Origin: Pseudoselenomonas ruminantium
GTDB lineage: Bacteria; Bacillota; Negativicutes; Selenomonadales; Selenomonadaceae
DNA: 38,117 bases
NCBI GenBank assembly: GCA_902781305.1
Contig: CACZIV010000015.1
Span: 1-38,117, forward strand
Direction of reading: 5' to 3'
Shown: positions 1-38,117 of the stretch, piece by piece
Numbering within the stretch: the stretch's first letter is position 1
Layout: every line of letters starts with the position of its first letter
The notes under the pieces: generated by a model
Told to the model about the DNA's origin: nothing
Database searches by the model: none
Seen by the model: only the letters and a program-made list of their open reading frames with translations
Program-made: the position numbers and the translations under genes

Positions 1-495
1 ATCACGACATTAGAGCTCAGTGACGAACGGATAAAGACGGCACAGGGCTATATTGACCGGTCAGCATACGCTGACCGGATTCATATTATGGGCGGTGACG
101 CGGCAGAAAATCTATTAAAGCTGCAATTGACCGGTCAAAAATTTGACTTTGTGTTTATTGACGCGGCTAAAGGTCAGTATGTGGACTATTTCCACAAGAT
201 ACAGCCCATGCTCGCCGATAAGGCTGTGATTCTGGCGGATAACGTGTTGTTTCGCGGCTATGTCAAGGGCGATGTGCCCACGCCGCGGCGGTTTAAGACC
301 ATTGTCAAACGCCTGCGGGAGTATATCGAGCTGGTCAGCCAGCCGCCCTATGTAACGGAAATACTGGAAAACGGCGATGGACTCGCCGTCACGAGGAGAA
401 AAGATGAAAATGGCAGTTCTCTACGGTGCCGATGCGGTCTACTTAGGCGGCAAGGCCTTTGGCCTGCGCGCCTTTGGCGGCAACTTCACCTATGA
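1..495 (+). CDS. trmR: tRNA 5-hydroxyuridine O-methyltransferase (TrmR/YrrM type), 5' end outside window, 3' end abnormal
   Basis: The reading frame is open from base 1, so the N-terminus lies outside the window. Visible are the SAM-methyltransferase pieces of the caffeoyl-CoA-like O-methyltransferase family: an acidic strand (TLELSDERIKTAQ), the metal-site region FDFVFIDAAKGQY, ILADNVLFRG, and the C-terminal GDGLAVT. Family members normally stop a few residues after this last motif. Here the frame runs about 30 residues further, as an out-of-frame reading of the following U32 gene, to a stop at 493-495. The neighbour matches the Bacillus yrrM-yrrN-yrrO arrangement, where TrmR methylates 5-hydroxyuridine at tRNA position 34 and the U32 proteins make that hydroxyuridine. 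The specific tRNA role is inferred from this context; another O-methyltransferase specificity is possible. Confidence 0.75.
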   Translation: MTTLELSDERIKTAQGYIDRSAYADRIHIMGGDAAENLLKLQLTGQKFDFVFIDAAKGQYVDYFHKIQPMLADKAVILADNVLFRGYVKGDVPTPRRFKTIVKRLREYIELVSQPPYVTEILENGDGLAVTRRKDENGSSLRCRCGLLRRQGLWPARLWRQLHL

Positions 496-1588
496 GGAAC
501 TAAAAGAGGCCGTGGAATTTGCCCATGCGCGCGGGAAAAAGGTCTATGTGACGGTCAATATCTTCCCGCATAACAGCGATATGGAAAAACTGCCGGATTA
601 TCTGCGCTATTTGCAGGAAATTAACGTAGATGCCCTGCTGGTGGCCGATTTGGGCGTATTTATGCTCTGTCGCAAGCTGATTCCCAATATGGAACTCCAC
701 ATCAGCACGCAGGCGAACAATACCAACTGGGCAACGGTCAATGCCTGGAAGGAATTAGGTGCCAAGCGCGTGGTGCTCGCCCGTGAAATGAGCCTCAACG
801 AAATCCGTGAAATCCGCGAGAAATGCGATGTGGATTTGGAAATGTTTATGCATGGGGCCATGTGTATTTCGTACTCGGGCCGTTGCTTGCTGTCCAATTA
901 CTTTACGGGACGCGATTCTAACCGTGGCAGCTGTGCGCAGTCCTGCCGTTGGAAGTATGCGTTAGTCGAGGAAACACGTCCGGGCAAATACTTCCCCATT
1001 GAGGAAGACGACCGGGGCACGTATATCATGAACTCCAAGGATATGTGTCTGATGCCGCATATCAAGGATGTTATCGAAAGCGGCGTGGACAGCCTGAAAA
1101 TCGAAGGGCGCATGAAAAGCGTCCACTATGCCGCAAGCGTTACGAAAGCGTATCGGCTGGCTATTGACAGCTATTTTGCTGACCCGGAGAATTTTACCGT
1201 TAAAAAGGAATGGATGGACGAGCTCGAAAAGGTTTCCCACCGGGCCTATACCACGGGCTTCTACTATCATCAGCCCGATGCGGATGACCAGATTTACGGC
1301 AAGACGTCCTATGACCAGACCTCTGATTTCGTGGGGCTGGTGCGTTCTTATGATGCGGCAACTGGTTACGCTGTCGTGGAACAGCGCAATAATATGAAGG
1401 TGGGGCAGGAAATTGAAGTGTTCCAGCCGACAGGGCCGCTTTATCGGCAGAAGATTACCTCGATGATTGACAATGAAACCAATGAGGAAATCTCCGTGGC
1501 ACCGCATCCGCAGCAGATTATACGGATGAAGATGGAACGGCCGGTGGAAGAGTACACAATCTTGCGGCGGGATATTATTGCTAAGTAG
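404..1588 (+). CDS. trhP: Peptidase U32 family protein, probable tRNA hydroxylation protein TrhP, N-terminus probably truncated
   Basis: This is a U32-family protein of the TrhP/YegQ/YrrO type, which is involved in prephenate-dependent formation of 5-hydroxyuridine at tRNA wobble position 34. Visible motifs are YGADAVYLGG near the N-terminus, then HISTQANNTNWA, and the U32 signature region around SYSGRCLLSNYFTGRDSNRG, with cysteines in GSCAQSCRW that fit an iron-sulfur or metal site. A C-terminal beta-barrel-like segment follows. The start at 404 is chosen because GAGGAG (393-398) lies 5 bases upstream; an in-frame ATG at 377 has no such site. Neither start supplies the ELLAPAG-type first strand that U32 proteins normally carry just before YGADAVYLGG. 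About 10-15 residues therefore seem to be missing at the junction with the upstream gene. Confidence 0.8.
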   Translation: MKMAVLYGADAVYLGGKAFGLRAFGGNFTYEELKEAVEFAHARGKKVYVTVNIFPHNSDMEKLPDYLRYLQEINVDALLVADLGVFMLCRKLIPNMELHISTQANNTNWATVNAWKELGAKRVVLAREMSLNEIREIREKCDVDLEMFMHGAMCISYSGRCLLSNYFTGRDSNRGSCAQSCRWKYALVEETRPGKYFPIEEDDRGTYIMNSKDMCLMPHIKDVIESGVDSLKIEGRMKSVHYAASVTKAYRLAIDSYFADPENFTVKKEWMDELEKVSHRAYTTGFYYHQPDADDQIYGKTSYDQTSDFVGLVRSYDAATGYAVVEQRNNMKVGQEIEVFQPTGPLYRQKITSMIDNETNEEISVAPHPQQIIRMKMERPVEEYTILRRDIIAK

Positions 1589-1601
1589 TACCGTTGAAGG
1601 C

Positions 1602-1801
1602 GCGCGGCGGGACAGAGTAGTTGCTGTCTGCTATTGACTAGAAGCTAAAACTATTTTTTGCCTTTAATCAAGTATCTGAAAAAGCAAAAACTCGCTACGC
1701 TCAAACAGTATGCTTTTTCAGATAAAATAATGGTATGGCAAAAAATAGTTTCTTAACGCTTCCAGTCACACGCTCCCAACAACTACTCTGCCCCGCCGCG
1801 C
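1602..1801. repeat. 200-bp imperfect palindromic intergenic element 1
   Basis: The two halves of this gap between the U32 gene and acyP are inverted copies of each other. Outer arms 1602-1625 and 1778-1801 match at 22 of 24 positions. Middle arms 1648-1662 and 1737-1751 are a perfect 15-bp inverted repeat. Inner arms TATCTGAAAAAGCA (1673-1686) and its complement (1711-1724) are perfect. The 24-base loop carries CTCGCTACGCTCAAACAG (1691-1708), which resembles a motif in the two palindromic elements at 19021-19562. As RNA it would form one very long hairpin, so it could also end transcription of the U32 gene. No coding sequence is evident. Confidence 0.8.
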
Positions 1802-1851
1802 TTACTGCTAATCTATTTGCAACAATAGATACCCCAATTATAATCTAACGG

Positions 1852-1880
1852 TTTACATTAGTCTGCGAAAATAGTACAAT
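1852..1880 (+). promoter_or_regulatory. Probable vegetative promoter for acyP-aroQ
   Basis: TTTACA (1852-1857) and TACAAT (1875-1880) are separated by 17 bases, close to the sigma-A consensus. They lie about 40 bases before the acylphosphatase start and just downstream of the palindromic element. Confidence 0.6.
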
Positions 1881-1922
1881 ATAGCTTGAGATTTGTAATG
1901 TTGCACCTTGGAGGAGGTAATT

Positions 1923-2207
1923 ATGATGGCAGATTTAGTTCGTTATTTTGGCACGGCAACAGGTAGAGTGCAGGGTGTGGGCTTTCGGATGTTTGTGCAG
2001 CAGAATGCAATGGAACTGGGCATCACCGGTTGGGTGAAGAATATGTCCGACGGCACAGTGACGATGGAACTGCAAGGTTCGCAGGCGGCTATTGACCGCT
2101 TGGAGGCTATTATCCGCGAGGGTAATTACTTTATCAAGGTGCAGAGCTTTGGCTTGGAAGTTCGTGACGTTGTGGCTGCGGAACAGCGTTTTGAAATTCA
2201 CTATTAA
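1923..2207 (+). CDS. acyP: Acylphosphatase
   Basis: A small cytosolic enzyme that hydrolyses acyl phosphates such as carbamoyl or 1,3-bisphosphoglyceryl phosphate. The 94-residue length is typical of the family. The signature GRVQGVGFR supplies the phosphate-binding loop and catalytic arginine, and the asparagine of WVKNMSDGTV is the second catalytic residue. The ATG at 1923 follows GGAGGAGG (1910-1917) by 5 bases; the next codon is also ATG and could be used. aroQ starts 12 bases after the stop, so the two are probably cotranscribed. Confidence 0.93.
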   Translation: MMADLVRYFGTATGRVQGVGFRMFVQQNAMELGITGWVKNMSDGTVTMELQGSQAAIDRLEAIIREGNYFIKVQSFGLEVRDVVAAEQRFEIHY

Positions 2208-2219
2208 GGGGGCGGACAG

Positions 2220-2657
2220 ATGCACAAAGTATTGGTATTAAATGGGCCGAATCTTAATCTCTTGGGGACGCGCGAACCGGAGATTTACGGCAGCACTACT
2301 TTGCAGGATATTGAAGAGATGCTGCAGAAGCGGGGGCAGGAGGCAGGTATCGAAGTTGACTGTTTCCAGTCCAATCACGAGGGCGTGCTGGTGGATAAGA
2401 TTCAGGCGGCACGTGGCGTGTATGATTATATCATCTTCAATGCGGCGGCGTTTACCCATTACAGCATTGCCCTGCGGGATGCCATTGCGGCAGTGGAAGT
2501 GCCGCTTATTGAGGTGCATATCTCGAATATCCACAAGCGGGAGGAGTTCCGGCATAATTCGGTTATAGCTCCTGTCGCCATGGGGCAGATATGCGGATTG
2601 GGCGTGGAAAGCTATTTGGCCGCCCTTGAAGCCATTATCTATAAATTGAAGAAATAA
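2220..2657 (+). CDS. aroQ: 3-dehydroquinate dehydratase, type II
   Basis: Catalyses the third step of the shikimate pathway, dehydrating 3-dehydroquinate to 3-dehydroshikimate. At 145 residues it has the normal length of type II enzymes. The N-terminal motif LNGPNLNLLGTREPEIYG carries the catalytic tyrosine (Tyr23). The FNAAAFTHYSIALRDA and EVHISNIHKREEFR segments supply the active-site asparagine, histidine and arginine. A GGGGGCGG ribosome site precedes the ATG. It sits between acyP and the Xaa-Pro peptidase gene with short gaps (23 bases to the peptidase), the usual aroQ-pepP order in Firmicutes. Confidence 0.96.
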   Translation: MHKVLVLNGPNLNLLGTREPEIYGSTTLQDIEEMLQKRGQEAGIEVDCFQSNHEGVLVDKIQAARGVYDYIIFNAAAFTHYSIALRDAIAAVEVPLIEVHISNIHKREEFRHNSVIAPVAMGQICGLGVESYLAALEAIIYKLKK

Positions 2658-2680
2658 GTTTATCAGGAGTTGACCCATTT

Positions 2681-3788
2681 ATGAAGGAAAGTCGTTTGCA
2701 GGCGTTGCGCGCTGTATTAGCTGAAAAAGGTTTGGACGCAGTAATCATTACGAAGTATGTGAATCTTCATTATTTCAGCGGTTTCCGTGGTGATGATACC
2801 ACGTTGGTTATCGGTATGAACGATGCCATGCTGATTACGGACAGCCGTTATACGGAGCAGGCTGGTCAGCAGGCGCCGTACGGAGCAGGCTGGTCAGCAG
2901 GCGCCGCTTTTTGAGATTGTAGAACAGAAGGACGGTCTGCTGGCTAAGACTGCCGAGTGTGTGAAGAAGATTGGTGCTAAGAAGGTTGGCTTTGAAGGCA
3001 ATGCCATTATCTATGATTACTATGCCAAACTCGGCGAACTGCTAGATGGCTGTGAATTCAATACGCCGTTGAAGCTGGATACCCTGCGTCAGATTAAGGA
3101 CGCGGAGGAAATCGCCAATATCCGCAAGGCTTGTGAGATTGTGGATATTGCCTTTGCCGATATGCTGACCTATATCCGTCCGGGTATGACGGAAGTGCAG
3201 GCGGCGGCGCATCTGGAAAACTGCATGCGTGAAAACGGCTCGGAAGGCCCGTCCTTCACCACGATTATGGCATCCGGCGTGCGTGGCAGTCTGCCGCATG
3301 GTATCGCCACGGACAAGGTTATTAATGAAGGCGAGTTTGTCACCATGGACTTTGGTGCGTTCTTTGGCGGTTATGCTTCGGATATCACCCGTACCATCTG
3401 CATGGGCAAGGCTGATGAAAAACAGCGCAAGATTTATAAGGCTGTTTTGGAATCGCAGCTGCTGGGCTTGAGCAAGATTAAGCCGGGCGTATCGGGCAAG
3501 TCTGTTCATGAAGCTGTGCAGGCAAATCTGGCGAAATACGATTTAGCACAGTATTTTGGTCATGGCTTGGGGCACAGCCTTGGTCTGGAAATCCATGAAG
3601 AACCGCGTTTGTCCCTCAAGAGCACCTGTGAAGCTCTGCAGCCGGGGATGTTGGTAACGGATGAACCGGGCGTGTATTTGCCGGGCTGGGGCGGTTTGCG
3701 TATCGAAGATACGGTACTCGTGACGGAAACGGGCTGTGAACCGCTGACCAAGGCGCCGAAAGAACTTATTGAACTTGGTGCGCGGTAA
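2681..3788 (+). pseudogene. pepP: Xaa-Pro aminopeptidase (M24B), frameshifted by a 28-bp tandem duplication
   Basis: This gene should encode a cytosolic metallopeptidase that removes N-terminal residues preceding proline. The first frame (2681-2914) carries the creatinase-like N-terminal domain (NLHYFSGFRGDDTTLVI) and stops after 77 residues. The rest continues in another frame to 3788. It holds the complete M24 catalytic domain: the metal ligands of DFGAFFGGYASDITRT, the HGLGHSLGLEIHE histidines, DEPGVYLPG, and the glutamate of LRIEDTV. Removing one copy of the 28-bp repeat at 2851-2906 restores a single frame of 359 codons, normal for the family, reading SRYTEQAGQQAPLFEIVEQ. The catalytic half could only be made by internal initiation, for example at the ATG at 2961, which lacks a clear ribosome site. 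Confidence 0.9.
2851..2906. repeat. Perfect 28-bp tandem duplication inside pepP
   Basis: Bases 2851-2878 and 2879-2906 are identical, each beginning TACGGAGCAGGCTGG and ending GGCGCCG. The unit is 28 bases, not a multiple of three, so it shifts the pepP frame by one and creates a stop at 2912-2914. Confidence 0.97.
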
Positions 3789-3813
3789 GTAAAGTAATGG
3801 GGAGGTAATTTCC

Positions 3814-4515
3814 ATGAGATTTGCTAAACTGTTTATGCCGCTTTTGGCTGTAATGCTCGTGTGTTCCTCTGCGGCTTTTGCCGCCGAAGAACCGGTTTTA
3901 GCTGTTGATGGCCGGGGCAGTGCGTCGATTGCGCCTGACCAGGCAGTAGTAACGGTTGGTGTGGTATCCCGTGCCCGCAGTGCCTCGCAGGCGCAGGCGG
4001 AAAACGCGCAGAAAAGCATCGCGATTACGCAGGCTTTGAAACAGCTGGGGGTAGCTGGCAGTGATATCAAGAGTCAGAATTTTTCCTTTCAGCCGGATTA
4101 TCGTACGGATGACCGCAATCATACGATAAGTGGTTATACGGCCAGCCATTATCTGCAGATTAATGTCCGCGACATTGCCAAAGCGGGTAAAATCGTCGAT
4201 ACGGCCTTGCAGTCCGGTGCCAACGAAGTCCATTCCCTGCGCTTTTCTGTCAGCAATCAAAGTTCTGTCCGCAAAGAAGCCTTGGGCAAGGCCATAAATG
4301 ATGCCCGCAACAAGGCGGATATTATCGCCCAAGGGCTGGGCTGCCGGATTATTGGCATTAAGAGCGTGTCGGAAAGCACTGGTTCGATTGAATCCCGTTC
4401 TTATAATATGAATATGCTGGCTGCAGCTAAGGCTGTTGATACGAGCTTTGAACCGGGCGTGTTGACGTTAGATGCCAATGTACATATTGAATATCTGCTG
4501 AGCCGAGCTATGTGA
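3814..4515 (+). CDS. Secreted SIMPL-domain (DUF541) protein
   Basis: A 233-residue exported protein of the SIMPL/DUF541 family, whose members fold into an oligomeric periplasmic or surface scaffold of uncertain function. A signal peptide is visible at residues 1-23 (hydrophobic core FMPLLAVMLVCSSAAFA, cleavage after AFA). It is followed by the typical opening VDGRGSASIAPDQAVVTVGV and the alternating strands and helices of the domain to the C-terminal VLTLDANVHIEYLL. GGGGAGG at 3799-3805 supports the ATG at 3814. The gene follows pepP by 25 bases. The enzymatic or binding role cannot be read from sequence. Confidence 0.88.
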   Translation: MRFAKLFMPLLAVMLVCSSAAFAAEEPVLAVDGRGSASIAPDQAVVTVGVVSRARSASQAQAENAQKSIAITQALKQLGVAGSDIKSQNFSFQPDYRTDDRNHTISGYTASHYLQINVRDIAKAGKIVDTALQSGANEVHSLRFSVSNQSSVRKEALGKAINDARNKADIIAQGLGCRIIGIKSVSESTGSIESRSYNMNMLAAAKAVDTSFEPGVLTLDANVHIEYLLSRAM

Positions 4516-4542
4516 ATATTGTAGTTCAAAAATAAAAACTGA

Positions 4543-4570
4543 TTGTAAAATTATACACATAATTTTACAA
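4543..4570. promoter_or_regulatory. Perfect 11-bp AT-rich inverted repeat upstream of trpE
   Basis: TTGTAAAATTA (4543-4553) and TAATTTTACAA (4560-4570) flank a 6-base spacer. It lies between the SIMPL gene and the trpE promoter, ending 15 bases before its -35 box. It may be a weak terminator for the upstream gene (no long T run follows) or a binding site for a dimeric regulator. Confidence 0.55.
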
Positions 4571-4585
4571 TTGTGTATATATTTC

Positions 4586-4640
4586 TTGACATAAAGCCTC
4601 TTAAATGTTAACTTTTAGGTGAGAATGTTAACAAAGGAGG
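4586..4640 (+). promoter_or_regulatory. trpE promoter with two ATGTTAAC direct repeats (candidate operators)
   Basis: TTGACA (4586-4591) and TAACTT (4609-4614) are 17 bases apart. ATGTTAAC occurs at 4605-4612, overlapping the -10 box, and again at 4625-4632, just past the expected start point. The 20-base phasing puts both on the same face of the helix. AAAGCCTC (4593-4600) is also complementary to GAGGCTTT (4637-4644), which overlaps the ribosome site, but the left part would lie upstream of this transcript start. No T-box and no run of TRAP-type GAG/UAG triplets is visible. Confidence 0.55.
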
Positions 4641-4648
4641 CTTTTTGT

Positions 4649-6115
4649 ATGGAATTTTTTCCGTGTTATAGTGATGTCGAGAAATTGCAGTTGACCGGTG
4701 AATATGATATTGTGCCAGTCAGCTGTGAACTGTTGGCGGATTTTATCACCCCCATTGAGGCTCTGCGCATCTTGAAGAATACGAGCGAGCATTGTTATCT
4801 ACTCGAATCAGCTCAGGCCAGTGAGAAATGGGGACGCTATACTTTTTTGGGCTTTGAGCCGCGGTTGGAAATCACCTGCCTTGATGGGGAGTTCAAGGCA
4901 GGCGAAAAAACGTTGCCAGGGGCTGACCCAGCAAAGGAAATCCGCAAAATCCTGGCAGAATATCGCAGCCCGCGATTATCGGAATTGCCTCCGTTTACTG
5001 GCGGTCTGGTCGGTTACTTTGCCTATGACTTCATCGGCTACAGCGAGCCTAAGGCGAAAGTGCATGTAGACGACACGGAAAAATTCCGCGATGTTGACCT
5101 GATGCTCTTTGATAAGGTCATTGCCTTTGACCATGTGCGCCAAAAGATTGTGCTGATGGTCAATATGTTCTTAAAAAATGGTGAGCAGGGGTATCAGCAG
5201 GCTGTCACTGAATTGCGCCGCATGGCAAAATTGTTGCGCTGCGGGCAAAAGGCGAAGAATTTGACCGGTCAATTATTAGGCGAAGTCCAGCCGCTTTTCT
5301 CAAAAGAGCAATTTTGTGCTATGGTCGAGAAGGCCAAACATCATATCCATGAGGGCGATATTTTCCAGATTGTGCTTTCCAATCGGCTGGCGGCACCGTT
5401 TAAGGGGAGTTTGCTCAATACTTATCGGGTGCTGCGGACGGTTAATCCGTCACCTTATATGTTTTACTTTTCCGGCTTGGATGTGGAGGTAGCCGGTGCA
5501 TCGCCGGAAACCTTGGTCAAATTGGAAGATGGTATCTTGCATACTTTCCCTCTGGCTGGTACCCGCCCGCGAGGAAAAAATGCTTCCGAAGACAAGGCTT
5601 TGGAGCAGGAACTTTTAGCGGATGAAAAGGAACTGGCCGAGCATAATATGTTGGTGGACTTGGGGCGCAACGATTTGGGCAAAATCAGCGAATTCGGTTC
5701 AGTAGAGGTGGAAAAACTGCATTCCATTGAGCGTTATTCTCATGTCATGCATATTGGCTCCACCGTGCGGGGCAAAATCCGTTCGGATAAAGATGCTCTC
5801 GATGCCATTGCCGCAGTTTTGCCTGCAGGCACTTTGTCCGGGGCACCTAAAATCCGTGCCTGTCAGCTGATTGGTGAACTGGAGAACAATAAGCGGGGCA
5901 TTTATGGCGGGGCCATCGGTTATATTGACTTTACCGGCAATATGGATACCTGTATTGCTATCCGTATTGCCTACAAGAAAAACGGTCAGGTCTTCGTCCG
6001 GAGCGGTGCGGGAATTGTGGCCGATTCCAATCCTGAGAAGGAGTATCAGGAATGCATCAACAAGGCCAAGGCCGTTGTGCGTTCCCTGGAATATGCGGAG
6101 GATGGTGAGCTATGA
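4649..6115 (+). CDS. trpE: Anthranilate synthase component I
   Basis: The 488-residue catalytic subunit converts chorismate and ammonia to anthranilate, the first committed step of tryptophan synthesis. The N-terminal domain has CYLLESAQASEKWGRYTFLG; the LLES motif is the tryptophan feedback site of TrpE and is weak evidence against PabB. The chorismate-binding domain shows DIFQIVLSNR, NPSPYMFYF, ASPETLVK, AGTRPRGK, EHNMLVDLGRNDLG, AGTLSGAPKIRA and GGAIGYIDFTGNMDTCIAIR. The start at 4649 follows AAAGGAGG (4633-4640); a longer frame from 4619 is not supported. It overlaps trpG by 4 bases (ATGA). The remaining trp genes do not follow, so trpEG is a separate pair here. Confidence 0.93.
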   Translation: MEFFPCYSDVEKLQLTGEYDIVPVSCELLADFITPIEALRILKNTSEHCYLLESAQASEKWGRYTFLGFEPRLEITCLDGEFKAGEKTLPGADPAKEIRKILAEYRSPRLSELPPFTGGLVGYFAYDFIGYSEPKAKVHVDDTEKFRDVDLMLFDKVIAFDHVRQKIVLMVNMFLKNGEQGYQQAVTELRRMAKLLRCGQKAKNLTGQLLGEVQPLFSKEQFCAMVEKAKHHIHEGDIFQIVLSNRLAAPFKGSLLNTYRVLRTVNPSPYMFYFSGLDVEVAGASPETLVKLEDGILHTFPLAGTRPRGKNASEDKALEQELLADEKELAEHNMLVDLGRNDLGKISEFGSVEVEKLHSIERYSHVMHIGSTVRGKIRSDKDALDAIAAVLPAGTLSGAPKIRACQLIGELENNKRGIYGGAIGYIDFTGNMDTCIAIRIAYKKNGQVFVRSGAGIVADSNPEKEYQECINKAKAVVRSLEYAEDGEL

Positions 6116-6678
6116 TTTTACTGGTGGATAATTACGATAGTTTTTCCTACAACCTTTATCAGCTTATCGGCAGCATTGAGCCGGATATTCGCGTTATCCG
6201 TAATGACGAATTGACCGTGGCAGAGATTGAAGCCCTGCAGCCTGAGCGTATTATCCTGTCCCCAGGACCGGGACGGCCGGAAGACGCTGGCAATATTATG
6301 GAAATTGCCACAGTATTGGGGCCGAAAATTCCTACTTTAGGTGTATGCCTGGGGCATCAGGCAATTTGCGCGGCTTTTGGCGGTGTGGTGACTTATGCTA
6401 AGGAACTTATGCACGGCAAGCAGTCCGCTGTTCATTTTGCAGAAGATTGTCCGCTATTCAAAGATTGTCCGCAGGATATGCCGGTAGCTCGCTATCATTC
6501 GTTGGCGGCAGAGGCGGACACATTGCCGGATTGTCTGCAGGTTACGGCAAGAACCGCAGATGGGGAAGTGATGGCGGTACAGCATAAGGACTATCCTGTT
6601 TATGGTGTACAATTTCACCCGGAGTCCATTATGACACCAAATGGCAAGATTATTTTAACAAATTTCATAAAATCCTAA
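6112..6678 (+). CDS. trpG: Anthranilate synthase component II (glutamine amidotransferase)
   Basis: Class I glutamine amidotransferase of 188 residues that supplies ammonia to TrpE. Visible are DNYDSFSYNLYQ, SPGPGRPEDAG, the nucleophile elbow GVCLGHQAI with its catalytic cysteine, YHSLAAE, and the HPES segment that supplies the catalytic His and Glu. It starts within the trpE stop region (ATGA overlap), implying translational coupling. In many bacteria this subunit also serves aminodeoxychorismate synthase; the pairing with a feedback-type TrpE makes tryptophan the main role. Confidence 0.93.
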   Translation: MILLVDNYDSFSYNLYQLIGSIEPDIRVIRNDELTVAEIEALQPERIILSPGPGRPEDAGNIMEIATVLGPKIPTLGVCLGHQAICAAFGGVVTYAKELMHGKQSAVHFAEDCPLFKDCPQDMPVARYHSLAAEADTLPDCLQVTARTADGEVMAVQHKDYPVYGVQFHPESIMTPNGKIILTNFIKS

Positions 6679-6690
6679 GGCGTTACCGTA

Positions 6691-6740
6691 AAAATAGGCA
6701 CTGTGACAAATGCAAGTTCTCCACAGTGTCTATTTTCGTG
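6691..6740 (+). terminator. Terminator after trpEG
   Basis: AAAATAGGCACTGTG (6691-6705) pairs with CACAGTGTCTATTTT (6722-6736) at 14 of 15 positions around a 16-base loop. The A/T-rich ends make it usable in both directions. Confidence 0.7.
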
Positions 6741-6785
6741 TATAATGAAGTATGAAGTCTTTTATTGAGGACAGGGAGGTTAGAA

Positions 6786-8120
6786 ATGCGCTTGTTAAGA
6801 AAAAGCTTGTTGACAGCAGTGGTTATGTTTATATGCTGGACAAGCAGTCTGTATGCTAAGCCTTTGGCTGTAGTTCAGGAAAGCAATCTATGTGGTGTGA
6901 TCGATAATCAGGGGAATTTTATCGTACCATTGGGGTATGACCGAATAGTGCCATGGTCAAATGGAGCGTTGATGGTGAAGAAAGGGGACAATTGTGGTGT
7001 CCTGGGGGCAGACGGGAAAGTAATTGTGCCAATAGAATATCTGAATATCCTAATCCCCAGCCATGGAAATACCTATCTAGTTGAAAATAATGAAGCGCAT
7101 TGGGGCGTATACAGTGCGGATGGAAAGATGCTTTTGCCAACTGTTTATGATGAAGTAACAGCGGTTGACAAGGGGAATACATGCTTTGCAGTCCGTCAGG
7201 GGACGGTATGGAAATTTATCCATAGCGATGGCTCGGCAGCCAGTAATGAAGAATTTGACTATATTGGAGAATTTAGTGAAGACGGTTTGGCTGTCGTAAG
7301 ACAGAAAGATAAATGGGGCTATGCTGCATTGCCGGGGAAAATTGCAATCAGTCCACAGTTTGAGGGGGCGCAGAATTTTTCCAACGGACTTGCTGCTGTG
7401 AAGCAGCAGGGCAAGTGGGGCTTTATTGATGCGCATGGCATTGTTAAAATAACACCGCAATTTGCCGAGGTTTATTCCGGCTTTTCTGAAGGTTTGGCCG
7501 CAGTGCTGTCGCCTAATGGTAAAGGCTATATCGATAAGCATGGGAATTTACTGATATCGCGTGACTCGCGCTATATCGGACAATTTAAAAATGGTGTGGC
7601 GGAAATCCGTGAAGTAAAGAAGAAACTGAATGTGTGGAGCTCATTGGCCTATGGGGCAAGCATCGCTTTGGGCGGCATAGGCTTGCCACCAAAAAATGCG
7701 TTGAAGAGTAATGAAAAAAGAGGCTTCATCAATCGACAGGGAACGGAAATTGTGCCGACTGATTATGATGAGGTAATGCCTTTTACAGATGATATGGCGT
7801 TGGTACGCAAAGATAAGAAATGGGGAGCGGTGAGTAAGGATGGAAAAAATACGATTCGCCCTAAGTATCTGGCCATGCGCGCCTTTGCCGGTGGCTTGGC
7901 GGCTGTTCGTACGGGGAGCAGCTGGCAGCTTATTGATAAAGCTGGTCAGGTTGTTAAAACCCTGCCGGATTCAGTAACGGATGCTGGTGGTTTATCTGCA
8001 GGACTGCTTTCCGTGTGTATAGGTGACAAATGGGGCTATATGAATATGGAGGGGGATTTGGTTGTTACGCCGCGTTTTATGCAGGCTGGAAACTTTGTAG
8101 ATTTGGAAAATAAACGCTGA
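6786..8120 (+). CDS. Secreted WG-repeat protein
   Basis: A 444-residue exported protein built almost entirely of WG (beta-hairpin) repeats, whose function in bacteria is mostly unknown. The signal peptide spans about residues 1-25 (LLTAVVMFICWTSSLYA). Repeats are recognisable by recurring units such as GVIDNQGNFIVPLGYD, WGVYSADGKMLLPTVYD, KWGYAALPGKIAISPQF, KWGFIDAHGIVKITPQF, GFINRQGTEIVPTDYD, KWGAVSKDG and KWGYMNMEGDLVVTPRF. The ATG at 6786 follows GGGAGG; the in-frame TTG at 6765 lacks a site. A TATAAT at 6741-6746 could serve as its -10 box, but the -35 match is poor. It stands alone between two terminators or gaps. Confidence 0.88.
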   Translation: MRLLRKSLLTAVVMFICWTSSLYAKPLAVVQESNLCGVIDNQGNFIVPLGYDRIVPWSNGALMVKKGDNCGVLGADGKVIVPIEYLNILIPSHGNTYLVENNEAHWGVYSADGKMLLPTVYDEVTAVDKGNTCFAVRQGTVWKFIHSDGSAASNEEFDYIGEFSEDGLAVVRQKDKWGYAALPGKIAISPQFEGAQNFSNGLAAVKQQGKWGFIDAHGIVKITPQFAEVYSGFSEGLAAVLSPNGKGYIDKHGNLLISRDSRYIGQFKNGVAEIREVKKKLNVWSSLAYGASIALGGIGLPPKNALKSNEKRGFINRQGTEIVPTDYDEVMPFTDDMALVRKDKKWGAVSKDGKNTIRPKYLAMRAFAGGLAAVRTGSSWQLIDKAGQVVKTLPDSVTDAGGLSAGLLSVCIGDKWGYMNMEGDLVVTPRFMQAGNFVDLENKR

Positions 8121-8157
8121 ACACCAATTTGAGTAAAAAATACTTGCTCTTCATATT

Positions 8158-8212
8158 GCCGCCTCTCTATAACGTAATTTTGATAAAATATCAGGAGAGG
8201 ACGGAAAGGCGG
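8158..8212 (+). other. Possible structured leader before the GspE-like gene
   Basis: The 168-base gap before the ATPase gene holds nested complementary segments: CCGCC (8159-8163) with GGCGG (8208-8212), and TCTC (8164-8167) with GAGA (8195-8198). They enclose TGATAAAATATCA (8181-8193), itself a short palindrome. I do not recognise a known riboswitch class. It may be a simple terminator-like fold or a leader structure. Confidence 0.3.
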
Positions 8213-8288
8213 TTATTGTATAAACCTTTGTGTAAGGCAGGATATAGCGAGACCATTGGCGAAATTATGAGCTAATAAGGATGGGGCG

Positions 8289-9428
8289 ATGGTTATGTCA
8301 AATAAAGAAAATTTTTGGCGGATACTTGTGAATCAGTGCCGTCAGGAACAAAGACAAAATAGCAGTGCACAGGAAGGTGCGGCGATTGTAAGGCTGGCAG
8401 ATTTTCTTTTACAGGAGACAGCTGCCTGCAATGCCAGTGATTTGCATATTGAACCATTAGGCGGGGAACTGCGCTTTCGCCTGCGCATTGATGGTTTGCT
8501 AACGGTCATGCCGTATCGTTTGCCGGGGGACCTTGCATCGCCGCTTATTTCACGGATTAAGGTTTTGGCGAACATGGACATTGCCAAACATCAGCAGCCA
8601 CAGGATGGTGCCTTCGTTTTCTCGGCGGGAGAACGGAAGATTGATGTGCGGGCGGCAGTTATGCCGGTCTATGGCGGTGAAATGCTGGTCTTGCGCCTGA
8701 TGAATCTGCAGGAAGAATTGCTTACCTTGGATGAATTGGGCTTTTTGCCCGATGTTAAGCAAAAATTTCGGGAGCTTATTCATCGACCCGCAGGTTTGGT
8801 CATTGTTTCGGGGGCAATGGGCTGCGGCAAGAGTACGACATTGTATGCGGCTTTGCAGGAATTGAATACCGAGGATAAAAATTGGCTGACGCTTGAGGAC
8901 CCTGTCGAGCGGCACATAAAGGGCGTTAATCAGGTACAGCTTAATCCCAAAGCCGGTCTTGATTATGCGCAGGGATTAAGGGCTGCTTTACGTCAGGACG
9001 CGCAGGGGATTTTACTTGGCGAAATCCGGGACGAAGAAACGGCTATGATGGCTGTTCGTATGGCCTTGACTGGTCATCTGTTGCTTACGACTCTGCATAC
9101 GGAAAATGCCGTGGCCGCGGTGTTCCGGTTAATCGATATGGGCATACCACCCTATTTATTGGCAGCAACTTTGTCCGGTGTATTGGCGCAAAGATTAGTT
9201 CGCCGTTGTGCCGGTGATGGAAAGTATAAGGGACGACTGGCTTTGCATGAGCTGTTGGTAGTTGACCAATCAATTCGGGAAGCGATTCTGGCTGGAAAAA
9301 GCCGGGAGCAATTAGAAACTTTGGCAAGGGAAGCGGGGATGAAATCCCTTTTTGATGATGGGCAGGAAAAAGCAGCTGCAGGACTTACTTCACTACAAGA
9401 AGTGCAGAGAGTGATTTATGGGGCTTGA
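8289..9428 (+). CDS. Orphan GspE/PilB/ComGA-type secretion ATPase, short form
   Basis: A 379-residue hexameric ATPase of the type II secretion/type IV pilus assembly family. Visible are the N2-domain segment ASDLHIEPLGGELRFRLRIDG, Walker A GAMGCGKST (175-183, with Met-Gly-Cys instead of the usual Thr-Gly-Ser), the Asp box LEDPVE, Walker B region ILLGEIRDEETA, and the His box LLLTTLHTENA. The N-terminal extension of GspE is absent. The zinc-binding four-cysteine loop before the C-terminal helices is reduced to VRRCAGDGKYKGRLALHELL, with a single cysteine. No pilin, inner-membrane or secretin genes are adjacent. It is closest in layout to ComGA. An alternative start at 8295 is possible. Confidence 0.85.
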   Translation: MVMSNKENFWRILVNQCRQEQRQNSSAQEGAAIVRLADFLLQETAACNASDLHIEPLGGELRFRLRIDGLLTVMPYRLPGDLASPLISRIKVLANMDIAKHQQPQDGAFVFSAGERKIDVRAAVMPVYGGEMLVLRLMNLQEELLTLDELGFLPDVKQKFRELIHRPAGLVIVSGAMGCGKSTTLYAALQELNTEDKNWLTLEDPVERHIKGVNQVQLNPKAGLDYAQGLRAALRQDAQGILLGEIRDEETAMMAVRMALTGHLLLTTLHTENAVAAVFRLIDMGIPPYLLAATLSGVLAQRLVRRCAGDGKYKGRLALHELLVVDQSIREAILAGKSREQLETLAREAGMKSLFDDGQEKAAAGLTSLQEVQRVIYGA

Positions 9429-9527
9429 TAGCGTTGCTGAAGAAAAATCACTTGAAAGAGACCTCGATTTTTAGTAACATGGGGAGTAGAAGTTTTCTCA
9501 TTAGTTATTAAGGATTGGGGTTTTTTT

Positions 9528-10331
9528 GTGACCAAGGCGATATTTTTTGACATAGACGGCACACTGATTAACATTCATCATAAAAAAACAACGATGTCTC
9601 TATCGGTAAAAAAGGCTATCCGTGAACTGCGGGCAGCAGGGCACCATACGTTTATTGCTTCCGGGCGTCCTTTTGCTTATCTTAGCGATGAACTGACACA
9701 GGAAGGTCTTTTTGATGGCTTCGTGCTGATGAATGGTGCGGTTGTCATGCTGGATGGTGAAGTAATCTTTCGTCAGGATATGCCAGCGAAGACGGTTCGT
9801 GATATGGTAGCACTGGCCGAGGAACATGGGCTGGAATATATTTTGGAAAGCCAGCCGCATGTGTATTTGCGGCCGGAATTCAAGGGACTCGAAAATGTCT
9901 ATCGCAATATTGATATAGATGTCAATAAATTTGTGCGGGAGTTTGACTTGTCTAAGGTACAGGCAGCCAAGCTGGAGTTCCTTTGCGATACGCCGGGCGC
10001 AAACGGCGTATTTGAAAAACTGCTCTCCTGGCCTGGTGTGACAGGGCTTATTGACCCGACCCTGCGCAAGTATATGGAACTCTATTCGTCGGATATCTCC
10101 AAGGCTACGGGCATTGAACGGGCTTTGGAATATATGGGCATTCCCCTGGAAGAAAGCTATGCTTTTGGGGATGGGCTGAATGATTTGGAAATGATGGGCA
10201 CTGTGGGGCATGCTTTAGTTATGGGTAATGCCGGGCCAGAACTCAAGGCTTTGGCAGAGCACGTTTTGCCCACGGTGGATGAAGATGGAGTCGCGGAGGG
10301 CATTTACCGCTATATCCTGAAACGCATTTGA
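9528..10331 (+). CDS. Cof-type HAD-IIB family phosphatase
   Basis: A 267-residue cytosolic phosphatase of the Cof/YwpJ-type HAD superfamily; members act on sugar phosphates or flavin precursors and are individually hard to assign. Motif I is FFDIDGTLI (nucleophile and acid/base aspartates), motif II is the serine of FIASGRP, motif III is the lysine in DISKATGIERAL, and motif IV is FGDGLNDLEMM. The cap domain lies between motifs II and III. The start is GTG after a weak AAGGATTGGGG site. It ends 10 bases before the lipoprotein gene that follows. Confidence 0.87.
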   Translation: MTKAIFFDIDGTLINIHHKKTTMSLSVKKAIRELRAAGHHTFIASGRPFAYLSDELTQEGLFDGFVLMNGAVVMLDGEVIFRQDMPAKTVRDMVALAEEHGLEYILESQPHVYLRPEFKGLENVYRNIDIDVNKFVREFDLSKVQAAKLEFLCDTPGANGVFEKLLSWPGVTGLIDPTLRKYMELYSSDISKATGIERALEYMGIPLEESYAFGDGLNDLEMMGTVGHALVMGNAGPELKALAEHVLPTVDEDGVAEGIYRYILKRI

Positions 10332-10341
10332 GGTGAGCGAT

Positions 10342-11277
10342 TTGAAGAAACGATTAACGATAGCCATGACGGCTTTATTATCCCTGTGCCTGCTCTTGGC
10401 GGGCTGTGGCGGCGGCAAGACGGCGGACAACAGTAGCGCTGCGCAAAGTGCCCCTGCTGCAACGGAAACCGGTAAAGAACTGATGGTAAAGATGCTCAAT
10501 GTTGGTCAGGGGGATGCGATTCTCATTCAGACCCCGGAGCAGACCGTGCTTATTGATACCAGTGATTTGGATGAGCAGGAAAAATTGCGCAATGAGCTGA
10601 AAAAAGCCGGAGTTAAGCGTATTGACAAGCTGATTCTCACCCATCCCCATGCAGACCATATCGGTGGTGTAAAGGATGTGGTGCTCAAGGATTATGAAGT
10701 GGGTGAGGTTTACGATAACGGCATGCCCTCCAAGTCCAAGATTTATACCAGCTATATGAAGGTGTTGAAGCAGAAGAACATCAAACGCCATGCGCTGATG
10801 GCAGGTGATGAACTGGATTTGGGCGGCGGTGTAAAGTTCAAGGTATATGCGCCGGAAAAAGCCGTTGTAGAAAAAGGCAGCAAGACCACGGATAACCATG
10901 ACCCGAACAATGAGTCTGTGGTGGGCAAGCTGATTTTCGGTGAATTTGCCATGATGTTTACGGGCGACGCTGAAAAGGTAGAGGAAATGCCGATGGTGAA
11001 TACCTATGGCAAGGAATTAAAGAGCACAATCTTAAAAGCTGGTCATCATGGCAGCAAGACGTCTTCCTCGAAGGAATTTTTGCGGGAAGTTGCACCGGAA
11101 GCGGCAGTTATTTCCTGCGGCGCTGGCAATGACTATGGACACCCGCATGACCAGACCATGAAGAAATACAAAGCGATGAAACTTAAAATCTACGAAACCG
11201 ATAAAAATGGTACCATTACGATAAAAACGGATGGCAAGAACTATACGATTACACCGGAAATGGGGAATGCACAATGA
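10342..11277 (+). CDS. ComEC/Rec2-like metallo-beta-lactamase-fold lipoprotein
   Basis: A 311-residue exported metallohydrolase. A lipoprotein signal is visible (LSLCLLLAGC, lipid-attachment Cys22), followed by a low-complexity Ala/Ser linker. The metallo-beta-lactamase domain resembles the C-terminal domain of the DNA-uptake protein ComEC: MLNVGQGDAILIQTP, then the metal motif HPHADH (101-106), MMFTGDAEK, ILKAGHHGSKTSSS, and a C-terminal GHPHDQTM. I chose the TTG at 10342 because GAGGTGA ends 5 bases before it and the GTG at 10333 lies inside that site. It overlaps the DUF3006 gene by 4 bases. The natural substrate is not known; nuclease activity would fit the family. Confidence 0.87.
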   Translation: MKKRLTIAMTALLSLCLLLAGCGGGKTADNSSAAQSAPAATETGKELMVKMLNVGQGDAILIQTPEQTVLIDTSDLDEQEKLRNELKKAGVKRIDKLILTHPHADHIGGVKDVVLKDYEVGEVYDNGMPSKSKIYTSYMKVLKQKNIKRHALMAGDELDLGGGVKFKVYAPEKAVVEKGSKTTDNHDPNNESVVGKLIFGEFAMMFTGDAEKVEEMPMVNTYGKELKSTILKAGHHGSKTSSSKEFLREVAPEAAVISCGAGNDYGHPHDQTMKKYKAMKLKIYETDKNGTITIKTDGKNYTITPEMGNAQ

Positions 11278-11474
11278 TTTCGGCATATATTGACCGCTAT
11301 GAAGGCAATCTTGCGGTGCTGCTCTTAGGCGATGACATGAAAAAAGTCAATTTCCCTAAGGAGTTTTTACCCGCTGATGTAGGCGAGGGGGATTATATCA
11401 CCATAGATATCGCCTTGGATAAAGAGGCCAATGAGCAGGCTGAAGCTGAAGCTTTGGAACTGTTGAAAGATTAA
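11274..11474 (+). CDS. DUF3006 family small protein
   Basis: A 66-residue protein of the DUF3006 type: ISAYIDRYEGNLAVLLLGDD is followed by a short beta segment and an acidic, helical C-terminus. It starts inside the stop of the metallohydrolase gene (ATGA), so the two are translationally coupled. This pairing with ComEC-like hydrolases is common in Firmicutes. No function is known. Confidence 0.82.
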   Translation: MISAYIDRYEGNLAVLLLGDDMKKVNFPKEFLPADVGEGDYITIDIALDKEANEQAEAEALELLKD

Positions 11475-11489
11475 TTGGGAGGCAATTTA

Positions 11490-12548
11490 ATGAATAACGT
11501 ATTCCGCTGGGCAAGTTGGGTGGGCGTTCTCATGGCGTTTGTTTTTGGCCTGTGGCTGCCCCAGATGGCAGAGGCTTCCGGTCAAAGCCATGAATTAAAT
11601 TATTTTCAAACAAGTAAGGTGAAAATAGCAGGGGCAAATGCCTTGCGTATCGAAATAGGTATGACAGGGGATGAACCCAAGTATACGGTAAAGGAACTTT
11701 CTTATCTGCGCAAGCAGCTCATTATCACTTTGCCGAATACGGAAAGAGGTAAGGTAAAGAGCTTCATTTCCCTGAAGAATGAATTTGCTACGCAGGTAAG
11801 AATCAGTGAGATAGGAGAAAATCTTCAGGTTGCCATTGATTTTGTCAACCCGCCGTCTAAGGATAATTACCGCATTTCCACTGTCCCTGCTGAACGGCGG
11901 AAGAAAAAGCCTGCACGTATCATTTTGGAACTATTCAAGGACAATGTTGACAATGGTGGTGCGTCTGTACCAGGAATCAAGGGCAAGACCATTGTGGTTG
12001 ATGCCGGTCATGGTGGCAGTGACAGTGGTGCCGTTGGCCCTACGGGGGTTAAGGAAAAGGACGTTACCTTTGCCGTAGCCAAAAAGGTACAGAATCTACT
12101 CACCAAGTCCGGTGCCCGTGTAATTATGACCCGCACCCGTGATGTGGATGTATATGCACCCAACGCTACTGACCGTCAGGAGCTGCAGGCACGCTGCGAT
12201 GTAGCCAACCGTGACAGTCGTGTGTCGCTGTTCTTATCCATTCATTGCAATGCATTTTCCAGCCCGGCAGCGCATGGCATGGAAACCTATTATTGTGCAG
12301 GTTCGGCAAAGGGGCAGGAATTTGCCAGTCTGTTAAACGAGGAGCTGGCTAAAGCCGGCGGACTCTTTAACCGCGGCGTCAAGACTGCCAATTATTATGT
12401 GCTGCGGCATACGAATATGCCGGCGTCGCTTATTGAATTGGCGTTTGTGACCAATTATAACGAAGAAAAACTCCTGCGCAGTGATGCTTACCAGAATAAA
12501 CTGGCGGGTGCCATTGTCAAAGGGATTGCCCGTTATTTTAAGGGGTAA
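11490..12548 (+). CDS. N-acetylmuramoyl-L-alanine amidase with AMIN domain
   Basis: A 352-residue exported cell-wall hydrolase that cuts the amide between muramic acid and the stem peptide. After a signal peptide (residues 1-30, cleavage near AEA-SG) comes an AMIN-type domain (about 40-150), which in this family targets the enzyme to the envelope. An Amidase_3 zinc domain follows: VVDAGHGGSDSGAVG (zinc His), the glutamate of VKEKDVTF, SIHCNAF (second His), and the catalytic glutamate of SLIELAFVTN. The ATG at 11490 follows GGGAGG; the in-frame TTG at 11475 overlaps that site. It is followed by a GerMN lipoprotein gene, a common amidase partner. Confidence 0.93.
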   Translation: MNNVFRWASWVGVLMAFVFGLWLPQMAEASGQSHELNYFQTSKVKIAGANALRIEIGMTGDEPKYTVKELSYLRKQLIITLPNTERGKVKSFISLKNEFATQVRISEIGENLQVAIDFVNPPSKDNYRISTVPAERRKKKPARIILELFKDNVDNGGASVPGIKGKTIVVDAGHGGSDSGAVGPTGVKEKDVTFAVAKKVQNLLTKSGARVIMTRTRDVDVYAPNATDRQELQARCDVANRDSRVSLFLSIHCNAFSSPAAHGMETYYCAGSAKGQEFASLLNEELAKAGGLFNRGVKTANYYVLRHTNMPASLIELAFVTNYNEEKLLRSDAYQNKLAGAIVKGIARYFKG

Positions 12549-12577
12549 TATCGGATTTATTGAGATGAGGTGAGATG

Positions 12578-13168
12578 ATGAAAAAGTTACGCTATCTGCT
12601 CCTGCTGGTACTGGCGATGACACTTCTGTGCGCTGCAGGCTGCAGTGACGATAAAAATAATTCGGCAGGAGTAGGCGATAAGACCACGATTACGACGGAT
12701 AAAAGCAGTGCTCCTGAGGCCTTGCCGGATAAAGAAAAGAGCAAAACGGGAAATGGCAAACTGACCATCAAGGTATATTATCCCGATGAGCAGGGCTTGA
12801 AACTACGTGCTGTCCAGAAGACCGTGAAACTGAGCAGTGAGGATAAATATACGGCAGCACTCAAGGCGCTTCTCGATGGCACCAAGGAAAAAGGCCTGAC
12901 TACCATCATACCGAAACAGGCGAAAATCAAGAGCGTCAAGGTGCAGGGAGATACGGCCTTTGTCGACTTTGACCAGAATCTGACCAAAAAGTTTATCGGC
13001 GGCTCCACCGGCGAGGAAATGCTGGTTGGTTCCATTGTCAACACGCTGACGGAGTTTAGTGAAATCAAAAAAGTGCAGTTGTTGGTCGAAGGCAAGAAGA
13101 TTGAGTCCATTTCCGGACATTTGGATTTGACCAAACCGGTGGAACGAATGGAGAACTTAGTTAAATAA
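12578..13168 (+). CDS. GerMN-domain lipoprotein
   Basis: A 196-residue lipoprotein with signal segment LLLLVLAMTLLCAAGC (lipid Cys22; the -3 residue is Ala rather than Leu) and a charged linker to about residue 60. One GerMN (sporulation/germination) domain follows: KLTIKVYYPDEQG, TAALKALLDGTKEKGL, AKIKSVKVQGDTAFVDFDQNL and ILVGSIVNTLTEF-like segments. GerMN domains are thought to contact peptidoglycan or its hydrolases, and the position 29 bases after an amidase fits that. The gene does not by itself imply sporulation. Two adjacent ATG codons (12575, 12578) exist; spacing from GAGGTGAG favours the second. Confidence 0.85.
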   Translation: MKKLRYLLLLVLAMTLLCAAGCSDDKNNSAGVGDKTTITTDKSSAPEALPDKEKSKTGNGKLTIKVYYPDEQGLKLRAVQKTVKLSSEDKYTAALKALLDGTKEKGLTTIIPKQAKIKSVKVQGDTAFVDFDQNLTKKFIGGSTGEEMLVGSIVNTLTEFSEIKKVQLLVEGKKIESISGHLDLTKPVERMENLVK

Positions 13169-13207
13169 GTCATTGACTTTTTGACTTTTTTATAAGAATT
13201 AGCCGAT

Positions 13208-13253
13208 AGAACGCGCAGAAACCCTTGTGTTTGTGCGCGTTCTGTGGTATTAT
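13208..13253 (+). promoter_or_regulatory. tig promoter overlapped by a hairpin
   Basis: TTGTGT (13225-13230) and TATTAT (13248-13253) are 17 bases apart, with an extended -10 TG one base upstream. AGAACGCGCA (13208-13217) and TGCGCGTTCT (13234-13243) form a perfect 10-bp inverted repeat lying across the spacer. It could act as the terminator of the upstream gerMN gene, although no T run follows, or as an operator. Confidence 0.6.
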
Positions 13254-13339
13254 AGCAAGAGTATGGCATATTTTGCGAAAATGTGCGCGTAAACATACCA
13301 TACCTTGATTCAGATAATAACAGGAGGTCGTTTCAGACA

Positions 13340-14626
13340 ATGAAAGTTACGGTTGAAAATGGTGAAAACCAGCAGGTTACTCTGACGGTGGAGGTTGAAG
13401 CTGCGGAAGTTTCCAAGGCAGTGGAAAAGGCTGTAAAGCGTCTCAGCAACCGTGTAAATATTCCGGGTTTCCGCAAGGGCAAGGCTCCGCGCAAGATCAT
13501 CGAGCGCAACGTGGGTATGGATGCTATCATGCAGGAAGCTTTCGATATCGTAGGCCCCAAGGCTTTCGCTGATGCTCTCGAAGAACAGAAGATTGAGCCG
13601 GTCAGCCGTCCGCAGATCGACATCGAAACCCTTGAAGATGGCAAGGATCTCGTATTCAAGGCTACGGTTACGCCGCGTCCGGAAGTTAAACTCGGCGAAT
13701 ACAAAGGCCTGAAGGTGGAAAAGAACGTAGAAGCTGTAACGGATGAAGACGTTGAAAAGCAGCTCAAGACGTTCCAGGATCGTCAGGGCAAGATGGTTGA
13801 CGCTCCGGAAGGTTCCGCAGTTAAAGATGGCGACTTCACGACGCTTGATTTCGAAGGTTTCGTAGATGGCGAAGCATTCGAAGGCGGCAAGGGCCAGGAT
13901 TACCCGCTGCAGATTGGTTCCGGCAGCTTCATCCCGGGCTTCGAAGATCAGCTGATCGGCGCTAAGATTGGCGAAGAAAAAGAAGTCAACGTAACGTTCC
14001 CGGAAGAATACCATGCTAAGGAACTGGCTGGCAAGGCTGCTACGTTCAAGTGCACCATCCGCAGCATCAAGCAGAAAGAACTGCCGGCTATGGACGATGA
14101 ACTGGCTAAGAAAGTAAGCAAGTTCGAAACGCTTGAAGAACTCAAGGCTGATGTACGCAAGAACCTCGAAGAAAATGCTGCTCGCAAGGCTGAAAACGAC
14201 CAGAAGAGCGCTGCTATCGAGATGGCTACGAACAACATCACTGTTGACATTCCGGCTGTTATGATTGACAACCGCGTAGAAGGCATGATTCGTGAAATGG
14301 CTATGCGCCTCGAACAGCAGGGCATGAGCTTTGACGCTTACCTCCAGTACGCTGGCACGGACATCAACAAGATTCGTGAAGAATACCGCGAAACGGCTGA
14401 AAAGAACGTTCGCACGGATCTCATGCTGGAAGAAGTTGCTAAGGCTGAAGACATCAAGGTTGAAGCAAAAGACCTCGATGCTGAAGTTGCTGGCATGGCT
14501 GCTGCTTACGGTGCTACGCCGCAGCAGGTTCAGAAGATTATTAAGGAACAGGGACGCATTAACGATTTGGCTGCTACGGTACTTCGCAAGAAGACGGCAC
14601 AGTTCATCATCGACAACATTGCATAA
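13340..14626 (+). CDS. tig: Trigger factor
   Basis: A ribosome-bound chaperone and peptidyl-prolyl isomerase of 428 residues, the normal length. The N-terminal ribosome-binding domain has the signature VNIPGFRKGKAPRKI. The central FKBP-type isomerase domain spans about 155-245 (GDFTTLDFEGFVDGEAFEGG, GSFIPGFEDQLIGAKIGEEK), and the helical C-terminal chaperone domain follows. The ATG at 13340 follows CAGGAGG. Codon use is visibly more biased than in neighbours (repeated GCT, AAG, GAA, CTC), as expected for a highly expressed protein. It heads the clp/lon protease block. Confidence 0.97.
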   Translation: MKVTVENGENQQVTLTVEVEAAEVSKAVEKAVKRLSNRVNIPGFRKGKAPRKIIERNVGMDAIMQEAFDIVGPKAFADALEEQKIEPVSRPQIDIETLEDGKDLVFKATVTPRPEVKLGEYKGLKVEKNVEAVTDEDVEKQLKTFQDRQGKMVDAPEGSAVKDGDFTTLDFEGFVDGEAFEGGKGQDYPLQIGSGSFIPGFEDQLIGAKIGEEKEVNVTFPEEYHAKELAGKAATFKCTIRSIKQKELPAMDDELAKKVSKFETLEELKADVRKNLEENAARKAENDQKSAAIEMATNNITVDIPAVMIDNRVEGMIREMAMRLEQQGMSFDAYLQYAGTDINKIREEYRETAEKNVRTDLMLEEVAKAEDIKVEAKDLDAEVAGMAAAYGATPQQVQKIIKEQGRINDLAATVLRKKTAQFIIDNIA

Positions 14627-14653
14627 TTTTTCCCTGTATATGGGGGTATACCA

Positions 14654-15265
14654 ATGAGTTATGTACCAATGGTCGTAGAGCAGTCTAACCGTGGCGAGCG
14701 GGCATATGATATTTATTCCCGCCTGCTCAAGGACAGAATTATCTTCCTGGGCGGTCAGATTGACGATAATGTAGCCAATGTTGTAGTGGCGCAGATGCTT
14801 TTCTTGGAGTCTGAAGACCCGGATAAGGACATCTATCTCTACATCAACAGCCCCGGCGGTGTAGTTACCGCAGGCTTGGCTATCTATGATACCATGCAGT
14901 ATATCAAACCGGACGTTTCCACGATTTGCATTGGTCAGGCGGCCAGCATGGGAGCTGTGCTCCTGACGGCTGGCGCCAAGGGCAAGCGCTTTGCGCTGCC
15001 CAACGCCCGGGTTATGATTCACCAGCCGTTAGGCGGTGCACAGGGTCAGTCTACGGACATTCAGATTCAGGCCCGTGAGATTCAGCGCATCCGTGAGACG
15101 ATTAACGATATCTTCGTTTCGACCACGGGCAAAACCGCTGAGGAAATCAATAACGACACGGAACGCGATAATTTCATGACCGCTGCCGAAGCCAAGGCTT
15201 ACGGCATTGTGGATGAAGTGATTACCCGTCCCAAAAAGACCAAAAAAACCGACGCTAAAGATTGA
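14654..15265 (+). CDS. clpP: ATP-dependent Clp protease proteolytic subunit
   Basis: A 203-residue serine protease forming the 14-mer chamber of ClpXP/ClpAP. The catalytic triad is visible as Ser in [11 protein letters not shown], His in [11 protein letters not shown], and Asp in [23 protein letters not shown] forms part of the oxyanion and substrate groove. It starts 27 bases after tig, and the clpX start is 11 bases past its stop, so the three are very probably one operon. Confidence 0.97.
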
Positions 15266-15276
15266 GGGGTGGTGTC

Positions 15277-16542
15277 ATGTTGAAGTTTGGGGATGAAAAA
15301 GGTCAGCTCAAGTGCTCTTTTTGTGGCAAGACGCAGGAGCAGGTAAGAAAGCTGGTTGCTGGTCCCGGCGTCTATATCTGCGACGAATGCATTGAACTGT
15401 GCAATGAAATCATTGAGGAGGAGTTCAGTGAAGAAGCAGAAGTAGAACTCAAGGACGTCCCAAAACCGAAGGACATCCGCGCAATCCTCGACCAGTATGT
15501 AATCGGTCAGGACGAGGCCAAAAAGAGCCTCGCTGTGGCTGTTTACAATCACTATAAGCGCATTAATATGGGCGCAGCTAAGACGGATGATGTGGAACTG
15601 CAAAAGTCCAACATTCTGATGCTTGGCCCCACAGGCAGCGGCAAGACGCTCTTAGCGCAGACGCTGGCACGGATTCTCAATGTTCCTTTTGCCATCGCAG
15701 ATGCTACAGCCCTTACCGAAGCTGGTTATGTGGGTGAGGATGTGGAAAACATTCTCTTGAAGCTCATTCAGGCAGCGGATTATGATGTGGAGAAAGCGGA
15801 ACGCGGCATTGTCTATATCGACGAAATCGACAAGATTGCCCGCAAGTCGGAGAATCCATCCATCACCCGTGATGTATCTGGTGAAGGCGTGCAGCAGGCT
15901 TTGCTGAAGATTCTGGAAGGTACGGTTGCTTCTGTGCCACCGCAGGGCGGACGCAAGCATCCGCATCAGGAGCTTATCCAGATTGATACGACAAATATTC
16001 TCTTTATCTGCGGCGGTGCTTTTGACGGCATTGAAAAGGTTATCGAGAGTCGTATTGGTCAGAAGCAGATGGGCTTTGGCGCCAATATCAAATCCAAAAA
16101 GCAGCAGCGCAATGTAGGGGAAACCCTCAAGAAGCTTCTGCCAGAGGATTTGCTCAAGCATGGCCTGATTCCGGAATTTATCGGTCGTGTGCCGGTAGTG
16201 GTAACGCTGGAATCCTTGGATGAGGAAGCGCTGGTCAGCATTTTGACCAAGCCGAAGAATGCCTTGATTAAGCAGTATGCTAAACTTTTGGAAATGGATG
16301 GCGTAAAGCTCTCCTTTGAAGATGATGCACTGCGTTTAATCGCCAAGGAAGCCTTGAAGCGCAAGACTGGTGCCCGTGGTCTGCGGTCCATCATTGAAGC
16401 AATCATGCGCAATGTCATGTTTGACATTCCTTCGATTGAAGGGGTAACGGCTTGCCATGTGACCAAAGATACGGTGAACAACAAAAAAGACCCTGTTTTG
16501 ACCATCGACAAGAAGGTTCAAAGCGGTGAAGCATCTGCCTAA
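15277..16542 (+). CDS. clpX: ATP-dependent Clp protease ATP-binding subunit ClpX
   Basis: AAA+ unfoldase of 421 residues that feeds tagged substrates to ClpP. The N-terminal C4 zinc-binding domain is CSFCGK with CDECIELC. Walker A is GPTGSGKT, Walker B is [11 protein letters not shown], the pore loop is GYVGED, and the RKH/sensor-2 region follows to GARGLRSI. The ATG at 15277 follows GAGGGGTGG; an in-frame TTG at 15262 is not needed. ClpP-docking IGF-type loop residues appear as MGFGAN (here GFG). Confidence 0.97.
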
Positions 16543-16565
16543 GTTATTTGGATGGTAGACGCATA

Positions 16566-16600
16566 ACAAGGCGTTGCGCAGGCAGCGCCTTGTTTATTTC
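16566..16600 (+). terminator. Hairpin between clpX and lon
   Basis: ACAAGGCGTTGC (16566-16577) pairs with GCAGCGCCTTGT (16582-16593) around a short loop, followed by TTATTTC. It probably attenuates clpX transcripts before lon. Confidence 0.75.
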
Positions 16601-16632
16601 ATAGTTTAGGATATAGAAAAAGGAGGGATAAG

Positions 16633-18936
16633 ATGGCTGATTTCAGAACTTTGCCATTACTGCCGCTTAGAGGTATGGTAGTATTCCCTTATATGATGAT
16701 ACATATTGATGTGGGCCGGGACCGTTCCATGGCAGCGATTGAAGAAGCCATGGTGGAAAACCGGGAGGTTATGCTGACTACGCAGACCGATGCGGAAGCG
16801 GAAGAATTTACCTTTAAGGAACTCTATCCGGTCGGTGTGGTAGCCGAAATCCGTCAGGTGATTAAGCTGCCGGGCGATACCGTGCGGGTATTGGTGGAAG
16901 GCAAGCACCGTGCCGTCATTCATGAGTATCATGAACAGGAAAATTTTGATACTGCAGAGGTAGAAGAATTTACCGATAAAATCGATACGTCTATGAATAT
17001 GGAGGCACTGAACCGGGCTGTAGTGCATCAGTTCGAGGAGTGGGTGCGCCTGTCCAAGAAGATTCCGCCGGAGACGCTGGTTTCCGTAGCCATTATTGAT
17101 GATGCCGGACGGCTCGCGGATTTGATTGCCAGCCATCTGAACCTCAAGGTGGAAACCCGTCAGGAGCTTTTGGCCGCTATTGATGTCAAGGAGCGTCTGG
17201 AAAAACTCTATGCTGTGCTGACGCGGGAAATGGAAATCCTGCAGATGGAACACAAGATTGGCAAGCAGGTGCGCAAGCAGATGGATAAAATCCAAAAGGA
17301 TTATTATCTGCGTGAGCAGATTAAGGCCATCCGCCAGGAACTCGGCGACAGCAACAAGAGCGAGATTGACGAAGCCCGCAAGAAGCTCAGTGAGGGTAAT
17401 TATCCGGATGAGGTTAAAAAAGCGGTGGAAAAAGAATTAAACCGCCTCGATACCCTCAGCAATATGCATGCGGAAACCGGCGTTATCCGCAATTATGTGG
17501 ACTGCCTGCTGGAACTTCCCTGGAATGAGGAATCGGAAGATACGGTGGATATCGCCGCTGCCAAAAAGATTCTCGATGAAGACCACTATGGTCTGACCAA
17601 GGTCAAGGATAGAATTTTAGATTATCTGGCTGTACATAAGCTGGCCAAGGATAAGAGTGCGCCGATTCTCTGTCTGGTAGGGCCTCCGGGTGTGGGCAAG
17701 ACCTCACTTGCTACTTCAGTTGCCAGAGCTACGGGTCGTGAATTCGTGCGGGCATCTTTAGGCGGCGTCCGTGATGAAGCCGAAATCCGCGGCCATCGCC
17801 GTACTTATGTGGGGGCTATGCCCGGCCGCATCATTGAAGGCATCCGCAAGGTCGGCAAGAAGAATCCCGTATTCCTGCTCGATGAAGTGGATAAGCTTTC
17901 CGGCGATTACCATGGCGACCCGTCAGCGGCTTTACTGGAAGTTCTTGACCCGGCGCAGAATTCTACCTTCAGCGACCATTTTGTAGATTTGCCTTTTGAC
18001 CTTTCCAAGGTATTTTGGATTGTGACGGCCAATAATCTCGGCAATATTCCGCGCCCGCTGCGGGACAGAATGGAAATCATTCAGCTGTCGAGCTATACCG
18101 AAGTGGAGAAACTGGAGATTGCCAAGCGGTACCTTGTAGCCCGTCAGCGCACGCAGAATGGACTTAAAGCGAAGGATATCAGCTTTGGTGCAGGTGTATT
18201 GCAGAAAATCATCAGCGATTATACCCGTGAATCCGGCGTCCGTGAACTTGAACGTGAAATTGGCAGCGTCTGCCGCAAGGCCGCCCGCAAGATTGTAGAG
18301 GGCGAAGAAGCGCCGATTAAAGTGACCAAGAAGAACCTTACAGACTTTTTGGGCAAGGTTAAGTTCCAGGATACCAAGGCGAATAAAAAGCCACAGGTCG
18401 GCGTAGTTACCGGCATGGCCTGGACGGAAGTTGGCGGCACGATTCTGCCTACAGAAGTTACCGTGCTCAAAGGCAAGGGCAAGTTGATTTTGACCGGTCA
18501 GATTGGCGACGTCATGCAGGAGTCGGCACAGGCAGGGCTTACTTATGTCCGCAGCCGCTCAGAGAAGCTCAAGCTGGCGGATGATTTCTATGAAAAGGAA
18601 GATATCCATATCCATCTGCCGGAAGGAGCAATTCCAAAAGACGGCCCCTCAGCAGGCATTACCATGGCTACGGGCATGATTTCAGCCCTGACCGGCAGAA
18701 AGGTCAGAAGCGATGTAGCCATGACCGGTGAAATCACCCTGCGCGGCCATGTGCTCCCCATCGGCGGCCTCAAGGAAAAAGTGCTCGCCGCTTACCGCGA
18801 AGGCATGAAGACCATCGTTCTGCCTAAGGACAACGAAAAGGATATCGAAGATATCCCCGAAACCGTGCGGGAGAAACTCGAATTCAAACCTGTGGAATCC
18901 ATGGATGAAGTGCTGAAAATAGCATTGTTAAAATAG
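16633..18936 (+). CDS. lon: ATP-dependent protease Lon
   Basis: A 767-residue LonA-type hexameric AAA+ serine protease. The N-terminal substrate-recognition domain ([15 protein letters not shown]) leads into a long coiled-coil segment (about 190-300). The ATPase domain has Walker [10 protein letters not shown], Walker [12 protein letters not shown] and sensor residues. The C-terminal protease domain has the catalytic serine in [10 protein letters not shown] and the lysine in [12 protein letters not shown]. The ATG follows AAAGGAGGG. The order clpX-lon-engB matches Bacillus. Confidence 0.97.
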
Positions 18937-18981
18937 TATTTCCGAATAAGGAAAAAGGGATGTGAAAAATCCCTTAGCTTA

Positions 18982-19018
18982 AAAAGTCCGCTGACCGAAA
19001 GAGTCAACGGGCTTTTAA
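18982..19018 (+). terminator. Terminator after lon
   Basis: AAAAGTCCGCTGAC (18982-18995) pairs with GTCAACGGGCTTTT (19003-19016), including G-T pairs, around a 7-base loop. A smaller hairpin AAGGGAT/ATCCCTT (18955-18961 and 18969-18975) precedes it. Confidence 0.7.
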
Positions 19019-19020
19019 GT

Positions 19021-19369
19021 AAGTTGCAGTTTGTTGGTTAGTTCTTGCTGTGTTACAGCTCAGTTTGGGCGGAGGTGGTAATACTTTTCGCCGTTGCACG
19101 AAATGACCCACAAGCAGGTGTATGAGCTTTTTAGCTACTTGCGCCGGGCAAGACCGGCGGCGCGTATGTTCAGCTCAATTTTTAGGAACTAACGTTTGTG
19201 GGCCAGTCCTCACTGCGTTCGGACAGTCGTTCCACGGCGAAAATCATCACCACCTCCGCCCTAAGCGATGTTCGTATAAGACGGTATTTTCGCAGTGACA
19301 AGCAGCAAGAACATCGATGTTCTTGTAACGGGAGCAACGAGTTTGTGGCGATAGTTTAATCTGTAACTT
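19021..19369. repeat. Palindromic intergenic element 2
   Basis: Core arms 19067-19096 and 19232-19261 are inverted copies matching at about 26 of 30 positions (GGGCGGAGGTGGT at the outer end). Further out, GTTCTTGCTG (19041-19050) pairs with 19303-19312, and AAGTTGCAG (19021-19029) with 19361-19369. The interior has a GC-rich hairpin (GCGCCGG at 19141-19147 with 19154-19163), and CCCACAA (19107-19113) pairs with TTGTGGG (19196-19202). On the minus strand, GAACGCAGTGA (19210-19220) is the same 11-mer as in element 3. No convincing gene is present. Confidence 0.75.
19307..19324. repeat. Perfect 18-bp palindrome
   Basis: AAGAACATCGATGTTCTT is an uninterrupted 18-bp palindrome in the right outer arm of element 2. 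It has no counterpart in the left arm and looks like an insertion or an independent protein-binding site. Confidence 0.7.
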
Positions 19370-19562
19370 GGGGCGAACGGGGGAGTGCTTTTTCTGTAGG
19401 AGCGACTGCCTGAACGCAGTGAAGGCCGGCCCCTGCAGGAAGCTGCTAAGTAAATACGCTGAAAGAAGCGCCGTTGGCCTGCCCGGCGCAGGTAAATGGA
19501 CAGCTATTTTTTCCGAGGGGGTCGTTTAGCGGGAAACAGAAAAAGTACTCCCCGTTTACCCC
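19370..19562. repeat. Palindromic intergenic element 3
   Basis: Arms 19370-19396 and 19537-19562 are inverted copies with a one-base gap and two substitutions (inner end AGTRCTTTTTCTG). Inside are GAACGCAGTGA (19412-19422), shared with element 2 in the opposite orientation, and a GC-rich hairpin GCGCCG (19468-19473) with CGGCGC (19484-19489). It directly abuts element 2 and ends about 80 bases before engB. Confidence 0.75.
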
Positions 19563-19639
19563 TGACAACGTATGAACTGGATACCTTTATCACGAACTTG
19601 CCGACAAACTGCAATTTATTATGTAAAGGAGATGAATAT

Positions 19640-20263
19640 ATGAAAGATAGAGTAATTATCACCCAGGGGCAGTATGTGGCTTCTGCGGTCAAAAAAGACC
19701 AATACCCCGAAGCCGACCTGCCGGAAATCGTCTTTATCGGCCGTTCCAACGTGGGCAAGTCCTCGCTGATTAATTCTTTGACCCGTGTCAATAATCTGGC
19801 TCGTGTGTCCTCTCAGCCCGGCAAGACGCAGACCATTAATTTCTTTGAAGTGGGGGTTAAGATTGCCGAGGTAGAGGAGCGCAAGGCGTTTTATCTTGTG
19901 GACTTGCCCGGTTATGGCTATGCCAAGACCGGCAAGGAAAAGCGGAAAATCTGGTCGAAGTTTATCGAAGAGTACCTGCTGAACTCCCCGCGGCTCACCT
20001 TTGTCTGCCAGCTTATCGACAGCCGTCATGAGCCGATGGCCTCCGATGTGGAGATGTTCAACTGGCTGGTGGATAACGGTATACCCGTGCTGATTATCGC
20101 CACCAAGGTGGATAAGATTGGCAAAAACGAGCGGGCCAAGAACATTGCCGCCATCAAACGCAAGCTGGGCATCAAGGAGATTTCTGTGCTTCCCTATTCC
20201 TCGTTAAAAAATGAAGGCCGTTCAGATTTACTTGACGTTATTGGTGATTCTTTGTTAGAATAA
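19640..20263 (+). CDS. engB: Ribosome-biogenesis GTPase EngB/YsxC
   Basis: A 207-residue TRAFAC-class GTPase needed for large ribosomal subunit assembly. G1 is GRSNVGKSS, G2 region is the TQTI of PGKTQTINFFEV, G3 is DLPGYGYAK, G4 is TKVD, and G5 is PYSSLKNEG. The ATG at 19640 follows AAAGGAGA and gives the family's usual start (VIITQGQYVAS). An open frame reaching back to 19496 only reads through palindromic element 3 and is rejected. The position after lon is conserved in Firmicutes. Confidence 0.95.
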   Translation: MKDRVIITQGQYVASAVKKDQYPEADLPEIVFIGRSNVGKSSLINSLTRVNNLARVSSQPGKTQTINFFEVGVKIAEVEERKAFYLVDLPGYGYAKTGKEKRKIWSKFIEEYLLNSPRLTFVCQLIDSRHEPMASDVEMFNWLVDNGIPVLIIATKVDKIGKNERAKNIAAIKRKLGIKEISVLPYSSLKNEGRSDLLDVIGDSLLE

Positions 20264-20348
20264 GAACAGAGAAATGTGAATCGGATTCATATTGCGCTAA
20301 AACAATGGCTATTGCGAAAGAATCTCGATAACGATAAGGGAGAGGGAC

Positions 20349-20810
20349 ATGATGATGGAGCTGACGGATTTTGACAAATCCCTGCTAAACCTTTTGCAGG
20401 GGAGTCTGCCTGTATGCAGCCGGCCGTTTGCCAGGTTGGCTGAGGAATTGGATACAGACGAACAGACGGTCTTAACGCGGGTGCAGGAATTAAAAAAAGA
20501 GGGCTATCTGCGCCGGATTGGTACGTTCTTTGATTCCAACAATCTTGGCTACAAGGGAACACTGGTGGCGCTGAAAGTTGACCCGTCAAAAATGCAGACC
20601 GTAGCAGAAGCCATCAATCTTTATCCTGGTGCTACGCACAATTATGAGCGGGAGGGGCGCTACAATCTGTGGTTTACCCTTTTAACCCCCGATTTAGAAA
20701 CCGAAGCGCGGATTTTGGACGAAGTACAGTCCTTAAACGGCGTGGAAGATATGTTGAATCTCAAAGCCAACAAGAAGTACAAAATCAATGTGCAGTTTAA
20801 GCTGCATTGA
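20349..20810 (+). CDS. ahbA: Siroheme decarboxylase subunit AhbA-like (Lrp/AsnC-fold)
   Basis: A 153-residue protein with an N-terminal winged helix resembling AsnC/Lrp (LTDFDKSLLNLLQGSLPVCSRPFARLAEEL) and a C-terminal alpha/beta domain. The pair with the next gene, and features such as LRRIGTFFDSNNLGYKGTLVAL and HNYEREGRYNLWFTLL, fit AhbA/NirD-type siroheme decarboxylase subunits. These remove two acetate carboxyl groups from siroheme in the alternative (Ahb) heme route. A simple Lrp regulator is the alternative annotation, but two adjacent homologues with this RxxYNLWFTL pattern favour Ahb. No ahbC or ahbD is in the window. Confidence 0.72.
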   Translation: MMMELTDFDKSLLNLLQGSLPVCSRPFARLAEELDTDEQTVLTRVQELKKEGYLRRIGTFFDSNNLGYKGTLVALKVDPSKMQTVAEAINLYPGATHNYEREGRYNLWFTLLTPDLETEARILDEVQSLNGVEDMLNLKANKKYKINVQFKLH

Positions 20811-20824
20811 GGAGGGACAGGGAC

Positions 20825-21316
20825 ATGAACGCAGAAAGCATTACGGAATTAACGGAATTAGATAAACGCATTGTCCGTGTCCTGCAGGGAGAATTCCCGC
20901 TGGTAGCTGAACCCTATAAGACGCTCGCAGAGCAGGTTGGTGTCAGCGAAGAAACATTTTTGGAGCGGGTCAAGGCCATGCAGGAAACAAAGAAAATCCG
21001 CAAGATGGGCGCTGTCCTGTGTCATCGTGAGGTAGGCTTTAAGGCCAATGTATTGGTGGCTTGGGAGGTGCCGGCGGACAGGTTGGATGAAATCGCTAGG
21101 CATATGGCGGCCAGTCCATCCGTAACCCATTGCTATGACCGTAACACCGCGCATGATTGGCCCTATAACCTCTATACTATGGTACATGGCCATAGCCGTG
21201 AAGAATGTGAACAGGTGGTCAGGACTTTGGGCGAGGAATGTCATGTCAGCAACCATGTTATGCTCTATTCCAAGCATGAGTGGAAAAAGACTGCTATGAA
21301 ATATTTTTGTGAATAA
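20825..21316 (+). CDS. ahbB: Siroheme decarboxylase subunit AhbB-like
   Basis: A 163-residue partner of the preceding protein, with the same winged-helix plus alpha/beta layout. It shows IRKMGAVLCHREVGFKAN, then SVTHCYDRNTAHDWPYNLYT and a C-terminal KHEWKKTAMKYF. These histidine-bearing motifs match the catalytic/heme-ligand region of AhbB/NirL-type proteins. It would complete a heterodimeric siroheme decarboxylase. The ATG at 20825 follows GAGGAGGG just after the ahbA stop; a terminator follows at 21325. Confidence 0.75.
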   Translation: MNAESITELTELDKRIVRVLQGEFPLVAEPYKTLAEQVGVSEETFLERVKAMQETKKIRKMGAVLCHREVGFKANVLVAWEVPADRLDEIARHMAASPSVTHCYDRNTAHDWPYNLYTMVHGHSREECEQVVRTLGEECHVSNHVMLYSKHEWKKTAMKYFCE

Positions 21317-21324
21317 AGGATATA

Positions 21325-21358
21325 AGCCTGAAGCGGTATTAATGCTTCAGGCTTTTTT
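21325..21358 (+). terminator. Terminator after ahbAB
   Basis: AGCCTGAAGC (21325-21334) and GCTTCAGGCT (21344-21353) form a perfect 10-bp stem followed by a T run. Confidence 0.93.
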
Positions 21359-21446
21359 GTATGCTTATAGAAGGGGAAAAAGGATTTTTCCAAAATACGT
21401 CGAAAGAAATACGCAGATGATATGTATGTTGGAGGGAGGACGTAAG

Positions 21447-22538
21447 ATGTCTAATTACAAAAAGCTGTGTTCAGGTATTTTTTCTGGCTTGCTGGCGGCT
21501 TCCGTTATCTGTGGCGGAGTAGGGCAGGCCGCGACTCGTGCAGAGGTAGCCGCGATAAAGGTTGAAAAGCCAACGGATTTTAAGTATTGGCAAGATAATT
21601 CGCCAACCAAACAGAAAGTGGTGCAGTTTGTCGAAAATGCGACAAATCCGCTGAGTAAGAATTTTATCCCGCAGGCTGACCGTGTAGCTGTTTTTGACAT
21701 GGATGGTACGTTCTACTGTGAAACAGCACCGCTCTATTTCCAGGAAATGATGTTTTTGCATCGTGCTCTGGTAGAAGACCCTAACTATCAGCCAGATAAG
21801 AAAATGGTCGCTTTTGCCAAGAAGATTCAGCCTAAAATCATGAATAAGACAGGGCTTACGCCAGAAGAAAACAAAACGCTGTTTAATTATTTGACGAAGG
21901 CGTATGCGGGCATGACTCCAGAAGAATATCGCGCATATGTACGCAAATTTATGGAAACAAATGAGGATGGGTTAAGCAACCTGAAACGTGGCGAAGCATT
22001 CTATCTCCCTATGGTGGAAATTATTTCGTATTTGAAGAACAATGGTTTTGTGGTATATATCAATTCTGCATGCGGCATTGATACCACCAGGGAACTGGTA
22101 CGGGATGTTATCCCCATAAGCTTTGACCGCATTGCGGCCAGTGATTTCCGCTACACCTCCACGAAGATGGGGACGGATAAGGCGGCAGACCATTTCTATG
22201 ATAGGTACCAGGAAAAAATCGTTATTTCCGGTGAGCCCATTAATGAAAATGGTAAGACGGCAAAGATTTTTGCTATCTTGAACCAGATTGGCAAGAAGCC
22301 GGTGCTGGCGTTTGGCAACTCGATGGGAGACAGCGGCATGTTGGAATATACCCTTCAGGATAACCAATATCCAAGTGAATCCTTCTTTGTTCTCTGCGAT
22401 GATACCGAGCGTGAGCTGGGGAATAAGGCAAAAGCTGACAAGTTGAAGGCCTTTGCTGAGAAGCGGGGTTGGAATACCATTTCCATGCGTGATGAATTTA
22501 AGACGATTTATGGTGATAATGTTGTAAGAACAAAGTAA
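21447..22538 (+). CDS. Exported HAD-superfamily phosphatase
   Basis: A 363-residue protein with a signal peptide at residues 1-29 (IFSGLLAASVICGGVGQAA). The HAD domain opens with RVAVFDMDGTFYCETAP (motif I). It continues with YINSACGIDTTRELV (motif II serine), a lysine near DRYQEKIV and ending motif LAFGNSMGDSGML (motif III/IV). The export signal plus HAD fold suggests an extracytoplasmic phosphatase for phosphorylated nutrients; the substrate cannot be read. GGAGGGAGG at 21431-21439 fixes the ATG at 21447; the longer upstream frame reads through the ahbB terminator. It has terminators on both sides, so it is monocistronic. Confidence 0.85.
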   Translation: MSNYKKLCSGIFSGLLAASVICGGVGQAATRAEVAAIKVEKPTDFKYWQDNSPTKQKVVQFVENATNPLSKNFIPQADRVAVFDMDGTFYCETAPLYFQEMMFLHRALVEDPNYQPDKKMVAFAKKIQPKIMNKTGLTPEENKTLFNYLTKAYAGMTPEEYRAYVRKFMETNEDGLSNLKRGEAFYLPMVEIISYLKNNGFVVYINSACGIDTTRELVRDVIPISFDRIAASDFRYTSTKMGTDKAADHFYDRYQEKIVISGEPINENGKTAKIFAILNQIGKKPVLAFGNSMGDSGMLEYTLQDNQYPSESFFVLCDDTERELGNKAKADKLKAFAEKRGWNTISMRDEFKTIYGDNVVRTK

Positions 22539-22558
22539 GCAACTCATTATCGGTGAAC

Positions 22559-22590
22559 ATATCGCAGGGCGGGTGCTCTGCGATATTTTA
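22559..22590 (+). terminator. Terminator after exported HAD phosphatase
   Basis: ATATCGCAG (22559-22567) and CTGCGATAT (22578-22586) form a perfect 9-bp stem with a 10-base loop, followed by TTTA. Confidence 0.85.
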
Positions 22591-22699
22591 CTGTGTAAAA
22601 AATCAACGTTCAGCTTTATTTTGGAGGAGAAATGTGTTAATATGTAAACAATGTTTTTCTTAAATGCACATATTTCGTTCTATAAGTGAGGTAAGCCAT

Positions 22700-23884
22700 A
22701 TGGTTAATAACAAAATGTATGAATTGGGCACCAAGAAATCGACTATCCGCACGATTTTTGAATTTGGCAGAAAGCGGGCAGCTGAAGTAGGGGAAGAAAA
22801 TGTCTACGATTTCAGTCTGGGCAATCCCAATGTACCTACGCCGGGCTTTATCAAAGATGCGGCCATAGATATTCTGACCAATATGGAGCCTGCGGCCATT
22901 CACGGCTATACGGTGGCACCGGGCAATCCGCAGGTGCGCAAGGCGCTGGCTGACAGCATCAACAGCCGGTTTGGCATGAATATTACGGAGAAAAATCTGT
23001 TTATGACGGCTGGCGCAGCCGCATCCATTACCATTTGTTTCAAGGCCCTGTCCCAGCCGGAAGACGAATACATCACCTTTGCCCCGTTCTTCCCGGAATA
23101 TCGGGCTTTTGTCGAATCCGTTGGCGGCAAGCTGGTGGTCGTGCCTGCACAGCCGGAGGATTGGCAGATTGACTTTGCAGCCTTTGAAAAACTGGTGACT
23201 AATCATACTAAGGCCGTTATTGTCAACAGCCCCAACAATCCCAGCGGTGCGGTATATTCGGAAGCAACGATTAAGAAACTGGCGGAAATCCTGCAGGCCA
23301 AGGAAAAAGAATACAATCATCCCATCTTTATCATCGCCGATGAACCCTATCGGGAAATCGCGTTTGAAGGGTATACGGTACCCTATATTCCGAAATACTA
23401 CGCCAATACATTGGTCTGCTATTCCTATAGTAAATCCTTTTCCCTGCCCGGTGAGCGCATCGGTTATATCGTCGTGCCGGACAGTGTGGCTGACTTTGAA
23501 AAAGTCTATGGTGCTGTTGCCGGTGCCGCCCGCGTGCTGACCCATGTAAATGCGCCTTCTCTCTGGCAGTTGGTGGTGGGCCGTTGTGCCGATAAGCCTT
23601 CGGATATCAGTACCTATGTCAAAAATGGTCAGCTCCTTTATCAGGGGCTTATTGATGCCGGCTTTGAATGCGTGAAGCCGCAGGGAGCTTTCTATCTGTT
23701 CCCCAAGTGTCTCGAAGAAGATGATTATGCGTTCTGCAAAAGGGCACAGAAATATGACCTGTTGTTGGTGCCGGGCACAGATTTCGGCTGTCCGGGATAT
23801 TTCCGCGCTGCCTATTGCATAAAAACGGAAACCATTGAAAAATCCCTGCCCCTATTCAAAAAATTAGCGGCAGAGTATAAATAA
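22700..23884 (+). CDS. Class I/II pyridoxal-phosphate aminotransferase
   Basis: A 394-residue fold-type I PLP enzyme. It shows the substrate segment FSLGNPNVPTP, the cofactor-binding TAGAAASITI, VNSPNNPSGAVYS, the PLP aspartate/tyrosine in IADEPYREI, and the Schiff-base lysine in SYSKSFSLPGERIGY. The family includes aspartate, aromatic and alanine aminotransferases, so the exact amino donor is not assigned. ATG 22700 is preceded by GTGAGGT; ATG 22664 lies further upstream without a good site. It is flanked by terminators and is probably transcribed alone. Confidence 0.9.
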   Translation: MVNNKMYELGTKKSTIRTIFEFGRKRAAEVGEENVYDFSLGNPNVPTPGFIKDAAIDILTNMEPAAIHGYTVAPGNPQVRKALADSINSRFGMNITEKNLFMTAGAAASITICFKALSQPEDEYITFAPFFPEYRAFVESVGGKLVVVPAQPEDWQIDFAAFEKLVTNHTKAVIVNSPNNPSGAVYSEATIKKLAEILQAKEKEYNHPIFIIADEPYREIAFEGYTVPYIPKYYANTLVCYSYSKSFSLPGERIGYIVVPDSVADFEKVYGAVAGAARVLTHVNAPSLWQLVVGRCADKPSDISTYVKNGQLLYQGLIDAGFECVKPQGAFYLFPKCLEEDDYAFCKRAQKYDLLLVPGTDFGCPGYFRAAYCIKTETIEKSLPLFKKLAAEYK

Positions 23885-23890
23885 TTTCGG

Positions 23891-23922
23891 AAAACGTCAT
23901 CCCTGTGGTGGCGTTTTTTTTA
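23891..23922 (+). terminator. Terminator after the aminotransferase
   Basis: AAAACGTCATCC (23891-23902) pairs, with wobble positions, with the segment 23906-23917 ending GGTGGCGTTTT, and a T run follows. Confidence 0.8.
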
Positions 23923-23993
23923 AGTATACAGTGATTAACTATTGCGAAAATTAACATATTAGTGTAGAATGAAATTAGAGAATTAAGGAGGAG

Positions 23994-24026
23994 ATGAAAC
24001 CGTCAGACAACAGCGGTTTCAGGTGA
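23994..24026 (+). other. Possible 10-codon leader ORF with hairpin
   Basis: AAGGAGGAG runs directly into an ATG that opens a 10-codon frame ending in TGA. GAAACCG (23996-24002) and CGGTTTC (24014-24020) form a perfect stem over it. The remaining bases to 24082 are unassigned. It may be a leader peptide or a structured 5' region for the next gene; coding evidence is weak. Confidence 0.25.
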
Positions 24027-24082
24027 AGCTGGAATCGATAAGATAAGAAGTCAGGTAGTCGCTGAGAAAGTGAGGGATTACT

Positions 24083-24535
24083 TTGGAGAATTTTTATCGA
24101 TGGCTGTTGTCAACTTCCTGGGCAGAGCGATTGAGGGCCTATGCGTATATCGAGAAAGATTTGCGCCATCAGAAACGCTGGGTAATGAATGAGGACAAGT
24201 GGGAGGATATGAAGATGCTTGTCGGGCAGATTTTGTCCATTCACTTCAAGAAGTACCCGGCTAAAGATGTCAAGGATTTTTCTAATCGGATATCCAGGCT
24301 GTATCAGTTGTTGTTGTCGCCCATGTCCGAGGAAAAAAGCCGCAACCATGCGATCAGCAAGAGCTTGTTGATGGACATTTATGATGAAGACGATATCGCT
24401 GCTCGTCAAGCGATACAGGCATTCTTTCATCAGAAACGTTGTCAGGAAAATCATTCGGTGCTGGATAACCTTTTCCGGTGCTATGAATATATGATGGAAC
24501 AGGCAATGACGCGTTATTTAGCTATAATGGCATAA
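24083..24535 (+). CDS. Hypothetical protein
   Basis: A 150-residue, mostly helical, charged protein without a signal peptide or membrane segment; I do not recognise its family. It starts with TTG, 6 bases after GAGGG at 24072-24076. Notable features are a Trp/Tyr-rich N-terminus (FYRWLLSTSWAERLRAYAYI), a basic-acidic middle, and a C-terminal cluster with two cysteines (KRCQENHSVLDNLFRCYEY). A strong terminator follows. Confidence 0.65.
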   Translation: MENFYRWLLSTSWAERLRAYAYIEKDLRHQKRWVMNEDKWEDMKMLVGQILSIHFKKYPAKDVKDFSNRISRLYQLLLSPMSEEKSRNHAISKSLLMDIYDEDDIAARQAIQAFFHQKRCQENHSVLDNLFRCYEYMMEQAMTRYLAIMA

Positions 24536-24537
24536 GG

Positions 24538-24578
24538 ACAGCACCTCACAGGGAAAGCTTGTGGGGTGCTGTTTTTTG
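24538..24578 (+). terminator. Terminator after hypothetical gene
   Basis: ACAGCACCTCACA (24538-24550) pairs with TGTGGGGTGCTGT (24560-24572) with one mismatch, followed by TTTTT. Confidence 0.92.
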
Positions 24579-24743
24579 ATTTTTTTTTGCTTTTGGCAGG
24601 AAAAAATTTTCTTCTTAGAACCATAAGGGAGAGAAAAAAGCGGGGAAAAGTCAAGACTGGTGCTAAAAAATTTACCATGCTATACTGTCGTAAGTGTGTT
24701 ATTTCCTGAGGGGATGCAGGGAATTGGTAAGGAGGCTTTGCTT

Positions 24744-24968
24744 ATGACAATGGATACGCAGGGGAAGGAATTGGCATGTATCGAACGGCTGGGAACGCTG
24801 TGCGCCATGAGTGAATGGACGGAAGACCAATTGGAGGATATATTGAATCTTCTGCGGGATTATGGTGCCAGCTGTGAGTATGATGGTTATCAGACGGGCT
24901 TTAACGAAGGGTACAATACGGCGCTTTCGGATGCTGTGGAAGCTGCACAGCGTACAAGTGTTGGTTAA
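24744..24968 (+). CDS. Hypothetical small acidic protein
   Basis: A 74-residue acidic protein, not recognised. It has two helical segments (WTEDQLEDILNLLRDYG) and a Gly/Tyr stretch (CEYDGYQTGFNEGYNTAL). The ATG at 24744 follows TAAGGAGG (24728-24735) by 8 bases, a strong site that argues it is translated. The longer open frame from 24660 lacks support. It stands alone before the ZTP riboswitch. Confidence 0.6.
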   Translation: MTMDTQGKELACIERLGTLCAMSEWTEDQLEDILNLLRDYGASCEYDGYQTGFNEGYNTALSDAVEAAQRTSVG

Positions 24969-25011
24969 GCCCGGCCTATGTTGGTATAGGATTATTCAAT
25001 AAATCCGGATA

Positions 25012-25040
25012 TTGACAGGATAAAAGATACTCGTTATAAT
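25012..25040 (+). promoter_or_regulatory. Consensus sigma-A promoter for the pfl operon
   Basis: TTGACA (25012-25017) and TATAAT (25035-25040) are perfect consensus boxes with the optimal 17-base spacer. Transcription would start near 25047, just ahead of the ZTP aptamer. Confidence 0.92.
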
Positions 25041-25059
25041 TAGTAGCAGGTAATAAGAA

Positions 25060-25134
25060 CAGGTGCAGGACTGGCTGATTAGTGGATTACCACGAGGTAC
25101 TGTACCTATGTTTGGATAGCTGACCGCCTGGGCA
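25060..25134 (+). promoter_or_regulatory. ZTP (pfl motif) riboswitch aptamer
   Basis: The leader shows the conserved pfl-motif parts in order. First is the junction GGACTGGCTGA (25068-25078), then a stem GTGGATTACCAC (25082-25093) followed by GAGG. A linker with GGTACTGTACC comes next, and last the 3' hallmark CCGCCTGGGCA (25124-25134). This RNA class binds ZTP/ZMP, purine intermediates that accumulate when 10-formyl-tetrahydrofolate is short. Its position before pflB, whose product is formate, fits a switch that raises formate supply for one-carbon metabolism. Confidence 0.85.
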
Positions 25135-25169
25135 GAGTGCGGATGCATTGCTCAGGCGGTTTTGTATTT
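25124..25169 (+). terminator. Riboswitch-controlled terminator
   Basis: CCGCCTGGGCA (25124-25134), the 3' part of the aptamer, can instead pair with TGCTCAGGCGG (25149-25159), followed by TTTTGTATTT. The two folds exclude each other, so ligand binding should prevent termination. Confidence 0.85.
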
Positions 25170-25197
25170 CCAGGCAGAAAACAGGAGGATTGACGTA

Positions 25198-27429
25198 ATG
25201 AAAGAAATGTGGCAGGGATTCCGTCCCGGTAAGTGGCAGACGAAGATTGATGTGCGTGACTTTATTCAGAAGAACTACACGCCCTATGAAGGAGCAGCAG
25301 ATTTTTTGGCTTCCGCTACGGAAAACACCACCGCAGTCTGGGATGAGTGCAAGCGCCTGTTGGCTGAGGAACGTCAGAAGGGCGGCGTATTGGATGTGGA
25401 TACGGAAAAGGTTTCCACGACGATTTCGCATGCTCCCGGTTATATCGACAAAGAACATGAATCCATTGTGGGCTTGCAGCTCGATGCGCCCTTAAAGCGC
25501 GGTTTGATTGTCAACGGTGGTCTGCGCATGGCACAGCAGGCAGCTGCAGAATACGGCTACAAGGTCAGCGATAAGATAACGGAAATCTATTCCAAACATG
25601 TAAAGACGCATAATGAAGCGGTATTTGAACTCTACACGCCGGAAATGCGCAAGGCGCGTCATTTAGGGCTTTTGACCGGCCTGCCGGATGCTTATGGCCG
25701 TGGCCGCATCATTGGCGATTATCGTCGTGTGGCGCTGTATGGTGTGGACTTCCTGATTGAACAGAAAAAACAGGATAAGGAAGAAATGTACAGCGGAGAT
25801 ATGGACGCCGAGAAAATGCGTGCCCGCAGTGAGATTGCGCAGCAGATTAAGGCGTTAAATGACCTCAAGACCATGGCACAGAGCTATGGCTTTGATATCA
25901 GTGCTCCGGCAAAGGATGCCCGTGAAGCTGTGCAGTGGGTGTACTTCGGTTATCTGGCTTCCGTTAAGGAACAGAATGGTGCAGCCATGTCCATCGGCCG
26001 CGTGAGCACGTTCCTGGATATCTATATCGAACGCGATTTGGCCGCTGGCAAGATTACAGAAGCCGAAGCACAGGAACTTATGGACCAGCTGGTGATTAAG
26101 CTGCGCATGGTGCGTATGCTCCGCACGCCGGAATACAATGAGCTGTTCGCCGGTGACCCGATTTGGGTAACGGAGTCCGTGGGCGGTATGGGCGAAGACG
26201 GCCGTACGCTGGTCACGAAAAACTCCTTCCGCGTTCTCCATACGCTCGAAAATCTGGGCCCATCTCCGGAACCGAACCTCACGGTGCTTTGGAGCAAACG
26301 ACTGCCGGAAGGATTCAAAAAGTATGCGGCAGAAATTTCCATAAAGACCAGCGCCATTCAGTATGAAAATGACGAGGTTATGCGTCCGGCTTATGGCGAT
26401 GATTACGGCATTACCTGCTGTGTATCGGCTATGAAGCTGGGTAAGATGATGCAGTTCTTTGGTGCAAGAGCCAATCTGGCGAAATCCTTACTGCTGTCCA
26501 TCAATGGTGGTAAGGATGAAAAGACCAATGAACAGTTGGCACCGGAAATGCCCCTGCCAGCAGATGGCGTTCTCGACTATGCTGATGTGCGCAAGAAGTA
26601 TTCCAAGGTACTGGCATGGCTGGCAAACCTCTATGTGAATACCATGAATGTGATTCACTATTCCCATGATTTGCATGCCTATGAAGCTGGTCAGATGGCA
26701 CTTCATGACAGCAAGATTGAACGCTTGATGGCCTTTGGTGTGGCAGGCCTTTCCTGTGCCGTGGATTCGCTGTCAGCGATTAAATACGCCAAGGTTACAC
26801 CTGTGCGCAATGAATTTGGCGTGGCTACGGATTTCAAGGTGGAAGGTGACTTCCCGAAATTCGGCAACAATGACCCGCGCGTTGATGAACTGGCGCATGA
26901 ACTGACGCATGAATTTATCACGGAACTCAGAAAGCATAAGGCGTATCGCGGTGCAGAGCATACCCTGTCCATTCTGACCATTACGTCCAATGTCATGTAC
27001 GGCAAAAAGACGGGCACTACGCCGGATGGCCGCAAGATTGGCGAGCCCTTGGCACCGGGCGCAAACCCCATGCATGGACGCGACAGGAACGGCGCATTAG
27101 CAGCCATGAAGTCCATTGCTCATCTGGATTATGCCGATTGCCGTGATGGTATTTCCTATACCTTCTCCATGATTCCTTCGGCATTGGGCAAGACGGAGGA
27201 AATCCGGGTACAGAATCTCACGGCGATGTTGGATGGTTACAGCGGCTATGAGGCACATCACATCAACATCAATGTTCTTGATAGAGCTGTGCTCGAAGAT
27301 GCTATGGAGCATCCGGAAAATTATCCGCAGCTCACCATCCGTGTGTCCGGCTATGCGGTGAACTTCATCAAGCTTGACAGACCGCATCAGTTGGAGGTCA
27401 TTTCCCGTACCTTCTATGAAGCGATGTAA
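25198..27429 (+). CDS. pflB: Formate C-acetyltransferase (pyruvate formate-lyase)
   Basis: A 743-residue glycyl-radical enzyme converting pyruvate and CoA to acetyl-CoA and formate under anaerobic conditions. The two adjacent catalytic cysteines are Cys407-Cys408 in GITCCVSAM. The glycyl-radical loop is RVSGYAV, with the radical Gly at about residue 718. Length and both motifs match true PFL rather than glycerol or choline lyases. AGGAGG at 25183-25188 supports the ATG at 25198. It sits under the ZTP riboswitch and is followed within 10 bases by its activase. Confidence 0.97.
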
Positions 27430-27435
27430 TTTCCG

Positions 27436-28170
27436 ATGATAAAGGGATATTATCATTCCAAGCTCAGTTTTGGCACGGTGGACGGCCCCGGCATCCGCTA
27501 TGTACTCTTTTTAGCAGGGTGCCGCATGGGCTGTGCCTTTTGCCATAATCCCGATACCTGGGCAAAAGGTGAACAGACCATAACAGCGGCAGAAGTTCTG
27601 CAGGAGATGGAGGAATATCGCAATTTCTATGAATCCTCTGACGGCGGGCTGACGGTTTCCGGCGGGGAACCGCTCATGCAGCCGGAGTTTTTGGCGGACC
27701 TTTTGGCTGGTGCTAAACAAAAGGGCTTTCATACCGCTATTGATACTTGCGGGCTGGCGTCGAAAGAGGCCATTATGCAGGTACTGCCTTATGTGGACAG
27801 GGTACTGTTTTCGCTAAAAGGAAGTACCGAGGTCAGCTATCAGGCATTAACTAAGGCGAAATTGAGTGTCGTACGGGATAATCTATTGCTTATCAGTAGG
27901 CGCAAACCGGTGACTTTGCGTTATGTACTAATTCCCGGTTATACTGCGGGAAAGGAAAGTTTAGCAGAGCTTATTCGTTTGGTGCATAGCTTGTCGGGAG
28001 ATATTGAGGTTGAGGTACTGCCTTACCATACCATGGGCATTGCCAAATGGGAGGCTCTGGGCTGGGATTACCTGCTGAAGGATGTGCCGGAACCCACCAA
28101 AGAAGAATTAACAGATTTTCGCAATTCCCTGCGTCAGGCAGGAATAAACTTAGCGGCAACGGAAAAATAA
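27436..28170 (+). CDS. pflA: Pyruvate formate-lyase activating enzyme
   Basis: A radical-SAM enzyme of 244 residues that generates the glycyl radical on PflB using S-adenosylmethionine and a [4Fe-4S] cluster. The cluster ligands are Cys29, Cys33 and Cys36 in GCRMGCAFC. The opening SFGTVDGPGIRYVLFLAGC and the SGGEPLMQPEF motif are typical. The ribosome site is weak, and translation may rely on proximity to pflB (6-base gap). Confidence 0.95.
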   Translation: MIKGYYHSKLSFGTVDGPGIRYVLFLAGCRMGCAFCHNPDTWAKGEQTITAAEVLQEMEEYRNFYESSDGGLTVSGGEPLMQPEFLADLLAGAKQKGFHTAIDTCGLASKEAIMQVLPYVDRVLFSLKGSTEVSYQALTKAKLSVVRDNLLLISRRKPVTLRYVLIPGYTAGKESLAELIRLVHSLSGDIEVEVLPYHTMGIAKWEALGWDYLLKDVPEPTKEELTDFRNSLRQAGINLAATEK

Positions 28171-28197
28171 TTAAATTTTATTTTAGGAGGTAGAATC

Positions 28198-28581
28198 ATG
28201 GCGACTTTTAAGTTTGCGCATAACAACTTCAATGTGTTGGATTTGGAACGCAGCATGAAGTTTTATGAAGAGGCTTTGGGGCTGAAAGAGGTGCGCCGCA
28301 TTGACGGCGAGGGCTTTAAGATTGTCTTTTTGGGCGACGAGTCAGGTAGTGAACACCAGTTGGAACTGACCTGGTTGGCAGACCGCAAGGAACCCTATAA
28401 CCTCGGGGACAATGAATTCCATTTGGCACTGCGAACCGATGATTACGCGGCTGCACATGCCAAGCATGAACAGATGGGCTGTATCTGTTATGAAAACACC
28501 GCTATGGGAATTTATTTCATCGTCGACCCGGATGGTTACTGGGTGGAAATCTTACCGCCGGTTGTCGAGGAAAAATATTGA
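28198..28581 (+). CDS. gloA: Lactoylglutathione lyase / glyoxalase I family protein
   Basis: A 127-residue VOC-fold metalloenzyme. The expected four metal ligands are visible: His8 (KFAHNNF), Glu in HQLELTW, His in NEFHLAL, and Glu in YWVEILP. Glyoxalase I isomerises the methylglyoxal-thiol hemithioacetal; the thiol in this organism is not known. It follows pflA by 27 bases with a good TTAGGAGG site and shares the terminator at 28588. Other VOC enzymes are possible, but ligand pattern and length match GloA well. Confidence 0.85.
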   Translation: MATFKFAHNNFNVLDLERSMKFYEEALGLKEVRRIDGEGFKIVFLGDESGSEHQLELTWLADRKEPYNLGDNEFHLALRTDDYAAAHAKHEQMGCICYENTAMGIYFIVDPDGYWVEILPPVVEEKY

Positions 28582-28587
28582 GATAGG

Positions 28588-28626
28588 AAAAAGCCTGTGA
28601 GAGTTTCGTACTTTCACAGGCTTTTT
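28588..28626. terminator. Bidirectional terminator between gloA and the acyltransferase
   Basis: AAAAAGCCTGTGA (28588-28600) and TCACAGGCTTTTT (28614-28626) form a perfect 13-bp stem with A and T runs on both sides, so it can end the + strand pfl operon and the convergent minus-strand gene. Confidence 0.95.
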
Positions 28627-28631
28627 GCGCT

Positions 28632-29777
28632 TTATTTTTTGGGATAAATACCGATTGTGAGTTTGTTGATCAAAGGCAGATATTCGCCGAGTTTACGACA
28701 GATAATGGCGGCCAAAATAGAGAGAATCAAAGTAGACCAATAGAATCCGATAATCACAGGGGCTGTCATAATACGCCCGCTGTTTTGCAGCCAAAGGGCA
28801 ATATAGGTAATGATGAGCGGATGTGCAAGATAGGCAAAATAGGAATGCTTGCCCAGGATATGGAGCAGTGCATTCAATCTTTGCGGATAATTTTGATAGG
28901 TAAAGATGGCAAAGAAGAACAGGCTCGCAGCGATGGTGTAGAAGATACCCCAGGGGCACAGCTGATGTGCCGTGTTAATGGCCTCTAATGCCGTGTAGCC
29001 GTCAACGTAAATCTTTTCGTAGTAATAGGCCATGAGTCCGCCGAGCGTGAAGAAGAAAAAGCAGGTCAGCCCATGGAGATGTTTTTTCATGAAGGCCATG
29101 AACTTTTCGCTGTGTACGGAGAGATACCCGCCCAACAGGAAGATAAAGAAATAATGCAGCACCCAGTAATTGAGACGATACATTAGGAAGGGCTTCAACA
29201 CACTGTCATCCGGCAGGCCGTAGACGTAAATGTTGAAGCTACTGCTGAAGCTTGACCAGTAGTCAAAGGCAATCTGCAAGGCGAGCAGTATGCCCAGCCA
29301 GGGAATGGTCAACCGGCGTACAATAGCAATCCACAGCGGCATCAGCAGGTAAAACCACAGGAGAATGACCATAAAGTAAAGCTGATATTTGGCATTGCCA
29401 AAGAACAAAATGGATAGCAGATGGAGTGGGTCAGGAAAACCTACGCCATAGAGTATGCCGTCATGGATGAGATAGAGCAATGACCAGGCGAGATAGGGAA
29501 TCAGTACGGTCTTCAGGCGTCTTTTGCTGAATGTCCAAAAGTCAAAGGGTGCATGGATATTCAGATTATAAAACAGTCCAAAAGCTGAGATAAAGAAAAA
29601 GATGGGCACGCTGAACCGGGTGAAGGTTTCCAAAAGTGCCACCAGATGAATATTGGCGGACGGATTCATAATATACTGTGAGCCGATATGAATGCCGATG
29701 ACGCCCATCATGGAAATGCCGCGGATGTATTCAATGGCGGCAAGTCTTGGTTTGCGTGGCTGATTTGCTGTTTGCAT
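28632..29777 (-). CDS. Acyltransferase 3 family membrane protein
   Basis: A 381-residue polytopic membrane protein (about ten hydrophobic segments) of the acyltransferase 3 family. Members move acetyl or other acyl groups onto cell-surface sugars, peptidoglycan or lipids. The N-terminal signature is EYIRGISMMGVIGIHIG, with the family's histidine in GIHIG, followed by FFFISAFGLFYN. A ribosome site GAGGTG precedes the start on the minus strand. It is the only convincing gene on this strand and is divergent from the MATE-HATPase gene. Its substrate cannot be predicted. Confidence 0.88.
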   Translation of the reverse strand: MQTANQPRKPRLAAIEYIRGISMMGVIGIHIGSQYIMNPSANIHLVALLETFTRFSVPIFFFISAFGLFYNLNIHAPFDFWTFSKRRLKTVLIPYLAWSLLYLIHDGILYGVGFPDPLHLLSILFFGNAKYQLYFMVILLWFYLLMPLWIAIVRRLTIPWLGILLALQIAFDYWSSFSSSFNIYVYGLPDDSVLKPFLMYRLNYWVLHYFFIFLLGGYLSVHSEKFMAFMKKHLHGLTCFFFFTLGGLMAYYYEKIYVDGYTALEAINTAHQLCPWGIFYTIAASLFFFAIFTYQNYPQRLNALLHILGKHSYFAYLAHPLIITYIALWLQNSGRIMTAPVIIGFYWSTLILSILAAIICRKLGEYLPLINKLTIGIYPKK

Positions 29778-29922
29778 AGAGAAAAAACACCTCGATAAAA
29801 ATAATTACCTACCTATCATAGCAAAAAAAAGGCTGTAATGCTATAACCTTGAGGATATAGTAAAAGGAAAATCATCATTTATCGCGAATAGTTATAACAG
29901 GGTATATGAAAAAGGTGATGCT

Positions 29923-31662
29923 ATGCAGCGCAATGGTATTTTGGTTATACAAAAGTATATGGAATACTTAGGCTCTACTATGGGCTTTATTGTTTCTCTC
30001 TATTTGGCCTCCATTGTAGATGGCATATTGGTCAGTCAGCTTATTGGTCCTGCGGCCTTTGCAGGGATTAATTTGACTATGCCGGTTTATTATGCCCGCA
30101 ATATCGTATTTTTTCTCTTGGTGGATGGTGGCTCGGTTCTTGCTGCACAGTATATTGGTGCCCATAATAAAGTTGCCTGTAACCAGGTGTTTAACCTGAC
30201 TATTGGCGGTGGGACAGTGGTCATGACTATTTTAGGCGTGGTGGGATTTTTATTTGCTGCGCCTTTAGCTGTAATGCTGGCAGGAGAAAGTTCTTTAACG
30301 GAACTGGTGAAGGCCTATCTGATTCCATTATGGCTGACCAGTCCATTGCTGTTACTGGCCAATGGTATGGCTGCTTATCTGCGTTTGTCGGGAGAACACA
30401 AGCTGTCTATTGCCGTACCCGTGGTTGCCAATATCTGCAATCTTGTATTCGATTATCTCTTTATTGCCATTTTCGGCTGGGGAATCGGCGGAGCTGGTTG
30501 GGCAACGGGGGCTGGTTATGCCTGTTCGCTATTTTTGTTATGGCCGTATTTTCAGCGTGAGAAACGGGATTGGTATTTTATCTCCTTAAAAGAAGTCAGT
30601 CCTGTACTTTTACGACGGATTGTGCAAATTGGTTTGCCAATGGCCATGATTCCCTTGGGGCTGGTAGTACGTCATTTTGCCATAAACAGTATTGTAATCG
30701 AGCAATTCGGGTATATCGGGGCGATATTGATTTCGCTTTGCAATGCGGGCCAGCTCTATGCATTGATGTTTGTAGATGGTGCTAGTACGGCGTTGGCAAA
30801 TGTTTGTGGTGCCCTGTATGGAGGCGGGGATATGACCGGTGTACGCTATGTTTTGCAGCGTGCCTTGCGGCTGGCCTTTGCCATCTGCCTGCTGGTTTTT
30901 GCCGGACTATTTTTCTATCCATGGGAATTTATGCACTTATATGGGGTAAATACAGGACTGATTAACGCGGATTTCGTGTTATATTTTAGGATCAGTCTGC
31001 TTTATATTTTGTTTTTACCTGCGGTGTTTATCCTGCGGGCGTTTTTTCAATCCACGCATCAGGAATGGGCAGCAACGTTATTTTCTGCGTTGGAGGGCGT
31101 TGTTCTGGTCGTGCCGCTATATTATCTATTGTCCCATAAAAGCCTTTTGTTGATGTGGGCGGCACCGGCTGCCGCAGCAGCGTTGTCTTTGGGATGGTTG
31201 TATGTTTACCTGCGGAAAAAAGCCCAAGCGCAAGGCTTGGATAGTTTCCTCATGTTAAAACAGGAAACAGCAGATAAGTTTCGGGAAGTAAGTATTTCGG
31301 CTACTGTACAGGAAGTTGCACAAGTGGTCTTGGCAGTAAACGATTTTTGCCAGCAAAATAAACGCTTCAGTTCACGTGAGGCCTATGCTGCACAATTGAC
31401 AGTAGAGGAATTAGGCGTGGTTATTGCTGAACATGGCGGCTTGGGGAAGCGTGCTCAGATTGATGTTCTGGTTCGCTTGCTGAAAGAACGGATTGTGATA
31501 ACGGTCAGAGATGATGGAAGGCCTTTTAATCCGGTAAAATATCTGGCCGGGCATGGCAAGGATTTTTCGGGGATATCGATGGTGCGCAAGCTGGCGGTTA
31601 AGATGGAATATACATCTATACTCGGTTTTAATACGACGATAGTTACAATTGGAAAGCGATGA
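29923..31662 (+). CDS. MATE-family transporter fused to a C-terminal RsbW-like HATPase domain
   Basis: A 579-residue fusion. Residues 1 to about 435 are a 12-helix MATE exporter (two MatE halves; opening FIVSLYLASIVDGILVSQLIGPAAFAGINL). Residues about 445-579 form a soluble domain like anti-sigma-factor kinases. It has an N-box region LTVEELGVVIAEHGG, a G1 motif VRDDGRPFNP and a G2-like FSGISMVRKLA. The N-box asparagine that binds magnesium in active kinases is a valine here, and the glycine-rich lid is altered, so the domain is probably not a normal kinase. It may bind a partner or nucleotide to gate or sense transport. The racemase-like gene overlaps its stop by 4 bases. Domain boundaries are approximate. 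Confidence 0.88.
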   Translation: MQRNGILVIQKYMEYLGSTMGFIVSLYLASIVDGILVSQLIGPAAFAGINLTMPVYYARNIVFFLLVDGGSVLAAQYIGAHNKVACNQVFNLTIGGGTVVMTILGVVGFLFAAPLAVMLAGESSLTELVKAYLIPLWLTSPLLLLANGMAAYLRLSGEHKLSIAVPVVANICNLVFDYLFIAIFGWGIGGAGWATGAGYACSLFLLWPYFQREKRDWYFISLKEVSPVLLRRIVQIGLPMAMIPLGLVVRHFAINSIVIEQFGYIGAILISLCNAGQLYALMFVDGASTALANVCGALYGGGDMTGVRYVLQRALRLAFAICLLVFAGLFFYPWEFMHLYGVNTGLINADFVLYFRISLLYILFLPAVFILRAFFQSTHQEWAATLFSALEGVVLVVPLYYLLSHKSLLLMWAAPAAAAALSLGWLYVYLRKKAQAQGLDSFLMLKQETADKFREVSISATVQEVAQVVLAVNDFCQQNKRFSSREAYAAQLTVEELGVVIAEHGGLGKRAQIDVLVRLLKERIVITVRDDGRPFNPVKYLAGHGKDFSGISMVRKLAVKMEYTSILGFNTTIVTIGKR

Positions 31663-32486
31663 GAAAAATGGATTACTGTTATCAACTATTTAACCCCAGC
31701 GGCAATGTTACGGCATTGATTTTAGGGTTGGAAAAAAATGGGCAGTTGCGCAAACGTGCCGCGCAAAAAATTATGGAAAAACATCCTGAAGTGGAGCAGG
31801 TAGGTTTTGTATCCTTGGATAAAAAAGACCCGCGCCTGCTGATGGCCGGCGGTGAGTTCTGCGGCAATGCCCTGCGGGCGGCAGCGTGCTACTATTTGGC
31901 AGGCCGGGCTGGTGAATTGTCGATGAAGGTTTCCGGCGCTCAGCCGCACTTAAAAGCAGGCAGCAGTAAAAAAGGCGAGTTTTATGCGCAGATTCCACTG
32001 GTTGAACGGCCAGAAGACATTGTACATAAGGGCAAGGGATTTTATCGGGTCAATATGCCCGGAATTGTGCAAATCGTCATGCCGTTGCAGAAAGAGCAGG
32101 AAAAAACGCTTTCAGAGGAGAATGTAAAAAAGAGAACCTTGGAGATTTTGCAGCAACAGCATTTGTTGGGCACACCTGCTGCCGGTGTGATGTTTTTGGT
32201 GAAAACAGAGAAAGGAAAGCGTATCTATCCCTGTGTACGCGTAGCGGCGTTGGGAACGCTGATTTGTGAGCAGGCTTGTGGCAGCGGTACAATGGCTGTG
32301 GGGCTGGTCGAAGCAGCAAAGACCGGCAGGGATGTAGATATTTCCCTGTTGCAGCCGTCCGGGCAAGTGATTCATGCGCAGGTTTTGCATACCGGAAAAC
32401 CGCTGCCGGAATGTCGGATTTTGGGAACCGTGAATGGTGATAACCGTAAGCGCTGGCTGCGTGATATTGGAATTTGGGGAAGGTGA
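31659..32486 (+). CDS. DapF-fold two-cysteine epimerase/racemase-like protein
   Basis: A 275-residue cytosolic protein with the diaminopimelate-epimerase fold. Both catalytic cysteines are present: Cys68 in GGEFCGNALRAA and Cys207 in EQACGSGTMAVG. The first motif lacks the usual GNG seen in housekeeping DapF, and overall similarity beyond the motifs looks weak. A specialised cofactor-independent racemase is therefore likelier than lysine-pathway DapF; DapF-like histidine racemases of opine metallophore pathways are one precedent. Its start overlaps the MATE stop (ATGA), implying the exporter may carry its product. An alternative start is 31668. Confidence 0.78.
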   Translation: MRKMDYCYQLFNPSGNVTALILGLEKNGQLRKRAAQKIMEKHPEVEQVGFVSLDKKDPRLLMAGGEFCGNALRAAACYYLAGRAGELSMKVSGAQPHLKAGSSKKGEFYAQIPLVERPEDIVHKGKGFYRVNMPGIVQIVMPLQKEQEKTLSEENVKKRTLEILQQQHLLGTPAAGVMFLVKTEKGKRIYPCVRVAALGTLICEQACGSGTMAVGLVEAAKTGRDVDISLLQPSGQVIHAQVLHTGKPLPECRILGTVNGDNRKRWLRDIGIWGR

Positions 32487-32490
32487 GCAT

Positions 32491-34662
32491 ATGAAAAAAA
32501 ATGGGAGTATTCGTCAGCAAGTGCAACGGTTGCTGTTCCTTTGCAGCGTGGTATCCTTGCTTTTGCTCGGCGGGATTGCCTTGTTGGGCATGATGGGGGC
32601 CAGGGAAAATTCCCGGCAGAGTGGTTATGAAATGGGCGAAGAAGCAGCCTTGACGGTCAGCAGTACACTTAGAACAGAAGCAGAAGAACGCATGCAGCTG
32701 CTGGCCTCGGAACGGGCTGCGCAAATCGGTTTGGAACTGCAGCGTATTGCTGACCGTACGGATCTTATTCGTAGTGAAATCAGTTGGATTTTTGAACATC
32801 CAGGGGATTATACCTTGCGGAGCATTTCGGAACCGCGCCGGGAAAATGCCGGAAAACTGGTGCCTCAGCTCGAATTTGCCGCAGGACTGGATCGTGGAGC
32901 ACTAGCTCAGGAGATTGGGCTGATGGCCAATTCGCAGGATATTATGTTACAGGTAGCCAGGCAAAATGGTGAAGGTACAGTGATTAGTGCCGCATCAAAA
33001 AATGGTTTTACCATTTCCGTGGATAGAGACTCTGCTGTACGTTTTACCACGCCGGATGCAGTGTCCCCTGCGCCTTTTGATGGTACCAGTCGTCCTTGGT
33101 ACAAATTGGCAGAGCAGACGGGAAAGGCTGTTTTTACCGATGTTTATGCAGACAGCTTTACGGGGGGGCTGCGAATTGCTCGTACGATGCCCTATCAAGT
33201 TAACGGAGATTTTGCTGGTGTTGTGGTCATATCCTCTTATCTGGAAGGTATCAGTCAGCTAGTGCTGAATGCCCAGGCTGAAACCTGCTTTGTGGTGGAT
33301 AAGAATGGGCAGCTGCTCTTTTTCAAAGACGAGGCAGGGATGCTCAAGAGCCATGTACAGCCGCAGATGGATTTGCGTACCATATCCAATGAGAGCATGG
33401 TAAAAGCAGTTTCCAATATGACTGAAGGAAAAATTGGTGCCTGTACCATAAGCATTGACGGCAAGGATTTTTATTTGGCGTATGCCCCCATCACGCAGAC
33501 CGGCTGGAGCTTTGCCGCTGCCTTGAATGCGGAAGATGTGCTTGCTACCGAAGCGAAAGCTCGTACGGATGTGTTGGCCATAGCTAAAGAAAATATTGAG
33601 GATATGGATGCCCATATGACCAAAGTAATTTTGGCTATGGCTGTGGTCATTGTGCTGATTATCCTCTTTGTCAGCTGGCAGGGCAGGCGTATGGGCGACC
33701 GTTTTGTTCATCCGATTTTGGACCTTTCCGATGGCGTGCGGGAGATAGCCAGCGGTAATCTGGACAAAAAACTGGATATCCGTACTGGGGATGAAATCGA
33801 ACATCTTTCTGTCTGTTTCAATGCCATGACAGATGAACTACAGAGCTACATGAAAAATCTTACCCGGATAACGGCTGAAAAAGAGCGAATTGCTACGGAG
33901 CTCAATGTCGCCACAAACATTCAGGAAAGCATGCTGCCCAGTATTTTCCCGCCTTTCCCCGGTTGTCCAGATATTGATATCCGAGCTACAATGCATGCGG
34001 CCAAAGAGGTCGGTGGTGATTTTTACGATTTTTATATGCTCGATGAAAACCATATCGTTGTGACCATTGCCGATGTTTCCGGTAAAGGCGTACCAGCGGC
34101 CCTCTTTATGGTTATTTCCAAGACTATCTTGAAAAATTTTGCTTTGACGATGACCGGAGAAGATGATTTGGCGGCCGTAGTCGCCTGCACCAATGACCAA
34201 CTGTGCCAGAACAATGATGCGATGATGTTTGTCACCGCCTTCGTGGGCATGTTGGATATTACTACCGGGAAATTTACTTATGTAAATGCCGGTCACAATC
34301 CGCCGTTGGTTTACCATCGCCGGGAAGGCAAGTTCTCCTATATGGATGTCAAGCGCAATTTTGTGTTAGGCGGCATGGATGAACTGACCTTCCAGCAGCA
34401 GGAAATCATGTTGGAACGGGGCGATAAACTGTTCTTGTATACAGATGGTGTTACCGAAGCGCTTAGCGAAGATGAAGAGCTTTATGGTGAAGAACGTCTG
34501 GAAAAATGCTTGAATGGTATGGATGTAGAACATACGGATCTAAGCGGTATTTTGGATACGGTGCAAAAATCCTTGGCTGCCCATGTACAAGAGGCCGAAC
34601 AATCCGATGATATTACCATGCTGGCTTTAGAATACAAGGATGCATGCGAAACGGAGGGATAA
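32491..34662 (+). CDS. Cache-HAMP-PP2C (SpoIIE/RsbU-type) receptor phosphatase 1
   Basis: A 723-residue transmembrane serine/threonine phosphatase. Order: membrane helix 13-36, extracytoplasmic double-Cache sensor about 40-375 (with RPWYKLA at 201-207), second helix 379-396, HAMP 397-450, short coiled coil, and PP2C-type phosphatase 495-715. Metal-binding aspartates are intact: Asp510 (VGGDFYDF), Asp528 (IADVSGKGVPA), Asp652 (YTDGVTEA), and Asp706/707 (QSDDITM). Such enzymes dephosphorylate STAS-domain antagonists in partner switching. It starts 4 bases after the racemase-like gene, with GGGGAAGGTGAG as ribosome site; the longer frame from 32434 overlaps that gene and is not supported. Confidence 0.93.
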   Translation: MKKNGSIRQQVQRLLFLCSVVSLLLLGGIALLGMMGARENSRQSGYEMGEEAALTVSSTLRTEAEERMQLLASERAAQIGLELQRIADRTDLIRSEISWIFEHPGDYTLRSISEPRRENAGKLVPQLEFAAGLDRGALAQEIGLMANSQDIMLQVARQNGEGTVISAASKNGFTISVDRDSAVRFTTPDAVSPAPFDGTSRPWYKLAEQTGKAVFTDVYADSFTGGLRIARTMPYQVNGDFAGVVVISSYLEGISQLVLNAQAETCFVVDKNGQLLFFKDEAGMLKSHVQPQMDLRTISNESMVKAVSNMTEGKIGACTISIDGKDFYLAYAPITQTGWSFAAALNAEDVLATEAKARTDVLAIAKENIEDMDAHMTKVILAMAVVIVLIILFVSWQGRRMGDRFVHPILDLSDGVREIASGNLDKKLDIRTGDEIEHLSVCFNAMTDELQSYMKNLTRITAEKERIATELNVATNIQESMLPSIFPPFPGCPDIDIRATMHAAKEVGGDFYDFYMLDENHIVVTIADVSGKGVPAALFMVISKTILKNFALTMTGEDDLAAVVACTNDQLCQNNDAMMFVTAFVGMLDITTGKFTYVNAGHNPPLVYHRREGKFSYMDVKRNFVLGGMDELTFQQQEIMLERGDKLFLYTDGVTEALSEDEELYGEERLEKCLNGMDVEHTDLSGILDTVQKSLAAHVQEAEQSDDITMLALEYKDACETEG

Positions 34663-34684
34663 TATGCAGGGTAGGTGATGGTTG

Positions 34685-36853
34685 ATGAAGCGGACAAGTA
34701 TTCGCAAGCAGTTACAAAGGCTATTGTTTCTTTGTAGTATAGTTTCCCTGTTTTTACTTGGCGGGATTGCCCTGCTGGGGATGATGGGGGCGAGGATAAA
34801 TTCCACCGAAAATGGCTATGAAATGGGTGCCAAGGCAGCTGAAACGGTTAGTGATACACTGAAACAGGAGGCTGAGGACCGTTTGCAGCTCCTGGCAGCA
34901 GAAAGAGCCAGCTATATTGGCCTGGAAATGCAGCGCATTGCTGACCGTACTGAACTGATCCGCAAGGAAATGAACTGGATTTTAAGCCATGAGAGCGAGT
35001 ATCCACAGCGCAGCATAGCGGAACCAAACAGAGAAAATGCAGGGAAATTTGTTCCGCAACTGGAATTTGCCGCAGGTCTGAATCGGGAGGCTTTAGCACA
35101 TGAAATCGGACTGACGGCCAATATACAGGACGTGATGATGCAAGTGGCCATGATGAATGGCGAAGATACGATTATCAGTGCAGCCTCAAAGAATGGTTTT
35201 ACGATAACCGTTGATACGAATTCTGCTGAACGTTTTACAGCACCGGAAGATGCAAAGCCCCGCTACTTTGACGGCACCGGCCGCCCATGGTACAAATTGG
35301 CCAAAGAACAGGGGAAACTCACGTTTACCAATGTTTATATGGCCAAATTTGCGCACAAATTAAGCATTGCCTGTACAGTACCGTATCAGGCACAGAATGA
35401 ATTTGCCGGCGTTGTGGCCATGTCGACCTCGTTGGATAAAATAAGTCAGCTGGTGTTGAATACGCAGGCAGAAACCTGTTTTGTCGTGGATAATAAAGGT
35501 CAGATGCTTTTATACAAAGATGATACGGGTATCATTAAAGAGCAACTGCAAACGGATAGGGGAAATAATACACTGTCCAATGCAGGCATAGAAACAGCTG
35601 TCCATAAAATGACGGCAGGGCAAAGTGGTGTCTGCAACATAACGATTGATGGGAAGAATTTTTATTTGGCCTATGCACCCATCAAACAGACCGGTTGGAG
35701 CTTTGCCGCAGCACTGGATGCAGAAGATGTATTGGCTACAGAAACCAAGACTCGTACGGATGTGTTGGCTTTGGCCAAAAAAAACGTTGAGGCTATGGAT
35801 GCCCATATGACCAAGGTGATTTTGGTCATGGCTGTAGTCATTGCGCTGATCATTTTTGTGGTTAGTTGGCAGGGGCAGCGCATGAGTGAGCGTTTGGTCC
35901 GGCCCATTTTAAATCTTGCTGACGGCGTGCGGGAGATTGCTAACGGCAATCTGGATAAAAAGCTCTCTATTCATACCGGTGATGAAATAGAGCAATTGGC
36001 GGACAGCTTCAATGTGATGACCGCTGAACTGCAAACCTATATGCGTAATCTTACGCGGGAAACGGTGGAAAAAGAACGTATTGCCACGGAGTTGAATGTG
36101 GCAAATAGAATTCAGGAAAGCATGCTGCCCAATATCTTTCCGCCATTTCCTGAACGCAGTGATTTTGACATTTATGCCATCATGCATGCGGCGAAGGAAG
36201 TGGGCGGAGATTTCTACGATTTTTATCTGCTGGATGATAATCATTTGATGATTACCATAGCGGATGTTTCCGGCAAAGGTGTGCCCGCTGCGCTCTTTAT
36301 GGTTATATCGAAAACGATTTTGAAAAATTTTGCCATGACGATGACTGGAAACGATGATTTGGCGGCAGTGGTATCTTGTACGAACGATCAGCTGTGCCAA
36401 AACAATGATGCGATGATGTTTGTTACCGCTTTTGTGGGGCTGCTCGATATTCAGACGGGGAAATTTGTTTATGTCAATGCCGGGCATAATCCGCCATTAG
36501 TTTATCGTCATAAGACGCAGCAATTTTCCTATATGGAAGTCAAACGCAATTTTGTCTTAGGGGGTATGGATGAATTGGATTATCAGGCGCAGGAAATGAT
36601 GCTGGAGCCTGATGATAAACTGTTTTTCTATACCGATGGGGTTACGGAGGCCTTGAATGAAGCAGAAGAACTTTATGGTGAAGAACGCTTGCTGACATGT
36701 TTGAATGAGGCAGGTGCAGAGCAGCTTGACTTGAAAGGATTGCTGACTGCTGTGCAAAAATCATTGGCGGCTCATGTGGGTGAGGCTGAGCAATCAGATG
36801 ATATCACCATGATGGTTTTGGATTATCAAGGCAAACAGACTGGGGAGGTGTAA
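34685..36853 (+). CDS. Cache-HAMP-PP2C receptor phosphatase 2 (paralog)
   Basis: A 722-residue paralog of the preceding gene with the same layout, and strong identity in the first membrane helix (LLFLCSIVSLFLLGGIALL), HAMP and phosphatase domains. The sensor region is the most diverged part, pointing to a different ligand. All PP2C motifs persist (VGGDFYDF, IADVSGKGVPAALF, YTDGVTEA, SDDITMM). It starts 22 bases after its sister with GGTAGGTGATGG upstream. Duplication in tandem and sensor divergence suggest two inputs onto one output. Confidence 0.93.
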   Translation: MKRTSIRKQLQRLLFLCSIVSLFLLGGIALLGMMGARINSTENGYEMGAKAAETVSDTLKQEAEDRLQLLAAERASYIGLEMQRIADRTELIRKEMNWILSHESEYPQRSIAEPNRENAGKFVPQLEFAAGLNREALAHEIGLTANIQDVMMQVAMMNGEDTIISAASKNGFTITVDTNSAERFTAPEDAKPRYFDGTGRPWYKLAKEQGKLTFTNVYMAKFAHKLSIACTVPYQAQNEFAGVVAMSTSLDKISQLVLNTQAETCFVVDNKGQMLLYKDDTGIIKEQLQTDRGNNTLSNAGIETAVHKMTAGQSGVCNITIDGKNFYLAYAPIKQTGWSFAAALDAEDVLATETKTRTDVLALAKKNVEAMDAHMTKVILVMAVVIALIIFVVSWQGQRMSERLVRPILNLADGVREIANGNLDKKLSIHTGDEIEQLADSFNVMTAELQTYMRNLTRETVEKERIATELNVANRIQESMLPNIFPPFPERSDFDIYAIMHAAKEVGGDFYDFYLLDDNHLMITIADVSGKGVPAALFMVISKTILKNFAMTMTGNDDLAAVVSCTNDQLCQNNDAMMFVTAFVGLLDIQTGKFVYVNAGHNPPLVYRHKTQQFSYMEVKRNFVLGGMDELDYQAQEMMLEPDDKLFFYTDGVTEALNEAEELYGEERLLTCLNEAGAEQLDLKGLLTAVQKSLAAHVGEAEQSDDITMMVLDYQGKQTGEV

Positions 36854-36856
36854 GGC

Positions 36857-37282
36857 GTGACAAACGCTGAAATAAAAAAATTGGTCTTGGAGGCTAAAGT
36901 AGAAAATCTTGTCGCAGTGAATGAATTTGTGAACGAAATTTTACAGCCTTTAAATTGTTCCATGAAAATCCAGATGCAGCTGGAACTGGCTGTAGAGGAA
37001 ATCTTTGTCAATATTGCCAACTATGCTTATGGGGAGAGCACGGGCAAGGCATTTATAACGGGCAGGGTTTTGGAAAATCCCCTGCGCTTGGAATTGGTGT
37101 TTATGGATGAAGGGACTCCTTACAATCCTCTGGCGCGCAAGGACCCGGATTTGGAACAGAAAATGGAAGACCGTGCCATTGGCGGACTCGGGATATATCT
37201 GGTCAAAAAAAATGTAGAAGAAATAGCGTATTCCTACCAAGAGGGAAAAAATGTTCTTACCTTATGCAAACATATCCAGTGA
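36857..37282 (+). CDS. RsbW/SpoIIAB-like serine kinase (anti-sigma regulatory factor family)
   Basis: A 141-residue stand-alone GHKL ATPase. The N-box is complete with its asparagine (LAVEEIFVNIANYAYG, Asn52). The G1 motif is MDEGTPYNP and the G2 motif is GGLGIYLVKK, so nucleotide binding should be intact, unlike in the MATE-fused copy. The start is GTG after GGGGAGGTG, 3 bases past the PP2C stop. In known systems such a kinase phosphorylates a STAS protein and binds a sigma factor or other target; neither is encoded in the window. A weak terminator follows at 37290. Confidence 0.9.
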   Translation: MTNAEIKKLVLEAKVENLVAVNEFVNEILQPLNCSMKIQMQLELAVEEIFVNIANYAYGESTGKAFITGRVLENPLRLELVFMDEGTPYNPLARKDPDLEQKMEDRAIGGLGIYLVKKNVEEIAYSYQEGKNVLTLCKHIQ

Positions 37283-37289
37283 GATAAGA

Positions 37290-37313
37290 CCTTGCCCCTG
37301 GCAAGGCCTTTCC
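37290..37313 (+). terminator. Weak terminator after the partner-switching operon
   Basis: CCTTGCC (37290-37296) and GGCAAGG (37300-37306) form a short GC-rich hairpin followed only by CCTTTCC. Confidence 0.5.
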
Positions 37314-37353
37314 TGTATAATGGTAGGCGTAACCATTCACGCGGAGGTGTATC

Positions 37354-37830
37354 ATGCAGAAGCGCAGACTTATTATAGGTGGGATTCTCGGCCTGGTTTT
37401 GGCTGGGGGAGGTGTGTTTTGGCTTAACACATCTTCAAATGTGCCTGCTCAGCAGCAGATAACAGAAACCACGGTGGCTACCCGGGCGGAAAATGTCCCC
37501 AATCCCGATAAGCTGACACCGCCCCAAGCGGCTCAGCGGCAGGAAAAACCAGCGGTAAAGCCCATAAAAGATGTTTTTGTCTACAGTCTTGAAGGTGAGC
37601 AGGTCTTTATTGTGGCCGGCTCGGTGACAGCGGATAAGAAAAATCACCAATGGCAGGCGCAGATAAAAAACGTCAACCGTAAAGGACAGGCACAACCGGT
37701 ACAGTCCGTGATGTTTAAGCAGGAGGGCAATCAGATTCTGACCTGTAATGCGGACGGCAAATGGCGTAATATTGATGAAATGGACAAGACAATTTTTAAT
37801 AAAGTTGTCGATATTTCGGGGACGTATTGA
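37354..37830 (+). CDS. Membrane-anchored hypothetical protein
   Basis: A 158-residue protein with one N-terminal hydrophobic segment (about residues 6-25, LIIGGILGLVLAGGGVFWL), a Pro/Gln/Ala-rich linker to about residue 70, and a small C-terminal domain (VFVYSLEGEQVFIVAGSV). I do not recognise its family; the last part looks like a small beta domain. The ATG follows GCGGAGGTG. A possible promoter is TTGCCC (37292-37297) with TATAAT (37316-37321) at an 18-base spacing, overlapping the previous terminator. Confidence 0.7.
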   Translation: MQKRRLIIGGILGLVLAGGGVFWLNTSSNVPAQQQITETTVATRAENVPNPDKLTPPQAAQRQEKPAVKPIKDVFVYSLEGEQVFIVAGSVTADKKNHQWQAQIKNVNRKGQAQPVQSVMFKQEGNQILTCNADGKWRNIDEMDKTIFNKVVDISGTY

Positions 37831-37871
37831 TGAATTGACTAAAGTTTTTTTAAAAAAGTGCATTTTAGGTG

Positions 37872-37900
37872 TTGACAAGCGGATACCTTATCCGTATAAT
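37872..37900 (+). promoter_or_regulatory. Strong promoter for the tRNA operon
   Basis: TTGACA (37872-37877) and TATAAT (37895-37900) are consensus boxes separated by 17 bases, about 40 bases before tRNA-Asp. Confidence 0.92.
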
Positions 37901-37940
37901 AATATATGTCGCTGAACGACAGCAGCAAAAAAGTAAAGAC

Positions 37941-38017
37941 GGCCCGGTAGTTTAGTTGGTTAGAATGCCGCCCTGTCACGGCGGAGGTCAGGGGTTCAAG
38001 TCCCCTTCGGGTCGCCA
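37941..38017 (+). tRNA. tRNA-Asp (GTC), CCA encoded
   Basis: 77 bases including CCA, with acceptor arms GGCCCGG and the complementary TCGGGTC (two G-T pairs). D-arm and T-arm sequences are standard (GGTTCAAGTCC), and the anticodon GTC is at 37975-37977. Confidence 0.95.
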
Positions 38018-38019
38018 CT

Positions 38020-38095
38020 GCGGAAATAGCTCAGTTGGTAGAGCATCACCTTGCCAAGGTGGGGGTCGCGAGTTCGAGTCTCGTTTTCCGCTCCA
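38020..38095 (+). tRNA. tRNA-Gly (GCC), CCA encoded
   Basis: 76 bases including CCA. Acceptor GCGGAAA pairs with TTTCCGC, a GTTCGAGTC T-loop is present, and the anticodon GCC is at 38053-38055. It lies 2 bases after tRNA-Asp. Confidence 0.95.
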
Positions 38096-38101
38096 TATTA
38101 T

Positions 38102-38117
38102 GGCGACATAGCCAAGT
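38102..38117 (+). tRNA. Start of a third tRNA, probably tRNA-Cys, cut by the window end
   Basis: GGCGACATAGCCAAGT matches the beginning of bacterial tRNA-Cys (acceptor 5' strand plus the GCCAAGT D-arm). The anticodon lies outside the window, so identity is tentative. Confidence 0.6.

Follow-up and report, generated by a model that had tools for sequence, protein, structure and literature searches.

Partner switching is classically a means of sigma-factor control, as in the RsbU/RsbV/RsbW system of the Bacillus sigma-B pathway and in SpoIIAA/SpoIIAB. The locus described here has the same kinds of parts: PP2C phosphatases, an RsbW-like kinase with an intact N-box and a single-domain STAS protein with a serine motif. 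It differs from RsbU/V/W in that no sigma factor occurs in the operons seen, a MATE transporter has an RsbW-like domain fused to it, biosynthetic enzymes are encoded in the operons and, in this genome, the STAS gene is unlinked. The SiaABCD system of Pseudomonas aeruginosa likewise combines a membrane HAMP-PP2C phosphatase with a kinase and a STAS-like protein, but its output in the excerpts of PMC7647112 is a diguanylate cyclase, whereas the candidate client here is a transporter. In Bordetella, BtrU/BtrV/BtrW partner switching acts on secretion; as presented in the excerpts of PMC8256260, these are separate proteins acting on type III secretion, while here the exporter itself bears the RsbW-like domain. 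STAS-bearing SulP/SLC26 transporters, which appear in the same excerpts (PMC8256260), are also fused to one half of a STAS/anti-sigma pair, but the transporter here has the RsbW-like half and the STAS protein is separate, next to a kinase and phosphatases. For partner switching, the outputs in the descriptions we found are sigma factors, secretion and cyclic-di-GMP synthesis. If the reading given below is true, a transporter with an RsbW-like half would be a different output, providing fast post-translational control of small-molecule export by extracellular ligands. No description of the MATE-HATPase/partner-switching set was found in the open-licence literature, and there may be one in print elsewhere.

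The window, meaning the whole 38,117-nt stretch analysed, is contig CACZIV010000015.1 of the Pseudoselenomonas ruminantium assembly GCA_902781305.1. Its plus strand carries, at 29923..37282, genes for a MATE-HATPase exporter, a racemase-like enzyme, two Cache-HAMP-PP2C phosphatases (PP2C-a and PP2C-b) and an RsbW-like protein, in this order. The initial annotation had read these five genes as a compact operon with overlaps or gaps of 3 to 22 bases at the junctions. Positions, strand and compactness are confirmed and the arrangement is kept in relatives; the gaps are 4 bases between the racemase-like gene and PP2C-a, 22 between the phosphatase genes and 3 before the RsbW-like gene, with one overlap of 4 bases between the MATE and racemase-like genes. 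An alternative earlier ATG for PP2C-a at 32434 would make it overlap the upstream gene; a ggaaggtgag stretch precedes the start at 32491. Consensus scans gave 19 terminator-like sites in the window, where shuffled sequence averaged 11.7 (sd 4.1). The strongest, a hairpin of 17 pairs at 28588..28626 (+), lies upstream of the operon, those within the operon are weak and all in coding sequence, and a weak hairpin follows the last gene (37290..37306, +). The two best promoter-like sites, at 37292 and 37872, are both downstream; consensus matches of this kind leave cotranscription of the operon a prediction. An acyltransferase-like gene on the opposite strand lies between the upstream hairpin and the operon start; with this gene and a downstream gene at 37354, the contents change at this site.

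The first gene (29923..31662, +) encodes a MATE exporter (residues ~1-440) with a C-terminal RsbW-like HATPase_c_2 domain (~450-577). Pfam MatE matches in two stretches, so that both MatE repeats are present (80.6 bits), and HATPase_c_2 matches the tail with 34.0 bits (cut-off 27.4); the NCBIfam TIGR00797 score is below its cut-off (101.2 versus 147.4). In the alignment and motif table, the tail has a valine in place of the N-box asparagine. This asparagine is kept in all 13 free RsbW-like domains but in only 13 of 49 MATE-fused domains, being absent from the other 36, the window exporter included. The kinase-like domain that the initial annotation had assigned to the transporter is thus present, but because its N-box asparagine is lost, the tail appears to be a docking pseudokinase and not a second kinase. 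The term is not general, since the fused domains of the close relatives G004, G017, G010 and G011 keep the asparagine.

The last gene (36857..37282, +; GTG start) encodes a 141-aa protein, which is predicted to be an RsbW-like serine kinase with intact ATP-binding motifs. It matches Pfam HATPase_c_2 with 73.2 bits and RsbW of PDB entry 6m36 with E 4.5e-4, its N-box, G1 and G2-like motifs are intact (EEIFVNIANYAY, DEGTPYNP and GGLGI), and it scores under the NCBIfam RsbW cut-offs. There is no STAS gene within the window operon. The best candidate is a 99-aa protein with the motif YVASAGLR on contig C10 of the same genome, where genes for a condensation-like protein, the STAS protein and a 206-aa protein adjoin ribF/truB. 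The STAS serine motif, in a strict pattern, is found in 35 of 39 STAS domains, the C10 protein being counted through identical relatives. When the model of the 206-aa protein (pLDDT 68.6) was compared by Foldseek, the top 13 matches were all SpoIIAB, RsbW or anti-SigF structures, the best with E 2e-3 and none at or below 1e-3. Since these matches point to an RsbW fold but an hhalign profile comparison gives it no support (probability 1.4%), this fold is only probable. The condensation-like protein is a degenerate condensation-domain protein whose C-terminal part weakly matches a cNMP-binding model (18.8 bits, under the cut-off); its structure model, with a mean pLDDT of 40.5, was left out of the evidence. 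Anti-phage defence was considered and rejected: PADLOC gave no match for six of the seven proteins and a weak TIR effector match (19.3 bits) in the C-terminal region of the condensation-like protein, which was not counted as evidence.

The two phosphatases, PP2C-a (32491..34662, +; 723 aa) and PP2C-b (34685..36853, +; 722 aa), each consist of dCache_1, HAMP and SpoIIE/PP2C domains according to Pfam, the last scoring 162 and 163 bits. Both contain GGDFYD, DVSGKG, DGVTEA and QSDDIT, which we take to be the PP2C acidic motifs. They are about 70% identical, and an alignment to PctA shows that their presumed ligand pockets differ. The residues of a CahR-type AI-2 receptor in the dCache_1 domain of PctA are given in the excerpts of PMC9540692 as R126, W128, Y144, D146 and D173. 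PP2C-a has four of the five, with serine at the D173 position, and PP2C-b has three, with alanine at D146 and serine at D173; as the set is incomplete in both, AI-2 sensing of this type was rejected. It is plausible that the Cache domains sense ligands and that the phosphorylation state of the STAS protein is set in this way. The best NCBIfam match of both phosphatases is SiaA, with scores (82.4 and 100.7 bits) far below the cut-off of 700. GGDEF has no match in the five window proteins or in the condensation-like and 206-aa proteins of C10, and the 99-aa STAS protein is too short for it. Membership in SiaABCD was rejected on the SiaA scores and the absence of a diguanylate cyclase from the operon and the C10 STAS locus.

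The second gene (31659..32486, +) encodes a 275-aa enzyme that resembles the histidine racemases CntK and HisR, not DapF, so far as profiles and residues can tell, histidine racemisation being a putative activity. Its nearest NCBIfam models are CntK (78.8 bits, cut-off 300) and HisR (65.7 bits, cut-off 400), which places it under both histidine-racemase equivalog cut-offs, and it matches the solved histidine racemases 9cr1/9cr6 with a profile E-value of 3.1e-44. It shares with CntK/HisR, as covered by the excerpts of PMC11602996, the fold family, the two catalytic cysteines, the glutamate before FCGNA and the substrate-binding asparagine and glutamate. The HisR residues for catalysis and proposed histidine binding in these excerpts (C67, C209, N18, E65, G68, N69, E206 and S211) correspond to C68, C207, N16, E66, G69, N70, E204 and S209; both catalytic cysteines and the HisR-type glutamate (E66) are therefore kept, and the position of HisR Ala210 is a glycine. 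As a difference from CntK/HisR, the operon has no CntL, CntM or ABC importer genes; MATE and partner-switching genes stand instead. The "DapF-fold" label of the initial annotation stands only in a broad sense, as the enzyme has no Pfam match at E 0.01, PF01678 (DapF) included, and CntK/HisR are its nearest families. DapF identity was rejected on this ground and because another frame, of 312 aa on contig C4, contains two PF01678 halves and looks like the genome's own DapF.

Two relatives (G003 and G006) share all five genes and their order, and a third (G016), whose contig begins inside the racemase gene, has the last four operon genes. Genes for MATE-HATPase, PP2C and RsbW lie together in G004, G017, G010 and G011 at about 57-73% identity, and in all four an orthologue of the C10 STAS protein (86-88%) shares an operon with them. 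In G004 and G017, one run encodes MATE-HATPase, PP2C, RsbW, condensation-like, STAS and 206-aa proteins, and the ribF site of G010 and G011 holds MATE-HATPase, racemase, a PP2C fused to RsbW, STAS and a homologue of the 206-aa protein. The condensation-like/STAS/206-aa trio is beside ribF in G003, G006, G020, G016 and G007. The MATE-HATPase/PP2C/RsbW core thus stays together in relatives and is not dispersed to separate places, the outcome that the initial annotation had named as fatal to the single-system idea. The 206-aa protein is present in 12 of 22 genomes of the genus, and all 12 have a locus of the MATE-HATPase/Cache-PP2C type (in G016 the MATE gene is off its contig); RsbW at no less than 57% identity occurs in 11 of the 22, all among these 12. 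The parts are therefore both linked and co-occurring. The PP2C-RsbW fusions, together with a STAS-condensation fusion, support direct contact of the parts. Because relatives keep the pieces in one operon, or the whole set at the C10 site, the window operon is part of a split system whose candidate STAS piece sits on C10, and not the self-contained circuit first supposed.

The racemase, listed at first as a member of the set, is not constant. It is missing from the G004 and G017 loci, and a GNAT gene occupies its position in a related layout (L122 and L123); it is one occupant of an exchangeable enzyme slot. Elsewhere the slot is filled by NRPS/condensation, ATP-grasp, GH3, glutamate-cysteine-ligase-like or GNAT enzymes.

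A survey of 200 Negativicutes genomes gave 37 full-length MATE-HATPase matches, whose neighbours within 8 kb were compared with those of 34 plain MATEs. Five loci that belong to the 37 and a contig-edge fusion fragment (L175) are kept out of the controls; of 34 control regions, two without a MATE frame (L131 and L185) were dropped and two (L191 and L192) gave two rows each, which makes 34 rows. Domain labels came from profiles built from the surveyed loci, not Pfam, and were checked by Pfam on 20 representative proteins (30 were run in all, some without a match); the HATPase profile was built from 12 sequences, most of them among the 37 loci. A STAS, PP2C or RsbW gene is near 26 of the 37 fusions and none of the 34 plain MATEs, in counts that ignore the kinship of loci related by descent. 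The tie between a partner-switching module and a transporter, noted at first for this operon, is thereby supported for MATE-HATPase exporters well outside this genome. Amino-acid-joining or -modifying enzymes are near 30 of the 37 fusions and 7 of the 34 plain MATEs; as 7 of the 34 plain MATEs are near NRPS genes, a neighbouring enzyme of this kind is no exclusive mark of fusions. The repetition of the pattern in relatives with other amino-acid enzymes suggests a little-noticed control of small-molecule export. To our knowledge, few small-molecule pathways are known from rumen and gut Negativicutes, and the enzyme slot flags uncharacterised biosynthetic operons in them.

We give about an even chance to the reading that the window supplies sensors, kinase and exporter to a partner-switching system that has the transporter as its client, in which the STAS protein gates export of an amino-acid-derived product. 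External ligands would bind the two Cache domains and alter PP2C activity, and the phosphorylation state of the STAS serine would depend jointly on PP2C and RsbW. The STAS protein, in one of its forms, would then dock on the pseudokinase tail of the exporter, as RsbV does on RsbW, and open or close export. The slot enzyme, here racemase-like, would help to make the exported compound, which is probably amino-acid-derived. We infer both the gating and the nature of the product. More tentatively, and somewhat short of an even chance, there may be a hitherto undescribed class of signalling-gated MATE exporters in which the C-terminal RsbW-like domain, often a pseudokinase, is the STAS client, and extracellular ligands read by Cache-PP2C proteins directly gate export of an amino-acid-derived molecule from the swappable neighbouring enzyme. 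Such Cache domains could even read the exported molecule as a signal.

An alternative, rather unlikely in our view, is that the circuit controls transcription, STAS, RsbW and either the 206-aa or the condensation/cNMP-like protein acting on a sigma factor or other regulator, while the MATE tail acts as a titrating sponge or survives as a relic in an operon that is simply co-regulated. The classical systems do act on sigma factors, the 206-aa protein with its probable RsbW fold could be a second client, and the weak cNMP-binding match is consistent with this alternative. The sigma-factor output suggested in the initial annotation found no support, however, as no SigB/F/G-type factor scores above its family cut-off in this genome (nine are sub-threshold), which is weak evidence given that the assembly is 88.6% complete and 13 of 14 control genomes also miss this cut-off. 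The recurring covalent fusion of an RsbW-like domain to an exporter would also be left unexplained. In a second alternative, the exporter is instead an input, sensing substrate flux or availability and using its HATPase tail to phosphorylate or sequester the STAS protein. Transporters are known as co-sensors in other systems, and the 13 fused domains with the N-box asparagine include the window-type exporters of G004, G017, G010 and G011. We nevertheless consider this improbable, as the other 36, including that of the window, lack the asparagine that every free domain keeps, and the operon already has dedicated Cache sensors and a kinase. A chance grouping of ordinary neighbours, in which signalling genes, a racemase and a multidrug MATE happen to share an operon, is very improbable; the lack of the racemase in G004 and G017 and the changing genes around the operon fit such an arrangement, but the survey contrast of fused with plain MATEs and the strict joint occurrence of parts which often lie apart disfavour it. 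The reading with the transporter as client is preferred.

Some observations count against this reading. Four genomes have distant racemase homologues (31-35%) without partner-switching or MATE-HATPase neighbours, and for 11 of the 37 fusions, no recognised partner-switching gene was found within 8 kb, some of their contigs being short. Of these 11, L060, L068 and L117 have an ATP-grasp enzyme as partner and L115 a condensation-domain gene. The remaining seven have neither enzyme (L064, which is C60 of the present genome, L114, L120, L062 and L124-L126), and the HATPase profile missed the tail in five of them (L062, L120 and L124-L126). In favour of the reading, all five fusions found outside Negativicutes have a PP2C gene nearby.

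The operon in the window extends from 29923 to 37282 on the forward strand, as the initial annotation had proposed, and its tight packing is borne out by a 4-base overlap followed by gaps of 4, 22 and 3 bases. No strong terminator or promoter stood out inside it in a consensus scan. The Pfam domains, in operon order, are MatE and HATPase_c_2 in the exporter, no family in the second protein, dCache_1, HAMP and SpoIIE/PP2C in each of the next two, and HATPase_c_2 in the RsbW-like kinase. The window is contig C15 of an assembly that comprises 2.79 Mb in 121 contigs (88.6% complete), and the closest named records to the MATE protein are those of Selenomonas ruminantium RUG13114 (95% identity), ATCC 12561 (90%), S137 (63%) and SIG242 (61%). 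After the operon, at 37354-37830, comes a gene for a protein of 158 aa that probably has one membrane helix; this gene likewise follows the site in G003, G006, G013 and G017, whichever part of the system is there.

A profile built from 12 MATE-HATPase sequences, with up to six candidates scored per genome so that the count is a lower bound, found at least 37 full-length MATE-HATPase fusions in 200 Negativicutes genomes. A STAS, PP2C, RsbW-like or 206-aa gene lies within 8 kb of 26 of the 37, spanning eight of the ten genera that hold fusions, while enzymes of the kinds named below lie near 30 and both near 26. Among 34 plain MATEs, of which 14 come from other genomes on that list and the remaining 20 from fusion-bearing genomes, the counts are zero for partner-switching genes and seven for enzymes (Fisher p 5e-11 and 3e-7, uncorrected for relatedness). 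Seven fusions have neither neighbor (L064 on contig C60 of the same genome, L114, L120, L062 and L124-L126), and in five of them (L120, L062, L124-L126) the HATPase profile failed to recognize the tail. A phylum-wide search of 299 genomes, class members included, added five fusions in four genomes outside Negativicutes, all with a PP2C gene nearby. Searches of an open-licence library yielded no description of such fusions in partner-switching operons. A plain MATE on C59 of the same genome (L181) adjoins an NRPS-type gene whose condensation domain carries HHxxxDG, and no partner-switching genes accompany the pair; six more control rows show this arrangement.

The enzyme beside the fusion is exchangeable. 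Pfam confirmed NRPS A-PCP-C and STAS-condensation fusion proteins, ATP-grasp (L060, L068, L117), GH3 (L063, L107, L168), GCS2 (L164) and GNAT (L122) proteins; the "GCS2-like" label in L165 and L166 rests on a two-sequence profile, and the L166 protein had no Pfam match. L122 and L123 have the window layout with another enzyme: MATE-HATPase, GNAT, Cache-PP2C, RsbW. On C9 of the same genome, L066:2-9455 is a single closely spaced run of Cache-PP2C, STAS, STAS-condensation fusion, A-PCP-C NRPS and MATE-HATPase; G003, G020 and G004 have close copies of it, and other genera have similar layouts. Glycosyltransferase-2 is fused to a GH3-type acyl-amide ligase at L107:11155-13794 and L063:2246-4822, where MATE-HATPase and STAS genes adjoin it. 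Proteins of ~450 aa and of two kinds, neither with a Pfam match, also adjoin MATE-HATPases (L107:9804-11147 and L119:6566-7954; L163:6201-7559 and L164:10135-11493), and a cluster of MATE-HATPase, GNAT, PP2C and STAS genes includes, at L118:1499-2497, a fusion of an RsbW-like domain with a DJ-1/PfpI domain.

In the window the enzyme is nearest the histidine racemases CntK (78.8 bits, cut-off 300) and HisR (65.7 bits, cut-off 400), both below threshold. A profile of seven relatives matched, at E 3.1e-44, two histidine racemases of solved structure, 9cr1 and 9cr6. The alignment shows both catalytic cysteines kept, and likewise every residue proposed to bind histidine in HisR except Ala210, which is Gly here. 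A PF01678 protein on C4 is likely the DapF of this genome.

The window operon contains no STAS gene; the genome has six STAS matches. One of them, on C10, is a 99-aa protein orthologous (86-88%) to the STAS that G004, G017, G010 and G011 have within the operon itself. Its neighbor on one side is a condensation-domain protein that lacks the HHxxxDG motif (Condensation 77.5 bits; cNMP-binding 18.8 bits, under the cut-off); on the other side is the 206-aa protein, for which structure prediction gives a fold like that of SpoIIAB/RsbW, although profile comparison gave no support. Genes named ribF, truB and DHH from their sequences adjoin this trio. Because the same genes flank the full set (MATE, racemase, PP2C-RsbW, STAS, 206-aa) in G010 and G011, and because in G013 the acyltransferase-like and 158-aa genes found on either side of the window operon enclose only STAS and the 206-aa gene, a single system has interchangeable parts at two chromosomal sites.

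Within the genus the 206-aa protein is present in 12 of 22 genomes, each with a MATE-HATPase and Cache-PP2C locus (the window, L049-L054, L122, L123, L170, L175 and L055, the last in G016 and counted though its MATE gene would fall past the contig edge). RsbW at 57% identity or more occurs in 11 of the 22, all among these 12, and weaker matches (40-50%) in five more. Of the ten genomes lacking the 206-aa protein, G002 carries a MATE-HATPase of another type (STAS-condensation, L174), G001 shows a long but broken match, and the remainder have only partial MATE matches among the matches listed.

The N-box Asn is kept in all 13 free RsbW-like kinases and absent from 36 of 49 MATE-fused domains, being Val in the window, G003 and G006. 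Given this pattern of residues, the fused domain would serve STAS as a docking partner instead of acting as a kinase. In this model STAS would either open or close the exporter. That the partner switch controls the exporter is about an even prospect. PMC8256260 describes STAS domains in SulP/SLC26 transporters and type III secretion as a target of the Btr proteins; SiaABC is described in PMC7647112. Control of transcription by the circuit appears rather unlikely, and the exporter serving as its input is more doubtful still. The two Cache-PP2Cs suggest two inputs, since one presumed ligand position is not the same in their Cache domains. Cache-type AI-2 receptors are the subject of PMC9540692.

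On C3 of the same genome, L092:5195-9404 encodes in one run a STAS protein, a sodium:dicarboxylate-type symporter and a Cache-HAMP-PP2C, so that partner-switching operons may include a second class of transporter; the symporter N-terminus is weakly HATPase-like (20 bits, with a profile made in this analysis).
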